From Serratia sarumanii (GTDB lineage Bacteria; Pseudomonadota; Gammaproteobacteria; Enterobacterales; Enterobacteriaceae): a stretch of DNA of 64,000 bases. Within the stretch, counting starts at the first letter, position 1; each line of letters opens with the position of its first letter. Under the pieces are notes generated by a model. It was not told the origin of the DNA and made no database searches. It was given only the letters and a program-made list of their open reading frames with translations. Location of the stretch: positions 2,542,001 to 2,606,000 of the forward strand of contig NZ_CP124750.1 in NCBI RefSeq assembly GCF_029962605.1, written 5' to 3'. Below are positions 1 to 64,000 of this stretch, in pieces. The position numbers were made by a program, and so were the translations under genes.

Positions 1-433
1 TGCCCATCAGCAGCATCGCTTCCGTGACCCGCCGCACGCGCGCGGCGTCGGGATCGTTCATCAGCTCGGTCAGGCGCCGCGGCACGATCTGCCAGCACAA
101 CCCCCAGCGATCGCGCAGCCAGCCGCACTGCTCCGCCTCGCCGCCCACGCACAACGCATCCCACAGCCGGTCGACCTCCGCCTGATCGTCGCATTCCACC
201 ATCACGGAGAAGCTGTGGTTGAACGGATCCAACGGCCCGGCTTCGATCGCCGCATAGCGCTGGTCGCCCAGGGTGAAGGAAGCCAGCTTCACGCTGCCGG
301 CCGGGCCGCTCGGCGTATCCGCCGGCAGATCGGAAAACCAGTTCACGGACGAACCGGGGATCAGCGCGACATAGCAATTCAGCGCCGCCTCCATGTCTTT
401 TTCAAACCACAGATGTTGCGTAATTCTGGCCAT
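1..433 (-). CDS. VOC (glyoxalase-fold) family protein, PhnB-like, 3' end outside window
   Basis: The reading frame starts at an ATG (433) preceded by a strong AAGGAGG and runs off the left edge after about 144 codons. The product opens MARITQHLWFEKDMEAAL and continues with the pattern of the PhnB / 3-demethylubiquinone-methyltransferase-like branch of the vicinal oxygen chelate superfamily: an N-terminal HLWF strand, then NPFNHSFSVMV-like and W-D-R-W-G-x-x-W-Q segments. Proteins of this branch are small cytoplasmic dimers whose substrates are mostly unknown. The start lies 10 bp after the stop of the YbaA-like gene, so the two are probably co-transcribed. Family assignment is good; function is not known. 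Confidence 0.85.
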   Translation of the reverse strand, partial: MARITQHLWFEKDMEAALNCYVALIPGSSVNWFSDLPADTPSGPAGSVKLASFTLGDQRYAAIEAGPLDPFNHSFSVMVECDDQAEVDRLWDALCVGGEAEQCGWLRDRWGLCWQIVPRRLTELMNDPDAARVRRVTEAMLLMG

Positions 434-443
434 CTGCGCCTCC

Positions 444-794
444 TTAGGTATCGAGGATCGGCGCGAACCCGCCAAAGATCATGCGCTTGCCGTCAAACGG
501 CATCTCGCCCAGCGCCTTCATGCGCGGATCGTTCATCATTTTCTCGTTGGCGGCGTCGCGCACCGCCTTGGAGGGGTACTCTATCCAGCTGAACACCACC
601 ACTTCGCCTTCCTGCGCCTTCACCGCGCCGCGAAAGTCGGTAAGTTTGCCGTCGGGCACATCATCGCCCCAGCACTCCACGACGCGCGTGGCGCCAAACT
701 CTTTAAACAGCGGCGCCGCTGCGGCCGCCAACCGGTGATATGCCTCCTTATTGGCGGCCGGCACCGCCACCACAAACCCGTCTACGTATTTCAT
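444..794 (-). CDS. ybaA: DUF1428 family protein, YbaA-like
   Basis: A 116-residue protein starting [13 protein letters not shown] and containing [30 protein letters not shown] and [11 protein letters not shown]. These blocks closely follow E. coli YbaA as I remember it (DUF1428, ferredoxin-like dimeric alpha/beta barrel fold). The frame is open 16 codons further upstream, but the ATG at 794 has an AAGAGG ribosome site and begins with the family's usual N-terminus, so I chose it. It is followed after 10 bp by the VOC gene. The biochemical function of the family is unknown. Confidence 0.88.
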
Positions 795-898
795 TCTGAT
801 ATCCTCTTGTCTGATTAAGGACAGTCGGTTCAGCGCGGGCAAAGTAGTCCGCGCCCCCTACCAGTTTAGACGGCGGGCGTGCGGCACGGATCGGAAGT

Positions 899-2341
899 TC
901 AGCGGTCAGGATCGTTCGGCGGGCAAGATTCCGGCGTGGCGACCCGGTTACGGCCGGCGTTTTTCGCTTTGTATACCGCCAGATCCGCCAGTTTGAGCAG
1001 GTCGGCCAGGCTGTGGCCGGAACCGCCCGGGCAGGTTACCATGCCGATGCTGACGGTGATCTGCAGCGGATGGCCGGCCGGCATGGTGATCGATTCCGCC
1101 TCAATGCGTTGCCGCAGCCGTTCGGCCAGCTGCACCCCCTGCTGCGGCTGGCCGAGCGTCGAGACGATGGCGAACTCTTCCCCGCCCATGCGGCCGAACA
1201 GATCATCGACGCTCAGATCGGCGGCAATCGCACGGGTAAACGCCATCAGCGCCTGATCGCCACCGGCGTGGCCGAAACGGTCATTGATCGATTTGAAGTA
1301 ATCGATGTCGAGCATCATGACGCACACCAGCTCGCCTTTCTGGTCTATCACTCGCTCGCCGCGCTGCATAAACGCATTGCGCGTCAGCACGTGGGTCAAC
1401 GCATCGTGACTCGCCACGTGCTCCAGCGTGCGCAACAGCGCGTTGCGCGCATAGTTCATGCTGGCGACGGCAATCGGCCCCAGCGCCAGCAGCGCGATGC
1501 CCAAACGCATCGATACCGTGTTCTGCAGCACCTTCATGTCGAGCGTGGTGCTCAGTAACCCGAAATCGATCGCCAGATGGCACCACAGCACATAAACCAG
1601 CACCGCGATCATGGTGCTGAACAGCGAAAAGGACATCGCCAGCCACAGCAGCACCGGCATGGGAAAGATCACCGCGCCGGGGCCGCCGATCAGCACGCTG
1701 CAGACCGCCGCCAGCGCCAGCAGCGCCAACACCGCCATTTTCCGCCCCGCCTGCGGCCATTGGCTGCGCTGCGTCAACATGGCGCAGGCCACGCGCAGGC
1801 GATAGCGCCAATCAGCGGGAAACACCAGAATAAACGGCATCAGCGTGACGTAGTTGGTGAATTCGGACGAGAACCACAGCGCCAGCGAGGTTAAATAGGG
1901 CCTGCCGAACAGCCACTGCGAGACTCCCGCGCCCACTACACCGGTCGCGGCGGCGGCGGCCAGGCAAATACCGAACAGGTACATACTGGAGGCGCCGCGC
2001 TGTAGCATGCGCGCCGGCGGCGACAGCCGCATGAACAGCAGATACCCCACCACCACGCCGGTCAGATTGGCAGCGTTCAGCAGCAACGCCTTTTGCAGCG
2101 AGCTGCCGGTCAGCAGATCCGCCGCCAGATACCCCAGCACCGCCATGCCCCAGCCGGCGCGCGTAGCCCACTGCGGGCAGCGCACCAGAACCGCCAGCAG
2201 TACGGCGTTGACCGGCCAGAATACCGCCAAAAATCCGACGGGACGGCTGACGATGCCCAGCAGGCAAGCCGCGAACACCAACAAAAAGACGGTGAGTGCG
2301 GGCCAGATTTTCCGGGTATCGGACAACGAGGTGGTTTGCAT
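899..2341 (-). CDS. Membrane diguanylate cyclase (MASE1-GGDEF)
   Basis: About 480 residues. The first 290 or so form roughly eight hydrophobic helices of MASE1 type (for example ALTVFLLVFAACLLGIV near the start). The C-terminal 170 are a GGDEF domain with DALTHVLTRNAF, the metal-binding D of MMLDIDYFKSINDRFGH, and the active signature RMGGEEFAIV. The RxxD inhibitory site expected five residues before the signature is replaced by SVDD, so product inhibition through that site is unlikely. The enzyme should make cyclic di-GMP at the inner membrane. The start at 2341 is a judgement: the frame stays open to 2641 and an ATG at 2473 would add one more hydrophobic segment, but neither has a clear ribosome site. 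The 300 bp upstream otherwise hold nothing I recognise. Confidence 0.85.
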   Translation of the reverse strand: MQTTSLSDTRKIWPALTVFLLVFAACLLGIVSRPVGFLAVFWPVNAVLLAVLVRCPQWATRAGWGMAVLGYLAADLLTGSSLQKALLLNAANLTGVVVGYLLFMRLSPPARMLQRGASSMYLFGICLAAAAATGVVGAGVSQWLFGRPYLTSLALWFSSEFTNYVTLMPFILVFPADWRYRLRVACAMLTQRSQWPQAGRKMAVLALLALAAVCSVLIGGPGAVIFPMPVLLWLAMSFSLFSTMIAVLVYVLWCHLAIDFGLLSTTLDMKVLQNTVSMRLGIALLALGPIAVASMNYARNALLRTLEHVASHDALTHVLTRNAFMQRGERVIDQKGELVCVMMLDIDYFKSINDRFGHAGGDQALMAFTRAIAADLSVDDLFGRMGGEEFAIVSTLGQPQQGVQLAERLRQRIEAESITMPAGHPLQITVSIGMVTCPGGSGHSLADLLKLADLAVYKAKNAGRNRVATPESCPPNDPDR

Positions 2342-2642
2342 CTTGGATCCAGAGACTTCTGCTGTGTAAGGTGACAATCTGTTCGTGTCACAACCGTCGA
2401 CGATGAGGAGAAGATAAGCGGCCGACCCGCCTATTATTGCCAGTTTTAGCGGCCCGAGCACCTGTTTATTCATCAAGGGAAAATATATTTGTGTATCAAT
2501 GTATTGACGGCAGTTGCTCGTCTGGCGCAGAAACTGCTGAAGCAGCCGCGCCCCAGACGGCCTGACACCGGCAAAAACCGCCGTCTTGTTCCTAAAAAGT
2601 AAAATAAGATTGGGCGATGTGCGGAGATTTTTTCCCCCCACG

Positions 2643-2774
2643 TCAAAGCGCCTTGCGGTACATCACAAAACCGGGGCGCTCCGCCATCTGGTCATACAGC
2701 CGCATGGCGGTCTGGTTGGTTTCGTGGGCATTCCAGTAAACGCGCGGCAACGATGATGGTTCGGGTGAGAAAGA
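2643..2774 (-). pseudogene. 3' remnant of a GNAT acetyltransferase gene
   Basis: On the minus strand a frame ends at TGA (2643-2645) and reads PRVYWNAHETNQTAMRLYDQ, then MAERPGFVMYRKAL. This is the typical C-terminus of a GNAT N-acetyltransferase (the N-x-x-A-x-x-L-Y-D-x-x-G-F strand and helix). There is no N-terminal part: going upstream the frame meets, after about nine unrelated codons, the TAG stop of the FAD oxidoreductase gene at 2775-2777. The rest of the gene is therefore missing, and the break lies at roughly 2750-2775, where a catabolic segment of different composition begins. Confidence 0.7.
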
Positions 2775-4094
2775 CTAAACTTCTGAACCTGCTCTATATT
2801 GCCCCCATTTCAGTACTGAATTAACGCCGATGGAGAGGAACGGCTCCGGCGGGGTTTTATTCGGGCCCGGTGACGCCACAAGGAAGTCGATCAACTCATT
2901 GCGCTCACCGGCAATCATATCCGCCAGCAGTTTGCCGGTAGCCGTGCCGCGCGTGATACCCAACCCGTTGCAGCACAGCGCGCCGTACACGTTGGGTGCC
3001 AGCTGGCCGAAGAAACCCTCATGATTCTCCGACAGACAAATAGCCCCACTCCAGGAATAGGCGAAATCAACCTGGTCAAGCGTCGGAAAACGGCGCTCAA
3101 AGGATTTACGGTGGTTAGCGATAAAGTTCTTCAGATGGTGCTCGCGCGGACGACCATCTGGGTGGAAGCTGAAGCTGTTGCGTACCAGTATGCGGTTATC
3201 TACCGTCCGGCGTACGGTGCTGCCAAACGGATGCGCGGGGATAACGCCCCAGACCGGTTTGCCGCCCAGCCGGGTCTGCTCATCGGCGGTCAGCGGGCGG
3301 GTCAGGCTACCGTACAGGAAGGTCGGCAGCAGGCGTCCGCGCAGGAAGCCAAAGTGCGCCGCAAATGCGTTGTTCGCCAGAATCAACTTATCTGCCGTGA
3401 TGCTGCCTTTGTCATGCACCAGCGTCACTTTGTCGCCATAATTAATAGCCGTGATCGGCGTATACTCGTAAAGCGTCACGTTCGATGGCAGATTGTTCGC
3501 CAGCCCTTTCACCAGCGCCGACGGTTGCAGCAGGATGGTGCCGGGAATATAAAGCGCCTGTTTGTAGTAACGGGTGCCGATGTGGTCAGGTAGATCCTTG
3601 CCCGTTATCATCTGCGTTTCGCGGCCAATCTTCTCTAGCCCGCGGCGGTAGGCCTCAAGAATCGCCACGCCCTGCTCGCCCACGGCAGCTTGATATTTCC
3701 CGGATTCTGACATCTGACACTCAATTCCGTGCTCCTGCACAATAGCACGCAGATAGTTCTGCCCCAGCGTATTGAGCTGCAGGATAAGCCTGGCGGTTTT
3801 GACATCGCCGATGTAGTCCCTGGCGCCGATATCGTGCGGCACATCAATGGCAAAACCCGCATTGCGCCCGGCAGGGCCATAGCCCACTTCCTGCGCTTCA
3901 ATCAGTACAATTTCATCGTCAGGAAAGTGGATCGCCATCTGGCGGGCGGCTGCCAGCCCGGTTAACCCGGCCCCCACAATGGCCCAGCGAGCGTGTTTTT
4001 GCCCCACGTGAGCAGGCCGCGGGGGGCGAGATGGGCTGGTGTGATACCACCCTGGCAGGGCGTCATCAGCAGGGAGAGAAGTGATCTTTTGCAC
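2775..4094 (-). CDS. FAD-dependent amine/amino-acid oxidoreductase (PuuB-like, DAO family)
   Basis: A 439-residue protein with an N-terminal dinucleotide-binding loop IVGAGLTGLAAARQ (about residues 38-51) followed by the acidic end of strand two (VLIEAQ). It has the C-terminal DAO-family block CCNGLGITRGTATGKLLAD. It resembles gamma-glutamylputrescine oxidase PuuB and related deaminating oxidases, which turn an amine or amino acid into an aldehyde or imine with release of peroxide. The start is a GTG with GGAG upstream. It is the last gene of the catabolic segment on this strand but is separated from the GntR gene by a terminator and has its own upstream region with a candidate GntR operator. 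The substrate is not known. Confidence 0.82.
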   Translation of the reverse strand: MQKITSLPADDALPGWYHTSPSRPPRPAHVGQKHARWAIVGAGLTGLAAARQMAIHFPDDEIVLIEAQEVGYGPAGRNAGFAIDVPHDIGARDYIGDVKTARLILQLNTLGQNYLRAIVQEHGIECQMSESGKYQAAVGEQGVAILEAYRRGLEKIGRETQMITGKDLPDHIGTRYYKQALYIPGTILLQPSALVKGLANNLPSNVTLYEYTPITAINYGDKVTLVHDKGSITADKLILANNAFAAHFGFLRGRLLPTFLYGSLTRPLTADEQTRLGGKPVWGVIPAHPFGSTVRRTVDNRILVRNSFSFHPDGRPREHHLKNFIANHRKSFERRFPTLDQVDFAYSWSGAICLSENHEGFFGQLAPNVYGALCCNGLGITRGTATGKLLADMIAGERNELIDFLVASPGPNKTPPEPFLSIGVNSVLKWGQYRAGSEV

Positions 4095-4205
4095 GCTGTT
4101 TACTCCGGTTCGCTGTTATTTTTCTTTTGCGCTTAGCAGGTCAGTAAGCGCGGTATGAACTCATGTTATCCATGTCGAAAAAATGAATACGTGATGAATA
4201 TCTCA

Positions 4206-4214
4206 TGTATACAA
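4206..4214. promoter_or_regulatory. Candidate GntR/FCD operator upstream of the FAD oxidase
   Basis: TGTATACAA lies about 110 bp upstream of the oxidase start, in an AT-rich stretch. Its exact reverse complement, TTGTATACA, occurs upstream of the DHDPS-family gene at 7939-7947. FadR/VanR-type regulators with FCD domains commonly bind short GT-AC palindromes of this kind, and such a regulator is encoded between the two sites. Confidence 0.5.
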
Positions 4215-4259
4215 CAAGTATAAAAATAGTTAAATCCAGGTTAATTTGGACGTGGAAAA

Positions 4260-4284
4260 GCCCCGAGCGAGTAACGCTCAGGGC
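4260..4284 (-). terminator. Rho-independent terminator after the GntR gene
   Basis: Arms 4260-4269 and 4275-4284 pair over nine base pairs with one C-A mismatch around a five-base loop. On the minus strand the hairpin is followed by CTTTTCC. It separates the GntR gene from the downstream FAD oxidase gene. Confidence 0.6.
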
Positions 4285-4343
4285 GTGTTACGATTTGAAA
4301 GTAGCCCCCAAGCGAATGCCTGGGAGCACGCCATCAGGTGGGG

Positions 4344-5033
4344 TTATTCAGGTGACTGGATGCGCTCATCGGCCTTAAGTCCCTGCGGCGCAATAAAGAT
4401 CTCCATGTTTTCCCGGGAGAGTTCCCAGTGTTCGAACACCAGATCCACTACCGCCTGCTCATCGTGCGCTTCCAGTGCGACGATAAACGCATCGTGATGA
4501 TCGGCAGCCAGTTGTAAACGCCGTTCCATGTCATCATTACGTGGACGGAAAAAGGTGTGACCGATACGGCAGTGATCGATCAGCAAGCGTCCGAGGCTCG
4601 GTTGCAAATAGGGGTTAGCCGCCATTTCCCCCATGATCTCGTGAAAGCGGTTGTTCTCCAGAGCCAACGCTTCGACATCATGGCTCTGAACCGCTTTGCG
4701 AAAGCGCTTTTGAGTTTCTTTTAGCGCCTTCAACTGCGCGGGTTTGTAGTGCTGAGCTGCAAGGCGCCCGGTGGCCGCATAGATCATCGGTGCCACCAGA
4801 AAAAAGTTGCGCAGCGTGGCATGGCTCATGGGAATCACGCGTACGCCACGCTTTTCAACGATCTCGAGATACCCTTCACCTGCCAGGCGCTGAAACACTT
4901 CGCGCACCGGTGTCCGTGACAGGCCGTACTGAGCGGTCAGACTGGCTTCATCCAACAGCTCATCCGGGTCGAGTTCCATCGTTAAGATAAGCCGCTTGAG
5001 ATCCTCGTACAGCGCTGTCTTACCCGTTCTCAT
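4344..5033 (-). CDS. GntR family regulator, FadR/FCD subfamily
   Basis: A 229-residue regulator. Residues 1-70 form the winged helix-turn-helix, with the recognition region AQYGLSRTPVREVFQRLAGE and the wing VEKRGVRVI. Residues 80-215 are an all-helical FCD ligand domain with the expected acidic and histidine positions (ENNRFHEIM, DHHDAFIVALEAHD). FCD regulators usually bind small organic acids and repress a neighbouring catabolic operon. The start has an AGGAGG site six bases upstream. Its targets are probably the flanking oxidase, dehydrogenase and DHDPS genes, through the two TTGTATACA sites. Confidence 0.9.
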   Translation of the reverse strand: MRTGKTALYEDLKRLILTMELDPDELLDEASLTAQYGLSRTPVREVFQRLAGEGYLEIVEKRGVRVIPMSHATLRNFFLVAPMIYAATGRLAAQHYKPAQLKALKETQKRFRKAVQSHDVEALALENNRFHEIMGEMAANPYLQPSLGRLLIDHCRIGHTFFRPRNDDMERRLQLAADHHDAFIVALEAHDEQAVVDLVFEHWELSRENMEIFIAPQGLKADERIQSPE

Positions 5034-5129
5034 TACCGCCTCCTGAAAATCGACCCGTGATGCTTAACTATGATGCTGCTTAACCTACAGATAAAGGTAA
5101 GCTACGGCAAAATTTATCCGCAACGGCGA

Positions 5130-5435
5130 TCACGTTCTGTGCATTTTACTGGCTGTCCGGTAAATCAGCATCAGAACCGGTTCCGGGTCCCGATCGGGCG
5201 AATGACGCAGGATCTCCCCACGCAGCCAGACAATTTCACTGTCGGCGCACTGATGGAAAGATCCCATCTCCCGAGCATTCTTTAGCCATTTAATAATAAA
5301 GGCATTTTTTTGCCGGTTGGAGGTAATGCGTCCCAGCTTCTTCGACAGCCCCACCGCCACCAGAAGACAGAAATAGAAATGGATTCTGTCTTCCAGGCCA
5401 CGAAGCACGGCTTCAGGCGTCGTCTTCAGCAACAT
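5130..5435 (-). CDS. Hypothetical protein, doubtful
   Basis: An open frame of 101 codons that begins inside the last 23 bases of the aldehyde dehydrogenase gene on the same strand and ends at 5130. The product (opening MLLKTTPEAVLRGLEDRIHF) is basic, has one moderately hydrophobic stretch near residues 20-31, and matches no family I recognise. There is no good ribosome site, though translational coupling to the dehydrogenase stop is possible. It may be a real small gene or simply an open frame. Confidence 0.3.
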   Translation of the reverse strand: MLLKTTPEAVLRGLEDRIHFYFCLLVAVGLSKKLGRITSNRQKNAFIIKWLKNAREMGSFHQCADSEIVWLRGEILRHSPDRDPEPVLMLIYRTASKMHRT

Positions 5436-6915
5436 CAACCCAGATGGTCTTCAGCTCGGTGTACTGGTCAAGCGCAAACACTGATTTATCGCGACCGCCA
5501 AAACCGGACTGCCTGTAGCCGCCAAACGGCGTGGTTGCGTCCCCCTCTCCGAAGCAGTTCACGGTCACTGTTCCGGCGCGAATAGCGCGAGAAACGCGGA
5601 TGGCGCGATTAAGCTTGCCGGTATAAACCGACGCCGCCAGGCCGTATGGGGTGTCGTTGGCCAGCGCGATGGCCTCGCCTTCGGTTTTAAACGTGGTGAC
5701 GCACAGCACCGGGCCGAAAATCTCCTCCCGGAACAGCGCGCTTTCCGGCGTCACGCCATCGATGAGGGTCGGCTGCACGTAAGCCCCCTGCTTCGTGTTA
5801 CCTCCGTGCAGAATAGGTAACCCTTCCTGGCGCGCGATATCAAGATAGCGGCTCACCTTACTAAAGTGCTCAGGAGAGATCATCGCACCCAGCCGATTGC
5901 GCGGATCGAACGGGTTACCCATCGTCCAGTTACCGATTTGCTTCGCCATCTCCGCCAACAGCGCTTCCTTCACATCTTCCTGCACCAGCAGGCGCGAGGT
6001 CGCGGAGCAGTTCTCGCCCATGTTCCAGAACGCACCGTTAAGCACATGTTCGGCAACCGCAGCGATATCGTCGGCATCGTTAAACACCAGCGCCGGGTTT
6101 TTGCCGCCGCACTCCAGCACGACCTTTTTGAGATTGGATTCCGCCGCATAGTGCAGGAAGCGACGTCCGGTGGCGGTGGAGCCGGTAAAGCTCACCATAT
6201 CAATATCCGGATGCAAACCAATCGGCTCGCCGACTTCTTTTCCGGTACCGGTCACAATATTCAATACCCCCGCAGGAACGCCCGCTTCAAACGCCAGTTC
6301 AGCCACGCGCAGCGACGTCAGAGACGTTTGTTCAGCCGGTTTCACCACCACCGAACACCCTGCCGCCAATGCCGGGCCAATTTTCCAGGCGAGCATCAGC
6401 AGCGGGAAATTCCACGGCAGAACGCAGCCCACCACGCCAATCGGTTCACGCACTATCAGCGCCATCGCATTATTGCCTACCGGCGCCGTGTGGTCGTAAA
6501 GCTTGTCGATGGCTTCCGCATGCCACTTCAGCACATGGATAGTCTCCGGTACGTCCACCGCCAGACACTCGCTGACCGGCTTACCGCTGTCGAGGCTTTC
6601 CAGCACAGCCAGCGATGCGAGCTGCTGTTCCATCAGCGCCGCCAGTTTTAGCAGCACCGCCTTGCGTTCGCCCGGAGCCAATTTGCTCCAGCTTCCGGCC
6701 TCAAAGGCTGTGCGAGCCGTGCTCACCGCCGCGTTAACGTCGGATTCATCGCAGGCAGCAAGATTTACGATGGCTTCACCGGTCGCCGGGTTGTACGTCG
6801 TCAAGGTTTTACCGGAACGCGCCGGGGCGAAACGGCCATTGATAAACGCCTTGTCCGGAAGCGTAAGTTCATGCGCCAAGCGCGTTACATCGTTGAGTGT
6901 CTGAAGCTGTTTCAT
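5413..6915 (-). CDS. NAD(P)-dependent aldehyde dehydrogenase (PuuC-like)
   Basis: A 500-residue aldehyde dehydrogenase with PWNFPLLMLAWKIGPALAAG near residues 165-185, the nucleotide-binding GSTATGRRF, the general base in VVLECGGKNP, the catalytic cysteine in NMGENCSATSR, and the terminal PFGGYRQSGFGGRDKS. The overall pattern is that of PuuC, gamma-glutamyl-gamma-aminobutyraldehyde dehydrogenase, and related enzymes. The gene starts 9 bp after the DHDPS-family gene with GGGGG upstream, so the two form an operon. The likely role is to oxidise the aldehyde made by the FAD oxidase or by the DHDPS-family enzyme, for instance an alpha-ketoglutarate-semialdehyde-type product. The substrate is an inference. 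Confidence 0.88.
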   Translation of the reverse strand: MKQLQTLNDVTRLAHELTLPDKAFINGRFAPARSGKTLTTYNPATGEAIVNLAACDESDVNAAVSTARTAFEAGSWSKLAPGERKAVLLKLAALMEQQLASLAVLESLDSGKPVSECLAVDVPETIHVLKWHAEAIDKLYDHTAPVGNNAMALIVREPIGVVGCVLPWNFPLLMLAWKIGPALAAGCSVVVKPAEQTSLTSLRVAELAFEAGVPAGVLNIVTGTGKEVGEPIGLHPDIDMVSFTGSTATGRRFLHYAAESNLKKVVLECGGKNPALVFNDADDIAAVAEHVLNGAFWNMGENCSATSRLLVQEDVKEALLAEMAKQIGNWTMGNPFDPRNRLGAMISPEHFSKVSRYLDIARQEGLPILHGGNTKQGAYVQPTLIDGVTPESALFREEIFGPVLCVTTFKTEGEAIALANDTPYGLAASVYTGKLNRAIRVSRAIRAGTVTVNCFGEGDATTPFGGYRQSGFGGRDKSVFALDQYTELKTIWVDVAEDDA

Positions 6916-6924
6916 TCCGCCCCC

Positions 6925-7827
6925 TTACGCCGCCGTGGCCGCAGCCACGTTGCGTTTCACCCCGGCAATCACCGCTTTCAGCTGTGCTTTCTCTTCTTCG
7001 TCCAGACTTTGCAGCGGCGCACGCACCTGGCCCGAGGTCAGACCGTTCAACTCGCAGCCATAGCGGATGGACTGCACAAACTTTCCGCAGTCGAGGAAGT
7101 TCATCAGCGGCATCATGGCGGCCATAATTTTGCGGCCTTTCGCGAAGTCCTTTTCCACTACGCAAGCCTCATACAGCGCCACGTGTTCACGCGGAATAAA
7201 GTTAGAACCGGCGCACACCCAGCTGCGTGCTCCCCAAGCAAAGAACTCCAGCGCCTGATCGTCCCAGCCGCAGGAGAGCGCAATGTTCGGAAATTTACAG
7301 GCCAGCAAATGCAGGTTATTGAAATCGCCCGAGCTTTCTTTAATGGCGACCACGTTGGACGAGCGGCTTACCTCGCGGAAGTAGGTTTCACCCATGGTGA
7401 TCCCCATACGGCCTGGGTAGTTGTAGAGCATGATCGGCAACTGCGCGGCTTTATCCACTGTTAGCGCGTGATGGGCATTTTCCTGCTCTGTAGGCAGCGC
7501 GTACGGCGGCGAGGTCACCAGAATAGCGTCGGCTTTAATCTCGCGGGCATGCTTCGCGTAGTCCACCGCATCTTCGGTACGGATTGCCCCGGTTCCAACA
7601 ATCAGCGGCAGACGGTTGCCAATGACTTGACGCGCATGCTCGGCCAGCGCCTTACGCTCTTCGGCGCTCTGGGCATAGTATTCGCCGGTTGAACCGCCAA
7701 TGATGATGCCGTGAACTCGAGCTTCAATCAGGGATTCCAGCACATCCGCAAAGCGGGCGAAATCAATACTGCCATCGGCCGCGTAAGGGGTAATTGCCGG
7801 GGTGTAGATACCTTCAAATGTCAACAC
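6925..7827 (-). CDS. Dihydrodipicolinate synthase family aldolase/dehydratase
   Basis: A 300-residue class I (Schiff-base) TIM barrel. It shows the GGSTGEYYAQS loop near residue 45, the tyrosine motif MLYNYPGRMG near residue 135, and the imine-forming lysine in VVAIKESSGD near residue 165. Members include DapA, NanA, KdgD and the 1-pyrroline-4-hydroxy-2-carboxylate deaminase of hydroxyproline breakdown. I chose the GTG at 7827 because it has a perfect GGAGG six bases upstream; the longer frame from 7851 has none. It is the first gene of an operon with the aldehyde dehydrogenase. The pairing with an FAD oxidase and a semialdehyde dehydrogenase recalls the hydroxyproline pathway, but identity is not proven. 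Confidence 0.85.
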   Translation of the reverse strand: MLTFEGIYTPAITPYAADGSIDFARFADVLESLIEARVHGIIIGGSTGEYYAQSAEERKALAEHARQVIGNRLPLIVGTGAIRTEDAVDYAKHAREIKADAILVTSPPYALPTEQENAHHALTVDKAAQLPIMLYNYPGRMGITMGETYFREVSRSSNVVAIKESSGDFNNLHLLACKFPNIALSCGWDDQALEFFAWGARSWVCAGSNFIPREHVALYEACVVEKDFAKGRKIMAAMMPLMNFLDCGKFVQSIRYGCELNGLTSGQVRAPLQSLDEEEKAQLKAVIAGVKRNVAAATAA

Positions 7828-8211
7828 GATAACCTCCAGGGGGGGATTCACGACCGCGATGGTCTGTTCAGCAGCTCGAGGCTGCGTTTGTTAAGAATTT
7901 GCACACAGATGTGAAAGGGGTCAATGAACGAATATTTTTTGTATACATTAAAAATACAACGTAAATACCGATGAGTAGTAAGATCCTACACCGATGTTAT
8001 TTTTAATCATTAATAATCAATAAATTAAAAATTAAATTTTGATGTAGTAATTTCATACATGATTTCAGATAACGATCACATTCCGGAATTTTTGCCTCCA
8101 GAGACATATTTACAGCACCAATACGGAGGCATAGCTTTAAGTCTGGATTTAACCAGAATTTAACAGCAAGCCGGTTCGGTTGTGATGGAAATGTAAATAG
8201 AGGTACAGGGT
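7828..8211. other. Divergent promoter region of the catabolic segment
   Basis: A 384-bp AT-rich gap between the DHDPS-family gene (leftward) and the DMT exporter gene (rightward). It holds the palindromic TTGTATACA at 7939-7947 and long A/T tracts (7995-8060). No further open frame or hairpin stands out. Both transcription units probably start here. Confidence 0.6.
7939..7947. promoter_or_regulatory. Candidate GntR/FCD operator upstream of the DHDPS-family operon
   Basis: TTGTATACA, about 112 bp upstream of the GTG start, is the exact reverse complement of the site upstream of the FAD oxidase gene. Its placement in the divergent region suggests that it controls the aldolase-dehydrogenase operon and perhaps the DMT exporter. 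Confidence 0.5.
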
Positions 8212-9129
8212 ATGCCCCAGAAAAAAGCGACGCTCATCGGACTGATAGCCATCCTGCTGTGGAGCGCAATCGTTGGGTTGATTAAAAGCGTGAGCGAAGG
8301 TTTTGGCCCGGTGGGCGGTGCGGCGCTGATCTACACCTGTAGCGCAGTCCTGCTGTTATTCACCGTTGGCTTCCCGAAATTGCGGCTGTTTCCACCGAGC
8401 TATCTGATCCTCGGCAGCATCCTGTTTGTCTGTTATGAACTCTGTCTGTCGCTGTCGCTGGGCTTCACCCATTCCGGCCGTCAGGCCATTGAGGTCGGGA
8501 TGGTGAACTATCTCTGGCCGAGTATGACCATATTACTGTCGGTTATCGTGAACCGACAAAAGACCAACCCGCTGATTATTCCGGGCGTCATTTTAGCCGT
8601 CGCCGGAATTTGCCGGGTATTAGGAGGCGAACAGGGTTTCTCTTTCACTGAGATGACCCATAACGTAATGGAAAATCCGCTCAGTTATGGCCTGGCATTT
8701 AGTGGCGCCATTATTTGGGCAATATATTGCGTGGTCACCAAAATCATCGCCAATGGCAATAACGGCATTACCCTGTTCTTTATTTTGACCGCACTGACGT
8801 TATGGGGGAAATACCTCACTTCCCCGCAACCAGAATTTATTCTCTCCTGGCATACATGGATAAGTTTATTGCTGGCCGCCATCGCCATGGGGTTTGGTTA
8901 TGCCGCCTGGAACGTCGGCATTCTACACGGCAATGTGACAGTGCTGGCGGCCGCTTCGTACTTTATCCCGATTATCTCGGCGGTACTGGCTGCGGTTATG
9001 TTGAAGTCACACCTGAACATCGCGTTCTGGCAAGGCACTGCCATGGTGAGCCTGGGCTCGCTGCTCTGCTGGTGGTCTACCCGCAGTTCTGCGCCGAAAG
9101 CCTTACCTGTAATAAAAGAAAGTAAGTAA
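8212..9129 (+). CDS. DMT-superfamily exporter, YddG-like
   Basis: A 305-residue protein with about ten hydrophobic helices and the two EamA repeats of the drug/metabolite transporter superfamily. It opens MPQKKATLIGLIAILLWSAI and contains EVGMVNYLWPSMTILLSVI and GFGYAAWNVGILHGNVTVLAAASYF with family-typical spacing. The best match I can recall is YddG, the aromatic amino acid exporter of E. coli and Salmonella, but the cargo here may differ. It is transcribed divergently from the aldolase-dehydrogenase operon and may export an intermediate or take part in uptake of the catabolic substrate. Confidence 0.82.
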   Translation: MPQKKATLIGLIAILLWSAIVGLIKSVSEGFGPVGGAALIYTCSAVLLLFTVGFPKLRLFPPSYLILGSILFVCYELCLSLSLGFTHSGRQAIEVGMVNYLWPSMTILLSVIVNRQKTNPLIIPGVILAVAGICRVLGGEQGFSFTEMTHNVMENPLSYGLAFSGAIIWAIYCVVTKIIANGNNGITLFFILTALTLWGKYLTSPQPEFILSWHTWISLLLAAIAMGFGYAAWNVGILHGNVTVLAAASYFIPIISAVLAAVMLKSHLNIAFWQGTAMVSLGSLLCWWSTRSSAPKALPVIKESK

Positions 9130-9266
9130 GACCCTAATAATAAAAAACATCTTACCCGACCATCCTGCACCGGAGGAGTATTTATAATGAACGACCAAAA
9201 TTAGCAGAAAAAATATTCATTACGTTCGATTTAACAATATTACCTGACCTACATTTAAACCGCGAT

Positions 9267-9320
9267 CGTCGGATTAGCGGCAATGGCTTCGTGTACCCGT
9301 TGCAGGCCGTTAATCCGACG
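9267..9320 (+). promoter_or_regulatory. Imperfect inverted repeat in the 5' leader of the MFS gene
   Basis: Arms at 9267-9281 and 9306-9320 are complementary at 14 of 15 positions around a 24-base loop, ending 16 bp before the GACAGGAG ribosome site of the MFS gene. It could be an operator or an RNA hairpin in the leader. A tiny frame (MNDQN, 9187-9204) with a good GGAGGAG site lies just before it. Confidence 0.45.
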
Positions 9321-9345
9321 ACATCGGGGAAAGACAGGAGTTACC

Positions 9346-10731
9346 ATGTCAAATACCATTTCTGTAGAAGACGTTCCCCTTAACCGCTTTCACCGGTTGC
9401 TGACCGTGCGTTCGGGAGGTGGATCCTTTGTCGATGGCTACGTGCTCAGTATTATCGGCATCGCCATGATGAAAGTCTCACCTGCACTAGGTCTGAGCGC
9501 ATTCTGGGAAGGATTGATTGCCGCCTCGGCGCTGATCGGTATCTTCTTCGGTGGTTTTATCGGCGGTGCGCTGACTGACCGTCTTGGCCGCCGCGTACTC
9601 TATTTCGTTGGGCCGACGCTGTTTGTCGTCTGCTCTCTGGCGCAATACTGGGTGCAAAGCGGTGAAGTGCTGTTTGCGCTGCGCTTTATGAATGGCGTTG
9701 CCGTCGGGATTGAATACCCGGTCGCGACCGCTTTCCTGGTGGAATTTCTGCCGAAGAAAAACCGCGGCCCCTGCCTCGCGACGCTGACCATCCTCTGGTT
9801 CGCAGGCGCAGCCGTGGCGTACCTGGCCGGCGAAGCCATTCTTAATTTTGGTGGACCTGACGCCTGGCGCCTGACGCTGGCGAGTACGGCCGTCATTGGC
9901 GCTCTGCTGTTCATCGTGCGTCTGGGCACCCCGGAATCCCCGCGCTGGCTGTTAAGTAAAGGCCGCCATGCCGAGGCAGAAGCGATCATCCGCCGCGTTT
10001 ACGGCCCTGAGTTTGGTCTGGATAACTTACCGGTACAGGCTGAAAGCAAAAACCTTTCTTTTGCCAACCTGCTCCATTCCGGTTACGGCAAGCGCATGGC
10101 GTTTGTGGCGATTTTCTGGACCTGCTCCGTCATTCCGGTATTTGCCGTCTATGCCTTTGCCCCTAAGGTGCTGGATGCGCTGCACCTCAGGGGCAACTGG
10201 GCATCCTATGGATCCGTTGCCATTACCCTGCTGTTCGTGGTGGGCTGCGTCATCGCGACTCGCCTGATTAATGTCCTGGGACGCCGTAAGCTGCTGCTGC
10301 ACAGTTTCCTGTGGTCAGGCCTTGCGCTGTTGCTGCTAGGCTTTCTGCGTGATGGTCCGTCTGCGGTGATCCTGCTGATGTTCGGTCTGTACGCGCTGTT
10401 CATCGGAGGGGCGCAGGTGCTGCAGTTGGTCTATCCCAATGAGATCTTCCCGACTGAAATTCGCGCCGGTGCCGTAGGCGTAGGGACGTCGCTGTCGCGC
10501 ATCGGCGCGGCGGTGGGCACCTGGCTGGTGCCGCTTTCGTTGCAGAATATTGGGATTGGTCCGACGATGTATATCGCTGCAGCGATCACCTTCTTTGGTC
10601 TGATAGTGTCGTGGTTTATGGCACCGGAAACCAATGCACGCAGTCTGGAAGACGCCTCCTCATTAGAGGAGGAACCTCCGCGTAACAAGGTTTCAATGCA
10701 GGGGGTCATGCCGAAACGACACTCTCTTTGA
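9346..10731 (+). CDS. MFS transporter, sugar-porter / metabolite:H+ symporter type
   Basis: A 461-residue major facilitator with about twelve membrane helices. It has GGALTDRLGRRVLYF after helix 2, RFMNGVAVGIEYPVATAFL in helices 4-5, PESPRWLLSKGRHAEAE before the central loop, and VYPNEIFPTEIRAGAVGVG in the second half. These are sugar-porter/SV2-like signatures used by proton symporters for organic acids and sugars. I chose the ATG at 9346 because of the GACAGGAG five bases upstream. It lies in the same orientation as the DMT gene but 216 bp away. It is the most likely uptake system for the substrate of the catabolic genes. Confidence 0.85.
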   Translation: MSNTISVEDVPLNRFHRLLTVRSGGGSFVDGYVLSIIGIAMMKVSPALGLSAFWEGLIAASALIGIFFGGFIGGALTDRLGRRVLYFVGPTLFVVCSLAQYWVQSGEVLFALRFMNGVAVGIEYPVATAFLVEFLPKKNRGPCLATLTILWFAGAAVAYLAGEAILNFGGPDAWRLTLASTAVIGALLFIVRLGTPESPRWLLSKGRHAEAEAIIRRVYGPEFGLDNLPVQAESKNLSFANLLHSGYGKRMAFVAIFWTCSVIPVFAVYAFAPKVLDALHLRGNWASYGSVAITLLFVVGCVIATRLINVLGRRKLLLHSFLWSGLALLLLGFLRDGPSAVILLMFGLYALFIGGAQVLQLVYPNEIFPTEIRAGAVGVGTSLSRIGAAVGTWLVPLSLQNIGIGPTMYIAAAITFFGLIVSWFMAPETNARSLEDASSLEEEPPRNKVSMQGVMPKRHSL

Positions 10732-10738
10732 TTCACCG

Positions 10739-10758
10739 GGGCTGCATAACTGCAGCCC
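10739..10758. terminator. Bidirectional terminator between MFS and GlxA-like genes
   Basis: A perfect eight-base-pair hairpin (GGGCTGCA, loop TAAC, TGCAGCCC) lies between two convergent genes. It is followed by TATTTACT on the plus strand. Confidence 0.65.
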
Positions 10759-10761
10759 TAT

Positions 10762-11781
10762 TTACTCCTTCACCAACTTTTCCACTTCCCTGCGTCGCTT
10801 GCGGAACGAACTCGGTGTCTCACCGTATTGCTTACGAAACCACGAAATGAGATGCGACGCGTCCGAAAATCCGGTCGCGGTGGCAATTTCGTTAATACTG
10901 TTACTTGAATCGGCCATCAGCTTTCGCGCCTGCTCCAACCGCATACTGCGCCAGTAAACGGCTGCTGAGTGGCCAGTGCATTTGGTGAATATCAGATTGA
11001 GCTGACGAAAGGTCACACCCGCAAAATCCGCCACGTCGGCGAGCGGGATCGGTGAATCAAGGTGCTGTTTCATAAATTCAATGACCTTACTGACCCGTTC
11101 GTTCTCATACACATCCGGCGCATTAAGCGGGGCTTTCTGCTTCGTCTTTCCGGCAGGTTGTGGCGCGTCCATCAGTAGATATTTCAGTACCTTCTGCGAG
11201 CGTACCAGGCCGCAATGCTGACGGATCAGATCGGCCGCCAGGTCAATTGCCATGCCGCCCGGACAGGAGATAATCCCGCCGTCTTTAATATAGGTTTTGT
11301 CGATTACCGGAATGGCTTTTGGAAAACGAAGCCGAAACTCGTCGCGGGTAGTGAAGTGGATCGCACAGTGATGATTATCCAGCAGCCCGGCGTTACCGGC
11401 AACGAACGCTCCGCTGCACAGCGTAATGATTGGAATATTGCGGGCGTGCAGATCCCGCAGCGCCTGTAACAACCATTCTGGCGGGTTGCGAGTCTCTTCG
11501 AGCAATCCGCCAGCGACCACGAAATAATCCCAGTCTCTGGAAAAATCGAGCTTCGCAGTCGGTGATACCGGCAAACCGCAGCTGGCAGTGACCGGCCGAT
11601 CGTCGCAGGTCATCCACTCCCACTGGCAAAAAATCTGCCGGCTGGAGAAGGATTCATCCGCCGCAAAGCGCAGAGATTCCACCAGGCCGGCAACCGAAGC
11701 CAGCGTAAATTGCTTCATCAGCAAAAAACCCATTGTCAGGTCGGGTTTTGGCTCGATGTTTTTTTCATAGGCGTTCTTCAT
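10762..11781 (-). CDS. GlxA family AraC-type transcriptional regulator
   Basis: A 339-residue protein with two parts. Residues 20-210 form a DJ-1/PfpI-like (class I glutamine amidotransferase-like) sensor domain with the nucleophile-elbow motif ITLCSGAFVAGNAGLLD. Residues 230-330 hold two AraC helix-turn-helix motifs (PLADVADFAGVTFRQLNLIF and INEIATATGFSDASHLISWF). GlxA-type regulators of this build control catabolism of amines and amino acids such as carnitine, glycine betaine and arginine in Pseudomonas. The start has AGGAG seven bases upstream. It is convergent with the MFS gene and is probably a second regulator of the segment. Confidence 0.88.
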   Translation of the reverse strand: MKNAYEKNIEPKPDLTMGFLLMKQFTLASVAGLVESLRFAADESFSSRQIFCQWEWMTCDDRPVTASCGLPVSPTAKLDFSRDWDYFVVAGGLLEETRNPPEWLLQALRDLHARNIPIITLCSGAFVAGNAGLLDNHHCAIHFTTRDEFRLRFPKAIPVIDKTYIKDGGIISCPGGMAIDLAADLIRQHCGLVRSQKVLKYLLMDAPQPAGKTKQKAPLNAPDVYENERVSKVIEFMKQHLDSPIPLADVADFAGVTFRQLNLIFTKCTGHSAAVYWRSMRLEQARKLMADSSNSINEIATATGFSDASHLISWFRKQYGETPSSFRKRRREVEKLVKE

Positions 11782-12205
11782 CAGACTCCTGCAATCCTCC
11801 AGCTTGTTCAGAAGACATTACGGATCGGCGATGTCCCGAGTATTTAGACCAACGGCGATCGGCTTCTCGGCGCTATTGCCCAACTTTTAACTGGTCGCAT
11901 AACGTTTTCCACCAGTATGGCGTACTACCCTGCACGGCGCTTAGGTGCATTAATGGACAATCACGGAGCGATAGCAGAGAGACAGCCAGGAGCCGAATGT
12001 GCAGATTTACACACATATTGCGAACGGTACAACCGTTGTATAGCAAAGTGATCCGTCTTGTGTGTGACTCCACCCGCGGACTTATGGTCTGCTGTATCGC
12101 GTAAGTCATCAGGAGATATCAGGACACTACCGATACCGCTGTATAGATCGCACCGGCGAGCGGTGCCGTTCGCTTTCCCGACATATACTTAAGGGAGGAA
12201 TCGCA
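11782..12205. other. Intergenic region at the right edge of the catabolic segment
   Basis: About 420 bp without a convincing gene. A 78-codon open frame on the minus strand (11873-12109) has an unconvincing composition. A TGTG-N8-CACA element at 11998-12013 resembles a CRP site but has no obvious target. I found neither a tRNA, nor an integrase, nor a direct repeat matching the left edge. Confidence 0.5.
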
Positions 12206-12220
12206 ATGGAGGACGGTGAG

Positions 12221-12388
12221 ATGAAGAAGATTACTCTCGTGTTTTTGATGCTGATGCTGAGCGGGTGCATCGGCGGCGGAGGCGGCCCGTCGAATGCGCC
12301 TCCGGCCTCGCCGAATGAGCCTTATACCTGCACCAAATCCAGCGCCAACAGCGACTGTTCGCAATCGGTGGAGCCGTCGATGTACTAG
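12221..12388 (+). CDS. Small predicted lipoprotein
   Basis: A 55-residue product, MKKITLVFLMLMLSGC followed by a glycine run and a short polar tail that ends SVEPSMY. The lipobox LSGC at residues 13-16 marks a lipoprotein signal peptide with lipidation at Cys16; the tail contains two further cysteines, enough for one disulfide. The frame also starts at ATG 12206 with a strong GGGAGGA, which would add five polar residues; the ATG at 12221 with GGAGG gives a normal signal peptide. I do not recognise the mature part. Confidence 0.72.
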   Translation: MKKITLVFLMLMLSGCIGGGGGPSNAPPASPNEPYTCTKSSANSDCSQSVEPSMY

Positions 12389-12396
12389 CCGCATTC

Positions 12397-12422
12397 GGCG
12401 GGCCGTCGCTTAACGGCCCGCC
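12397..12422. terminator. Strong hairpin between lipoprotein and MscS-like genes
   Basis: Ten-base-pair arms (12397-12406 and 12413-12422, GGCGGGCCGT and its complement) with a six-base loop lie between convergent genes. There is no clear T-run, so termination may be partly factor-dependent. Confidence 0.55.
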
Positions 12423-12436
12423 GCCTCAGGGCTGAA

Positions 12437-14866
12437 CTAGGAGGAGTGTTCCTCTTCGTTGGCCTGATATCGCGTCGCCTGCTGCTTCATAAACACCACT
12501 TCCTGCGGGCTGGACAGGCTGACACGCTGCGCGCGCAGCAGCTTGAGGATGTTGAACAGCAGTTCGCTCTTGGTCGCGCCGACCATGCGCGGGCTCGGCA
12601 CATAGCCGGTCACGCTCAGGATAATGCCGTCCGGCCCCAGCTGGCTGAAGCGCACGTAAGGCGCTGGCGTTTCCAGGATGTTTTCGTATTCGTGGTAAGC
12701 GTTAAGCAGAATATTGCGCACCTGCTCCGGATCAATGTCGGTCGGAAACGTCAGCGCGATGGTCACCACCCCTTGCGCGTTGCCCATGGTGGCGTTGCGC
12801 ACGTTCTGCGAGATCAGCTGCGAGTTCGGTACGATCATGGTGGAGCGGTCGCTGAGCTGGATTTCGGTGGCGCGCACGTTGATGCGCCGCACGTCGCCTT
12901 CCACGCCGCCGATGCCGATCATATCCCCCACCTTCACCGGGCGCTCGGTCAGCAGGATCAGGCCGGAAATAAAGTTCTTCACGATCTCCTGCAAACCGAA
13001 ACCGATGCCGACCGACAGGGCGCTGACGATCCACGCCAGGTTGCTCCACTGGATGCCCAGCGCCGCCAGGGTGATCAGTATCACCAGCACATAGCCGATA
13101 TTGCTGAACAGCGTCACCAGCGAGGCGCGGATGCCGACGTCCGAGATGGTTTTCGGCAGCAGTTCAGATCCCAGCCAGCGCCGCACCGCGCGCAGAATAT
13201 AGATGCCGATCGCCAGGCAGATCACGGCGTTGAGCAGGTTGCCGGGCACGATGTTGAAACGCTGCAAGCCTTCACCGGTCAGGATGGAGACGATTTTCTC
13301 CATCAGCGAACCCGGCGTGGTGCTGCCGAACGAGCCGTTGAACAGCGAGACAATCATCAATAGCAACAGCGAACATTTGGCCAGCGCGGTGGTGATGATC
13401 GCCATCTGCTCCAAATGGCGATCCTTGAAGCTGAGCGTTTTCTTCAGCATCTTGCCGCTGACGGTCTGCGGCGAAAACAGCGCGGCGCACAAATCGGTGG
13501 CGAACAGCACCATAAAATAGAACGCCATCAGCACCAGCACCACCCAGATCAGTTGGTAGGTCAGGAAGCGGGCGAAGGCGATGTAGCCGATAAGCAGGGA
13601 AAACAGGATCACCACCGAACAGACCAGGGTGACGAGGTGCACCAGCCCGCTGACCAGCGTGCGTTTTTCCAGGTGCGCGCCCTGCTGTTCCAGCCGGCGC
13701 CGAATGCGCTGGCCGCGCAGCGGCGCCGCCAGCAGCACCATGCCGATCAGCCCCGCCACCAGGCCGTTGCCGAAGATGGTGGTGGCCAATGAGGCGCTGA
13801 CGACGTTGTTGATCAGCTCCACGGTGCCGAACGCCAACGCCAGGCCGGCCAGCAGCGGCGAGAAGTAACGCAGCCCGGCGGCCACCTCGTTATCCATGGA
13901 AGCCAAGCGCCACGACGGGCGATTCAGCGACAGCGCCGCACGCCCCAGCCCGGCGATCAGCGCGCAGAAAATCCCCAGACGGTTAAAGCCTTCGGCGAAG
14001 TCCTCCAGCATCACCGGCAGCGGCTGCACGCGAACAAAGACGTAATACAGCAGGTTCAGCGCGATAGAGGTGGTGATCACCGTCACCACCACGGTGACGA
14101 GCGCCATAAAGCTGCGGCGCAGACGCCCGTCCGGCAGGAAACGGATGCTGACCCAGGCGAGGAAACGCTCGGAGAAATAGCGCCCCCAGGACCAGACAAT
14201 CACCGCCAGCGCCAACAACGCCAGCGTGCCGTAACGCCACTCGTCCTGCCAACTGGCATCCCAGGCCGCTTTCATCTCGGCGTTGAACTGATCCAGCCGC
14301 TGCACGTCATTTTCGGACGGCTGCAGCACCGGCGCCCAGAATTTGATGCCCAGAATGCTGCCGGTATTCAGCGCCAGCTGGGTTTTAAACGCCACCCGGC
14401 GCAGATCGCCGATCTGTTGCCCGAGCTCGAAGGCGCTGGTCTTGATGGCCTGAGCGCGTTTTACCGCATCGTCCAGCTGTTTCTTGCTGTTGTTCAGCGC
14501 GTTGCGCTGCTGGGCCACCGCCGGGGTTTCAGGCAGCGCGCCGGCCGCCGGGGCCGGCCCCAGGACGTCCAGCTGCGCTTTCAGTTTGTCCTGCTCGGGC
14601 TGCAGATCGGTGGCGAGCTTTTCCATGCTGGCGACCAGATCGTCGGTCGCCAGCCGCAGTTTGCTGAGCTGGTTATCGGTGGTCGCTTTGGAAACCAGCT
14701 GCTTCATGCTGTCCAACTGCTTTTGCGCGGCTTTCAGCTGCGTAGCGGGATCGGGCGCGCTTTCGGCGGCGGGATCATCCTGGGCGGCGGCGACGGCGCC
14801 GAACGGCGTCAGTTGCAAACCAAACAGCAATAACAACAACAGCAGGAACGGGCGAGGCTTTAACAT
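12437..14866 (-). CDS. DUF3772 / MscS-type mechanosensitive channel
   Basis: An 809-residue membrane protein. A signal peptide (MLKPRPFLLLLLLLFGLQL) is followed by a periplasmic, glutamine- and leucine-rich helical domain (about residues 30-180, DUF3772-like), about ten membrane helices, and a C-terminal MscS domain. The MscS part shows the pore helix SALSVGIGFGLQEIVKNFISG and the beta-domain signature ERPVKVGDMI followed by VPNSQLISQNVRN. Large MscS homologues of this kind release solutes during hypo-osmotic shock. The frame is open to 14887, but the ATG at 14866 gives the most natural signal peptide. No ribosome site decides the start. Confidence 0.85.
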   Translation of the reverse strand: MLKPRPFLLLLLLLFGLQLTPFGAVAAAQDDPAAESAPDPATQLKAAQKQLDSMKQLVSKATTDNQLSKLRLATDDLVASMEKLATDLQPEQDKLKAQLDVLGPAPAAGALPETPAVAQQRNALNNSKKQLDDAVKRAQAIKTSAFELGQQIGDLRRVAFKTQLALNTGSILGIKFWAPVLQPSENDVQRLDQFNAEMKAAWDASWQDEWRYGTLALLALAVIVWSWGRYFSERFLAWVSIRFLPDGRLRRSFMALVTVVVTVITTSIALNLLYYVFVRVQPLPVMLEDFAEGFNRLGIFCALIAGLGRAALSLNRPSWRLASMDNEVAAGLRYFSPLLAGLALAFGTVELINNVVSASLATTIFGNGLVAGLIGMVLLAAPLRGQRIRRRLEQQGAHLEKRTLVSGLVHLVTLVCSVVILFSLLIGYIAFARFLTYQLIWVVLVLMAFYFMVLFATDLCAALFSPQTVSGKMLKKTLSFKDRHLEQMAIITTALAKCSLLLLMIVSLFNGSFGSTTPGSLMEKIVSILTGEGLQRFNIVPGNLLNAVICLAIGIYILRAVRRWLGSELLPKTISDVGIRASLVTLFSNIGYVLVILITLAALGIQWSNLAWIVSALSVGIGFGLQEIVKNFISGLILLTERPVKVGDMIGIGGVEGDVRRINVRATEIQLSDRSTMIVPNSQLISQNVRNATMGNAQGVVTIALTFPTDIDPEQVRNILLNAYHEYENILETPAPYVRFSQLGPDGIILSVTGYVPSPRMVGATKSELLFNILKLLRAQRVSLSSPQEVVFMKQQATRYQANEEEHSS

Positions 14867-15072
14867 AAATTCAGTGCTCAGCATCATTATCTGATAGACA
14901 GACGAACAGGCGGCGGATGAACCGTCGCTTAACCATAAACGCTAATTATAATAGCTGCTTAATGTCGGCCGAAATACAGTAATTATTCCCATTGTGTGCC
15001 ACGCGCGCGCGCCCTCCTTAGCCTGCTGATTATTCAGGCGCTTTTACACTGGCGATACGGCACAAGGCGCTC

Positions 15073-15078
15073 TATACT
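15073..15078 (+). promoter_or_regulatory. Possible -10 box of the ABC-F leader transcript
   Basis: TATACT lies 43 bp before the leader peptide start. A weak TGGCGA stands 17 bp upstream of it as a possible -35. This is a sequence-only guess. Confidence 0.35.
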
Positions 15079-15120
15079 CCAGCCACCGATTAACCTGCAA
15101 CCAATAAAAGGAGACTTACT

Positions 15121-15204
15121 ATGCTGACGTGTGAATTGTTTTTTCACTCACACTTCTTTGGTAATCGTCGCCGCTCAAGCATTACCGGTATCGTGCTGCG
15201 ATAA
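15121..15204 (+). CDS. Leader peptide of the ABC-F gene
   Basis: A 27-codon frame with a very good ribosome site (AAAGGAG, six bases upstream of the ATG). It encodes MLTCELFFHSHFFGNRRRSS and then ITGIVLR. Its last codons overlap the 5' arm of a perfect 9-bp inverted repeat (15172-15180 with 15209-15217), and two more hairpins precede the ABC-F start at 15317. This layout is that of a regulatory leader peptide whose translation alters RNA folding. Several antibiotic-resistance ABC-F genes are controlled by ribosome stalling in a leader peptide. I cannot name the effector. Confidence 0.55.
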   Translation: MLTCELFFHSHFFGNRRRSSITGIVLR

Positions 15205-15217
15205 CCCAGCTTGAGCG
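15172..15217 (+). promoter_or_regulatory. Inverted repeat in the ABC-F leader RNA
   Basis: CGCTCAAGC (15172-15180) pairs perfectly with GCTTGAGCG (15209-15217). The 5' arm lies within codons 18-20 of the leader peptide and the stop codon lies in the loop, so ribosome position would decide whether the hairpin forms. Further short hairpins follow (GTCA/TGAC near 15265-15285 and AGGCAT/ATGCCT near 15282-15298). Confidence 0.55.
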
Positions 15218-15316
15218 AAGCTTACTAAAATCCAGGATCTTCCCTCCGGCTTACCGGGTTGTCGTCAGCGATGTTTGACGATAGGCATTGTCATGCCTGT
15301 AACTCTTGAGTAAGCA

Positions 15317-17047
15317 ATGAGCACACTACTGTCTACACAATCTGTCGGTTACGACAACGCGTTCGGCGTCCTGCTGAGCGAGATTTCCTTCACCCTGAAA
15401 AAAGGCGATCGCATCGGTTTGATCGGCGACAACGGCTGCGGCAAAAGCACCCTGCTGCAACTGCTCAGCGGTGCCCTGCCCATCCACAGCGGAACGGTGA
15501 CATTGTCACAACAATGCCTGATGGCGCGCATCGAACAACACCTGCCGCCCGAGCTGCACGCCTGCACTCTGCTGGATGCGGTGCTGGCGCGGCTTCCGGC
15601 GAGCCAACACCTCAGCGAACGCTGGCGCTGTGAAGCGCTGCTCGCCGAGCTGGGGTTTGAACCGGCGAGCTGGACGTTGACCGCCGGCACCCTCAGCGGC
15701 GGCCAGCACACCCGCCTGCTGCTGGCGCGCGCGCTGATCCGTCAGCCCGATCTGCTGCTGCTCGACGAGCCCAGCAACCACCTGGATCTGCCCACGCTGC
15801 TGTGGCTGGAGCAGTTCTTGCGCAGCTGGAACGGCAGCTTCGTGCTGGTGTCGCACGATCGCTATCTGCTCGATCAGGTGACCAACTGTACCTGGATCCT
15901 GCGCGACAAAACGCTGCAGTTTTTCCGCTTGCCCTGCTCCGCCGCGCGTCAGGCGCTGGCTGAACAGGACGCTGCGGACGAGCACCGCCGTCGGGCCGAG
16001 CAAAAAGAGATAGACCGGGTGGAAAAAAGCGCCAAACGTCTGGCGACCTGGGGCAAGGTCTATGACAACGAAGATCTGGCGCGCAAAGCCAAGCAAATGG
16101 AAAAGCGCGTCGATCGGTTGAAGGAAGAACAAACCACCCTGACCGCCGGCAGCCCGTGGCGGCTGCGACTGCAGGGAGAGGCGCTGGACGCCGATCGCCT
16201 GCTGGCGCTGCCGCAATGGGCCGTGCGCCCGGCGCCGGAGGCGCCGGTGCTGTTCAGCCTGGCACATCTGCGGGTGAAAAGCGGCGATCGCATCGCCATC
16301 GTCGGGCGCAACGGCTGCGGCAAATCGTCGCTGCTGCGCTTGCTGTGGCAGGCGTATCAGCAGCCCACGGAACGCCCGGCGATCTTCCACCCGCGCGTGC
16401 GCATCGGCTATTACGATCAGAGCCTGCAACAGCTGCGCGATGAAGACACGTTGAGCGAAGCGCTGGCGCAGTTTGCGCCGCTGACCGAGGAACAGCGGAA
16501 AATGGCGCTGATCGGCGCCGGCTTCCCTTACCTGCGCCATCATCAGCAGATCCGTTCGCTGAGCGGCGGCGAGCGTTCGCGGCTGCTGTTCGTCGGCCTG
16601 ACGCTGGCCAACCATTCGCTGCTGCTGCTGGACGAGCCCACCAACCACCTGGATATGGCGGGCAAAGAAGAGTTGGCGGAAACGCTGCGCCAGTTCGCCG
16701 GCGCCGTCATGTTGGTCACCCATGACCGGATGCTGATCGAACAGAGCTGCAACCGCTTTTGGCTGATCGACCAGCAAAAACTGGAGGAGTGGCACGATCT
16801 GGCGCCGGTGTATCAGCGCCTGGCGGGCGAAGCGCCAGCGCTGCCGACGGCGGGCAAGGCCACCGCAGACGGCCCGACGCCGCACGAGCGGCTGGAAGAC
16901 GAAGAAGCGCTGTTGGCCGCGCTGTTGGCCCTAGAAAGCAAACTGGAGGACGACCTGGCGCGCAAGCCCAAGCACCAGAAACCGGCGCTGCAGGCGCGCT
17001 GGCGCCGCGAGATTGCCGACATCACCGCCCGGTTGAATCTGGGCTAA
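15317..17047 (+). CDS. ABC-F family ATPase (ribosome-associated type)
   Basis: A 576-residue soluble protein with two complete ABC domains. Domain one has GDNGCGKST, LSGGQ and LLLDEPSNHLDL; domain two has GRNGCGKSS, LSGGE and LLLDEPTNHLDM. They are joined by a charged linker of about 80 residues (KEIDRVEKSAKRLATWGKVY), the region that reaches the peptidyl-transferase centre in ABC-F proteins. There is no membrane domain. A C-terminal charged helical extension follows. It does not read like EttA, Uup, YbiT or YheS, so it appears to be an additional ABC-F member. Role in translation or antibiotic protection is a family-based inference. It sits alone behind a leader peptide and ends in a terminator. 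Confidence 0.88.
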   Translation: MSTLLSTQSVGYDNAFGVLLSEISFTLKKGDRIGLIGDNGCGKSTLLQLLSGALPIHSGTVTLSQQCLMARIEQHLPPELHACTLLDAVLARLPASQHLSERWRCEALLAELGFEPASWTLTAGTLSGGQHTRLLLARALIRQPDLLLLDEPSNHLDLPTLLWLEQFLRSWNGSFVLVSHDRYLLDQVTNCTWILRDKTLQFFRLPCSAARQALAEQDAADEHRRRAEQKEIDRVEKSAKRLATWGKVYDNEDLARKAKQMEKRVDRLKEEQTTLTAGSPWRLRLQGEALDADRLLALPQWAVRPAPEAPVLFSLAHLRVKSGDRIAIVGRNGCGKSSLLRLLWQAYQQPTERPAIFHPRVRIGYYDQSLQQLRDEDTLSEALAQFAPLTEEQRKMALIGAGFPYLRHHQQIRSLSGGERSRLLFVGLTLANHSLLLLDEPTNHLDMAGKEELAETLRQFAGAVMLVTHDRMLIEQSCNRFWLIDQQKLEEWHDLAPVYQRLAGEAPALPTAGKATADGPTPHERLEDEEALLAALLALESKLEDDLARKPKHQKPALQARWRREIADITARLNLG

Positions 17048-17052
17048 CCCCA

Positions 17053-17080
17053 CAGGCCGCCGAACGGCGGCCTGTTTATT
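17053..17080 (+). terminator. Rho-independent terminator after the ABC-F gene
   Basis: CAGGCCGCC (17053-17061) pairs with GGCGGCCTG (17066-17074) around a four-base loop and is followed by TTTATT, six bases after the stop codon. Confidence 0.8.
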
Positions 17081-17235
17081 GATGTATTGATGGAAAGCAG
17101 CTTGTCGCTTTCCCTTGGTTCTCACGGCATCCCGATTGCTGGTCACTGTCGGCCAGCCAGGATAATCCGCGCGGGCGGCGATACCGGCCGTGGCTTTGCG
17201 TATGCAGCAAAGCGCCAGGATCACGTTCTCTTTCG

Positions 17236-17868
17236 TTATTCGGTAATGGCAGGCGGCGAATATCGCCAGGCTAAAAGAAACGCGGTGATAGCCGCTTCGG
17301 CCATCTGTTGCAACTGTTCCGGCGTCGGCCACTGGTCGGATAACAGAGCCGCCGGCAACGGATACCCCATCACCGCGCCCAGAAATGCCATAGCCTGAGG
17401 CTGCGCATCAGCAAATTGGACTTGCCCATGTTGCCGCGCCTGTTCCAACATTTTCACAAATGCCTGCAGCACCCGTCCGGCATTGCGTTCACGCAACGTG
17501 GCGTACAACTCAGGTTTCTGCAACAGCAGTTGCACCATCAGCCGCTGAAAATGCACGTTATCAACGCTGAAAAAATGCGCCTGCACCACCGAAGCGAAAC
17601 GCGCCAGCACCTGCGGTAAATCCATACTCTCCTGAGCCAAAATGGCGGCGATCGGCGGCTGCATCTTCTCGATAAGATGGTTGAACGTCTCCAGCACCAA
17701 GGCGTCTTTGCTCGGGAAGTGATTATATAAGGTTTGACGGGTGGTTCCCGCCTCGTTGGCTATCTCGTCCAACGAGATATCCAAGCCCTGCTGCAAAAAC
17801 AGAACGCAGGCGGTTTCCAGTATCCGTGGCCTGGCCTTCATCGGCCGTCCCGGTTGGCGGTTGATCAT
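17236..17868 (-). CDS. TetR family regulator of the adjacent RND pump
   Basis: A 210-residue TetR protein. Residues 10-60 are the helix-turn-helix domain (SLDEIANEAGTTRQTLYNHF, then SKDALVLE); the rest is a helical ligand domain. It begins 22 bp after the RND gene on the same strand with a GGAGAGAG site, so it is co-transcribed with the pump it probably represses, giving negative feedback. The likely operator is the perfect palindrome at 21056-21074 in front of the RND gene. Confidence 0.9.
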   Translation of the reverse strand: MINRQPGRPMKARPRILETACVLFLQQGLDISLDEIANEAGTTRQTLYNHFPSKDALVLETFNHLIEKMQPPIAAILAQESMDLPQVLARFASVVQAHFFSVDNVHFQRLMVQLLLQKPELYATLRERNAGRVLQAFVKMLEQARQHGQVQFADAQPQAMAFLGAVMGYPLPAALLSDQWPTPEQLQQMAEAAITAFLLAWRYSPPAITE

Positions 17869-17890
17869 GCTCTCTCTCCAGCCCAGAGGC

Positions 17891-20800
17891 TCATTTTCGC
17901 GCCTTAAGTCGTGCCAACCCTTGTTTGGTCAGAACAAAAAACAACGGTACGAACAATAATGTCAGCAGTGTGCCAGAAATCATGCCGCCGATCACCGCAA
18001 TCCCGATTTCGCGCCGGCTGGCGGCCCCGGCACCGACAGAAAGCGCCAGGGGGATCACACCCGCGACAAACGCCAATGAGGTCATCACGATGGGCCGCAG
18101 ACGCATTCGCGCCCCTTCCAGGGTCGCCTGCAACAAAGCGGATCCCGCTTTGAGCTGTGTTTCAACAAACTCGACGATCAGGATAGCGTTTTTCGCCGAC
18201 AGGCCAATCGTCGTCAACATTCCCACCTGGAAGTAAATATCGTTTTCATACCCCGCAAGGCGCGCGGCGACAACGGCTCCGATAATCCCGAGGGGAATGA
18301 TCAGCATCACGGACAATGGGATAGACCAACTCTCGTACAGCGCGGCCAGGCAGAGGAAAATGAACAACACCGAAGCCAGATACACCAGCAATGTTTGCCC
18401 AGCGGCCAATTGCTCCTGATATGAGAGCCCGCTCCACTCAAGGCGGTAGCCGTCTACACCGCCGATAATGCTCTGCATACGCGCCATCGCGGTGCCGGAG
18501 CTTTCGCCCTCGGCTGCCGTCCCCTGTAACTGCGTGGCCGACAGCCCGTTAAAGCGCTGCAGCATTTGTGGCCCTGAGAGCCAACGCGTAGTCGCGAAGC
18601 TCGCAAAGGACGCCATGCTGCCGCTTTCACCACGTACGAACCAATTATCGATATCATCCGGCGCCGATCGCCAGGCCGCGTCCCCCTGGATGTAGACCCG
18701 CTTTACGCGGCCGCGATCGATAAAATCGTTAATATAAGCGCCCCCCCAGGCGGCAGAAAGCGTGTTGGTGATGTCAGCCTGCTGCAGCCCTTGTGCGCTG
18801 GCCTTTTGCTGATCGATATCGACCTGCAATTGTGCTTTATCTTCGAGGCCATTGATGCGTACCGCCGTTAACAACGGATCTTCGGCAGCGGCGGCGATCA
18901 CTTGCCTCTGCGCAGCTTGCAGCGCGTCATGCCCAACGCCGTTTTGATCCTGTAACCACAGTTCAAATCCACTGGACTGCCCCAATCCGCGCACCGCCGG
19001 CGGCGACAACACATTGATCTGCGCGTCGCGATAGCTTTTGAAATGGTGATTGGCGCGGCTAATAATCGCCAGCGCGTTATTCTCATTACCGCTGCGCAGC
19101 GACCAATGTTTAAGTTCGGCAAACGCCATGCCGACATTCTGACCACTGCCGGCGTTATTGCGCCCGACAACCATGAAGATCACATTCAGGTTGTCCCGCT
19201 CGGCGGTCATGAAATAGTCGGCGATAGCGTCAGCAGTCTGTTGCGTTCTGGCCATCGGGGCGCCTGGCGGCAGAGAAAACTGGACCATTACCGAGCCCTG
19301 ATCCTCGACTGGGAGAAAACCGGTAGGCATCCGCAGATATTGCCAGATCATAAAACCGACCAGCAGCAGCGCCAGCATGCAAAAACGCCCTTTGCGCGCC
19401 ATCACATGGTTCAATCCCAACCCATAACGCCGCTGTCCGTATTCCACCAGGCGGTTAAAGCCGCGAAAAAAGCGGTTGCGCGGCCGCTGCACCGACGGTT
19501 TTAGCAAACCGGCGCACAATGCCGGCGTCAAGGTCAACGCCACCAACACCGACAGCACCATAGCGGCGACGAGCGTGATGGAAAACTGTCGGTAGATTAT
19601 GCCGGTTGAACCGCCGAAAAATGCCATCGGAACAAATACCGCCGAAAGTACCAGCGCGATGCCGATCAGCGCACCATTGATCTCCCGCATCGAATGCAAC
19701 GTCGCCTCGCGCGGCGGCAATTGCGCTTCCTCCATCACGCGCTCAACGTTCTCAACCACCACTATCGCGTCATCCACCAACAGGCCGATCGCGAGCACCA
19801 TGGCGAACAGTGTCAAGGTGTTTACGCTGTAACCCAACAGCGCCAAAATGCCGAAAGTGCCGAGCAGCACTACGGGTACCGTAATGGCGGGGATCAATGT
19901 GGCACGCCAATTTTGCAAAAACAGATACATCACCACAATCACTAGCGCGATCGCTTCCAACAAGGTTTGCACGACGCCTTCAATGGACACCAGTACGAAC
20001 GGCGTGCTGTCACGCGGATAAGCCACCTGCAGCCCCGGCGGAAACTGCGGCGCCATGCGCTCCACTTCAGCCCGCACCCGTTCGGCAACCTCCAGCGCAT
20101 TGGCGCCGGAAGCCAGTTGAATCGATATGCCGGCCGCTGGGTACCCGTTGAGGCGCGTTTGGTTTTGATAGTTTTCCGCACCGATTTCCACGCGCGCAAC
20201 ATCGCGCAAATACACCGCCGAACCGTCGGTATTGGTGCGCAGAATAATATTCTCAAACTGCTCCGGCGTTTCCAGCCGCGATTGCGTGGTCACGGTCGCG
20301 TTCAGCGCCTGGCCATCCATCGTAGGCAATGCGCCGATCTCACCGCTGGTGACCTGGTCATTTTGCGCTTCTATCGCGGCTTGCACGTCAGATGGCATCA
20401 GGCCATAACCGCTCAACTTGATCGGATTGAGCCAAACGCGCATCGCATATTGAGCGCCAAATACCGTCGTCTCCCCGACGCGATCCACCCGGCTCAGCGG
20501 GTCTTGCAGCGAACTGACCAGAAAATCATTGATATCAACGCTGTCCATGCGGCCTTGCGTGTCGTACAGGGCGACTACCATTAGGCTATCGCCCTGCGAT
20601 TTTGTCACCGTGATCCCTTGCTGCTGCACTTCTTGCGGCAATCGCGACGTTGCCTGATTGACCGCATTTTGCACTTGAACCTGAGCAATGTCCGGGTCGG
20701 TTTGTTGTTCGAAGCTAAGGCTGATGCGAGCCTGACCCGCCGAACTGCTGGTTGATGAGAAATACAACAGGCCATCGATCCCTTTAATTTGCTGTTCGAT

Positions 20801-20995
20801 AATCTGAGTTACGCTGTCCTCTACCGTTTTGGCCGAAGCGCCGGGGTAATTGGCGGTCACCGTGACGCCAGGTGGGGCGATGTCGGGATATTGCTCAACC
20901 GGCAATGTCCAGAGCGCCAGTGCGCCCGCCGCCATAATGCAGATGGCCAGCACGGCCGCAAATACCGGTCGAAAGACGAAAAAATGCGCTAGCAT
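17891..20995 (-). CDS. RND efflux pump inner-membrane transporter (HAE1 family), solo
   Basis: A 1034-residue AcrB-like protein of full length. The N-terminus MLAHFFVFRPVFAAVLAI is a typical first helix. The proton relay is intact: GLLVDDAIVVVENVERVM in helix 4 and SAKNAILIVEF in helix 10. The large periplasmic loops and the second-half repeat are present. No membrane-fusion or outer-membrane partner is encoded nearby, so it must recruit partners encoded elsewhere. The gene is followed by its TetR regulator. It would export amphiphilic drugs, dyes or biocides as part of a tripartite complex; the substrates are unknown. Confidence 0.92.
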   Translation of the reverse strand: MLAHFFVFRPVFAAVLAICIMAAGALALWTLPVEQYPDIAPPGVTVTANYPGASAKTVEDSVTQIIEQQIKGIDGLLYFSSTSSSAGQARISLSFEQQTDPDIAQVQVQNAVNQATSRLPQEVQQQGITVTKSQGDSLMVVALYDTQGRMDSVDINDFLVSSLQDPLSRVDRVGETTVFGAQYAMRVWLNPIKLSGYGLMPSDVQAAIEAQNDQVTSGEIGALPTMDGQALNATVTTQSRLETPEQFENIILRTNTDGSAVYLRDVARVEIGAENYQNQTRLNGYPAAGISIQLASGANALEVAERVRAEVERMAPQFPPGLQVAYPRDSTPFVLVSIEGVVQTLLEAIALVIVVMYLFLQNWRATLIPAITVPVVLLGTFGILALLGYSVNTLTLFAMVLAIGLLVDDAIVVVENVERVMEEAQLPPREATLHSMREINGALIGIALVLSAVFVPMAFFGGSTGIIYRQFSITLVAAMVLSVLVALTLTPALCAGLLKPSVQRPRNRFFRGFNRLVEYGQRRYGLGLNHVMARKGRFCMLALLLVGFMIWQYLRMPTGFLPVEDQGSVMVQFSLPPGAPMARTQQTADAIADYFMTAERDNLNVIFMVVGRNNAGSGQNVGMAFAELKHWSLRSGNENNALAIISRANHHFKSYRDAQINVLSPPAVRGLGQSSGFELWLQDQNGVGHDALQAAQRQVIAAAAEDPLLTAVRINGLEDKAQLQVDIDQQKASAQGLQQADITNTLSAAWGGAYINDFIDRGRVKRVYIQGDAAWRSAPDDIDNWFVRGESGSMASFASFATTRWLSGPQMLQRFNGLSATQLQGTAAEGESSGTAMARMQSIIGGVDGYRLEWSGLSYQEQLAAGQTLLVYLASVLFIFLCLAALYESWSIPLSVMLIIPLGIIGAVVAARLAGYENDIYFQVGMLTTIGLSAKNAILIVEFVETQLKAGSALLQATLEGARMRLRPIVMTSLAFVAGVIPLALSVGAGAASRREIGIAVIGGMISGTLLTLLFVPLFFVLTKQGLARLKARK

Positions 20996-21055
20996 GCCTG
21001 ACTCCTCTGATTATCTCGCTTACGGATGCTTTGATGATGCATCTAATGACGCCAA

Positions 21056-21074
21056 TTACTTTACAGTAAAGTAA
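21056..21074. promoter_or_regulatory. Perfect 19-bp palindrome, likely TetR operator of the RND operon
   Basis: TTACTTTACAGTAAAGTAA is a perfect inverted repeat around a central A, 61 bp upstream of the RND start and 100 bp upstream of the divergent phosphatase gene. Length and symmetry fit a TetR-dimer operator. Confidence 0.65.
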
Positions 21075-21173
21075 ATAAATTAAATCAAATCTGAAATCAA
21101 GCAGGAATCAACACCGTATTGTCATCTGACTATGGCACCCTGCACGCTAAACTTTGTTCGGAACATTGCCGCC

Positions 21174-22019
21174 ATGACTTCACTCTCCCCACGGGACATC
21201 GAGGCGCGCTACCGCTTCGCGCGTGAGATCGCCCGCGCCGCCGCCGATCTCGCCTTCAGCTTTTATCAACGGCGGCAAAGCCTGGCTGTCGACTTCAAAC
21301 AGGGGCTGCAGGACGTGGTCAGCGAGGCCGATCGCCGCGTCGAAGCGCTGATCCGCCGCATGATCAGCCGCCGTTTTCCCCAGGATGGGTTTCTCGGCGA
21401 GGAAAGCGGCAGCACCGGCGAGAATGCCGCCTGTATTTGGGTCGTCGATCCGATTGACGGCACCGCCTGCTTCCTGAACGGATTGCATACCTGGTGTATC
21501 GCGATAGGCGTGGTGATCGATGGCGAGCCGACGATAGGCGTGGTCTACGATCCCAACCACCGCGAAATGTTCCGCGCCTGTCGCGGCGGCGGCGCCTTTC
21601 TCAATGGGGAGCCGATCGCTGTGCATGCCGGGCGCAGCGTCGCGGATGGCGTGATGGGCGTCGGGATTTCCCCGCGCGCCTCGGCGGCGGAATTCAGCGG
21701 CTTTCTCTGTCGCCTGCTGCAGGCGGGAGGGATGTTTGTGCGCAGCGGCTCCGGCGCGTTGATGACCGCCCAGGTGGCCGCCGGACGGCTGCTGGGCTAT
21801 TACGAACCGCATATGAACGCCTGGGACAGCCTGCCTGGGTGGGTGCTGACGCGCGAAGCCGGCGGCGTGGCGAATGACTTTATGCACAACGACGGGCTGC
21901 GGCGCGGCAACCCGTTGCTGCTGGCCAACGCGGCGCTCTACCCGCAGTTGGCCGAGCTGATTCACATGCCGGGCTTGATCGGCTCGACGTGCCCTATCGC
22001 GCGCGTGATGGCCGGATAA
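21174..22019 (+). CDS. Inositol monophosphatase family phosphatase
   Basis: A 281-residue protein with the family's metal-binding signatures: GFLGEESG near residue 75, WVVDPIDGT near residue 90, and MNAWDSLPG near residue 220 (the WDxAxG motif with small changes). Such enzymes hydrolyse inositol phosphates, fructose-1,6-bisphosphate, 3'-phosphoadenosine 5'-phosphate or histidinol phosphate; the sequence alone does not say which. The start at 21174 is preferred over 21132 because it gives a family-like N-terminus. Its last 58 bases overlap the 3' end of the convergent CDF gene. Confidence 0.85.
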   Translation: MTSLSPRDIEARYRFAREIARAAADLAFSFYQRRQSLAVDFKQGLQDVVSEADRRVEALIRRMISRRFPQDGFLGEESGSTGENAACIWVVDPIDGTACFLNGLHTWCIAIGVVIDGEPTIGVVYDPNHREMFRACRGGGAFLNGEPIAVHAGRSVADGVMGVGISPRASAAEFSGFLCRLLQAGGMFVRSGSGALMTAQVAAGRLLGYYEPHMNAWDSLPGWVLTREAGGVANDFMHNDGLRRGNPLLLANAALYPQLAELIHMPGLIGSTCPIARVMAG

Positions 22020-23350
22020 AGCGCGCGCAGCCGGCGCTCGACCCGATCGACCGCATCGTGCGCGGCGGCGATGGTCACCGCCGGCGACACCCGGCAGTGG
22101 AAATTGACAATGATGCCGCCGTCGCTCTTGCGTGCGCGCACGTTGTGTACGTCTTGCACGCTCTCTCCCTGCTCCAGCGCCGACTGCAGGATCCGCCGAA
22201 TATCGGCCAGCTCCGTCGCATCGACATCCTCGCTGGTCAGCCAGTGCGGCGTCTGCGGCTCCAGGTGCGTCTCTATCTCGGTGTCCTCACCGATCGCCTG
22301 GCGCAGGATCCCTTCTATCTCCGTGGCGATGTCATGCGCCTGCGCCACGCTGGCGTTGGCCGGCACCACCAAATCCATGCCGATCGCCATGCGCGTCGGC
22401 AGCTGCTGCAACGTCACATTCTGTACCTGCGCGCCGTGGTTGGCGGCGATCGCCCGAATGCGCGTCGCCATGTCTTCATCGCTGCGGGTCTGCGGCACCG
22501 CGATGACGGTGAATTCCGCCCTGGCGTAGTGCTCCCGCAGTCGCTCGACGATCTCTCGCTTCAGCGCGTCGATGCGCTCCAGCGGCAAGGTGCGGCACAC
22601 CGCCACCGTGATTTCGACGAACAGCACCGCGCCGGCGTTGCGAATGCGCACGCTGTCGCAGGCCAGCACCGCCGGAAAACGCGCCAGCGTGGCGCGGATC
22701 GCCTCAGTAGCCCCGGCCGGCGCGGCATCCATCAGTGAATCGAAGGAGCGTTTACCCAGTTTGATCGCGGCGACAAAGATAAAGCCGGCGACGATCAGCG
22801 CGGCGATGGCGTCCGCGCGGCCAAAGCCCAGCAGCACAAACACCATCCCCAGCAGCACCACGCCGGACGAAAGCATGTCGGAGAAGAAATGCAGCGCATC
22901 CGCTTCCAGCGCCGCGCTGTCGGTCGCTTTGGCGACGCGGTTGAGCGCCCGCACGCGGAAGAAATCGACGCAGATGGAAATCAACAGCACCGCGATCACC
23001 ACCGGCGCGGCGACGATCTCATGCGGCTGCCCGAGCAGGCTGCTGCCGGCCTCATAGACAATCCAACCGGCGGCGCCCAGCAACAGCAGCACCTCAAACA
23101 GCGCCGCCAGGTTTTCCACCTTGCCGTGGCCGAAGTGGTGATCGTCATCGGCGGGCTTATCGCTGATGCGCACCGCCAGCCAGGTGATGCTGGTGGCGAT
23201 AAAATCGGTGAAAGAGTGGATCCCTTCGGATATCAGGCCAATACTGCCGGTAAAAATGCCGGCGACAAATTTGCCCGTGGCCAGTAACCCGCTGGCGATC
23301 ATCGAGTTTCTGGCCACGGCCTGTTTTTCATTCTGCATTATGCTGCTCAC
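21962..23350 (-). CDS. Cation diffusion facilitator (CDF) metal exporter
   Basis: A 462-residue protein with six hydrophobic helices in the first 210 residues. Metal-binding residues are seen in SEGIHSFTDFIA and DDDHHFGHGKVENLAALFE, and again in ALEADALHFFSDMLSS. The long cytoplasmic tail seems to contain two successive ferredoxin-like dimerisation regions, so the protein is longer than the usual 300-residue CDF. It should use the proton gradient to expel Zn, Co, Fe or Mn. The start is a GTG at 23350; an in-frame ATG lies at 23338. It shares orientation with the magnesium cluster but there is no direct evidence for co-transcription. Confidence 0.88.
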   Translation of the reverse strand: MSSIMQNEKQAVARNSMIASGLLATGKFVAGIFTGSIGLISEGIHSFTDFIATSITWLAVRISDKPADDDHHFGHGKVENLAALFEVLLLLGAAGWIVYEAGSSLLGQPHEIVAAPVVIAVLLISICVDFFRVRALNRVAKATDSAALEADALHFFSDMLSSGVVLLGMVFVLLGFGRADAIAALIVAGFIFVAAIKLGKRSFDSLMDAAPAGATEAIRATLARFPAVLACDSVRIRNAGAVLFVEITVAVCRTLPLERIDALKREIVERLREHYARAEFTVIAVPQTRSDEDMATRIRAIAANHGAQVQNVTLQQLPTRMAIGMDLVVPANASVAQAHDIATEIEGILRQAIGEDTEIETHLEPQTPHWLTSEDVDATELADIRRILQSALEQGESVQDVHNVRARKSDGGIIVNFHCRVSPAVTIAAAHDAVDRVERRLRALYPAITRAIGHVEPIKPGM

Positions 23351-23364
23351 ATTCGGACGGTGAT

Positions 23365-23544
23365 TTATTTTTTTATTTTAGAGGATAATTGCCAGACAAC
23401 GGCGATCAGCAGCATACTGCCAGAGAATGTCAGCATGAGGCTAGTAAGAAAATTGGATTTTCCGGTGGAATAAAAATAAATCTCATTAACGCCCACCGAG
23501 ATCATTAAAATGGCGTAGAGCAATCCCAGAATAAGAATCGTCAT
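23365..23544 (-). CDS. Small membrane protein, unknown
   Basis: A 59-residue product with two hydrophobic helices (MTILILGLLYAILMISVGV and SLMLTFSGSMLLIAVVWQL) and a basic end, SSKIKK. The ATG at 23544 has GGGAG nine bases upstream; a longer frame to 23631 lacks a site. The composition is much more AT-rich than the flanks. It lies between the MgtS-like gene and the CDF gene, all on the minus strand. The topology and position suggest an accessory to membrane metal transport, but I recognise no family. Confidence 0.6.
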   Translation of the reverse strand: MTILILGLLYAILMISVGVNEIYFYSTGKSNFLTSLMLTFSGSMLLIAVVWQLSSKIKK

Positions 23545-23653
23545 TATTATCAACTCCCGTATCAGGCCGCGCGTTCCGCGCGCCGCTAAAAATCCTCCCC
23601 ATAATAAATAGCGGTTACGGGGAGGATGCATCTAGGCGGATCTTTTGCGTTCA

Positions 23654-23746
23654 TCAATCATCCCATTTGGTGCTCATATAGGCCGCCAACAGGCCCAGTG
23701 AGCTGATCATTGCCAGGAATCCCATAAAAATAGTCATGTTTCCCAT
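23654..23746 (-). CDS. mgtS: MgtS-like membrane microprotein
   Basis: A 30-codon gene with GAGG ten bases upstream of its ATG and a double TGA stop. The product starts MGNMTIFMGFLAMIS and ends LLAAYMSTKWDD. E. coli MgtS (formerly YneM, 31 residues) has, as I recall it, the same layout: GNMNVFM near the start and LAAYFSHKWDD at the end. MgtS is an inner-membrane microprotein that protects the Mg importer MgtA from degradation and binds the phosphate importer PitA. Here it sits 133 bp downstream of mgtE on the same strand, which strengthens the link to magnesium and suggests that MgtE could be its partner. Confidence 0.8.
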   Translation of the reverse strand: MGNMTIFMGFLAMISSLGLLAAYMSTKWDD

Positions 23747-23878
23747 TGTTTTTTCCTCAGGTTAAATGTTATCGATAAAAGCCCCTCGCGTTAAATATCG
23801 GGGTTGGTCGGTATCCATATTTTTTAACGCCCTCCTCTTTTTTTGTCACACTCCCGCCCTTTTTAGAGCGGGAACCGT

Positions 23879-24901
23879 TTAAATCCCCAAAACGTACTGG
23901 GCAATTTTGAAATAAATAATCAGGCCGGTGCCATCGATAAAGGTGGCGATAAACGGCGCCGATACCACCGCCGGATCGATGCCGAGCCGTTTCAACAGCA
24001 TCGGAATGATCGACGAGACAATCGCGCTCCACACGGTGATCGCCACCAGCGACAGGCTGACCACCAGCGTCACCTCCATGCCGACGCCCATGATCCAGGC
24101 GCGCACCCAGGCCGCCAGGCCAATGGTGACGGCGATCAGCAGCGAGGTCGTGACCTCTTTGCGGATCACCGCGCCCAGGTTACGCAGGCTGACCTCGCCC
24201 AGCGCCATGGCGCGCACCAGCGTCGAGGTGATCTGGGTGCCGCTGTTGCCGCCGGTGCCGATCAGCAGCGGGATAAAGAACGCCAGCGCGATCGCCGCTT
24301 CGAGTTGCTCTTCAAACGCCTTGAGCACGTTGCCGGTGTAAGCCTCGGCAACGAACAGCATCAGCAGCCACACCGAGCGTTTGCGCCACAGCGCCCACGG
24401 GCTGGTCTCCAGATAAGGCTTGTCCAGCGGCAGGCTCGCGCCCTGGCGCTGCGCGTCTTCGGTGTTTTCAGCCTCGACCAACCGGGCGATCTCTCGCTCC
24501 CCCAGCACGCCGACCAGCGTGTTGTTCGCCACGACCGGCACCACGTCCAGGCCGCCCTTGCCGAGCAGATGCGCCACGTCGTTGCGATCGCCGTCAGGTG
24601 AAACCTGAAAATAGCTGTGATCCATCATCACGCCGACCGCTTTATCCTGCTCGTCGCACTGCAGCAGTTTTTTCACCGACAGCGTGCCGCGCAGATGATA
24701 ATCGTCCGCGGTAATAAATACCCGGGTGGGAATTTCGTCCGTTTTAAGCTGTGAAAGTAAATATTTCCGGGCATGATTGACCGTCATCGTCGCGGGAACG
24801 GTAATAAAATCGGCGTTCATATAGCCGGCGACCGATGTCTCGTCGAGAGTTTCAGTCGCGCTCAGCGCCGGAGAAGAATAATGTTGATGTGACTTTATCA
24901 T
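23879..24901 (-). CDS. mgtE: Magnesium transporter, MgtE family, short form
   Basis: A 340-residue MgtE. Residues 30-165 carry two CBS domains (YMNADFITVPATMTVNHA; DVVPVVANNTLVGVL). Residues 185-340 form five membrane helices with the signature LLIGTGGNSGTQITSTLVRA and the late FIDGTGLIIYF. The superhelical N domain of about 130 residues present in Thermus MgtE is missing, so magnesium gating would rely on the CBS part. The start at 24901 is preceded by AGGGA; the frame is open to 24961. An M-box riboswitch and a hairpin covering the ribosome site precede it, so it should be repressed when magnesium is ample. Confidence 0.9.
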   Translation of the reverse strand: MIKSHQHYSSPALSATETLDETSVAGYMNADFITVPATMTVNHARKYLLSQLKTDEIPTRVFITADDYHLRGTLSVKKLLQCDEQDKAVGVMMDHSYFQVSPDGDRNDVAHLLGKGGLDVVPVVANNTLVGVLGEREIARLVEAENTEDAQRQGASLPLDKPYLETSPWALWRKRSVWLLMLFVAEAYTGNVLKAFEEQLEAAIALAFFIPLLIGTGGNSGTQITSTLVRAMALGEVSLRNLGAVIRKEVTTSLLIAVTIGLAAWVRAWIMGVGMEVTLVVSLSLVAITVWSAIVSSIIPMLLKRLGIDPAVVSAPFIATFIDGTGLIIYFKIAQYVLGI

Positions 24902-24910
24902 TTTGTCAGT

Positions 24911-24951
24911 CCCTATTTCTGTTTTGAACTTCAACAGCGAATCGCATAGGG
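24911..24951 (-). promoter_or_regulatory. Hairpin hiding the mgtE ribosome binding site
   Basis: On the mRNA, CCCTAT (24946-24951) pairs with ATAGGG (24911-24916), and an inner stem CTGTT/AACAG pairs within the loop. The 3' arm contains the AGGGA ribosome site of mgtE at 24910-24914. No U-run follows, so this looks like a translational expression platform placed directly after the M-box. Confidence 0.55.
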
Positions 24952-24982
24952 GCGTAACCACAGAGGGGGAGTGCAGACTGCC

Positions 24983-25148
24983 TATCTCCGCGTCCAGGTT
25001 TTAGCACTATACAACGTATCCGAATTGTTGCTCGGAAGTTACTTTGGGCTGAACCTTAATCCGATAAAGCCTGTCTTAACCTTGGGCATCTCTCGATGTC
25101 GTCAGATCAGTAACCTGTGTTTGTATAGGAGCCTCGCCAAACGAGATA
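24983..25148 (-). promoter_or_regulatory. M-box (ykoK) magnesium riboswitch upstream of mgtE
   Basis: The minus-strand RNA carries the conserved M-box blocks in order: GCGAGGCTCCTATACAAACA (25120-25139), GACATCGAGAGATGCC (25086-25101), and TATAGTGCTAAAAC near the 3' end (24998-25011). The ends close into a P1 helix, TATCTC/GAGATA, at 25143-25148 and 24983-24988. The M-box folds around several Mg ions and turns off Mg transporter genes. It sits just before an mgtE gene, as in Bacillus. The family consensus was recalled from memory, not searched. Confidence 0.88.
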
Positions 25149-25169
25149 CTGCATATAAACTACCGGCGC

Positions 25170-25198
25170 AGTATAGGCGGTGTTTTATCCGGCGGGAA
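25170..25198 (-). promoter_or_regulatory. Predicted sigma-70 promoter of mgtE
   Basis: On the minus strand a -10 box TATACT (25170-25175) stands 17 bp from a weak -35 TTCCCG (25193-25198). The implied start near 25163 lies about 15 nt before the first riboswitch stem, which is consistent. Confidence 0.5.
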
Positions 25199-25260
25199 GA
25201 AAAGATTGTCCGTCGTTTATGGAGTATTTAGGATAATTTAATTAAACGCGAATCTATAAA

Positions 25261-25290
25261 AACGGCTGATATAAATCAGCCGTTTTTTTA
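25261..25290. terminator. Strong bidirectional terminator
   Basis: AACGGCTGAT and ATCAGCCGTT pair perfectly around a four-base loop and are followed by TTTTTATTT on the plus strand and preceded by an A-run. It ends leftward transcripts from the peptidase gene and isolates the mgtE promoter. Confidence 0.75.
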
Positions 25291-25294
25291 TTTC

Positions 25295-25460
25295 TCAGTG
25301 CTCGAGAAGGTAGACGTTTTTATCGTACAAGGCACCCTGGCGGGTAAAGTCGATCCCCTTCACGTAGGGTTTAATGAGCGTGGCGTTGGCCTCGTAGTAC
25401 ACCGGCGCCACCGGCGTATCGGCGGCCAGCACCGCCTCGACCTTCTCAACGGCAAATTTT
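25295..25460 (-). pseudogene. 3' remnant of a peptide-ABC-transporter binding protein gene (OppA/MppA-like)
   Basis: A frame ending at TGA (25295-25297) encodes KVEAVLAADTPVAPVYYEAN, then ATLIKPYVKGIDF and KNVYLLEH. This is the usual C-terminus of oligopeptide-binding proteins (the TPVAPVYYYANATLIKPYV block). Only about 54 codons remain, with no start or ribosome site. The upstream sequence passes into the 3' end of the alpha/beta hydrolase gene at about 25446-25460. The parental gene was evidently lost by deletion. Confidence 0.7.
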
Positions 25461-26942
25461 ATCGCGACGCGGCTTTTTCGGCGCCAGCAGATAATCCACC
25501 ACGCTTTCGTCAACGCAGCTGTCGATGCCGTTCAGCGCCAGCGTATGCCCGTCGCGTTCGCGGGTGATCAGCGGGCTTTTAAAGGCGGCGGCCATCACCT
25601 GCGCGTTGCGGTACGGCGTGGTCGGATCGTAGCGCTGGGCGACGAACAGCAGCGGCGGCAGCGCGGCGGGCGCCACCGGCGTGTGCGGCCGATCTTTGCC
25701 GCGATACGGCCACAGATCGCACATCTCCAGCGGGTATTCGTGCAGCGGCAGATAGTGGGCATACAAAGCGGCGGTATTGATCTCCTGCCGCTGCCGGCGC
25801 AACTGCTGCGGATCGGCCGTCGGGTTGGCGACGTCGGCGCAGGTGATGACGTTCAGGGCGTCATCGGCATCCGGCGAATAGCTTTCGTCGATCAGATCGG
25901 AAACCTGCTGCCCGGCGATCCCGGCATCGAGCTGGCGCAGCACGGTCGCCAGCTCATGCCAACGCTCCGGCCACAGCAGCAGCGAACGCGTGACCGTCAG
26001 CACGTCGTCGGCGGAGATTTCATAACCCGCCGCGGTGACGAACGGCTGCTCATGCAGCTTGCGCAGCAAGGCATGATAACGCTGCAGCGCCTGATTGGCG
26101 CCGCCGCCCAGCTGGCAGCTGTCGGTTTTGCCGCAGTAGGCGGCGAAGCGCAGGAAGCTTTGCTGGAAGCCCCGCTCCTGGTTCAGCCGCTGGGTGAAAT
26201 CGTCCTCGGCCAGATCCACCACCCCGTCGAGCACCAGCGCGCGCGTTTTCTTCGGAAAACGCTCGGCATACAGCGCCGCCACCTTGGTGCCGTAAGAGTA
26301 CGCCACCGCCGTCAGCCCCGGTTCGCCCAGCGCGTGGCGGATCGCGTTCAGATCGTTGACCGCTTCGTCGGTGCCGATATGTTGCAGCACGTCCGCGCCG
26401 GTCTGTTTGATACAGGCGGAAATCAGGGTGCGCGTCTGGCTCTCCGCACCGGCCACATCGTTGTCGTCCGGTGACGGGGTTTCGTCGCCTTCGGCCAGCT
26501 GGCAGGAGATTTTCGGCGTCGATTGGCCGACGCCGCGCGGATCGTAACCGATGATGTCGTAGGATCTTCGCAGTCTGGCGACGTGGGCGTCGTTGCCCAA
26601 ATAAGGGTTAATGCCCGGCAGACCCGGCCCGCCGCTGATCATCACCACGCTGCCCTTTTTCGGCCCGGTGGCGGGCAGCAGGGTCAGCGCCAGCCGCACG
26701 GTCTGTTCGCCCGCCCGCGCCGAATGAGCAGGAGGCGTAGCGTACGCCAGCGGCGCTTCAAGGTAACCGCAGCGCAGCCCCGGCGGTGGCGGCTCATCGA
26801 ACCAGCGTTGAAAGCCGCTGTTGAGACAAGATTGCCAACGAATGCCGTTCTCGGCCGCCGCGCCGTGAGCCGCAGGCCTGGCCTGGCCGGGCAATGCGGC
26901 GGCGGTCGCGGCGAGCAGCGCCAGAATACGCAGTACTGACAT
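25446..26942 (-). CDS. Secreted alpha/beta hydrolase, tripeptidyl-aminopeptidase-like
   Basis: A 498-residue protein with a signal peptide (MSVLRILALLAATAAALPG) and an alpha/beta hydrolase fold. It shows the oxyanion region VVMISGGPGLPG, the DPRGVGQS block, the nucleophile in AYSYGTKVAALYA, a late acid in VAQRYDPTTPY, and the histidine in RERDGHTLALNG. These are features of the proline-iminopeptidase / tripeptidyl-aminopeptidase group, which trims peptides in the periplasm or outside the cell. The ATG at 26942 has AAGGA upstream. The last residues run into the OppA-like remnant, so the C-terminus may have been altered by a deletion. Confidence 0.83.
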   Translation of the reverse strand: MSVLRILALLAATAAALPGQARPAAHGAAAENGIRWQSCLNSGFQRWFDEPPPPGLRCGYLEAPLAYATPPAHSARAGEQTVRLALTLLPATGPKKGSVVMISGGPGLPGINPYLGNDAHVARLRRSYDIIGYDPRGVGQSTPKISCQLAEGDETPSPDDNDVAGAESQTRTLISACIKQTGADVLQHIGTDEAVNDLNAIRHALGEPGLTAVAYSYGTKVAALYAERFPKKTRALVLDGVVDLAEDDFTQRLNQERGFQQSFLRFAAYCGKTDSCQLGGGANQALQRYHALLRKLHEQPFVTAAGYEISADDVLTVTRSLLLWPERWHELATVLRQLDAGIAGQQVSDLIDESYSPDADDALNVITCADVANPTADPQQLRRQRQEINTAALYAHYLPLHEYPLEMCDLWPYRGKDRPHTPVAPAALPPLLFVAQRYDPTTPYRNAQVMAAAFKSPLITRERDGHTLALNGIDSCVDESVVDYLLAPKKPRRDKICR

Positions 26943-27163
26943 GGGGAGTCCTTTCAACGCAACGAATCGGTCAAAGGTTAACGGTACCCGGTTAAACCGC
27001 TAGCCAATAGAACACAAAAAACCGCGCGGGTGAAGCCGTCACCGCGCGCCCGGCAAGACTTTTCTTTGCTCAGATTGCTCTTATAACGCACAGAATGCTG
27101 CAAAAAGTGCCGTTCACCTGCTAGGCTTAAGGTTCGTTAACCCACAAGGAACAGGAGAGCAGC

Positions 27164-27412
27164 ATGTTTGGAAAAGCGGAAGACAAAGCCAATGAAGCCG
27201 CAGGCGCGGTAGAAGAAGCGTTCGGCAAAGCCGTCGATTCGCCGGAGCATCAGGTGCGCGGCGCGGCGCGCAAATACGCCTCCCAGGCCAGCTATGCCGC
27301 CCGAGACGCAGCGGACAGCGTAAGAACCCAGGTGGAAGCCAACCCGCTGGCCGGCGTGGCCGTTGCGGCGGCGGTCGGCATCGTTTTCGGCTTCTTGCTG
27401 GGACGCAAATAA
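27164..27412 (+). CDS. DUF883/CsbD-like stress-associated membrane-anchored protein
   Basis: An 82-residue protein: an alanine- and glutamate-rich amphipathic N-terminal half (MFGKAEDKANEAAGAVEEAF) and a single C-terminal glycine-zipper helix (ANPLAGVAVAAAVGIVFGFL) ending in LGRK. The C-terminal part is that of the YqjD/ElaB/YgaM group, stationary-phase proteins anchored in the inner membrane that bind ribosomes in E. coli. The start has AGGAGA seven bases upstream and a terminator follows. It stands alone as a transcription unit. Confidence 0.8.
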   Translation: MFGKAEDKANEAAGAVEEAFGKAVDSPEHQVRGAARKYASQASYAARDAADSVRTQVEANPLAGVAVAAAVGIVFGFLLGRK

Positions 27413-27435
27413 CGGCGAATTCGCCGCTCGACAAC

Positions 27436-27458
27436 AGGCCCGTTACGGGCCTTTTTTT
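27436..27458 (+). terminator. Rho-independent terminator
   Basis: AGGCCCG (27436-27442), loop TTA and CGGGCCT (27446-27452) are followed by a run of T. It ends the DUF883-type gene. Confidence 0.85.
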
Positions 27459-27649
27459 CGCCCTCTCCTCCACCTGCTTGCTAACTTTCATCTATCACAG
27501 CCATCGCTTAAAAAAACCAACGCCTTCAACTACGATTAGTTTGTGACCAGAGCGAGGCTCTGCGATCCGGCAGATAACCCTATGAGGATTATCACCATTA
27601 TCCATGCTGTTTAAGCCGCTCTCCTTCACGCGGCTAAGAAAGGTTGATT

Positions 27650-29755
27650 ATGGCTCGCACCACCCCTATCGAACGTTACCGCAATATCGGCATCTCCGCG
27701 CATATCGATGCCGGCAAGACCACCACCACCGAGCGGATTCTGTTTTACACCGGGGTCAGCCACAAGCTGGGTGAAGTGCATGACGGCGCGGCGACCATGG
27801 ACTGGATGGCGCAGGAACAGGAGCGCGGCATCACCATCACTTCGGCGGCCACCACCTGCTTCTGGAACGGCATGCAGCATAATTATCCGCAGCACCGCAT
27901 CAATATCATCGACACCCCCGGCCACGTCGATTTCACCATTGAAGTGGAGCGTTCGATGCGCGTGCTGGACGGCGCCGTAATGGTCTATGACTCGGTGGGC
28001 GGCGTGCAGCCGCAGTCGGAAACCGTCTGGCGCCAGGCCAATAAATACAAGGTGCCGCGGCTGGCGTTCGTCAACAAGATGGACCGCATCGGCGCGGACT
28101 TTTTCCGCGTGCGCAAAATGATGATCGAGCGCCTGAAAGCCAACCCGGTGCCGATCGTTATTCCGATCGGCGCCGAAGACCACTTCAGCGGCGTGGTGGA
28201 TCTGGTGCGGATGAAAGCCATTCTGTGGGACGAGGCCTCGCAGGGCATGAACTTCAGCTTCGAAGAGATCCCGGCCGAGCTGCGCGATTCGGCGCAGGAG
28301 TGGCGCGAAAACATGATTGAGGCCGCCGCCGAAGCCTCGGAAGAGCTGATGGAAAAATACCTCAACCAGGTGCCACTGAGCGAAGAGGAAATCGTCCACG
28401 GGCTGCGGGTGCGCACCGTCGCCGGCGAAATCCAACCGATGCTGTGCGGCTCGGCGTTCCGCAACAAAGGGGTGCAGCGCATGCTGGATGCGGTGATCGA
28501 GCTGATGCCCTCGCCGCTCGACGTGCCGCCGATGGAGGGCCACGGCGAACATGATGAAATCATCACCCGCAAAGCCGACGATAATGAAAAATTCTCGGCG
28601 CTGGCGTTCAAGCTGATGACCGACCCGTTCGTCGGCCAGCTGACCTTCGTGCGCGTCTACTCCGGGGTGCTGGCCAAAGGCAGCAGCGTTTACAACCCGA
28701 TCAAGGGCAAAAAGGAGCGCATCGGCCGCATCGTGCAGATGCACGCCAACGATCGTAAGGACATCGACGAGCTGCACGCCGGCGACATCGCCGCCTGCGT
28801 CGGCCTGAAGGACGTCACCACCGGCGATACGCTGTGCGACCCCGGCGCCATCATCACGCTGGAACGCATGACCTTCCCCGAGCCGGTGATCGCCCAGGCG
28901 ATCGAGCCGAAGACCAAGGGCGACCAGGAGAAAATGGGCATCGCGCTGCAGCGCCTCTCTTCGGAAGATCCGTCGTTCCGCGTGCGCACCGATGAAGAAT
29001 CCGGCCAGACCCTTATCTACGGCATGGGCGAGCTGCACCTGGAGATTATCGTCGATCGCATGCGCCGTGAATTCGGGGTGGAGACCACCACCGGCAAGCC
29101 GCAGGTGTCGTACCGCGAAACCATCCGCAAACGGGTGGCCGACGTGGAAGGCAAGTTCGTGCGCCAGTCCGGCGGTAAAGGGCAATACGGCCACGTGGTG
29201 CTGACCGTCGAACCGAACGAACCCGGCAAAGGCTTCGAGTTCTTCGATGAGATCAAGGGCGGCGTCATTCCGGGCGAGTTTATCCCGGCGGTGAAAAAAG
29301 GCGTGCTCGAGGCGCTGAACAACGGCGTGCTGGCCGGTTATCAGGTGGTAGACGTCAAGGTGCACCTGACCTTCGGTTCTTACCATGACGTCGACTCGTC
29401 GGAACAGGCGTTCCGCATGGCGGCGATCTTCGGCTTCAAAGACGCCTGCCGCCTGGCGGATCCGGTGATCCTTGAGCCGATCATGTCGGTGGAGGTGGAA
29501 ACGCCGGAAGATTACGCCGGCAACGTGATGGGCGACCTCTCCTCACGCCGCGGTCTGGTGCAGGGCATGGAAGAGATCCCGGGCGGCGGCGGCAAGGAAA
29601 TTCGCGCCAAGGTGCCGCTGTCCGAGATGTTCGGTTACTCGACCACCCTGCGTTCGATGTCGCAGGGCCGCGCCACCTACACCATGGAATTCAGCCACTA
29701 CGCCGAAGCGCCGCGCAACGTGGCCGAAGAGATCATTCACCACAGCAAGCGTTAA
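27650..29755 (+). CDS. Elongation factor G paralogue (second EF-G)
   Basis: A 701-residue translational GTPase colinear with E. coli FusA. It has G1 [17 protein letters not shown]2 [10 protein letters not shown]3 DTPGHVDF and G4 FVNKMDR, followed by domains II to V to the end (ASYTMEF-like [11 protein letters not shown]). It is diverged from E. coli FusA (for example YDSVGG for YCAVGG, and a C-terminus ending HHSKR). It is not next to rpsL, rpsG or tufA, so it is not the str-operon copy. The start ATG 27650 has AAAGG upstream; a small hairpin (27614-27635) precedes this site. The function may be translocation, recycling or stress adaptation; which one is unknown. Confidence 0.88.
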
Positions 29756-29761
29756 CCCTCG

Positions 29762-29782
29762 CGCCCGCCTTCGCGGCGGGCG
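29762..29782. terminator. Convergent terminator between EF-G paralogue and EamA genes
   Basis: CGCCCGCC and GGCGGGCG pair perfectly around TTCGC, six bases after the EF-G stop and touching the stop of the convergent EamA gene. Confidence 0.6.
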
Positions 29783-30751
29783 TCACCCCTGCTTGTCTTC
29801 CAGCGCCACCACCACCGGCTGCGGCTTGATGCGCATGGCGTACACCACGCCGGCGATCAGGCAGACGATGCCGGCCAGCGTCAGCAGCGGCGGCCAGGCC
29901 TGGCGCAGCAGAAAGGTATAGGCCAACCCCGCCAGAATTTCGAACACGATGAGCGGCCCCACCAACACCGTCGGCAGCCGCTGGCTGGCTTCGTTCCAGC
30001 ACAGCGCCCCCAGCCAGGAGCAGAACACGCCGATGACCAGCATCAGCGGGATAAACACCTCGGGGCGCGGGCCGAACGGCAAGGCGAACGCCGGTTCGCT
30101 CAGCGCCAGTTGGCCGCAGACCGCCAGATAGCCCAGCAGCGCCAGCGGCAGCGTCACCAGCCCTTGCGCCGTGGCCCAGGTGGCCGGCCGCTGCGTCGGG
30201 TTCTCCCGCAGCCAGCGCGAGTTGCGCAGCGGGAACCAGGTCCAGCACGCCACCGCCAACACGGCCAGCCCCAGGCCGCTGAGATAGCGCCAGCCGTCGA
30301 CCGGCAGCGCATTGCCGCGCAGCTCGGCGACGTTCACGCACGCTAACCCGCAGACGATCAGCAGCAGCGCCGGCGCCAGCTTGCCCCACGCCAGCCGCCC
30401 GTCGTGCCGGCCGTAAAACAGATTGGCGCAGAGGGCGATCACCACCGGCAAGGTGCCGATGATCATGGTCGACACCGGTGCGCCGGTACGCTGAATGGCG
30501 CTGGCCAGGCACAGGTAGTACAGCAGGTTGCCGATGGCCGTCAGCTTGAGCGCCTCCAGCCAATCCTGGCGCCGCAGCTTGCGCAGGCGGCGACGATCGA
30601 GCCAGGCCAGCGGCAAGGTGATCAGCCCGAAGGCCAGATAGCGCCCGGTGGACTGCAGCGCGGCGGGATAATCCGGCACCAGCAGCGGGCCGACGAAGAT
30701 CAATCCCCACATCAGCCCGGCGGCCAGGGCAAACACAACGCCAATGAACAT
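29783..30751 (-). CDS. EamA/DMT family transporter
   Basis: A 322-residue protein with about ten hydrophobic helices and two EamA repeats (GLMWGLIFVGPLLVPDYPAA; LGALCWNEASQRLPTVLVGP). Members export metabolites or amino acids or act as permeases with unknown cargo. It lies downstream of an AraC regulator on the same strand with a gap of 98 bp, so the regulator is likely to control it. The cargo is unknown. Confidence 0.83.
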   Translation of the reverse strand: MFIGVVFALAAGLMWGLIFVGPLLVPDYPAALQSTGRYLAFGLITLPLAWLDRRRLRKLRRQDWLEALKLTAIGNLLYYLCLASAIQRTGAPVSTMIIGTLPVVIALCANLFYGRHDGRLAWGKLAPALLLIVCGLACVNVAELRGNALPVDGWRYLSGLGLAVLAVACWTWFPLRNSRWLRENPTQRPATWATAQGLVTLPLALLGYLAVCGQLALSEPAFALPFGPRPEVFIPLMLVIGVFCSWLGALCWNEASQRLPTVLVGPLIVFEILAGLAYTFLLRQAWPPLLTLAGIVCLIAGVVYAMRIKPQPVVVALEDKQG

Positions 30752-30849
30752 AACGACTCCGACAAACGGCCGGCGCGGCCAACCCGCCCGACAAGACAGC
30801 GGCAGAGTAGCGAAAACGCGGGGAGGAATTATTGTAGCAGGTTGCTGTT

Positions 30850-31677
30850 TTAACCCAATTTCACCTGTTTCTGGAAACGCACCGGCGTGACGCCGTAACG
30901 ATTGGCGAAGGCCCGCGTCAGGTGCGCCTGATCGGTCAGCCCCGCCGCCGCCGCCACCTGTGCGGCGGGCATGCCGCGCTCCAGCATGCGTTTGGCCTGC
31001 GACAGCCGGATCGCCATCAGCATCTGCTGCGGCGAAACGTGGTATTCGGCCTTGAACTTGCGCAGAAAATGGTACGGGCTGAGCGACACCAGCTCGGCCA
31101 ACTGATTGAGGGTCACCGCCTCGGCGAAGTTATCGTGCAGGTAGCTTTTCACCACCTCGAAACGGTGCGCCGCCTCGGCTTTTTCCCGCTGCCCGGTGCG
31201 GATATGCGGGTACAGCAGCTCGACCGCCTCCAACAGCAGGCCGTCCAGCGTAAGCGGATCGTCGGTTTGCCACAGCGTGGCGAGAATGGCGGACAGGCGC
31301 TGCGCCGCCCGCGGATCGTGGCGCACCGCATCGGTGAACCACTGGCTCCGATCGCCGGACAGCTGCTCCAGCGCCTCGGGCGCCAGATAGAGCATGCGGT
31401 AACACCAGCCGCCCGGCGTTTCGGCTTCGCCGGTATGCAGCTCGTCGGGGTTCATCAGCACCAGCGCGCCCGGCGCCGCCAGATGCTGCGCGCCGCGATA
31501 GCGGAAACGCTCCGCCCCGGTGTCTACGGTGCCGATAGCGAAGGCGTCGTGGGTATGCGGCTCGAAGGCATAGCGCTCAATGTGCGCCTGATAGAGTTCG
31601 ACGCCCGGCAGATGCGACAAATGGCGGAACTGCGCGCAATCCTTCTCGAACGGAAACTGTTGCGGTACCCCTTGCAC
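30850..31677 (-). CDS. AraC family regulator with cupin-like sensor domain
   Basis: A 275-residue protein. Residues 20-160 are an AraC-type ligand domain (FEPHTHDAFAIGTVDTG, LVLMNPDELHTGEA). Residues 175-270 hold two helix-turn-helix motifs (LNQLAELVSLSPYHFLRKF; VAAAAGLTDQAHLTRAF). The start is a GTG with AGGAGGT upstream. It is divergent from an aldehyde dehydrogenase gene and is followed by an EamA transporter gene. LysE- and EamA-linked AraC regulators of this type often sense an amino acid or amine; this is an inference. Confidence 0.88.
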   Translation of the reverse strand: MQGVPQQFPFEKDCAQFRHLSHLPGVELYQAHIERYAFEPHTHDAFAIGTVDTGAERFRYRGAQHLAAPGALVLMNPDELHTGEAETPGGWCYRMLYLAPEALEQLSGDRSQWFTDAVRHDPRAAQRLSAILATLWQTDDPLTLDGLLLEAVELLYPHIRTGQREKAEAAHRFEVVKSYLHDNFAEAVTLNQLAELVSLSPYHFLRKFKAEYHVSPQQMLMAIRLSQAKRMLERGMPAAQVAAAAGLTDQAHLTRAFANRYGVTPVRFQKQVKLG

Positions 31678-31873
31678 TCGACCTCCTCGTCCGTGCTGAC
31701 AATCTGCTCAGCATAGCCAAAACATCGCCGGTTGAGTAGCCGCCCTGGCGCTTTCGTGCCCCTCGCCTGGACGATCGCCGCCATTCGGCGTAGGGTTAAG
31801 GTCCCTGTCCCTTTCAGGCGCGCCGCATCGCGAAGCTCATCGGCCCCTGACACTCCGCAAACAAGAGGCAACA

Positions 31874-33307
31874 ATGTATCCGGATACTCAACTGTATATC
31901 GATGGACAATGGCGCAACGCACTGGCCGGGAAAACCCTGCCGGTCACCAACCCCGCCACCGACGAGGTAATCGGTCAAGTGGCGCACGCCGCCACAGAGG
32001 ATCTCGATCTGGCGCTGGCCGCCACCGAGCGCGGATTTAACGTCTGGCGCGACACCGCCGCGCACCAGCGCGCCAACCTGATGCGCAAAGCGGCGGCGCT
32101 GCTGCGCGAACGCGCCAACGCCATCGCCGCCGTCATGACGCAGGAACAGGGTAAACCGGTGGCACAGGCCAAAGTCGAAATTCTCAACGCCGCCGACGTT
32201 ATCGACTGGTTCGCCGGCGAAGCCACCCGCACCTACGGGCAGATCATTCCGTCCCGCGCCCGCGACGTGCAGCAGCAAACCCTCAAGCTGCCGGTCGGCC
32301 CGGTGGCCGCCTTCACGCCGTGGAACTTCCCGATCAACCAGATCGTGCGCAAGCTGTCCGCCGCGCTGGCCGCGGGCTGCTCCATCATCGTCAAAGGCCC
32401 GGAAGAAACGCCGGCCTCGCCGGCTGAGCTGATCAAAGCCTTCGCCGACGCCGGGATCCCGGCCGGGGTGATCGCGCTGGTGTACGGCACCCCGGCGGAA
32501 ATCTCGGAATACCTGATCCCGCATCCGACCATTCGCAAGATCTCCTTCACCGGCTCCACCCGCGTGGGCAAGCATCTGGCGGCGCTGGCCGGCCAGCATA
32601 TGAAAAAGGCCACCATGGAGCTGGGCGGCCATGCGCCGGTGCTGATCTTCGACGACGCCGATCTCGACGCGGCGGCCAAAGAGCTGGCGCAGTCCAAGTT
32701 CCGCAACGCCGGTCAGGTCTGTATCGCCCCAACCCGCTTTCTGATCCAGCAAGGCGTTTATGAAGCCTTCGTGGAGAAATTCACCGCCGCCGTGCGTGAA
32801 CTCAAGCTCGGCAACGGGCTGGAAGACGGCGTCACCATGGGGCCGATGGTGCTGGGCCGCAGCGTCGACAATATCGAGGCGCTGGTGCAGGATGCCGTCG
32901 CCCACGGGGCAAAAGCCTGCACCGGCGGCAAGCGCGTGGCGGGCAAAGGCAACTTCTTCGAGCCGACGGTGCTGCGCGACGTGCCGCTGAGCGCCCGCGC
33001 CATGTCGGAAGAGCCGTTTGGCCCGGTCGCCCTGCTGCGCCCGTTCGCCACCTATGACGAGGCGATCGCCGAAGCCAACCGCCTGCCGTACGGCCTGGCC
33101 GCCTACGCTTACAGCCGCAACATCGCCACCGTCAATGCGCTGGGGCGCGACGTGGAGAGCGGCATGCTGAGCATCAACCACATCGGTTTCGGCCTGCCGG
33201 AAACGCCGTTTGGCGGCGTGAAGGACTCCGGTCACGGCACCGAAGGCGGCAGCGAAGCGATCGAATCCTACCTGGAAACCCGCTTCGTCACCGTCGCCGG
33301 CCGTTAA
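31874..33307 (+). CDS. NAD-dependent aldehyde dehydrogenase, succinate-semialdehyde-dehydrogenase-like
   Basis: A 477-residue aldehyde dehydrogenase. It has [20 protein letters not shown], the cofactor loop [12 protein letters not shown], the base in [13 protein letters not shown], the catalytic cysteine in [14 protein letters not shown], and the C-terminal [15 protein letters not shown]. The pattern fits the succinate-semialdehyde / alpha-ketoglutarate-semialdehyde dehydrogenase group. The start has AAGAGG upstream, and a strong terminator follows. It is a single-gene unit divergent from the AraC gene, which may regulate it. The precise aldehyde is not known. Confidence 0.87.
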
Positions 33308-33333
33308 TCGAACGCCGGATAAATAGCCAAAAG

Positions 33334-33357
33334 CCCCGCAGTGCGGGGTTTTTTTTT
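33334..33357 (+). terminator. Rho-independent terminator
   Basis: CCCCGC (33334-33339), loop AGT and GCGGGG (33343-33348) are followed by nine T. It ends the aldehyde dehydrogenase gene, and its T-run touches the stop of the convergent esterase gene. Confidence 0.85.
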
Positions 33358-34258
33358 ACTCGCGAGCCAGTTCGAACAGCCGCCGCGCCGCCGGAGTCAG
33401 CCCCAGCATGTGAATGCAGGCATGTACCATGCCCGGCAACCGTTCGCAGCGTACCGGCACGCCCGCCTCGCGCAGCCGCTGCGCATACTGCTCGGCCTCA
33501 TCGCGCAGCGGATCATATTCGCAGCTCAGGATGGTGGCCGGCGGCAATCCGCGCAGCGTAGCGGCGTGCAGCGGTTCGGCGCCGGGATCGCGCCGCTGGG
33601 CCAGATACTGCTGCCAACAAAATACCATCGCATCGCGCGTCAGAAAGTACCCCTCGGCAAACTCGCAATAGCTCTTCGTCGTCATCTCGCGGCTGAGCGC
33701 CGGGTACAGCAGCAGCTGGCGCTCGATGTGCGGGCCGCCGCGATCCCGCGCCAGCAGCGCAACCGCCGCCGCCAGATTGCCTCCGGCGCTGTCGCCGCCC
33801 ACCGCCAGGCGCTTCGCGTCGATCCCCAACTGCGGCGCCTGTTGCGCCACCCAGCAGAGCGCCCGATAGACATCTTCCAGCGGCTGCGGAAACGGGTATT
33901 CCGGCGCCAGACGATAGTCGACCGACAGGATCACCCGGCCGGTGGCGTTGGCCAGCGCCTGACAGGGACGATCGTACAGCGCCAGCGAACCGAGGCACCA
34001 ACCGCCGCCGTGGGCGAACAGCATTGCCGGCTGCGCGGCGGCGCGGTTTTCCCCCGCCGGGAGATAGGCGCGCAGCGCGATCCGATACCCATCGGCGGCA
34101 ACCACCGTAAAGTCCCTGACGCCGCCGCTCGGTTCCGCCTCGCCCTGCAGCTGGCGTAAACCGGTTTCCGTGGCCGCGCGCATTTCCGCCAGCGACGCGG
34201 GGGGCGGCGCATCGGCCGATGCCGTCAAAAAGGCGGCAATGCGTTCATCGAGCGGCAT
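33356..34258 (-). CDS. HSL-family alpha/beta hydrolase (carboxylesterase)
   Basis: A 300-residue esterase of the hormone-sensitive-lipase family. It has the oxyanion motif AHGGGWCLGS, the nucleophile motif VGGDSAGGNLAAAV, the acid in CEYDPLRDEAEQYA, and the base in LPGMVHACIHM. It hydrolyses short acyl esters or lactones in the cytoplasm; the substrate is not known. Its start overlaps the 3' end of the upstream hydrolase gene by 14 bp, so it is the last gene of a three-gene operon (isomerase, hydrolase, esterase). Confidence 0.9.
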   Translation of the reverse strand: MPLDERIAAFLTASADAPPPASLAEMRAATETGLRQLQGEAEPSGGVRDFTVVAADGYRIALRAYLPAGENRAAAQPAMLFAHGGGWCLGSLALYDRPCQALANATGRVILSVDYRLAPEYPFPQPLEDVYRALCWVAQQAPQLGIDAKRLAVGGDSAGGNLAAAVALLARDRGGPHIERQLLLYPALSREMTTKSYCEFAEGYFLTRDAMVFCWQQYLAQRRDPGAEPLHAATLRGLPPATILSCEYDPLRDEAEQYAQRLREAGVPVRCERLPGMVHACIHMLGLTPAARRLFELARE

Positions 34259-35141
34259 GTGGCTCTCCTGCCAGGAACGGCGTAATCAGTGCAATAAATT
34301 CCTCATGACACTCTTCGGTAATGAAATGCCCGCAGCCGGCGATCGTTTCGCCCCGCAGATCGTGCGCATTGCCCCGCAGCGTCGTCAGCGGCGCGTCGCC
34401 GGTGGCGTGCTCGGCCCCCACCGTCAACACCGGCATCGTCAGGGGCGTGGCGGCGCGTAGGCGGTTCTGCCGCACGGTCTCCGGGATCGCCCGGTAATAG
34501 TCGAACCCGGCGCGCAGGCCGCCCGGCGCTGAGTAAGCAGCGATATATACCTGCGCCGCCACCCGATCGCGCCGATAGGACCAGCGATTGAAGATATAGC
34601 CAAGATATTCCCGCTCACGCCCCTGGGTCAGGGTCTCCGGCAAATCCGCCAGCTGGTTGAACATGAAATGCCACAGGAAGATGTTCTCCTCCGGCGCGAC
34701 GAAAATCGGCGGAGGCGGCGCCAGCCCGGGGATCACCGCCTCCGTGAGCACCAGACGCTCCACCGCCTGCGGGAAATCGCTCGCCATGGCGTAACCGATC
34801 CACATGCCGATGTCGTGGCCAACCAGTTGGTAACGTTCATGGCCCAGTTGCGTCATCATCGCGTGCAACGCCGCACCGACGCTGCCGGTGTCGTAGCCGC
34901 CAGCGGGCTTGTCGGAATCGCCGATGCCCGGCGGATCGACGGCGATCGCCTGAAAACCGGCCGCCGCCAGCGCTTGCATCACATGGCGCCAGGTGTACCA
35001 GGTTTGCGGCCAGCCGGGGATCAGCAGCACCGGCCGCCCTTCACCGGCCATCACGCAGTGAAGGCGCCGGCCGTTGACCTGGAGATAGACGTGTTCCGCC
35101 GCGAGATCCGCCAACGGGCTCTCGTTCTGTAGGTATTGCAT
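34245..35141 (-). CDS. Alpha/beta hydrolase, epoxide-hydrolase/dehalogenase-like
   Basis: A 298-residue protein. The nucleophile elbow LVGHDIGMWIGYAMA carries aspartate, as in epoxide hydrolases and haloalkane dehalogenases, not serine. The oxyanion stretch is LIPGWPQTWYTWRHVM, and the late histidine lies in IAGCGHFITEECHEEF. The long upstream frame (to 35294) overlaps the isomerase gene and is not used: the ATG at 35141 has AGGGAG at good spacing. It is the middle gene of the operon. The substrate is unknown; the family opens epoxides or cleaves carbon-halogen bonds. Confidence 0.86.
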   Translation of the reverse strand: MQYLQNESPLADLAAEHVYLQVNGRRLHCVMAGEGRPVLLIPGWPQTWYTWRHVMQALAAAGFQAIAVDPPGIGDSDKPAGGYDTGSVGAALHAMMTQLGHERYQLVGHDIGMWIGYAMASDFPQAVERLVLTEAVIPGLAPPPPIFVAPEENIFLWHFMFNQLADLPETLTQGREREYLGYIFNRWSYRRDRVAAQVYIAAYSAPGGLRAGFDYYRAIPETVRQNRLRAATPLTMPVLTVGAEHATGDAPLTTLRGNAHDLRGETIAGCGHFITEECHEEFIALITPFLAGEPHAAR

Positions 35142-35166
35142 GGGGTGACTCCCTGAAGGATTAGGC

Positions 35167-36222
35167 TCAGCGAATACCGAGCAACGCGTTGATTTGCTGT
35201 GGGTTGACCGGCGCGCCGGCGAAGTCGTCGAACACTTTATCGGTGACGCGGATAATGCGATCGCGGATGAAGGCTGCGCCTTCGCGTGCGCCATCCTGCG
35301 GATTTTTCAGGCAACATTCCCACTCCAGCGCCGCCCAGCCCGAATAACCGTACTGCGTCAGGCGCGAAAAGATGCCGTTGAAATCGACCTGGCCGTCGCC
35401 CAGCGAGCGGAAGCGGCCGGCGCGATCGATCCAGGATTGATAGCCGCCGTAAATACCCTGGCGCCCGGTCGGATTGAACTCGGCGTCCTTGACGTGGAAC
35501 ATGCCGATAACCTCTTTATAGATATCGATAAACTCCAGATAGTTGAGCTGCTGCAGCACCATATGGCTCGGATCGAACAGCACCCGGCAACGCGGATGAT
35601 GGCCGACGCGCTCAAGAAACCTCTCGAACGTCACGCCGTCGTGCAGATCCTCGCTCGGATGAATTTCGTAACACAGGTTGATCCCCTGCTCGTCGCAGGC
35701 GTTAAGCACCGGCAGCCAGCGCCTGGCGAGCTCGTCGAACGCGGTGTCGATCAGCCCTTCCGGGCGCTGTGGGAACGGGAACAGATAGGGCCAGGCCAGC
35801 GAACCGGAAAAGGTGCCCAGCTCGCTGAGCCCGAGCCGCGCCGACGCCTTCACCGCCAGCAGCATTTGCTGCCGCGCCCACTCGCCGCGCGCCTGCGGAT
35901 TGCCCTGCAGCGCCGGCGGCGCGAAGCTGTCAAACAGCGCATCGTAAGCCGGGTGTACCGCCATCAGCTGGCCGAAGATATGGCTGGTCAATTCGCTGAC
36001 CACCAACCCCTGTTCCGCCAACATGCCGGTCAAATCATCGCAGTAGGTTTGGCTTTCCGCAGCGGTGGCCACGTCGAATAAACGCCGATCCCAGGCCGGG
36101 ATCTGCAGCGCGCTAAAGCCGGTCTGCGCCGCCCACTCGGCAATGGCGGGCAGGCTGTTGAACGGCGCTGTCTCATCGCTGAACTGCGCGAGATGCAGGC
36201 TTGGACCTTTGAGGGTTTTCAT
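35167..36222 (-). CDS. Sugar phosphate isomerase/epimerase (xylose-isomerase-like TIM barrel)
   Basis: A 351-residue TIM barrel of the AP-endonuclease-2 / xylose-isomerase-like superfamily. Metal ligands are visible in CYEIHPSEDLHDG, LFDPSHMVLQQ, FHVKDAEFNP and AALEWECC. Members isomerise or epimerise sugars, keto-sugars or inositols. It is the first gene of the operon with the two hydrolases. Its ribosome site (AGGAG) lies within a 34-bp palindrome shared with the divergent TetR gene, which is a plausible regulator. The substrate is unknown. Confidence 0.85.
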   Translation of the reverse strand: MKTLKGPSLHLAQFSDETAPFNSLPAIAEWAAQTGFSALQIPAWDRRLFDVATAAESQTYCDDLTGMLAEQGLVVSELTSHIFGQLMAVHPAYDALFDSFAPPALQGNPQARGEWARQQMLLAVKASARLGLSELGTFSGSLAWPYLFPFPQRPEGLIDTAFDELARRWLPVLNACDEQGINLCYEIHPSEDLHDGVTFERFLERVGHHPRCRVLFDPSHMVLQQLNYLEFIDIYKEVIGMFHVKDAEFNPTGRQGIYGGYQSWIDRAGRFRSLGDGQVDFNGIFSRLTQYGYSGWAALEWECCLKNPQDGAREGAAFIRDRIIRVTDKVFDDFAGAPVNPQQINALLGIR

Positions 36223-36228
36223 CGTAAA

Positions 36229-36262
36229 CTCCTATTGGTTGTCGATTGACAAACAATAGGAG
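36229..36262. promoter_or_regulatory. 34-bp palindrome, likely TetR operator of the isomerase operon
   Basis: Outer arms CTCCTATTG and CAATAGGAG are perfect complements, and an inner TTGTC-N4-GACAA repeat shares the same centre. The left arm covers the AGGAG ribosome site of the isomerase gene. The position between divergent isomerase and TetR genes fits an operator. Confidence 0.6.
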
Positions 36263-36363
36263 CAAAGCGCGATGACCGCAAGCGAAATTTATAAAGACAT
36301 TGGTATTCCCCGCCGATTTAAGCGATCCTATGTCGCTGAATGACAGGCAAATTGGAGCAGCGA

Positions 36364-36954
36364 ATGGCAGGCAGACCGCGCGAGTTCGACCGCGAACAGG
36401 CGCTCTTGAAGGCGCGAAACTTATTCTGGCGACAGGGTTACGAAGGCACCTCGATGTCGGATCTGGTGGCGGAATTGGGCATTGCTTCCGCGCGCATCTA
36501 CAAGGCGTTCGGCTCCAAAGAGCAACTGTTCCGCGAGGCGATCGCCAGTTATGAAACCGAGGAAGGTGGCTTCGCCGATCGCGCCTTCGCGCAGGAAAGC
36601 GGCATTCGCCCGGCGATCAAACGCCTGCTGGAAGACGCCGTGCGGCTCTACAGCCGGCCGGATCTGCCGCAGGGCTGCATGGTGGTCTCCTCCGCCGCCA
36701 GCGTCAGTGCGGAAAACGACGGGCTCAAAGTCTGGCTGGCTGAGCATCGGTTGCAGCGCACCCAGCAGATCGTCGAACGGCTGCGGCAGGCGGTGCAAGC
36801 CGGCGAACTGCCGGCCGGCACCGACGCCGACAGCCTGGGGGACTTTTTCGCGGTCTTCCTGCACGGCCTGTCGATTCAGGCGCGTGACGGCGTCACTGAA
36901 ACACGACTGTTGGCGGCGGTAAAGGTGGCGCTGACGGCCCTGGGCGGCGCTTAA
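36364..36954 (+). CDS. TetR family regulator
   Basis: A 196-residue TetR protein with an N-terminal helix-turn-helix (TSMSDLVAELGIASARIYKAF, then SKEQLF) and a helical ligand domain (HGLSIQARDGVTETRL near the end). It resembles the AcrR/NemR-like group. The ATG at 36364 has GGAG seven bases upstream and gives the normal MAGRPREFDREQAL start; eight extra codons upstream are not needed. It is divergent from the isomerase-hydrolase operon and probably represses it through the palindrome at 36229-36262. Confidence 0.88.
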   Translation: MAGRPREFDREQALLKARNLFWRQGYEGTSMSDLVAELGIASARIYKAFGSKEQLFREAIASYETEEGGFADRAFAQESGIRPAIKRLLEDAVRLYSRPDLPQGCMVVSSAASVSAENDGLKVWLAEHRLQRTQQIVERLRQAVQAGELPAGTDADSLGDFFAVFLHGLSIQARDGVTETRLLAAVKVALTALGGA

Positions 36955-37080
36955 TCTCCCGGCCGATCGGCAATCGCCAGCGCGCCTTCGCCGTAATCAT
37001 GCTCTTCATCCTCAATGCGGCGCGCGCCCATGCGCAGCGCTTTGATGTTGGCCGCATCGACGGGTTGCAGATTATGCCCC
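36951..37080 (-). pseudogene. Possible orphan gene 3' end
   Basis: Between the convergent TetR and LysR genes a minus-strand frame of about 40 codons, NLQPVDAANIKALRMGARR then IEDEEHDYGEGALAIADRPGD in part, ends at TAA overlapping the TetR stop. The codons are strongly of the RNY type expected of coding sequence, but no start or ribosome site exists and I recognise no family. It may be the remnant of a lost gene. Confidence 0.3.
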
Positions 37081-38004
37081 GGCGTTCTGAGCCGCCGCCT
37101 CACGGCGCAACCACTGCCGCAGATTTTCGCCTTCCTGCGACAGTTCGCTATCCAGGCGAGCGCACAGGTAATAATCGCGGCCGTCGTCGATCGGCAGATC
37201 GAACATTTTGATTAACTCACCGCTCTCAAGGTAGTGGGCGATTAACGGCTCACGCATCAGCGCGCATCCCAATCCCGCCTGCACCGCCGCCAGCGTCAAC
37301 AATCCGTCTTCGAACATCGGGCCGATACTGCGCAGCGGGCGTTTAACACCGGCCTGCTGAAACCATTGCATCCAGGTATTGCGCTCCTCGTCGTGCAGCA
37401 GCGGCAGCGTCGCCAGCTGATCCGGCGTATCGAGCAAACCGTGCAGTTTGCTGAATGCCCGGCTGCACACCGGCACCATTTGGCCGGACATCAGCTTTTC
37501 GCTGCGATAGCCGGTCCACTGCCCAACCCCGAAGCGGATCGACAGATCGGCGGCGTCGCTCAGGTAATTGCGGTGGTTGGCGTAAACCACATTGATGTCG
37601 ATTTCCGGATTTTCGCGCAGAAAGCCGCGCAGCCGCGGAATGAACCAGCCCATGCCGAACAGCGGGATCAGGCTGATGGTGACCTGCCGCGACGCGGACT
37701 GCTCGCGCACGTGTTCGGTCGCCTGGCGCAGCACGTTAAACGCCGAGCGGATCGAGCGGTAATATTCCCGCCCCTCGCCGCGCAGCACCAGATGGCGCCC
37801 CTGCCTTTCGGTCAACGGCATCTGCAAGAATGCCTCCAGCGTTTTCAACTGATGGCTGACCGCCGAAGGCGAAATCATCAGCTCCTTCGCCGCCGCGCTG
37901 ATGCTGCCCAGGCGCGCGATGGCCTCGAACGCCCGCACGGCGCGCAGCGGCGGATCGTTCGGCAGCATCGGCAACGGCTCATCATACTGTTCTGTTTTTT
38001 TCAT
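37072..38004 (-). CDS. LysR family regulator (GcvA-like) of the ATC operon
   Basis: A 310-residue LysR protein. Residues 18-78 form the winged helix-turn-helix (LRAVRAFEAIARLGSISAAA, then KELMISPSAVSHQLKTLEAFL); the rest is the substrate-binding-protein-like effector domain with FEDGLLTLAAVQAGLGCALM. It resembles GcvA-type regulators. It is divergent from the transporter-ATC hydrolase operon across an AT-rich 169-bp gap, so it is the probable activator, with ATC, cysteine or a related compound as the effector by inference. The N-terminus (MKKTEQYD) has no clear ribosome site; an in-frame ATG lies 12 codons later. Confidence 0.88.
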   Translation of the reverse strand: MKKTEQYDEPLPMLPNDPPLRAVRAFEAIARLGSISAAAKELMISPSAVSHQLKTLEAFLQMPLTERQGRHLVLRGEGREYYRSIRSAFNVLRQATEHVREQSASRQVTISLIPLFGMGWFIPRLRGFLRENPEIDINVVYANHRNYLSDAADLSIRFGVGQWTGYRSEKLMSGQMVPVCSRAFSKLHGLLDTPDQLATLPLLHDEERNTWMQWFQQAGVKRPLRSIGPMFEDGLLTLAAVQAGLGCALMREPLIAHYLESGELIKMFDLPIDDGRDYYLCARLDSELSQEGENLRQWLRREAAAQNAGA

Positions 38005-38173
38005 ATATCGATTGTTTTATGGAAGTCACGGAGAGAGAATTTATTTAATATACATAAAAATCAATAAATTAAAATTACTCGTTTTTTGTATAAGAAAGTA
38101 TTTTTCCGTATTTTACAATTTTTTTAAATTCTCTACTGTGAGCCTCCTGACCCATTATCTCCGGACTCTCCTT

Positions 38174-39124
38174 ATGGATACGCTGGTACAGCAGACCGTC
38201 AACGGTTTGATGCTCGGCAGCATCTATGCGCTGATCGCGCTCGGCTACACCATGGTGTACGGCATCCTGCGCATCATCAACTTCGCGCACGGCGACGTGC
38301 TGATGGTCGGGGCGCTCAGCGCGCTGTCGGCGATCGGCGTGTTGCAGCATCATTTTCCCGCGTTACCGCCCTACGCCACGCTGCTGCTGGCGGCCCTGTT
38401 CGCCATGGCCGTCTGCGCCATCACCTCGATGGCGATCGAACGTCTGGCCTATCGCCGGTTGCGCAATGCACCACGCCTGGCCCCGCTGATCAGCGGCATC
38501 GGCGTCTCGCTGCTGCTGCAAACCCTGGCGATGCTGATCTGGTCACGCAATCCCCTGATGTTTCCGCAGCTGTTACCGATGGCGCCCATCGCCCTGACCG
38601 CAGGCAGCGCCGAGCATGCGCCGGCGGTGATCACCGGCACTGCGATCGTCACGCTGGCGGTGGCCGTGGCGGTCATGGCCGGCCTCTGGCTGCTGGTCGA
38701 ACACAGCCGTTTCGGCCGCGCCATGCGCGCCACGGCGGAAAACCCGCAGGTCGCCGGCCTGATGGGCATCAGTCCTGACCGCATCATCGTTCTGACCTTT
38801 GCGCTCGGCGGCGCGCTGGCGGCGGTAGCCGGCATCATGATGGCCAGCAACTACGGCAACGCCGGTTTCTCGATGGGCTTTCTGCCCGGCATCAAAGCCT
38901 TTACCGCCGCCGTGCTCGGCGGCATCGGCAACCTGCGCGGCGCGATGCTCGGCGGTTTGCTGCTGGGGCTGTTCGAATCGCTGGGCACCGGCTATCTCGG
39001 CGAGCTGACCGGCGGCGTATTCGGCAGCAACTACCAGGACGTCTTCGCGTTTCTGGTGCTGATCGCCGTACTGGTTTTCCGCCCTTCCGGGCTGTTGGGC
39101 GAACGCATCGCCACGCGCGCATAA
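38174..39124 (+). CDS. Branched-chain-amino-acid-type ABC permease (LivH-like)
   Basis: A 316-residue permease with about eight hydrophobic helices. It opens MDTLVQQTVNGLMLGSIYAL and carries ALGYTMVYGILRIINFAHGD and GFLPGIKAFTAAVLGGIGNLR, hallmarks of LivH. The long upstream extension of the frame is not coding; the ATG at 38174 is the family start, though without a strong ribosome site. It is the first gene of the operon opposite the LysR gene. The transporter is likely to import a small amino-acid-like molecule, probably 2-aminothiazoline-4-carboxylate given the enzymes encoded downstream. Confidence 0.88.
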   Translation: MDTLVQQTVNGLMLGSIYALIALGYTMVYGILRIINFAHGDVLMVGALSALSAIGVLQHHFPALPPYATLLLAALFAMAVCAITSMAIERLAYRRLRNAPRLAPLISGIGVSLLLQTLAMLIWSRNPLMFPQLLPMAPIALTAGSAEHAPAVITGTAIVTLAVAVAVMAGLWLLVEHSRFGRAMRATAENPQVAGLMGISPDRIIVLTFALGGALAAVAGIMMASNYGNAGFSMGFLPGIKAFTAAVLGGIGNLRGAMLGGLLLGLFESLGTGYLGELTGGVFGSNYQDVFAFLVLIAVLVFRPSGLLGERIATRA

Positions 39125-39134
39125 GGACATCACG

Positions 39135-40247
39135 ATGACCGTTTTAACTTCCACGCTTCCCCTGGCCACGCCTCGGCGCGCCAGGCTGGGGCTGACGCTG
39201 TTCATTCTCGCCCTGCTGCTGGCGCCCTGGGTTGCGGGCGCCGCCGGCGGCAACTACTGGGTGCGCGTCGTCGACTTCGCGCTGCTGTACCTGATGCTGG
39301 CGCTCGGGCTGAACATCGTGGTGGGCATGACCGGCTTGCTGGACATGGGCTTTATCGCTTTTTACGCCATTGGCGCCTATCTGGCCGCGCTGCTGTCGTC
39401 ACCGCATCTGACGCAGCAGTTCCCGCTGCTGCTGCAGTGGTTCCCCGACGGGCTTCATCTGTCGATGCTGTGGCTGATCCCGCTGGCGGCGCTGCTGGCG
39501 GCCGTGTGCGGCATTCTGCTTGGCGCGCCGACGCTGCGGCTGCGCGGCGACTATCTGGCGATCGTCACGCTCGGTTTCGGCGAGATCGTACGTATTTTGA
39601 TGCGCAATCTCGATCGCCCGGTCAACCTCACCAACGGCCCCAAAGGCATTTCCGGCATCGAGCCGGTCAGCCTGTTCGGCCTGAAGTTTTCCGGCATGCA
39701 TGAGTGGTTCGGCGTGCGTTTCTCCGGCCTGTACCTCTATTACTACCTGTTCGCCGCCCTGCTGCTGGCGATCCTGTTTATCAGCCTGCGGCTGCAAAAT
39801 TCGCGCATCGGCCGCGCGTGGACGGCGATCCGCGAAGACGAGGACGCCGCGCGGGCGATGGGCATCAACACCCGCAACTTCAAGTTGCTGGCCTTTGCCA
39901 TCGGCGCCACCTTCGGCGGCGTGGCCGGCGCGCTGTTCGCCGCGTTTCAGGGCTTCGTGTCGCCGGAATCGTTCACCCTACAGGAGTCGATCGCCGTTCT
40001 GGCGATGGTGGTGCTCGGCGGCATGGGGCACATCCCCGGGGTGATCCTGGGCGCGCTGCTGCTGGCCGCCCTGCCGGAGCTGCTGCGCAGCAGCATGGGG
40101 CCGCTACAGCAGGCGCTGTTCGGCCAGGTGCTGATCGACCCGGAAATCATTCGCCAACTGTTTTACGGCCTGGCGCTGATCCTGGTGATGCTGTATCGCC
40201 CGGCGGGCCTGTGGCCGGCACGCCATATAAGGGGGAACGCCGCATGA
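39135..40247 (+). CDS. Branched-chain-amino-acid-type ABC permease (LivM-like)
   Basis: A 370-residue permease with about ten helices. It has LNIVVGMTGLLDMGFIAFYA, GDYLAIVTLGFGEIVRILM, and LLAFAIGATFGGVAGALFAA, all LivM signatures. It starts 10 bp after the LivH-like gene and its stop overlaps the start of the LivG-like gene in ATGA. It pairs with the LivH-like protein to form the membrane channel. Confidence 0.9.
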   Translation: MTVLTSTLPLATPRRARLGLTLFILALLLAPWVAGAAGGNYWVRVVDFALLYLMLALGLNIVVGMTGLLDMGFIAFYAIGAYLAALLSSPHLTQQFPLLLQWFPDGLHLSMLWLIPLAALLAAVCGILLGAPTLRLRGDYLAIVTLGFGEIVRILMRNLDRPVNLTNGPKGISGIEPVSLFGLKFSGMHEWFGVRFSGLYLYYYLFAALLLAILFISLRLQNSRIGRAWTAIREDEDAARAMGINTRNFKLLAFAIGATFGGVAGALFAAFQGFVSPESFTLQESIAVLAMVVLGGMGHIPGVILGALLLAALPELLRSSMGPLQQALFGQVLIDPEIIRQLFYGLALILVMLYRPAGLWPARHIRGNAA

Positions 40248-41014
40248 CGCCTTTGCTCGCTTTAAATCACGTCAGCAAACGCTTCGGCGGCCTGACGGCG
40301 GTGGATGACGTCAGCATGAGCATCCGCCAGGGGGAAATCTACGGCCTGATCGGGCCGAACGGCGCCGGTAAGACCACCTGCTTCAATCTGATCACCGGTC
40401 TGTATCGCGCCGACGCGGGCGAATTCCGCCTGTCGGGCCAGCGCTATAGGCCCCAGGCGATCGATAAAGTGGCGCAGGCCGGCATCGCCCGCACCTTCCA
40501 GAACCTGCGGCTGTTCAACGAAATGAGCGTGCTGGAAAACGTGATGGTCGGCTGCCACGTGCGCACCCGCAACGGCCTGTGGGCGGCGATCGCCCGCCAC
40601 CGCCGCGCCAGGGAGGAGGAACAGGCGGTGCGCGATAAGTCCCATGCGCTGCTGGAGTACGTCGGCATCGGCCAATTCGCCTATTACCGCGCCGGCGATC
40701 TCGCCTATGGTCATCAGCGCCGCCTGGAGATCGCCCGCGCGCTGGCGACCGAACCCCGGCTGCTGGCGCTGGACGAACCGGCGGCCGGCATGAACGCCGG
40801 AGAAAAAGTGGCGCTGCGCGAGCTGCTGCTGCGCATTCGCGACAGCGGCAAAACGCTGCTGTTGATCGAACACGACGTCAAGCTGGTGATGGGCCTGTGC
40901 GATCGCCTTACGGTGCTGGACTACGGCAAAGCGATCGCCGAAGGCGAACCGGCGCAGGTTCGGCGTGAACCGGCGGTCATTCAGGCCTATCTGGGAGGTG
41001 GCGCGCATGTCTGA
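40244..41014 (+). CDS. ABC transporter ATPase (LivG-like)
   Basis: A 256-residue ATPase with Walker A GPNGAGKTT, Q-loop FQNLRLFNEM, a signature region that reads LAYGHQRRLEIARAL where most ABC proteins have LSGGQ (normal for LivG), Walker B LLALDEPAAGMN, and the H-loop LIEHD. The ATG lies in the overlapping ATGA of the LivM-like gene, which gives translational coupling. It energises the same importer as the LivF-like subunit. Confidence 0.92.
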   Translation: MTPLLALNHVSKRFGGLTAVDDVSMSIRQGEIYGLIGPNGAGKTTCFNLITGLYRADAGEFRLSGQRYRPQAIDKVAQAGIARTFQNLRLFNEMSVLENVMVGCHVRTRNGLWAAIARHRRAREEEQAVRDKSHALLEYVGIGQFAYYRAGDLAYGHQRRLEIARALATEPRLLALDEPAAGMNAGEKVALRELLLRIRDSGKTLLLIEHDVKLVMGLCDRLTVLDYGKAIAEGEPAQVRREPAVIQAYLGGGAHV

Positions 41015-41720
41015 AGCCCTGCTGAGCGTTAAACGACTCAAAGTGTCCTACGGCGGCATTCATGCGGTCAAAGGCATCGATTTTACGGTCAACGCCGGCG
41101 AACAGGTCACGCTGATCGGCGCCAACGGCGCGGGCAAGACCTCCAGCCTGCGGGCGCTGACCGGGCTGCAACCGTTCGAGGGCGACATTCTGTTCGACGG
41201 CCGTTCGATTCGCGGCATGGCGCCGCACCGCTTGCTGCAACAGGGGCTGGTGATGGTGCCGGAAGGTCGCGGCATTTTCACCCGCCTGACGGTGCGAGAA
41301 AACCTGCAGCTGGGCGCCTATGCGCGGCGTGACAAACCGGCGGTACGGCACGATTTCGAACGAGTATGCGCCACCTTCCCGCGCCTGAACGAGCGCCTGA
41401 ACCAACCGGCCGGGCTGCTTTCGGGCGGCGAGCAGCAGATGGTGGCGATGGGCCGTGCGCTGCTCAGCCGCCCGCGCCTGTTGATATTGGACGAGCCGTC
41501 GATGGGGCTGGCGCCGATTGTGGTGGAGGCCATTTTTTCGGTCATCAAACAGCTGGCACGTGACGGCGTCACGCTATTGCTGGTCGAGCAAAACGCCCGC
41601 CTGGCGCTGGAATCCACCGATCGCGCCTATGTGCTGGACAGCGGCAGCCTAAGCCACAGCGGCCGCTCCGCCGACATGCTGGACGATGAAAAAATCAAAC
41701 AGATCTATTTGGGTGAATAA
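41007..41720 (+). CDS. ABC transporter ATPase (LivF-like)
   Basis: A 237-residue ATPase with Walker A GANGAGKTS, signature LSGGEQQMVAMGRAL, Walker B LLILDEPSMGLAP and H-loop VEQNARLAL. It overlaps the LivG-like gene by 8 bp and has GGAGGTG seven bases before its ATG; the frame is open 14 codons further up but this site decides the start. It forms the ATPase heterodimer with the LivG-like protein. Confidence 0.92.
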   Translation: MSEALLSVKRLKVSYGGIHAVKGIDFTVNAGEQVTLIGANGAGKTSSLRALTGLQPFEGDILFDGRSIRGMAPHRLLQQGLVMVPEGRGIFTRLTVRENLQLGAYARRDKPAVRHDFERVCATFPRLNERLNQPAGLLSGGEQQMVAMGRALLSRPRLLILDEPSMGLAPIVVEAIFSVIKQLARDGVTLLLVEQNARLALESTDRAYVLDSGSLSHSGRSADMLDDEKIKQIYLGE

Positions 41721-41754
41721 CCGTTGTTACCTTTAACCGCACCAGGAGTATGAC

Positions 41755-42906
41755 ATGCAGCAGAACTTTCGCATCAAGCCGTTGGCGCTGGCCGCCATGA
41801 CGATGATCCTGAGCCTCCCGGCGCTGGCGGACGACACCGTGCTGATCGGCCTGGCCGGGCCGCTGACCGGCCCTTCCGCGCGCATCGGCAAAGATCTCGA
41901 AAACGGCGCGCGGCTGGCGATCGCCGACGCCAACGCGCAAAAGCCGACGCTGAACGGCAAACCGGTCACCTTCAAATTGCTGTCCGAGGACGATCAGTCC
42001 GATCCGCGCACCGCCGTGGCCGTCGCGCAGCGTTTGGTCGACGAAGGCGTCGCCGGCGTGGTCGGCCACTGGAACACCGGCACCAGCATCCCGGCGGCAC
42101 GCATCTATCACGACGCCGGCATCGCCCAAGTGGCGCCGGTCGCCACCGGCCACGGCTACACGCAACAAGGCTTTGACACCAGCTTCCGCGTGATGGGCCA
42201 TGACGACGACGGCGGCAACTATGCCGGGCAGTATGCGGTGAAAACGCTGAAAGCCCAGCGCATCGCGGTGATCGACGATCGCACCGCCTTCGGCCAGGGC
42301 CTGGCGGACGAGTTCATCAAATCGCTGCAGGCCCAGGGCGTGCAGCCGGTCACCCGCGAATACGTCGACGACAAGACCGTCGATTTCAGCGCCGTGCTGA
42401 CCACCGTGCGCAGCAAAAACGCCGATCTGATCTTCTTCGGCGGCGTGGACTCCCAGGCGGCACCGCTGGCGCGCAAACTGAAACAGCTGGGCATGAACGC
42501 GCAGCTGATGGGCGCAGGCGGCTTTGTCAGCCAGACCTTCCTGACGCTGGCGCAGCGTGAAGGCGAAGGCGTCGTCGCGCTGGAGCCGGGGCTGCCGCTG
42601 GAACAGATGCCGGGCGGCAAGGCGTTTGAACAAGCCTACCACGACCGTTACCACACCCACATCGAACTGCATGCGCCCTTCGCCTACGACGCCACCCGGG
42701 TGCTGATCGCCGCCATCGAACAGGCCGGCTCGGCCAATCCGGCCGATTACCTGCCGAAACTGCGCGCCATCCATTATCAGGGCGTGACCGGCGCCATCGC
42801 CTTCGATGCGCAGGGCAACCTGCAACAGCCGAGCTTCACCCTGTACCGGGTAGTGGACGGCAAATGGCAGCCGCAAACCGTGTTGGGCGGCACCAAACCA
42901 CAATAA
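41755..42906 (+). CDS. Periplasmic substrate-binding protein (LivK-like) of the ATC importer
   Basis: A 383-residue protein with a signal peptide cleaved after about residue 25 (LILSLPALA before DDTVLIG; the peptide begins MQQNFRIKPLALAAM). The mature part follows the type I periplasmic-binding fold of the leucine/isoleucine/valine-binding family: GLAGPLTGPSARIGKDLENG, then VVGHWNTGTSIPAARIYHDA and VIDDRTAFGQGLADEF. The ribosome site is CAGGAG. It lies fifth in the operon, between the ATPases and the ATC hydrolase gene. The ligand is inferred from context. Confidence 0.9.
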   Translation: MQQNFRIKPLALAAMTMILSLPALADDTVLIGLAGPLTGPSARIGKDLENGARLAIADANAQKPTLNGKPVTFKLLSEDDQSDPRTAVAVAQRLVDEGVAGVVGHWNTGTSIPAARIYHDAGIAQVAPVATGHGYTQQGFDTSFRVMGHDDDGGNYAGQYAVKTLKAQRIAVIDDRTAFGQGLADEFIKSLQAQGVQPVTREYVDDKTVDFSAVLTTVRSKNADLIFFGGVDSQAAPLARKLKQLGMNAQLMGAGGFVSQTFLTLAQREGEGVVALEPGLPLEQMPGGKAFEQAYHDRYHTHIELHAPFAYDATRVLIAAIEQAGSANPADYLPKLRAIHYQGVTGAIAFDAQGNLQQPSFTLYRVVDGKWQPQTVLGGTKPQ

Positions 42907-42924
42907 ATCAAGAGGAGCAAGGCG

Positions 42925-43416
42925 ATGAGCTGTGCAAACAACGAGTTGGGCATTTTGGCCCGCAGAAAGATCGAAGCGGAGATCATCAAACCGATCTACC
43001 AGATCCTGGTGCGTGAAATCGGCAAGGCGCGCGCTCAGGCCGTGATCGGCGAAGCCATCGAGAACGCCGCCATCGAGGCGGGCAAACGGTTCGCCGCACA
43101 GGAACCGAACGGCGCGGATCTGCGCAGCTTCGCCGCCTTGCAGTACCTGTGGGAAAAAGACGACGCGCTGCGCGTTGAGGTGATCAACCAGGACGAACAA
43201 CACTTCGACTATAACGTCACCCGCTGCCGCTACGCCGAGATGTACCACGAGATGGGGCTGGGGGAAATCGGCCACCTGCTCTCCTGCGCGCGCGACAGCC
43301 AGTTTATCGTCGGCTATGCGCCGGAGGTCGAGCTGCAGCGCAGCCAAACCATCATGTCCGGCGCCCCCTGCTGCGATTTCCGCTACACCGCCAAAACGCC
43401 GGGAGAAGAACAATGA
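42925..43416 (+). CDS. L-2-amino-thiazoline-4-carboxylic acid hydrolase (ATC hydrolase)
   Basis: A 163-residue cytoplasmic protein. It opens MSCANNELGILARRKIEAEI and carries the family's C-terminal block QTIMSGAPCCDFRY, with CRYAEMYHEMGLGEIGHLLSC in the middle. I recognise it as the ATC hydrolase family, which opens the thiazoline ring of L-ATC to give N-carbamoyl-L-cysteine (atcB/tsB in Pseudomonas). The start has GAGGAG upstream, 18 bp after the binding-protein gene, and the stop overlaps the start of the amidohydrolase gene. Together these two genes give a two-step route to L-cysteine. Confidence 0.82.
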   Translation: MSCANNELGILARRKIEAEIIKPIYQILVREIGKARAQAVIGEAIENAAIEAGKRFAAQEPNGADLRSFAALQYLWEKDDALRVEVINQDEQHFDYNVTRCRYAEMYHEMGLGEIGHLLSCARDSQFIVGYAPEVELQRSQTIMSGAPCCDFRYTAKTPGEEQ

Positions 43417-44639
43417 TGTATCGGGTCAACGGCGAGCGCCTGTGGCAAAGCCTGCACGCGATGGCGCAGTTCGGCGCCATCGCCGACAACGGCGTCACCC
43501 GCCTGGCGCTCAGCGAAGAGGATCGCCAGGCGCGCGACCAGCTGCGCCTGTGGGCGCTGGAGGCCGGTTGCAGCGTGCGCGTCGATCGAATGGGCAACAT
43601 GTTCCTGCGCCGTGAAGGTTCGCGGCCCGAGCTGGCGCCGGTGGTCACCGGTTCTCACGGCGACTCGCAGCCCCGCGGTGGCCGTTTCGACGGCATCTAC
43701 GGCGTGCTGGCCGGATTGGAGGTGATTCGCAGCCTTAACGATCGGCAGATCGTCACCGAACGCGCAATTGAAGTGATCAACTGGACCAACGAAGAAGGCG
43801 CTCGCTTCGCGCCGGCGATGATCGCCTCCGGCGTGTTCGCCGGGGTCTTCGAGCTGGAATACGGTCTGACGCGCCGCGACGAGCACGGCGTCAGCCTCGG
43901 CGACGCGCTGGAACGCATCGGCTACGCCGGCGAACACCCGGTGGGCGGCACGCCGATCCATGCCGCCTTCGAGCTGCACATCGAACAGGGGCCGATTCTG
44001 GAAGCGGAGCACCTCGACATCGGCGTGGTAACCGCCGCACAGGGGCAGCGCTGGTACGAGCTGGAGGTCGTCGGCTTCAGCGCCCACGCAGGCACCACGC
44101 CGATGGATCGCCGCCGCGACGCCCTGCTGGGCTTCACCGAGCTGGTGACGGCGGTCAACCGCATCGGCTGGGATTTCGCGCCCGACGCGCGCGCCACGGT
44201 GGGCATGGCGCAAATTACCCCCAATTCACGCAACGTGGTGCCGGGCCGGGTCTTTTTCAGCGTCGAATTCCGCCATCCGCAGGAGTCAATTCTGGAACAG
44301 ATGGAGCAGCGCCTGCTGGCGGCGGTAAACCACGTCAACGGCGGCGGCCTAACCGCTCGCGCCGAGCGCATTTTCCAGTATCCCCCGATCGCTTTTGATC
44401 GGGGCTGCATCGACAGCGTACGTCATGCCGCGCAAGCGTTGGGCTACCGCCATCGTGACATGATTTCCGGCGCCGGCCACGATGCCTGTTACCTTAACCG
44501 CGTCGCCCCAACCGCCATGATTTTCATTCCCTGCGTGGACGGCATCAGCCACAACGAGCGGGAAGACATCACCCCCGCCTGGGCAACCGCCGGCGCCGAG
44601 GTGTTGCTGAACGCCCTGCTGGCGCACGCCGGCGCCTGA
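43413..44639 (+). CDS. Zn-dependent M20-family hydrolase, N-carbamoyl-L-cysteine amidohydrolase-like
   Basis: A 408-residue hydantoinase/carbamoylase-type enzyme. Metal ligands are visible in TGSHGDSQPRGGRFDGIYG, NWTNEEGARFAPAM, FELHIEQGPILE and near the end GAGHDACYLNRVAP. The lid domain with GFSAHAGTTPMDRRRDA is typical of L-carbamoylases, allantoate amidohydrolase and beta-ureidopropionase. Directly after an ATC hydrolase gene (overlap ATGA), it should release L-cysteine, CO2 and ammonia from N-carbamoyl-L-cysteine (atcC/tsC role). It is the last gene of the operon. Confidence 0.86.
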   Translation: MMYRVNGERLWQSLHAMAQFGAIADNGVTRLALSEEDRQARDQLRLWALEAGCSVRVDRMGNMFLRREGSRPELAPVVTGSHGDSQPRGGRFDGIYGVLAGLEVIRSLNDRQIVTERAIEVINWTNEEGARFAPAMIASGVFAGVFELEYGLTRRDEHGVSLGDALERIGYAGEHPVGGTPIHAAFELHIEQGPILEAEHLDIGVVTAAQGQRWYELEVVGFSAHAGTTPMDRRRDALLGFTELVTAVNRIGWDFAPDARATVGMAQITPNSRNVVPGRVFFSVEFRHPQESILEQMEQRLLAAVNHVNGGGLTARAERIFQYPPIAFDRGCIDSVRHAAQALGYRHRDMISGAGHDACYLNRVAPTAMIFIPCVDGISHNEREDITPAWATAGAEVLLNALLAHAGA

Positions 44640-44644
44640 TCCCC

Positions 44645-44664
44645 GCCCCGGTTTTCGCCGGGGC
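44645..44664 (+). terminator. Possible terminator after the ATC operon
   Basis: GCCCCGG (44645-44651) pairs with CCGGGGC (44658-44664) around TTTTCG, six bases after the stop codon. It is followed by A instead of T on this strand, so an intrinsic terminator is uncertain. Confidence 0.4.
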
Positions 44665-44669
44665 AAAAA

Positions 44670-44693
44670 ATATTCAACAAAACGGTTGAATAT
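44670..44693. promoter_or_regulatory. ArsR operator 1
   Basis: ATATTCAAC (44670-44678) and GTTGAATAT (44685-44693) are perfect inverted arms around six bases. The same ATTCAAC/GTTGAAT arms recur in the second palindrome over the start codon. Confidence 0.6.
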
Positions 44694-44713
44694 TAGCCCG
44701 CCTGTTCTATATT
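44686..44713 (+). promoter_or_regulatory. Predicted promoter of the arsR-like gene
   Basis: TTGAAT (44686-44691) and TATATT (44708-44713) are separated by 16 bp. The -10 box ends seven bases before the ATG, which implies a leaderless transcript; no ribosome site is present. Both boxes overlap the two operators. Confidence 0.5.
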
Positions 44714-44730
44714 CAACCATATGGTTGAAT
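44711..44730. promoter_or_regulatory. ArsR operator 2 spanning the start codon
   Basis: ATTCAACCATATGGTTGAAT is a perfect 20-bp palindrome that contains the ATG start of the arsR-like gene at its centre, so a bound repressor would cover the predicted transcription start. Confidence 0.65.
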
Positions 44731-45068
44731 TATCTTCCTCACAGCTGGACGCCATTTTTCATGCGCTGGCCGACCCGACCCGCCGCTCGATGTTGCGTGC
44801 GCTGGCCGGCGGTGAGCGCAGCATCGGCGAACTGGCCGCGCCGCTGCAGATGTCGTTCGCCGGCGCCTCCAAGCACGTGAAAGCACTGGAACATGCGGGC
44901 CTGGTGCAACGCACCGTGCAAGGAAGAAACCATATCTGCCGGCTCGAACCCGAGCCTATGGCGCAGGCCATGCACTGGCTGCAAACCTATGAACATTTCT
45001 GGACTGAACGGCTGGATGCGCTCGAACAGGCGCTGCTGCAGCCCGAACAGCTTCCTCCCAAGGAGTGA
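44721..45068 (+). CDS. ArsR/SmtB family regulator
   Basis: A 115-residue winged helix-turn-helix protein: FHALADPTRRSMLRALAGGE, then SIGELAAPLQMSFAGASKHV as recognition region. It lacks the usual metal-binding cysteines of ArsR or SmtB and belongs to the group paired with SRPBCC (AHSA1) genes, known in other bacteria to be self-repressed. The gene appears to be leaderless and its start lies inside an operator palindrome. The SRPBCC gene follows after 3 bp. Confidence 0.9.
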   Translation: MVELSSSQLDAIFHALADPTRRSMLRALAGGERSIGELAAPLQMSFAGASKHVKALEHAGLVQRTVQGRNHICRLEPEPMAQAMHWLQTYEHFWTERLDALEQALLQPEQLPPKE

Positions 45069-45071
45069 ACC

Positions 45072-45605
45072 ATGAATGATTACGGCATGATTATCGAACC
45101 CGGTACGCTGCGCATCCAGCGGCTGCTGCCCGGCCCCATCGAGCGGGTGTGGGCTTACCTGACCGAATCCGACAAGCGCGCCACCTGGCTGGCGGCCGGC
45201 GCCATGACGTTGGAGAACGGCGCGCCGCTGGAGCTGGAATTTCGCAACTCCGATCTGGCGGGCGAGCACGAACCCCCGCCGGCCAAGTACAAACAGCACG
45301 GCGGCTGCGTCAGCAACCGCGGCCACATCACCTGCCTGTTCCCGCCGCGCCTGCTGAGCTTTACCTGGGCCGAACAGGATCAGGGTCGCCCTTCCGAGGT
45401 GACCTTCGAACTGACGGAACAGGGAAGCGCCGTGCTGCTGACGGTCACCCACCGGCGCTTGGCCAACCGCGACGAGATGCTCAGCGTCGCCGGCGGCTGG
45501 CACACCCATCTGGATATCCTGCTGGATCGTCTGCACGATCGGGCACCGCAGCCGTTCTGGAGCACCCATGCCCGGCTGGAAGAAGAGTACCGCGCCCGCC
45601 TGTAA
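45072..45605 (+). CDS. SRPBCC (AHSA1/START-like) domain protein
   Basis: A 177-residue protein of the Aha1-C/polyketide-cyclase-like fold: RIQRLLPGPIERVWAYLTES, LLSFTWAEQDQGRPSEVTFE and VAGGWHTHLDILLDRL. Such proteins have a deep hydrophobic cavity, and their ligands are generally unknown. It is co-transcribed with the arsR-like gene (3-bp gap, AAGGAG site), and its stop directly abuts that of the convergent CorA-like gene. Confidence 0.88.
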   Translation: MNDYGMIIEPGTLRIQRLLPGPIERVWAYLTESDKRATWLAAGAMTLENGAPLELEFRNSDLAGEHEPPPAKYKQHGGCVSNRGHITCLFPPRLLSFTWAEQDQGRPSEVTFELTEQGSAVLLTVTHRRLANRDEMLSVAGGWHTHLDILLDRLHDRAPQPFWSTHARLEEEYRARL

Positions 45606-46634
45606 TTACGACTCGTCCCTGCGCCTGAACGCCAGATAACCGGCGATCAGCGTAAAACTGCCGACCAGCAACACCAGCAGGATAAAACCGTGGTGATTGC
45701 TGGCCAGCGGGATCCCCCCCACGTTCATGCCGAAGAAACCGGCGACGATATTGATCGGCAGCGCCAGCACGGTGATTACCGTCAGCGTGTAGAGCGTGCG
45801 GTTGTTCTGCTCCATCAGCTTGGCGCCCAGCTCCTCCTGCAGCAGCCGGATGCGTTCGGTCAGGCTGGCGAGATCGTTCAACACCACGGTGAACTCTTCG
45901 GTAAACTGCCGCAGATCCTGCACCACCTCACGGCTCAGCCAGGTCGGCGGCCGGTTCAACAGGCGAAACAGCGCGGCCGGTTCGGGCGCCAACAGGCGCT
46001 GAAAGCGCAGCAGCATGCGGCGCATGCGCCCCAGCTCGGTGCGATTGCGTTTGACGCGGCGGGTCAGCAGGCGATCCTCGATGGTATCGACATACTGGTT
46101 GGCCTGCCGCACCACCTGCTCCAGCACGTCCTCCTGCTCTTCCAGCAGGTGCGCCAGCAGTTCGGTAGACGAGGCCAGCTGCAGCGCCGTCAGGCGGCCG
46201 AGCAGCCGTTCAATCAGCCGCACCGGTTTATGGCGCACGGTCACCACCAGCCCGCGGCAGCAATAGAGCCACAGCGTCGCCGTTTCCGGGTTGCTGTCCT
46301 CGGGGTGGAAGATCACATCGTTGAGCACCGCGAACAGATCGTCGCCCTGGCGCTCAATGCGCGTGGTGTGCGAACCGTGGCGAATCTCGTGGAAGAAAAA
46401 ATCGGAAATGGCAAAATGATTTTTCAACCATTTCTCCGCCGCCGCGTGGTTGAGATTGAGGTGCAGCCAGATAAAACCGTCGCCGGGCGGCAACGTCTGG
46501 TAGGCCTGGCAGACCTGCTGCGAGTTCAGGCGCCTCGGCGGCTCACCGGAACGAAACACATGGCCGTAGATCAGCCCGGTCACTTCATCATCAAAATCCA
46601 GCTTGTGCATCTTTTCCGCTAACCGTTGCACCAT
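45606..46634 (-). CDS. CorA/ZntB family divalent-cation transporter
   Basis: A 342-residue protein. A long cytoplasmic N-terminal domain is followed by a long helix and two C-terminal membrane helices. The signature loop GFFGMNVGGIPL carries the GMN motif between helix 1 (TLTVITVLALPINIVA) and helix 2 (GFILLVLLVGSFTLIAGYL). CorA-type proteins import Mg, Co or Ni; ZntB transports Zn. The sequence does not tell which applies here. The gene stands alone. Confidence 0.87.
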   Translation of the reverse strand: MVQRLAEKMHKLDFDDEVTGLIYGHVFRSGEPPRRLNSQQVCQAYQTLPPGDGFIWLHLNLNHAAAEKWLKNHFAISDFFFHEIRHGSHTTRIERQGDDLFAVLNDVIFHPEDSNPETATLWLYCCRGLVVTVRHKPVRLIERLLGRLTALQLASSTELLAHLLEEQEDVLEQVVRQANQYVDTIEDRLLTRRVKRNRTELGRMRRMLLRFQRLLAPEPAALFRLLNRPPTWLSREVVQDLRQFTEEFTVVLNDLASLTERIRLLQEELGAKLMEQNNRTLYTLTVITVLALPINIVAGFFGMNVGGIPLASNHHGFILLVLLVGSFTLIAGYLAFRRRDES

Positions 46635-46820
46635 AACGCCCTATCCTGCCTGTTGCCGTTAACCCAAGACCGTCCCCGCTGTTATAACAATCTTTATTTA
46701 TCGGCGTTAATGATTTTCGCCGTTCCCGATGATTAATATTTTCGTCATAAAAAAGCCACATTCATTCAGAATACTTTTCAGGCGACAGCTACCGCATCCA
46801 ATCCTCTCAGGAAGGTCATT

Positions 46821-48431
46821 ATGAGCGATAACAGCGCCGTTCAACCGGACATGCCGGCCGCCTCCAGCCTGCCCAAACTGCATCAAAAGAACAGTCGACT
46901 CACTGTTCTTTTTTTTATGTTCTTATTAATTCTGGGGATCGCGTTCGCCGGGGTGAACTTATTTAACGACGTCAGCGACGCCGGCGCCGTCTATACCAGT
47001 TACGTTCCGTTTTTATTATTGGGGCTGGCGCTATTGATTGCGCTGGGCTTTGAATTCGTCAACGGCTTCCACGATACCGCCAATGCGGTCGCAACGGTGA
47101 TTTACACCCACTCGCTTTCGCCGATGGTCGCCGTGGTGTGGTCCGGTTTCTTCAACTTTCTCGGCGTGTTGCTCTCCAGCGGCGTGGTGGCCTTCGGCAT
47201 CATTTCGCTGCTGCCGGTCGAGCTGATCCTGCAGGCCGGCACCGGCAACGGTTTCGCCATGGTGTACGCCCTGCTGTTCTCCGCCATCATCTGGAACCTC
47301 GGCACCTGGTGGCTCGGGCTGCCCGCCTCGTCGTCGCATACGCTGATCGGCTCGATTATCGGCGTCGGCGTAGCCAACGCCCTGATCCACGGCCGCACCG
47401 GCACCAGCGGCGTGGACTGGGGCCAGGCGATCAAGGTGGGCTACGCGCTGCTGCTGTCGCCGGTGATCGGCTTCGTGTTCGCCGGCCTGCTGCTGCTGGC
47501 GCTGAAGCTGTTCGTCAAGAACCGCCAGCTGTACAGCGCCCCTAAGGGCAATACCCCGCCGCCGCTGTGGATCCGCGGGCTGCTGATCCTCACCTGCACC
47601 GGCGTTTCCTTCGCCCACGGCTCCAACGACGGCCAGAAAGGCATGGGCCTTATCATGCTGATCCTGGTGGGCACCATGCCGATCGCCTACGCCCTGAACC
47701 GTTCGATGCCACCGGAGCAGATTCCCCGGGTGGCGGCGCTGGCGGAGGTGACCCAAAACCAGCTGCTGCGCCAGTTCCCGGCCGGCGGCCAAACGCCGCC
47801 GCGCGAGGTGCTGACCGGCTATGTGCGCACCAGCGAGCTGACGCCGGAGGTGGTGCCGGCGTTGGCGCAGCTGGCCGGCGCGATCGGCGATCAAATCCGT
47901 CAGTACGGCTCGGTCGACAAGATCCCGGCGCAGGCGGTGTCGAACACCCGCAACGACATGTATCTGGCGTCCGAGACCATCAAGCACCTGAAGGCAGAGC
48001 ATCAGCTGCAGATCAATCCCGACGCGCAGCGCAACCTCGACGCGCTGAAGGGCGAACTCGACAACGCCACCCGCTTCATTCCCTTCTGGGTGAAGGTGGT
48101 GGTGGCGATTGCGCTGGGGCTCGGCACCATGGTCGGCTGGCGCCGCATCGTGGTGACGGTGGGCGAAAAGATCGGTAAATCGCACCTGACCTACGCCCAG
48201 GGCGCCAGCGCCGAACTGGTGGCAATGACCACCATCGGCGCGGCCGACGCCTTCGGCTTGCCGGTTTCGACCACGCACGTCCTGTCGTCCGGCATCGCCG
48301 GCACCATGGCCGCCAACCGCTCCGGGCTGCAGATGGCCACCCTGCGCAATCTGCTGATGGCCTGGGTGCTAACCCTGCCGGCCTCGGTGCTGCTGTCGGC
48401 GGTGCTGTACTGGATCTTCAACCATTTCTAA
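46821..48431 (+). CDS. PiT family inorganic phosphate transporter
   Basis: A 536-residue permease with the duplicated PiT signatures EFVNGFHDTANAVATVIYTH in the first half and SFAHGSNDGQKGMGLI, then GLPVSTTHVLSSGI, in the second. There are about ten to twelve helices and a cytoplasmic loop of about 120 residues in the middle. It imports metal-phosphate complexes with protons. The PPK2 gene follows after 26 bp, so uptake and polyphosphate metabolism are coupled in one operon. The ribosome site is AGGAAGG. Confidence 0.92.
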   Translation: MSDNSAVQPDMPAASSLPKLHQKNSRLTVLFFMFLLILGIAFAGVNLFNDVSDAGAVYTSYVPFLLLGLALLIALGFEFVNGFHDTANAVATVIYTHSLSPMVAVVWSGFFNFLGVLLSSGVVAFGIISLLPVELILQAGTGNGFAMVYALLFSAIIWNLGTWWLGLPASSSHTLIGSIIGVGVANALIHGRTGTSGVDWGQAIKVGYALLLSPVIGFVFAGLLLLALKLFVKNRQLYSAPKGNTPPPLWIRGLLILTCTGVSFAHGSNDGQKGMGLIMLILVGTMPIAYALNRSMPPEQIPRVAALAEVTQNQLLRQFPAGGQTPPREVLTGYVRTSELTPEVVPALAQLAGAIGDQIRQYGSVDKIPAQAVSNTRNDMYLASETIKHLKAEHQLQINPDAQRNLDALKGELDNATRFIPFWVKVVVAIALGLGTMVGWRRIVVTVGEKIGKSHLTYAQGASAELVAMTTIGAADAFGLPVSTTHVLSSGIAGTMAANRSGLQMATLRNLLMAWVLTLPASVLLSAVLYWIFNHF

Positions 48432-48457
48432 CACCGGGCCGATACGGAGAAAATCTG

Positions 48458-49372
48458 ATGACCATGCATGAAGTCAACCGCGATGACGGTTTCAACCAGC
48501 GCCTGCTGCAAGAGTTTTACGACAGCTACGACGAAGAGCTGGAAATGGAGCTGGACGACCTGCGCTTCGACGCGGCAGAAGTCGACAGCGACGCGAAAAA
48601 AGCCTGGCGCAAGCAGTACTTCCGCGAGTTGCTGCGCCTGCAGGGCGAGCTGGTGAAGCTGCAGGATTGGGTGATGCGCACCGGCCACCGGCTGGTGATC
48701 ATCTTCGAAGGCCGCGACGCCGCCGGCAAGGGCGGCGTGATCAAGCGCATCACCCAGCGTCTCAACCCGCGCACCTGCCGCGTGGCGGCGCTGCCGGCGC
48801 CGAACGATCGCGAACGCACCCAGTGGTATTTTCAGCGTTATATCGCGCATCTGCCGGCCGCCGGCGAAATGGTGCTGTTCGACCGCAGCTGGTATAACCG
48901 CGCCGGCGTGGAGCGCGTGATGGGCTTTTGCAACGACGAAGAGTATGAGGAGTTTTTCCGCAGCGTGCCGGAATTCGAAAAAATGCTGACGCGCAGCGGC
49001 ATCCAAATCGTCAAATACTGGTTTTCAATCACCGATGAGGAGCAGGAGCTGCGTTTCCTCAGCCGCATTCACGATCCGCTCAAGCAGTGGAAGCTCAGCC
49101 CAATGGATCTGGAAAGCCGCCGCCGCTGGGAGGATTACACCGAGGCCAAAGAAATCATGTTAGCGCGCACTAACATTGCCGAAGCGCCCTGGTGGGTGGT
49201 TCAGGGCGTCGACAAGAAAAAGGCCCGTCTGAACTGCATCACCCACCTGTTGCAGCAGGTGCCTTATGAGGAAGCCGAAGGCAACGTCATCACGCTACCG
49301 CAGCGCAAACGCAGCCCGGAATACCACCGTAGCCCGGTGCCGGACAACATGGTGGTGCCGGAAATCTACTGA
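48458..49372 (+). CDS. ppk2: Polyphosphate kinase 2 (PPK2)
   Basis: A 304-residue P-loop kinase with Walker A IIFEGRDAAGKGGVIKRIT near residue 85, Walker B MVLFDRSWYNR near residue 145, and the lid GVERVMGF. These are class I PPK2 features; such enzymes use polyphosphate to phosphorylate GDP or ADP, or run in reverse. The upstream neighbour is a phosphate permease on the same strand. The direction of the reaction in the cell is not visible from sequence. Confidence 0.9.
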   Translation: MTMHEVNRDDGFNQRLLQEFYDSYDEELEMELDDLRFDAAEVDSDAKKAWRKQYFRELLRLQGELVKLQDWVMRTGHRLVIIFEGRDAAGKGGVIKRITQRLNPRTCRVAALPAPNDRERTQWYFQRYIAHLPAAGEMVLFDRSWYNRAGVERVMGFCNDEEYEEFFRSVPEFEKMLTRSGIQIVKYWFSITDEEQELRFLSRIHDPLKQWKLSPMDLESRRRWEDYTEAKEIMLARTNIAEAPWWVVQGVDKKKARLNCITHLLQQVPYEEAEGNVITLPQRKRSPEYHRSPVPDNMVVPEIY

Positions 49373-49492
49373 TCTTAGCGCAGAGAGGCGGCTACAGCTT
49401 CTCTGCACTAATACAACGCTTTGATTTCTCTCACGCTAAGGGGCTAAACCCCATGTTAAAGTGGTTGCTTTCCATTTTGACAGGAGTCTTCC

Positions 49493-49918
49493 ATGCGCCA
49501 GCGCATCATTGTCTGCCCGCTGATTGAAAACGATAACGCCTTCCTGCTGTGCAAAATGGCGGCGCACAAGGGCGTGTTCCCCGGCCAATGGGCACTGTCC
49601 GGCGGCGGCGTCGAGCCGGGTGAACAGATAGAACAGGCACTGCGGCGCGAAGTGCGCGAAGAGCTGGGCGCCGCGCTGATCCTCGACAGCATCACGCCCT
49701 GGACCTTCCGCGACGATGTGCGCATCAAAACCTACGCCGACGGCAGCCGGGAGCAAATCTACATGATTTACCTGATTTTCGACTGCCATGCCGCCAACCG
49801 CGACGTGACGATCAACGACGAGTTCGACGACTACGCCTGGGTGCCGCGTGAGCGTCTCGCGGACTACGATTTGAACGAGGCCACCCGCTTCACGCTGCAA
49901 CAAAAGGGATTGTTGTAA
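49493..49918 (+). CDS. nudI: Nucleoside triphosphatase NudI (Nudix)
   Basis: A 141-residue Nudix hydrolase with the box [20 protein letters not shown] followed by ELGA near residues 38-60. The opening [20 protein letters not shown] and ending [12 protein letters not shown] follow E. coli NudI closely. NudI prefers pyrimidine deoxynucleoside triphosphates (dTTP, dUTP, dCTP). The start has AGGAG upstream. It is a single-gene unit; the 120 bp before it hold two small hairpins. Confidence 0.9.
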
Positions 49919-50011
49919 CAGTTTGAGCGATTATCGCCCTATTTTCTTCACATTTGCCGGGCAGACTCTTTTGATATTTTTTAATCACTTAGGGTCACTA
50001 TTGCCGCCGTT

Positions 50012-50848
50012 ATGCTTTTATCTCACGCTTTTCTCCGTCTGCCCGCCCGGCGCTTCGGCGCCGCCCTCCTGTTCAGCCTGCTGTTCGTTTTGGCGCCCGT
50101 GCATGCCGCTGCGCCGCCGCTGGTGCTGAACGCCAAATCGGTGCTGGTCGTCAATCAACGCACCGGAAAGACGCTCTATCAGAAGCAGCCGAACCGCGTG
50201 CTGCCGATCGCCTCGCTCACCAAGCTGATGACCGCCATGGTCGCCCTGGACAGCAAACGCCCGATGGGCAGCAGGCTGAAAGTCACCGCCGCCGATCGCG
50301 ATCTGCTGAAGAAAACCCACTCGCGCCTGACCATCGGCTCGGTGCTCAGCCGCCGCGACATGCTGCACATCGCCCTGATGTCTTCGGAGAACCGCGCCGC
50401 TGCGGCGCTGAGCCGCAGCTATCCTGGCGGACGCAAGGCCTTCGTGGCGAAAATGAATCAGAAAGCGCGCGCCATCGGCATGAAACGCGCACGCTTCTAC
50501 GATCCGACCGGGCTGACGCCGCGCAATGTGGCGACCGCCAACGATCTGCTGAAGATGGTCAATCACGCCTATCGCTATCAATCGATTCGCCGCTTCAGCA
50601 CCGACAAGCAGCAGATCGTGCGTCCTGGCCGCGGCCAGCTGGTCTACCGCAGTTCCAACGGCCTGATCAACAACCCAGCCTGGAAGATCCAGCTGCAGAA
50701 AACCGGCTTTACCGACGAGGCCGGCCACTGCCTGGTGATGCGCACCACCATCAAAGGGCAGCCGGTGGTGATGATCCTGCTCGGCGCGCAGTCGCGCTAC
50801 GGCCACTACCGTGACGCCATTCGTCTGAAGGCCTGGCTCGAAGGATAA
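50012..50848 (+). CDS. pbpG: D-alanyl-D-alanine endopeptidase (PBP7)
   Basis: A 278-residue penicillin-binding protein with a signal peptide (LLFSLLFVLAPVHA). The serine-peptidase triad motifs are IASLTKLMTAMVAL (SxxK), ALMSSENRAAAAL (SxN) and IQLQKTGFTDEAGHCL (KTG). It is a low-molecular-mass PBP of the PbpG type, which cleaves DD-crosslinks of peptidoglycan in the periplasm. The start is not backed by a strong ribosome site, but the signal peptide fits. Confidence 0.9.
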   Translation: MLLSHAFLRLPARRFGAALLFSLLFVLAPVHAAAPPLVLNAKSVLVVNQRTGKTLYQKQPNRVLPIASLTKLMTAMVALDSKRPMGSRLKVTAADRDLLKKTHSRLTIGSVLSRRDMLHIALMSSENRAAAALSRSYPGGRKAFVAKMNQKARAIGMKRARFYDPTGLTPRNVATANDLLKMVNHAYRYQSIRRFSTDKQQIVRPGRGQLVYRSSNGLINNPAWKIQLQKTGFTDEAGHCLVMRTTIKGQPVVMILLGAQSRYGHYRDAIRLKAWLEG

Positions 50849-50986
50849 TAGCGCGGCGCTTTACCGATCTGCGCATATCCAAATTCGTTTTGGATCAATG
50901 GAATATCCTATCGCCAATCAGTATTAAGGCGCGCGCCGCCCGCATGGTATTTGTCAGGCATATCTGATGAGGAAAGGAGCGGGAAA

Positions 50987-51973
50987 ATGGCTTATGCCTT
51001 GAGCATATTGGAAAAGAGTCCGATCGCCGACGGGGAAAGCGCCGCCCAGGCGCTGGCGCGCACGCTGCATCTGGCGCAACAGGCGGAACGCTGGGGCTAT
51101 CGGCGTTTCTGGCTGGCGGAGCACCACAACACGCCGCAGCTCGCCTGCCCGTCGCCGGAAGTGCTGATCGGTTACCTGCTCGGCCAGACGTCGCGCATTC
51201 GCATCGGCTCCGGCGGCGTGATGCTGCAACACTACAGCGCCTACAAGGTGGCCGAAAACTTTAACCTGCTGGCGGCGTTGGCGCCGGGGCGCGTCGATCT
51301 CGGGGTGGGCAAAGCGCCCGGCGGGCTGCCGCTCGCCACCCAGGCGCTGCAGGCCGCCCATGACCGGCAACACAAACCGGCTTTCCCGCAGCAGCTGTCG
51401 CAGCTGACCGCCTATCTGAACGACGACGCCGAGCCCGGCCTGAGCGCCACGCCGCTGCCGCCGCACGGCGCTCAGCGCTTCCTGCTCGGCGCCAGCAAAG
51501 AGAGTGCGGCACTGGCGGCCGAATCCGGCTGGATTTTCGTGTTCGCCGCGCATCTGAACGGCAATCCGCAAGATATCAGCGCAGCGCTGGCGCACTACGC
51601 CGCACACAGCGGCGGCCGCAAGGCGCTGCTGGCGGTAGCGGCGATCGTGGCGCCAAGCGCGGAACAGGCCGCGGCGCTGGCGGCGGATATACAGCAATAC
51701 CGCGTCCACGTCGCCGGTGAGCAGAGCGTGACCGTCGGCAGCCTGGCGCAGGCCGAGAGTTTCGTGCAGCAGGCCGGCGCCACCGACTACCGCATCGAGC
51801 CGCGGGAAAGCCATATCCTGCTCGGCACCGCGCCGCAGGTGCATCAGCAACTGGCGCAGCTGCAGCAGCGGTACGGCGTGGACGAGTTCATCATCGACAC
51901 GCCGATCGGCGAACCGAGCGCCCGGCTCACCTCACTGCAGCTGCTGGCGGAGGAGAGCCTGACGCCGGCCTAG
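50987..51973 (+). CDS. MsnO8-type LLM-class flavin oxidoreductase
   Basis: A 328-residue luciferase-like TIM barrel: AERWGYRRFWLAEHHNTPQL, IRIGSGGVMLQHYSAYKVAE and FNLLAALAPGRVDLGVGKAP. This is the group called MsnO8 / luciferase-like flavin monooxygenase, FMN-dependent; most are uncharacterised. The ATG at 50987 has AAGGAG; 12 further upstream codons are not needed. Its stop overlaps by 4 bp the stop of the convergent PtsJ-like gene. Confidence 0.87.
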   Translation: MAYALSILEKSPIADGESAAQALARTLHLAQQAERWGYRRFWLAEHHNTPQLACPSPEVLIGYLLGQTSRIRIGSGGVMLQHYSAYKVAENFNLLAALAPGRVDLGVGKAPGGLPLATQALQAAHDRQHKPAFPQQLSQLTAYLNDDAEPGLSATPLPPHGAQRFLLGASKESAALAAESGWIFVFAAHLNGNPQDISAALAHYAAHSGGRKALLAVAAIVAPSAEQAAALAADIQQYRVHVAGEQSVTVGSLAQAESFVQQAGATDYRIEPRESHILLGTAPQVHQQLAQLQQRYGVDEFIIDTPIGEPSARLTSLQLLAEESLTPA

Positions 51974-53274
51974 TTGATCGCCGTACTGGCCCGCATGGCG
52001 TCGGCCAGATCCTGCGCCAGAACCGCCAGCTGCGCCGGCGCCACGTTGGCCAGGCTGACGCGGATCGCAGGATCGCTCTTCAGACGAAAGGGCTCGCCGC
52101 CCTGCACCAGCCACCCCCGCTGCGCCATCAGCTGCGCGGCGGCGGTTTCCGAGCGCACCGGCAACCACAGGTGCAGCCCTTCACCTACCGCCAGCGCCGT
52201 GTGATTCAGCGCGTTGAGCCGTTGCACCAGTTCATCCCTTCTGGCCTGATACGCCTGCTGCGCCCGCTGCAGCTGCCCTTCCTGCAAAGCCTGCCCCCAC
52301 AGCCTGGCGGCGATCTGCTGCAAGATATGGCTGACCCAGCGCTCGCTGATGTACTGATCGGCGCGCATTGCCTGCAGCAACGTCGGGTTGCCGCAGGCCA
52401 GCGCGATGCGCAGATCCGGGCTGAGAAACTTGCTCAGCGACAGCACGTACAGCCCGCGATCGCCGTCGAACGGCAGATGCAGCGGCTGCTGCGACAGCGG
52501 CCCCCAGAAGTCGTCGACGATCGCCAGACACTGCGGATTTGCGCTGAGAAAACGCCGCCACTGCTGCGCGCGTTGCGCAGAGAGCGAGGCGCCGGTCGGA
52601 TTGTGGGCGCGCGGCGTCAGGATCACCGCGCCCGCCGCTCCGCTTTCCGGCAACCGACACCCCTGTTCATCCATCGCCAGCGGCAGCGGCCGCAGACGCA
52701 GGTGGCGCAGCAGCGTCAATAGCGGCGGCCAGCAGGGATCTTCCACCCACACCGCCGCGCCCGGCTGCATATGGCAGCGCAGCGCCTTTTCCATCGCGTC
52801 CAGCGCGCCGGAGAACACCGCCGGTTCCCCCAGCGTGACGCCCTGGCGGCCGAGCCACTCGCGCCCCAGGCCGGTCAATACCGGCAGATCGCCGCTGATG
52901 TCATAGCCGTTTTGCTGCGGGAACGCCTCCGCCGCGCCCAGCGCCAACGCCGGCAACAATGCGGCATCGAGATTGCCGCTGGCCAGATCGCACATCCCCG
53001 CCGGCACCTGGCGCGGCGCATAGGCCGCACTCACCGCCGCCAGCGGCGGCTCCAGCACCACCGTTCCCGCCCGCCCGCGCGTCGCCACCAGACCGGCATC
53101 GCGCAATCGGGCGTATGCGCTGGCGACGGTATTCGGATTGACCTCCAGCTCCGCCGCCAGCTGGCGTACCGGCGGCAACAGCTCGCCCGGCCGCAGCGCG
53201 CCGTCTTTGATGCGTGCGGCGATCTGCTCGGCAATCTGGACAGCGCCGCCGCCTTTTGCATACAATGAAGTCAT
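51970..53274 (-). CDS. MocR-type regulator, PtsJ-like (GntR domain fused to aminotransferase)
   Basis: A 434-residue protein. Residues 1-70 are a GntR winged helix-turn-helix (LPPVRQLAAELEVNPNTVAS, then AYARLRDAGLV). The remainder is a fold-type I aminotransferase domain with the PLP-lysine region YVLSLSKFLSPDLRIALACG. MocR proteins of the PtsJ type bind pyridoxal phosphate and, in Salmonella, PtsJ represses pdxK. It is divergent from an operon ending in a pdxK-like gene, which supports control by vitamin B6 status. The long upstream frame overlaps the divergent gene and is not used; MTSLYAKG at 53274 is the family-like start. Confidence 0.87.
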   Translation of the reverse strand: MTSLYAKGGGAVQIAEQIAARIKDGALRPGELLPPVRQLAAELEVNPNTVASAYARLRDAGLVATRGRAGTVVLEPPLAAVSAAYAPRQVPAGMCDLASGNLDAALLPALALGAAEAFPQQNGYDISGDLPVLTGLGREWLGRQGVTLGEPAVFSGALDAMEKALRCHMQPGAAVWVEDPCWPPLLTLLRHLRLRPLPLAMDEQGCRLPESGAAGAVILTPRAHNPTGASLSAQRAQQWRRFLSANPQCLAIVDDFWGPLSQQPLHLPFDGDRGLYVLSLSKFLSPDLRIALACGNPTLLQAMRADQYISERWVSHILQQIAARLWGQALQEGQLQRAQQAYQARRDELVQRLNALNHTALAVGEGLHLWLPVRSETAAAQLMAQRGWLVQGGEPFRLKSDPAIRVSLANVAPAQLAVLAQDLADAMRASTAIN

Positions 53275-53284
53275 ACATAAATCC

Positions 53285-53302
53285 TTTTGTACTAGTTCAA
53301 AA
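53285..53302. promoter_or_regulatory. Candidate PtsJ/MocR operator
   Basis: TTTTGTACTAGTTCAAAA is an 18-bp palindrome with a single mismatched pair, in the 66-bp gap between the divergent ptsJ-like and B6 operon genes. Confidence 0.5.
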
Positions 53303-53340
53303 CAGATTAACAGCTTCCGCGGCCAAAAGTAAGGGGTTCC

Positions 53341-53595
53341 ATGGATAAACATTACGTGCTCGACATTCAGTATGCAGGAAAGGCCTTTGCCCGCCTGCAG
53401 ATGTTCACGCCCTGGGCGGCCGATCAGCTGGAGCAGGCGTGCGCGCTGTTCCCGGCCGCGCAGGGTTATCAGGTACAGCTCAGCCAGGTCAGCGAACGCC
53501 GCATCGTCTACCAGAGCGGCGCGCAAGGCATCGCGGTGCTGGGCGAGTCGCTGGCGCTGACGCCGTTCACCCACGCTCACGAGGTTAAACAATGA
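53341..53595 (+). CDS. Small conserved-looking protein of the B6 operon
   Basis: An 84-residue soluble product opening MDKHYVLDIQYAGKAFARLQ, with a predicted mixed alpha/beta composition. I recognise no family. It has AAGGGG upstream and is translationally coupled to the glutamine amidotransferase gene (ATGA overlap), and that operon ends with a pyridoxal-kinase gene. The context suggests a partner of the amidotransferase or a B6-related role; nothing in the sequence proves it. Confidence 0.7.
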   Translation: MDKHYVLDIQYAGKAFARLQMFTPWAADQLEQACALFPAAQGYQVQLSQVSERRIVYQSGAQGIAVLGESLALTPFTHAHEVKQ

Positions 53596-54308
53596 AAAAA
53601 GCCGTCGCCATTCGACACGTCAATTTTGAAAACCTGGGCATCCTCGGTTCCCTGCTCTCGCTGCGCGGCTATCAGATCGACTATTACGATGCCGGCCGCG
53701 ATGATATTCGTGCTATCAATAATGAAGAGACCGATCTGTTGGTGGTGCTCGGCGGGCCGATCAGCGCCGCCCAACACTTTTCCGGCGCGCAGCGCTATGA
53801 TTTTCTCGACCATGAATTGGCGCTGGTCAAACAGCGGCTGGCGCAGCGGCGGCCGACCCTTGGGGTGTGTCTCGGCGCGCAGGTGATCGCCCAGGCGTTG
53901 GGCGCCGACGTGATCTCGCTCGGCGTCAAAGAGATCGGTTTCACCCCGCTGACCACGCTCACGGCGCAAGACGACTCGGTGCTGGCACCGCTGGCCGATA
54001 CGCCGGTGCTGCATTGGCACGGCGATATGTTCACGATCCCGGAGGGCGCCCGCTGCCTGGCCGGCACGGCGGTTTGCCCGCATCAGGCCTTCGACTATCA
54101 GGGGTTCGCGCTCGGGCTGCAGTTCCATCTGGAGGCGGATCATCGCGATATCGAACGCTGGCTGATTGGCCATGCCTGCGAACTGGAACTGGCCGGCATC
54201 GCGCCCCAGAGCCTGCGCGAACAGGCGGCGCGCCACGGCGCACAGCTGGAACAGCGCGCGCGGCAGGTGTTCGCCCGCTGGCTGGATAATAACGAACCAA
54301 GGATGTAA
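53592..54308 (+). CDS. Type 1 (class I) glutamine amidotransferase
   Basis: A 238-residue protein with the class I GATase triad: the nucleophile in TLGVCLGAQVIAQAL, and the histidine and glutamate in LGLQFHLEADHRD. It resembles stand-alone GMP-synthase-like amidotransferases, not PdxT. It lies between the 84-residue gene (overlap) and the pyridoxal kinase gene (3-bp gap). The acceptor of the ammonia is unknown. Confidence 0.87.
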   Translation: MKKAVAIRHVNFENLGILGSLLSLRGYQIDYYDAGRDDIRAINNEETDLLVVLGGPISAAQHFSGAQRYDFLDHELALVKQRLAQRRPTLGVCLGAQVIAQALGADVISLGVKEIGFTPLTTLTAQDDSVLAPLADTPVLHWHGDMFTIPEGARCLAGTAVCPHQAFDYQGFALGLQFHLEADHRDIERWLIGHACELELAGIAPQSLREQAARHGAQLEQRARQVFARWLDNNEPRM

Positions 54309-54311
54309 CTC

Positions 54312-55154
54312 ATGCAACAGACTTCACCCTTGCGATCACCGTCCATCGACGTGATCAGCATTCAATCTCAGGTGGTCTACGGCAGCGTCGGCAACGGCAT
54401 CGCCTACCGCGCCCTGCTGAAAAAAGGGCTGGAAGCGCTGCAGGTGCCCAGCGTGCTGTTCGGCTGCCCGCCCTATTACGGCAAGCCGCACGGCGGCGTC
54501 ATCTCCGGCGAGTGGTTCGGCGGCTTTCTCGACGATCTGATCGCCCGCGGCGTGATGAAGCGCGCCCGGGCGGTGATCGTCGGCTATCTAGGCGACGTGA
54601 TGCAGTGCCATATTCTGGCCAACTGGCTGCAGCGGGTGCGCGCCCTCAATCCGCAGATAAAGATCTATATCGATCCGGTGATGGGCGATTACGGTGAAGG
54701 GATCTACGTGGATGAGCGCATCGTCAACTGCTATCGCTCACCGTTCCTGCGGCTGGCCAACGGCCTGACGCCGAACGGTTTCGAACTGGAGCAGCTGTGC
54801 GGCCGGCAACTGAGCAGCCAAGAGCAGACGCAGCACGCCGCGCAGGCGCTATTGAACGACACCACCGAATGGGTGCTGGTCACCAGCGCGCCGGGCGTGG
54901 CGCAGCACGAAGACGAAGTGGGATTGATGCTGGTCACCCGGCAGGAAACGCAGTGCTTTACCCATCCGAAGGTCAAATCGGCGGTCAAAGGCACCGGCGA
55001 TCTGTTCGCCGCACTGCTGGTAAGCCATCTGCTGCACGGCGCCGCGCTTGACGCAGCCGTGGTCGCCGCCGGCGGCGAAGTGTGCGACGTGCTGGCCGAA
55101 GCGGCGCATTTCGGTTGGGAAGAGATCGGCAGCCTGCGGGCGTTACAGTCGTAA
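54312..55154 (+). CDS. pdxK: Pyridoxal/pyridoxine kinase, PdxK-like
   Basis: A 280-residue ribokinase-fold kinase with DVISIQSQVVYGSVGNGIAY at the start (E. coli PdxK has VQSQVVYGSVGN), IDPVMGDYGEGIYV, LTPNGFELEQLCGR and the anion-hole motif VKGTGDLFAALLV. These fit pyridoxine/pyridoxal/pyridoxamine kinase. It is the last gene of an operon divergent from a PtsJ-like regulator gene, and E. coli also keeps ptsJ near pdxK. It would salvage B6 vitamers to their phosphates. Confidence 0.88.
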   Translation: MQQTSPLRSPSIDVISIQSQVVYGSVGNGIAYRALLKKGLEALQVPSVLFGCPPYYGKPHGGVISGEWFGGFLDDLIARGVMKRARAVIVGYLGDVMQCHILANWLQRVRALNPQIKIYIDPVMGDYGEGIYVDERIVNCYRSPFLRLANGLTPNGFELEQLCGRQLSSQEQTQHAAQALLNDTTEWVLVTSAPGVAQHEDEVGLMLVTRQETQCFTHPKVKSAVKGTGDLFAALLVSHLLHGAALDAAVVAAGGEVCDVLAEAAHFGWEEIGSLRALQS

Positions 55155-55167
55155 GGCCAGTGGAGAG

Positions 55168-55191
55168 TCAGGGGCAGCGTGCCGCCCCTGA
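55168..55191. terminator. Hairpin between pdxK-like and ycgR
   Basis: TCAGGGGC (55168-55175) pairs perfectly with GCCCCTGA (55184-55191), between convergent genes. It is followed by TAAATATC, so the T-run is weak. Confidence 0.55.
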
Positions 55192-55197
55192 TAAATA

Positions 55198-55911
55198 TCA
55201 GCGTTTTTTCTTTTTGTTGAAATCCAGCTCGAAGGCGAACACCGCGCTTTGAATTTTGCGCTCCATCGCCAGCCCCAGCTTGAGGAAGCGGCATGACAAG
55301 CGCGAGAAGTGCACCACCTGATCGTTATCGTCGGTTTCCTGATCGTCGTTGACTACCACCAGCTCCATGTTGACCTTGAAGCTGCCGTAGCTGCCCAAAT
55401 CCAACTCCGCTTTCTTGAACTGCAGGCCCGGCTGGAAGAAATCCGGCAGCGGGCCGTCGAAACGCAAACCGACGCCGCCGGCGGACAGATCGTGGATCCG
55501 CAGCTCATAAGGCGTGCCGTTCGGGTATTCGCCGGTACAGAAGAATTGGCGCCAGTGCGGCGTGGTGATGCGGAACTGGCGACGGCGCTGGATGTAGACC
55601 AACTCCTGCGGCAGCCGGGTCGAGCAGGCCTGGACGCCCTGATGTTCGGTCAGCTCCGCCTGGCCGACGGAAAACTCGATTTTGGCGTCGTTGCTTTCAA
55701 TAACGATGGTGCAGGCGCCGTCGATGGCGTTTTCCGCTTCCTCACCGCTAAACACGATATTGTCCGGCCCGACGCTCAATAACAGACTTTGAAACCGGTG
55801 CTGCTGATTTTCTACGCGCAGCGGCGTGCGTTGTTTGCAAATTTCACGCAGAATCGCCAGAACTTCAAAACGCTCCCGTTTGATAAACAGTCCGTTATCG
55901 CTGTGCTCCAC
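55198..55911 (-). CDS. ycgR: Flagellar brake protein YcgR (PilZ, c-di-GMP receptor)
   Basis: A 237-residue protein with an N-terminal YcgR domain (residues 1-105) and a C-terminal PilZ domain. The cyclic-di-GMP-binding motifs are intact: RRRQFRI and HDLSAGGVGLRFDG. YcgR bound to c-di-GMP slows the flagellar motor and biases rotation. A c-di-GMP cyclase is encoded at 899-2341 in this window, though not adjacent. The gene is convergent with pdxK. Confidence 0.9.
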   Translation of the reverse strand: MEHSDNGLFIKRERFEVLAILREICKQRTPLRVENQQHRFQSLLLSVGPDNIVFSGEEAENAIDGACTIVIESNDAKIEFSVGQAELTEHQGVQACSTRLPQELVYIQRRRQFRITTPHWRQFFCTGEYPNGTPYELRIHDLSAGGVGLRFDGPLPDFFQPGLQFKKAELDLGSYGSFKVNMELVVVNDDQETDDNDQVVHFSRLSCRFLKLGLAMERKIQSAVFAFELDFNKKKKR

Positions 55912-55987
55912 ACGTCTCTCCTGACTTTTTTTCTAATGACGTATTACGTATTCCTTACGGTTATCATCTCTGGGAATATTCCTAAAG

Positions 55988-56770
55988 TCAAATTTGCCAG
56001 CGCTGCCAGGCCTGCGGCAGCAGGCGTGCGAAACGTTTCGCCCACGCCTGTTGCCCACGTTCGTCGGCGATCAGATCCTGGCGGATTTCGATGCCGACAT
56101 AAGGCAAACCGCGGCGTTCCGCATGGACCGGCAACGTGTAGTCGGTGGCGTCGGTCATTGCATAGGGTTCGTTGATCCCCACCTGCAAATCTCCCTCTTC
56201 GCGCAGCAGCTCGGCCAGCAGATGGGCAAATTCCGGGTAGCGGTTAAACAGCAGCCCCACCTGCCAGGGGCGCGATGCCCCTTTGAACACCGGCGTGAAA
56301 CTGTGCATGGCGATCACCGCCGTCGGCAGTTCGCGCAGTTGGCGTTGCCCCAGATGATCGTCGATGGCGTGGTGATACGGCAAAAACACCTCGCGCTCGC
56401 GCGCCAGCGCGTGCTCGGCGTCGATACCGATATTGCCGGGGATCGGCGTCAACTCGGACAAATGCGGGATCGAGCTGGCGATGCCGGGCGCCCGGTTGCA
56501 GTCGATCACCAGCCGTGAGTAACGCTGGTGGATCAGCGTGGCGTCCAACTGGCGGCTCAGATGGCGCGACACGCTCAGCGCGCCGATGTCCCAGCCGATG
56601 TGGCGTTCGATCTCCCCCGGCGGCAAACCGAGGTCGCCGAGGGATTGCGGGATCGCCTTGCCGGCGTGATCGCACAGCAGCAAAAAGGGCGCTTTGCCGC
56701 GCGGGATTTCAACGGCGGCGGCAGAGGGTTCGTCGGCGGACAATAACGGCGGGATAAACGAGTGAGGCAT
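55988..56770 (-). CDS. N-formylglutamate amidohydrolase family protein
   Basis: A 260-residue protein of the HutG2-like family: LLLCDHAGKAIPQSLGDLGL near residue 30, HIGWDIGALSVSRHLSRQLD, RLVIDCNRAPG and VIAMHSFTPVFKG. The H/D/E positions fit a zinc amidohydrolase that cleaves N-formylglutamate to glutamate and formate. No histidine-utilisation genes are nearby. The substrate is assigned by family only. Confidence 0.85.
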   Translation of the reverse strand: MPHSFIPPLLSADEPSAAAVEIPRGKAPFLLLCDHAGKAIPQSLGDLGLPPGEIERHIGWDIGALSVSRHLSRQLDATLIHQRYSRLVIDCNRAPGIASSIPHLSELTPIPGNIGIDAEHALAREREVFLPYHHAIDDHLGQRQLRELPTAVIAMHSFTPVFKGASRPWQVGLLFNRYPEFAHLLAELLREEGDLQVGINEPYAMTDATDYTLPVHAERRGLPYVGIEIRQDLIADERGQQAWAKRFARLLPQAWQRWQI

Positions 56771-56871
56771 GACGGGCTCCGGCGGTGGAAAGCAAAACGT
56801 TTATCGTAGCGCTATCCCGTCGCCGGCCCCAAGGTCGTGCTTAGATCAAAAAGGCATGAGTCAGACTGTAG

Positions 56872-58593
56872 TCATGCCGTCTCGGCTGGCTGCGGCTGGT
56901 GCACCGCGATATAACGCTGATAGCGCGACGGCTTGAGCCGCGTGGTATCCACCAGCACCAGCCCGTCGATGCAGTTGTTGAAAGCCGGATCGGTGCCGAA
57001 GTCGATAAACTGTACCCCGCCCGGCTCGCACAGTTCGGTGTACTGCTTGTACAGCGTCGGGATCGAGCAGCCGATATTGCTGAGCAGGCTCTTGAGCCGC
57101 ACCAGATCTTCCTGGTAGTTATCCCCGGCAAACTGCGCCAGCACCTGCGGCAGCGACGCCGGATAAGGCCGGCGCGATTGCGCGAAGGCGTGGTCCGGCG
57201 AGAAATAGAGCCGATAGAAGGCGATCAGCAAATCGCGCGCCGCCAGCGGCATGCCGCCGGAGATCGACACCGGGCCGAACAGATAGCGATACTGCGGGTA
57301 TTTCGCCAGGTAGGCGCCAATGCCCAGCCACAAATAGTCCAGCCCGCGCTTGCCCCAATAGGCCGGCTGAATGAAGCTGCGCCCCAGCTCGATCCCCTGC
57401 GCCAGGATCGGCTCCATATCGCGATCGTAGTGGAACAGGCTGTTGCTGTAGATGCTTTCCAGCCCTTTGCGCGCGATTTGTTCGGCGGTGGGGATAAAGC
57501 GATAGGCGCCGACGATCTCCAGCTCCTCCTCATCCCACAGCACCAGGTGGTAGTAATCGTCGTCATAGCTGTCCAGATCGCGGCGGCGGCCGGAGCCTTC
57601 TCCTACCGCGCGGAAGGCGATTTCGCGCAGACGCCCCAGTTCGCGCAGGATCGGCGTGCGCGCTTCGTCGTGGCGGCGATAGAGGTAGATGGTTTTACCG
57701 TCCGGCGTTACCCCCAACCGCTCGCAGTTCGCCAACGCCTTTTTCAGCTCCAGACGCTCTTCCGGCAGCGCGATCGGCGACTCGCTGGCGAACAGCCCCG
57801 GCTTGCCCTGGCCCAGGCGATACACGTGGCGGCGAAAACGCTCCGCCAGATCCTTGGCGCTGGTGTGGCCGTCGTGCCAGCTGGCGAACGGCACGCGGCC
57901 GCCGACGCGGATCTTGATGCGCCCGCCCCGCTGCTGGAACATTTCGCGCACCAGCAGCAGCGTCGACAGCGGCCGGTAGACCAGCGAGGTAAAGTAGAAC
58001 AGGTTGCTGTTGCGCGCGCTGATGTGGATCGGCACGATCGGCGCCCGCGCCTTGGCGGCCAGGCGCAGAAAACCGGTATGCCAGTGGCCGTCGCGGATGC
58101 CTTTCGGGCTCATGCGCGACACTTCGCCGGCCGGGAACAGGATCAGTGCGCCCTGATTGTCCAGCTGCCGCTGCATGCCTTCAATCTGTTTGCGGCTGGT
58201 TTTATAAGCGACGTTATCCACCGGCACGAACAGGTTGCGCAGCGGTTCGATGTAGGTCAGCAGCTGGCTGGCCACCACTTTCACATCCGGGCGCACCGCC
58301 GCGACGGCGCGCAGCAGCACCAGGCCGTCGAGCGAGCCGATCGGGTGATTGGCCACCAGCACCACCGGCCCCTGGCTCGGGATGTTTTCCAGATCGCCGT
58401 CCACCAGCTCGCAGCTGAGGTTGAAGTAGTCCACCACCTGCTCGATCAGATCGAGACCTTTCAGGTGGGGATAGTCGGCGGCGAACTGTTTGAATTCTTT
58501 TTCGAAGAGAAGGGTTCTTAGCAGGCTGCGCTGCCAGGCAGGGGTATTGCGGTGTGGAAATGCATCTTGCAACAGAGAATCCAGGCTGAACAT
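56872..58593 (-). CDS. olsF: Bifunctional ornithine-lipid synthase OlsF-type (PlsC-like + OlsB-like acyltransferases)
   Basis: A 573-residue fusion. Residues 40-290 are a PlsC-like O-acyltransferase with VLVANHPIGSLDG (the HxxxxD motif) and LILFPAGEVSR. Residues 300-570 are an N-acyltransferase of the OlsB/GNAT hemolysin group (RHDEARTPILRELGRLREIA, GAYRFIPTAEQI, YWGKRGLDYLWLGIGAYL). This two-domain order is that of OlsF, described in Serratia proteamaculans, which acylates ornithine twice to make phosphorus-free ornithine lipids. The ATG at 58593 has AGGAG; the upstream 29 codons are not needed. It acts at the inner membrane. Confidence 0.85.
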   Translation of the reverse strand: MFSLDSLLQDAFPHRNTPAWQRSLLRTLLFEKEFKQFAADYPHLKGLDLIEQVVDYFNLSCELVDGDLENIPSQGPVVLVANHPIGSLDGLVLLRAVAAVRPDVKVVASQLLTYIEPLRNLFVPVDNVAYKTSRKQIEGMQRQLDNQGALILFPAGEVSRMSPKGIRDGHWHTGFLRLAAKARAPIVPIHISARNSNLFYFTSLVYRPLSTLLLVREMFQQRGGRIKIRVGGRVPFASWHDGHTSAKDLAERFRRHVYRLGQGKPGLFASESPIALPEERLELKKALANCERLGVTPDGKTIYLYRRHDEARTPILRELGRLREIAFRAVGEGSGRRRDLDSYDDDYYHLVLWDEEELEIVGAYRFIPTAEQIARKGLESIYSNSLFHYDRDMEPILAQGIELGRSFIQPAYWGKRGLDYLWLGIGAYLAKYPQYRYLFGPVSISGGMPLAARDLLIAFYRLYFSPDHAFAQSRRPYPASLPQVLAQFAGDNYQEDLVRLKSLLSNIGCSIPTLYKQYTELCEPGGVQFIDFGTDPAFNNCIDGLVLVDTTRLKPSRYQRYIAVHQPQPAETA

Positions 58594-58762
58594 CGCGTTA
58601 TCTCCTGACGTAGTCGCTGCAAACTTAAGCCAGAGCCGTGACTCTGACGTGTCAGTTACATGACAATAAAATGAATCCATCGACTATCAGGTATAGCAAA
58701 GTAATGGCGATTTGGGAGCGAAAGACGCATTTTCGTCCCCACTTGCCCTCACATCGGCGCCG

Positions 58763-59050
58763 CTAGCGGCGTACGCGGAACAGCACGGTTACGCGCGCCG
58801 GCATAAAAAAACAGTGAAAGCCCGGCGATTGTCGAATTACCGCTGCGGCTTTCGTCATCGGCAGACTGAATAAATAGACGCCGAGAATTGTCGACTGATA
58901 AATAACGAATTTGCCGTTTTCACTTTGCGTTGACACCGCTTTCGCTTGCCGCTCAATCGAAAGCAAAAATAAATATAACCAACTGATAGATATAAGTATT
59001 TTTAAAATAACCGATTGCATTTCAGCGTTTCGTTTGCTGTAATTCGCCAT
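58763..59050 (-). CDS. Hypothetical protein, doubtful
   Basis: A 95-codon frame opening MANYSKRNAEMQSVILKILI, with a hydrophobic helix at about residues 14-31 and a basic C-terminal end. The nearest purine-rich site is too far from the start. Codon use is AT-rich unlike the neighbours. It could be a horizontally acquired small membrane protein gene or chance. Confidence 0.25.
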   Translation of the reverse strand: MANYSKRNAEMQSVILKILISISWLYLFLLSIERQAKAVSTQSENGKFVIYQSTILGVYLFSLPMTKAAAVIRQSPGFHCFFMPARVTVLFRVRR

Positions 59051-59138
59051 AACTAACTGAAAGCGTTCCGGTCGGTATCGCCGCGGCTTATTAAGCCGTG
59101 GTCGGGCACGGCTACCGGTAAATCAGGAGTTTGCGTTA

Positions 59139-59225
59139 ATGCCCAATACCGCAACACGCCGGGAATTAATTATCGACCCGCAGCAGTGCAGGATCGGTGC
59201 TTGCCTACAGGCGCTGCACCATTAG
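59139..59225 (+). CDS. Possible leader or small peptide upstream of agaS
   Basis: A 28-codon frame (MPNTATRRELIIDPQQ, then CRIGACLQALHH) with AGGAG nine bases before its ATG. It ends 56 bp before the AgaS start on the same strand. It has no hydrophobic segment and two cysteines. It may be a leader peptide or a small soluble protein; evidence is limited to the ribosome site and position. Confidence 0.35.
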   Translation: MPNTATRRELIIDPQQCRIGACLQALHH

Positions 59226-59281
59226 AGGGAGCGACGTGATTATCGCCGACCGTTAACCAAGGCTTTTAAGGAGTTGTCATC

Positions 59282-60448
59282 ATGAACGCGTATTTCTCTT
59301 ACGAGGCGGATTGGCTGAAGCAGCGCAACGCCTGGCACACCGCCGCAGAGATTTGGCAGCAGCCGGATCTGTGGGCCGCGCTGCACCGGCAATTGCAGGA
59401 TCAACAGGTGCAGTGGCAGCCGTTCCTGGCGCCGCTGCTGGCCAATCCGCGCCTGCAAATCGTACTGTGCGGCGCCGGCAGCTCGGCGTTCGCCGGCCGC
59501 GCCCTGGCGCCCTGGCTGCGCGAACGAACCGGCCGCGACGTGGCGGCCTACGGCACCACCGATATCGTCGCCAATCCGCGGCAGTATCTCGACCCTGAGC
59601 GGCCGACGCTGCTGGTCTCCTTCGCCCGCTCGGGCAACAGCCCGGAGAGCGTGGCGACGGTGGAGCTGGCCGACCAGCTGCTGCCGGAAAGCTATCACCT
59701 GATGCTGGTCTGCAACCCGGACAGCCGGCTGGCGCAGTATGCGCATCAGCGTGGCAACGTCTGTTCGCTGGTGATGCCGCAAGGCTCCAACGATCAAAGC
59801 TTCGCCATGACCTCCAGCTTCAGCTGCATGATGCTGAGCGCCGCGCTGTTGCTCGGCCCGGCTTCGCTCGAGGCCGCCCAGGCGCCGCTCAACGCCATGG
59901 TGCAGCGCTGCCGCACACTGCGCGAAACGCTGCAGCCGCAGGTGAAGGCGCTGGCCGCCAGCGGTTTCCGCCGTTATATCACCCTCGGCGGTAGCTGCTT
60001 TACCGGCCTCGCCGAAGAGGCCTCGCTCAAGATGCTGGAGCTGACCGCCGGCCGTATCGTTACACGCTACGACTCGCCGCTCGGCCTGCGCCACGGCCCG
60101 AAATTCATGGTCGACGGCCAGACGTTGGTGGTGCTGATGTTCTCCCGCGACGACTATGCCCGCCAGTATGACCGCGATCTGTGGAACGAACTGCAGCGCG
60201 ACAGGCTGGCGATGCAGTTGGTCGGGTTGACCGGCGAGCGCCAACCCCTGTCCGATGCCCTGCTGCCTATGCACGACGCGGCCGACGATATCTGGCTGCT
60301 GTTCCCGTATCTGCTGTTCACCCAGATGCTGGCCTTCGAGAGTTCGCTGGCGCTGGGGCTGACCCCGGACAATCCTTGCCCGACCGGCGAGGTCAACCGG
60401 GTGGTGAAAGGCGTGACGATTTACCGTTTTCCTTCCCCGGTGCTGTAA
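59282..60448 (+). CDS. agaS: SIS-domain aminosugar-phosphate isomerase/deaminase, AgaS-like
   Basis: A 388-residue protein with two SIS domains: VLCGAGSSAFAGRALAPWLR and LVSFARSGNSPESVATVELA in the first, YITLGGSCFTGLAEEASLKM, then SPLGLRHGPKFMVDGQTLVV in the second. It resembles AgaS, galactosamine-6-phosphate deaminase/isomerase, which yields tagatose-6-phosphate. It has AAGGAG eight bases upstream and is followed after 9 bp by the aldolase gene, which acts two steps later in the same pathway. No PTS, deacetylase or tagatose-6-phosphate kinase gene is seen here. Confidence 0.88.
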   Translation: MNAYFSYEADWLKQRNAWHTAAEIWQQPDLWAALHRQLQDQQVQWQPFLAPLLANPRLQIVLCGAGSSAFAGRALAPWLRERTGRDVAAYGTTDIVANPRQYLDPERPTLLVSFARSGNSPESVATVELADQLLPESYHLMLVCNPDSRLAQYAHQRGNVCSLVMPQGSNDQSFAMTSSFSCMMLSAALLLGPASLEAAQAPLNAMVQRCRTLRETLQPQVKALAASGFRRYITLGGSCFTGLAEEASLKMLELTAGRIVTRYDSPLGLRHGPKFMVDGQTLVVLMFSRDDYARQYDRDLWNELQRDRLAMQLVGLTGERQPLSDALLPMHDAADDIWLLFPYLLFTQMLAFESSLALGLTPDNPCPTGEVNRVVKGVTIYRFPSPVL

Positions 60449-61312
<864 letters not shown>

Positions 61313-61321
61313 CCCCCCGCT

Positions 61322-61355
61322 CGCCCCCGGTTCCTGCGGTTGCGGCACGGGGGCG
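61322..61355 (+). terminator. Possible terminator after the aldolase gene
   Basis: CGCCCCCG (61322-61329) pairs with CGGGGGCG (61348-61355) ten bases after the stop. The loop is 18 bases and the tail AAAAC is not a T-run, so it is uncertain. The rest of the 306-bp gap holds an FNR-like site and an AT-rich promoter-like stretch. Confidence 0.4.
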
Positions 61356-61444
61356 AAAACATCCCGCCCTTTCCCGCTTTCCTGAGAGAACGATCACAGC
61401 CTTTTACCCTGCCCGCGCCGGAAACCATTAACCGGTCTTCACTA

Positions 61445-61456
61445 TGATCCAAATCA
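61445..61456. promoter_or_regulatory. FNR-like site upstream of the pilin-like gene
   Basis: TGATCCAAATCA matches the TGAT-N4-ATCA core of the FNR consensus (TTGATNNNNATCAA), with A and T instead of the outer T and A. It lies 163 bp before the pilin-like gene. Confidence 0.4.
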
Positions 61457-61618
61457 TGGTTTTACCCACCCTACCTCCTTACTATCAAATTCATTGAATT
61501 CAGGCAGTAGGATTTTTGCCCATTCGTTTTTATTTCGCCAGGCGAAATAGCTTATTTGATGAAAACAAGGGCGCTTGTTTTTAATTGGCAGTGTTTTTTA
61601 TTCTGAGAGGAACAGCGT

Positions 61619-61930
61619 ATGAACCATTACTTAGCCGTATTAAGCGCATTGGTCATTCTGCCCTTCGCTCTGCAAGCAAAACCGCTTTCCGGCAGCCAGG
61701 TCGCCTCCGGCGTCGTGCGCTTCACCGGCGCCATTACCACCCCGGCCTGCACCATCACACATCAGGATGAACAGCTTGTCTCCAACTGCTTCGGTAAAGT
61801 GACGGAATATCAGAACGGATATATTTCCTCTTCGTTAAAAGAGATGCCAAAAGAATTAGTCTCTGCCGTCACCAGCGAAATAGTGAATAACGATCCCCAT
61901 TTAAAGCGCGTGACCATCAGCTATAAGTAA
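61619..61930 (+). CDS. Small secreted protein, pilin-like N-terminus
   Basis: A 103-residue protein with a signal peptide (MNHYLAVLSALVILPFALQA) followed by SGVVRFTGAITTPACTITHQ and a second cysteine in LVSNCFGK. The G-x-x-x-F-x-G-x-I-x-x-P-A-C-x-I pattern with a later cysteine is that of the first strands of chaperone-usher pilins. The protein is about 60 residues shorter than a type 1 pilin and lacks their C-terminal donor/chaperone strand region. It has GAGAGGA upstream and stands alone. It may be a degenerate pilin or a separate small exported protein family. Confidence 0.72.
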   Translation: MNHYLAVLSALVILPFALQAKPLSGSQVASGVVRFTGAITTPACTITHQDEQLVSNCFGKVTEYQNGYISSSLKEMPKELVSAVTSEIVNNDPHLKRVTISYK

Positions 61931-62050
61931 CGCCAACGCGTTAATGCCTGGTGAAATAATAAACAGAACACAGCTTGCCTTGATTACTTATAAATTTATT
62001 TTATAAATTTATCGAACAATGACTCCACGGCTTACCCTGAGTCGGCTATT

Positions 62051-62072
62051 TGGGCAACCCTGCGGTTGCCCA
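62051..62072. terminator. Perfect hairpin upstream of ogt
   Basis: TGGGCAACC (62051-62059) and GGTTGCCCA (62064-62072) pair perfectly around CTGC. It may end transcripts from the pilin-like gene; no T-run follows. Confidence 0.4.
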
Positions 62073-62149
62073 TCAGCATGTCCGAAATCCGCCATCGCTT
62101 CCCCCGCTTTCGTGCGATAATCGCCATACCAAACCGAGGAGTGATCCAG

Positions 62150-62674
62150 ATGCAGACTTTTTTGATTGATCGTACCGCCACGCCGGTGGGAGAACTGGTG
62201 CTGATTGCCGATGAACAGGGGCGCCTGCGGGCGATTGACTGGACCGATCACGAAGCGCGCCTGATGAAGCTGCTGAATACCCACTACCGCGCCGATCGCT
62301 TCACCCTGCGCGAGCAGCGCGATCCCGGCGGCCTGACCGATGCGATGCAACGCTATTTCGCCGGTGAGCTGAGCATTATCGATCGGCTGCCGGTGATGAC
62401 CGCCGGCACCGAGTTCCAACGCACCGTGTGGCAACAGCTGCGCCAAATCCCGTGCGGCGAGATCCTGACCTACGGCCAGCTGGCGCAACGCATCGGCCGT
62501 CCGACCGCCTCGCGCGCGGTCGGCATGGCCAACGGTTCGAATCCGATCAGCATCGTGGTGCCCTGCCACCGGGTGATCGGTTCGCAGGGCGCGCTGACCG
62601 GCTATGCCGGCGGCGTACAGCGCAAGCAGTGGCTGTTGCAGCATGAAGGCTACCTGCCGAAAAGTTTGCTGTAG
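62150..62674 (+). CDS. ogt: Methylated-DNA-protein cysteine methyltransferase Ogt
   Basis: A 174-residue suicide DNA-repair enzyme with the acceptor cysteine in [20 protein letters not shown], preceded by [20 protein letters not shown]. It transfers methyl and other alkyl groups from O6-alkylguanine and O4-alkylthymine to the cysteine. The ATG at 62150 has GAGGAG; the 28 extra codons upstream include a hairpin and are not coding. The order ogt-fnr-uspE is that of E. coli, though here all three lie on the plus strand. Confidence 0.93.
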
Positions 62675-62921
62675 CCGCGGCGATGAGCTCATCCAGCGCC
62701 ATTGTTTGGCGCTGCTTAATAAAGCACGTTGCTCAACGCCGCGCTCGTCCCCGCTTTGGCACTATCAATAACTTGTGTGAATAAAACGCATAAGTCACAA
62801 ATAATGCTCATAACTTCAGTCCCATACAGAATAATCGGCGGCATGTGTGCGCAAAATTCGCACACAATACCCCTATTCATGCTAATGCCACCCTTATCAG
62901 CTGCTGCAAAAGATGTTAAAA

Positions 62922-62935
62922 TTGACTCATATCAA
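62922..62935. promoter_or_regulatory. FNR box in the fnr promoter
   Basis: TTGACTCATATCAA matches the FNR consensus TTGATNNNNATCAA at nine of ten fixed positions, 21 bp before the fnr start codon. In E. coli, FNR represses its own gene through a similar site over the transcription start. A perfect hairpin (62844-62866, TGTGTGCG/CGCACACA) lies further upstream. Confidence 0.75.
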
Positions 62936-62955
62936 TTATTGAATGAGCGTAATCT

Positions 62956-63720
62956 ATGATCCCGGAAAAACGCGTGATTCGTCGTATCCAGTCTGGTGGT
63001 TGTGCGATCCATTGCCAGGACTGCAGCATCAGCCAGCTGTGCATTCCTTTCACCCTTAATGCCCACGAGCTGGACCAGCTCGACAACATTATCGAGAGGA
63101 AAAAGCCCATCCAGAAAGGCCAGACCCTGTTCAAGGCCGGCGACGAGTTGAAGTCGCTGTACGCGATCCGTTCCGGGACCATCAAAAGCTATACCATCAC
63201 CGAGCAAGGCGACGAGCAGATCACCGGCTTCCACCTCGCGGGCGATCTGGTGGGCTTCGACGCCATCGGCGGTCTGAAGCACCCGAGTTTTGCCCAGGCG
63301 CTGGAAACCTCGATGGTGTGTGAGATCCCGTTCGAAACCCTCGACGATCTGTCCGGCAAAATGCCTAACCTGCGTCAGCAGATCATGCGGCTGATGAGCG
63401 GCGAGATCAAAGGCGACCAGGACATGATCCTGCTGCTGTCGAAGAAAAATGCCGAAGAGCGCCTGGCGGCGTTCGTTTACAACCTGTCACGCCGCTTCGC
63501 GGAGCGCGGCTTCTCACCGCGCGAGTTCCGTTTGACCATGACCCGCGGCGACATCGGCAACTACCTCGGCCTGACGGTGGAAACCATCAGCCGCCTGCTG
63601 GGCCGCTTCCAGAAAAGCGAAATCCTCAGCGTGAAAGGCAAATACATCACCATCGAAAACGCCGACGCCCTGTCGGTGCTGGCCGGTACGCCGCGCATCA
63701 ACGTGTCCGTTAACGCCTGA
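62956..63720 (+). CDS. fnr: Fumarate/nitrate reduction regulator FNR
   Basis: A 254-residue oxygen-sensing regulator nearly identical to E. coli FNR over the first 100 residues. The [4Fe-4S] ligands are in place: Cys20, Cys23 and Cys29 in [16 protein letters not shown] and a fourth in SMVCEIPF. The cAMP-receptor-like effector domain and long dimer helix follow, then the helix-turn-helix [13 protein letters not shown]. Only a short stretch ([10 protein letters not shown]) and the C-terminal tail differ from E. coli. Without oxygen it dimerises and activates anaerobic respiration genes. A matching FNR box precedes it. Confidence 0.97.
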
Positions 63721-63727
63721 TTCTCCT

Positions 63728-63763
63728 GCCGGATCAACATTTCACTGAAATTGTTGATCCGGC
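63728..63763 (+). terminator. Rho-independent terminator after fnr
   Basis: GCCGGATCAACA (63728-63739) and TGTTGATCCGGC (63752-63763) pair perfectly over twelve bases; the downstream sequence is rich in T. Confidence 0.75.
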
Positions 63764-63847
63764 GCCGCTTCTGTTGTTGTTCTGTTTTTCAATGTTGGGT
63801 TACTCTGTAAATTAACAGACTGTTGATTTCAGCTGTAAGGAGGCCCT

Positions 63848-64000
63848 ATGGCGAAGTATCAGAATCTTCTGGTGGCTATTGACCCCAATCAGGACGACCA
63901 GCCGGCATTGCGCCGCGCCGTGTACCTGGTGAAACGGAACGGCGGGCGCATCAAAGCCTTCCTGCCCATTTATGACTTCTCTTACGAAATGACGACCCTG
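63848..64000 (+). CDS. uspE: Universal stress protein UspE, 5' part
   Basis: The first 51 codons are in the window: [20 protein letters not shown] and further [19 protein letters not shown], which follow E. coli UspE at the same place next to fnr. UspE is a tandem Usp-domain protein involved in stress resistance, motility and aggregation. AAGGAGG precedes the ATG. The rest lies beyond the right edge. Confidence 0.93.

Follow-up and report, generated by a model that had tools for sequence, protein, structure and literature searches.

The window analysed here, the whole 64,000-nucleotide stretch of Serratia sarumanii contig NZ_CP124750.1, carries on its minus strand, in 5' to 3' order, an M-box, mgtE, the microprotein gene mgtS, a 59-codon ORF (hereafter orf59) and the gene for a CDF-family transporter (Table 1). 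The initial annotation of this DNA, made from the sequence alone, had described the 30-aa product as MgtS-like and its gene as lying directly downstream of an M-box-controlled mgtE; the arrangement is as stated, with mgtE ending 132 nt upstream of mgtS on the same strand, orf59 following mgtS after 109 nt, and the CDF gene beginning 14 nt past orf59. The M-box matches its Rfam model over the full length (model positions 1–169 of 169) with a score of 143.9 bits against a cut-off of 44. The mgtE product matches TIGR00400 at profile positions 113–449 of 450 and scores 227.5 bits, just below the cut-off of 232.75; the ATG at 24901 may be its real start, because some relatives align only from residue 10, 14 or 21. 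The same genome encodes a 477-aa ORF (L139, 2518–3951) that is 25% identical to the short MgtE. Other short mgtE copies (L135, L136, L137 and L138; 56–65% identical) lie behind M-boxes with no mgtS match nearby, L135 having solely a weak, unlikely match near its short mgtE.

Table 1. Features of the mgtS locus, in window coordinates
Feature	Positions	Strand	Basis
PhoP-box-like direct repeat CGTTTA-N5-TATTTA	25214..25230	(+)	10 of 12 consensus positions
M-box (ykoK leader) magnesium riboswitch aptamer	24979..25152	(-)	Rfam RF00380
mgtE, short form without N domain, 360 aa from GTG	23879..24961	(-)	Pfam PF01769, two CBS stretches
18-codon leader ORF, AGGAGG upstream	23762..23818	(-)	ATG, 18 codons and stop in 26/26 genus loci
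Leader element GAGG/AGGGG-N3-9-TATCG	23773..23786	(-)	motif count across loci
mgtS, 30-aa membrane microprotein, one hydrophobic segment	23654..23746	(-)	family models, pN/pS, hydropathy
mgtT-like ORF, 22 aa, start overlapping the mgtS stop (TGATG)	23586..23654	(-)	arrangement as in E. coli mgtST
GC-rich hairpin between mgtS and orf59, 13-pair stem	23591..23627	(-)	folding
orf59, conserved 59-aa membrane protein, two hydrophobic stretches	23365..23544	(-)	26/26 genus loci
CDF-family cation transporter (FieF-like)	21962..23350	(-)	PF01545, PF16916, TIGR01297

The mgtS product, translated from an ATG start, is MGNMTIFMGFLAMISSLGLLAAYMSTKWDD (30 aa). Model searches place it above the curated cut-offs of both MgtS families, with 64 bits against 35 for NCBIfam NF033842 and 38 bits against 27 for Pfam PF22865, and it is 57% identical to E. 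coli MgtS (reference sequence taken from NZ_CP032204), in agreement with the initial description as an MgtS-like microprotein. This alignment contains no internal gaps and bears out the E. coli-like layout and the LAAY-x-S-x-KWDD ending noted there. Across 12 aligned rows, the residues G-N-M, F, L, G, A-A-Y, S and W-D-D are invariant, and alignment and hydropathy reveal the traits of the family, namely, a length of about 31 aa (here 30), one hydrophobic segment and a conserved C-terminal end. The gene is present in one copy in the window's own genome and in 26 of the 30 genomes of the genus, the four genomes with no match being 1.5–3.6 Mb in size. The initial annotation had named a lack of conservation of this frame in related genomes as grounds for refutation, and the frame proved to be conserved: comparison of 21 distinct sequences gives a pN/pS of 0.17 for the mgtS frame and of 1.00 and 5.63 for the shifted frames, a pattern indicative of purifying selection at the protein level. 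An ORF of just 30 codons could resemble MgtS by chance or as a non-coding artefact; nevertheless, this explanation, to which we attach a negligible probability, is refuted by the difference between the frames and runs counter to the scores with both models, the presence in 26 of 30 genus genomes and the alignment to E. coli MgtS. Judged by these comparisons, the ORF encodes a true MgtS homologue, that is, a gene of an already known kind.

The neighbourhood is nearly constant within the genus: among the 26 genus mgtS loci, the M-box and orf59 are each present in all 26, the CDF gene in 25 and mgtE, with a match along most of the gene, likewise in 25. In the family, a search with an MgtS profile at E 0.001 detected the protein in 97 of 392 genomes, representing 35 of the 154 genera (an initial Pfam-model search of the order, with 12 of 394 genomes at E 0.01 and 8 over the cut-off, was less sensitive and was not used to estimate the spread). 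Among 32 wider-family loci (L103–L134, mostly one per genus) that were read at about 8 kb (one at 6 kb), 16 have E. coli-type neighbours (ydeE, rhodanese, ftrA, dgcZ or ydeI), 7 have the Serratia-type cluster and 9 have neither. These 7, the 26 genus loci, G296 and S. rubidaea G561 (equated with S. rubidaea L073, mgtS being at the identical contig position) make up a set of 35 clustered loci, chosen for carrying at least one of mgtE, orf59, the CDF gene and the M-box. In this set, orf59 is found at 34 loci, the M-box at 32, the CDF gene at 30 and mgtE at 27. By these counts, orf59 is a steadier companion of mgtS than mgtE (34 of 35 loci in a set chosen partly by orf59), and the count leans towards orf59 because loci were classed as clustered by mgtE, orf59, the CDF gene or the M-box.

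Past the mgtS stop, the overlapping ATG of the mgtT-like ORF is present in all 26 genus loci, but the 3' part and the length of this ORF vary and its first 11 codons show a pN/pS of 0.88 (11 distinct sequences); a conserved protein is thus unsupported past the start. A hairpin similar to the one in the window was found in 21 of the 22 folded loci (it is absent in L124), and 7 of 200 shuffles fold as well as the window hairpin. As a strict terminator, this hairpin was rejected, given that TTTTT stands right behind the stem in 3 of the 22 loci and that a consensus scan did not report it; it may restrict read-through into orf59. The orf59 product matches no Pfam or NCBIfam family over the cut-off, and its pN/pS of 0.14 over the last 54 codons, anchored at the stop (24 distinct sequences), indicates purifying selection. 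A scan of named genomes recovered orf59 at 18 loci, all in Serratia (for example, S. marcescens, S. ureilytica, S. plymuthica, S. proteamaculans, S. silvae and S. rubidaea), and a protein search produced 51 matches; among those listed, the organisms are Serratia or Chania and the labels are hypothetical, uncharacterised or membrane protein alone. The CDF transporter scores under the FieF equivalog cut-off.

On the other side of mgtS, the stop of the leader ORF sits 15 nt before the mgtS start. This ORF is open in all 21 distinct sequences, with stops in 21 and 20 of them in the other two frames, and is also open in 121 of 5000 column permutations. It was rejected as a conserved peptide because its pN/pS of 0.73 is no better than that of one of the shifted frames (1.44 and 0.52). 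As the peptide shows no clear selection, the GAGG..TATCG element is the safer claim: it is present at all 26 genus loci, at 6 of the 9 other clustered loci and at 11 of the 47 distinct other mgtS loci, against 0.03, 0.01 and 0.1 expected from mononucleotide shuffles for the three sets, the loci being related (L117, with no mgtS by pattern, is outside the 47 distinct loci, and L067 is outside the motif counts). The element also occurs about 40 nt upstream of mgtS beyond Serratia, for example, in L086, L128 and L133. By eye, the 115 nt upstream of mgtS in the genus loci contain a conserved AGGAGG, ATG and GAGG..TATCG and no conserved -10-like element.

In E. coli, expression of MgtS at low Mg2+ depends on PhoPQ. 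The PhoP-box-like site of the Serratia locus lies 62–78 nt upstream of the M-box, reversed relative to the transcript, and was scored against what we take to be the PhoP-box consensus. At offset -78, the mean score is 9.38 of 12, compared with 5.03 (sd 0.87) across all offsets in 21 related upstream regions; free-position scores are not significant in most single sequences, and it is the fixed-offset mean alone, from related sequences, that stands out. The window's own site is equalled by 9 of 100 shuffles, whereas those of L104 and L073 score a perfect 12 of 12 and that of L124 is weak at the fixed offset (7 of 12; 11 of 12 at -72). S. rubidaea L073 thus has a perfect site, yet neither mgtE nor an M-box at the locus. 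It is one of three clustered loci that lack the M-box (L073, L109 and L119), and its relative L104 carries one, the promoter and mgtS leader being otherwise alike; on comparison of the two sequences, this is a natural loss or gain of the M-box. Folds of short stretches 3' of the M-box in L104 and L009 are no better than shuffles. A simple scan of the minus strand between 21900 and 25500, including the region upstream of the M-box, returned no sigma-70-like promoter, so nothing in it points to a promoter of mgtS's own; between mgtE and mgtS, this silence is weak evidence because the scan equally fails to detect the promoter that should precede the M-box. The shared Mg control of mgtS and mgtE is the well-supported half of the idea put forward in the initial annotation, the support being anatomical: every one of the 26 genus loci has the M-box upstream, and in 5 genomes, one of them (G396) of the genus, it precedes mgtS with no intact mgtE in between.

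These 5 genomes, from 4 genera (L104, L124, L132, L009/L141 and L024/L140), bear directly on the other half, the role of MgtE, and in three of them (G396, G296 and G725) intact mgtS stands beside scraps of mgtE. In G396 (L024/L140), which belongs to the genus, a 5' piece of mgtE (detected by tblastn) comes after the M-box, and behind it lie a 3' piece (recognised by eye) and then mgtS and orf59, both intact; this locus lacks the CDF gene. In G296 (L009/L141), of another genus, short 5' pieces of mgtE precede intact mgtS, orf59 and the CDF gene. G725 (L132), of the same genus as G296, has a nearly identical locus sequence in which tblastn at E 1e-4 gives no mgtE match, and G664, also of that genus, retains mgtE. 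Judging from these pieces, mgtE was lost at least twice (in G396 and in G296/G725). The other absences may reflect either loss or a gene that was never acquired: in G433 (L104), the M-box lies about 195 nt upstream of mgtS with no mgtE; in G518 (L124), it lies about 400 nt upstream with neither mgtE nor orf59; and S. rubidaea L073, G443 (L109) and G493 (L119) keep mgtS and orf59 with neither mgtE nor M-box at the locus. An intact short-type MgtE was not found genome-wide in G396, G433, G443, G493 and G561 (91% complete), all of which retain mgtS and orf59; all five encode a long, approximately 25% identical MgtE-like protein, so the absence pertains to the short type and not to MgtE of any kind. 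Another short MgtE (60–63% identity) is encoded elsewhere in the genomes of G296, G725 and G518, and the short mgtE of G080 and G208 is far away from mgtS.

The reading we prefer, with a probability of roughly 0.6, is that mgtS belongs to a Serratia-type Mg operon in which MgtS modulates Mg transporters together with the orf59 product, MgtE being a co-regulated neighbour and not an obligatory partner. Homology, selection, synteny and the mgtE losses are features of the compared sequences; from these we infer co-transcription, a response to Mg and the partners. The operon would consist of the PhoP-box-like site, a promoter, the M-box, mgtE (where present), mgtS, orf59 and, in most cases, the CDF gene. 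At low Mg2+, the M-box would open and transcription would proceed through mgtE into mgtS and orf59, as the order, strand and conservation of these elements suggest. MgtS, spanning the membrane once, would modulate transporters that handle Mg, its likeliest targets being those of the E. coli protein, a P-type MgtA that would be stabilised and a PitA-type phosphate/Mg carrier that would be restrained, and the orf59 product would be a second small membrane component. MgtE is assigned the part of a neighbour because it was lost at least twice while the M-box, mgtS and orf59 stayed.

According to the available part of one review, E. coli MgtS stabilises MgtA and restrains PitA (PMC10710835), and the stabilisation of MgtA also appears in the accessible text of PMC13209247. 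Each of the 26 genus genomes with mgtS encodes a P-type ATPase of the MgtA/MgtB family (28 of the 30 genomes overall, one gene being broken), and PHO4/PitA-family genes are present in all 30, so the E. coli partners are available. PitA-type genes are uninformative on partnership, being present in every genus genome with or without mgtS. In the window, a PHO4/PitA-family match lies at 47061–48398 (+), about 23 kb from mgtS, and the genome has another PHO4 match elsewhere. Co-occurrence with MgtA was likewise discarded as proof: MgtA is present in 30 of 35 MgtS-positive representatives of genera and in 18 of 45 MgtS-negative genomes, but in 16 of the 20 MgtS-negative genomes of at least 4 Mb, so that, at normal genome size, the comparison is uninformative. 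G441, an MgtS-positive genome with no MgtA match, is 49% complete, and G518, which has an M-box and mgtS, gives no MgtA match at E 1e-200.

If MgtS acted on the short MgtE itself, binding, stabilising or gating it in the way that MgtU stands beside MgtB, the adjacency of the two genes would be explained. Indeed, L130, L131 and 25 of the 26 genus loci have mgtE directly upstream of mgtS, and, according to the available part of PMC10710835, a small protein can be produced next to its target, as is MgtU with MgtB. The MgtE partnership suggested in the initial annotation is nonetheless weakened by the natural losses, and with it any obligatory partnership: mgtS is intact in G396, G296 and G725, where the mgtE of the locus is scrap; five genomes with mgtS and orf59 have no intact short MgtE, and in four of them (G433, G443, G493 and G561) there is no short MgtE match genome-wide; and in G080 and G208 the short mgtE is distant from mgtS. 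MgtS could still target the long MgtE-like protein or, in G296, G725 and G518, the distant short paralogue; all told, we regard a direct MgtE partnership as improbable. A better case, although still one that we would put well below even odds, can be made for MgtS and the orf59 product as a single unit around which transporters come and go, considering that orf59 stands next to mgtS in 34 of 35 clustered loci, more often than the M-box, the CDF gene or mgtE, and that its sequence is strongly constrained. Such a unit is at odds with L124, which has mgtS and the CDF gene but no orf59, and with the 16 loci with E. coli-type neighbours, where orf59 gives no match at E 1e-4.

It is also conceivable, albeit unlikely, that a PhoP-type promoter of its own, within the cluster, drives mgtS, which would then be a mere passenger of the mgtE region. 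In 32 of the 47 distinct non-clustered mgtS loci, the best PhoP-box-like site is on the sense strand at -94 to -113 and scores 8–11 of 12, and S. rubidaea L073 keeps mgtS and a perfect box with neither M-box nor mgtE. However, scores of 8–9 are common in shuffles, the E. coli record (L037) reaches just 8, at -161, the well-placed box of the genus precedes the M-box and not mgtS, and the 115 nt before mgtS show, by eye, no conserved -10-like element. Returning to the Mg operon that we favour, a more specific version, which we hold tentatively and at somewhat less than even odds, is that several lineages retain the mgtS–orf59 microprotein pair, and not a transporter, as the output of the riboswitch after the loss of mgtE, PhoP responding to external and the M-box to internal Mg as two layers of control and the orf59 product being a second, hitherto undescribed component of the MgtS system. 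If the operon is real, a well-studied regulatory microprotein falls under the direct control of an Mg-sensing RNA, and orf59, a conserved small protein with no name, gains a magnesium context. The natural mgtE deletions separate regulation from partnership, and the question of the partner can therefore be tested in lineages that lack the suspected one.

Among the titles and abstract openings listed by a literature search that covered few subscription papers, none places mgtS behind an M-box or beside mgtE, and the passages on MgtS in the accessible parts of PMC12350097, PMC10710835, PMC13209247, PMC8844918, PMC11701544 and PMC10384996 mention no such setting. We found no description of this setting, with mgtS behind an M-box, constantly accompanied by the 59-aa membrane ORF, and with mgtE dropping out. 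The Serratia locus and the E. coli MgtS (YneM)/mgtST system share the protein family, the length, the single hydrophobic segment and the LAAY-x-S-x-KWDD end, and in both the next ORF starts on the mgtS stop codon. The settings differ: in the one E. coli record read, mgtS lies between ftrA and mgtT/dgcZ, whereas in Serratia it lies behind the M-box and mgtE and before orf59. The initial annotation had stated that in E. coli no transporter gene adjoins mgtS; this is true of the record read, where the direct neighbours are ftrA, mgtT and dgcZ; the MFS efflux gene ydeE is three genes upstream, and no Mg transporter gene was found in the 6.3-kb stretch read there. At four other enteric loci (L002–L005), mgtS ends against an opposed STnc560/mgrR gene, unlike in Serratia; STnc560 (mgrR) gave no match at the Rfam cut-off at the Serratia-type loci searched, and the M-box is the only RNA family over that cut-off at the genus loci. 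Upstream of E. coli mgtST, PIRT-Seq has revealed a short ORF, CDS58 (PMC12350097, in the part available). This is presumably the 17-codon ORF in L037, the counterpart position of which holds the 18-codon ORF in Serratia, with no similarity between the two by eye. At the other E. coli-type loci, among them the near-identical L002, the 17-codon ORF was not listed, although some of these loci have other short ORFs there.

Two Salmonella microproteins, MgtU and MgtR, are induced by low Mg and, we assume, belong to sequence families different from that of MgtS. They are likewise small membrane proteins produced with an Mg transporter, MgtU being encoded beside mgtB and MgtR beside mgtCB (PMC10710835, available part). 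Unlike in these cases, the neighbouring transporter in Serratia is of the MgtE family and is dispensable for retention of the microprotein. A regulatory parallel comes from Mycobacterium tuberculosis, where, according to the accessible text of PMC12810186, an M-box controls the small ORF Rv1805A. In both systems a small ORF would be an output of the M-box, the immediate one in M. tuberculosis; Rv1805A, however, sits in a pe-ppe context and its peptide is presumably unrelated, whereas the Serratia small protein is one for which a role in Mg handling has been reported in E. coli.
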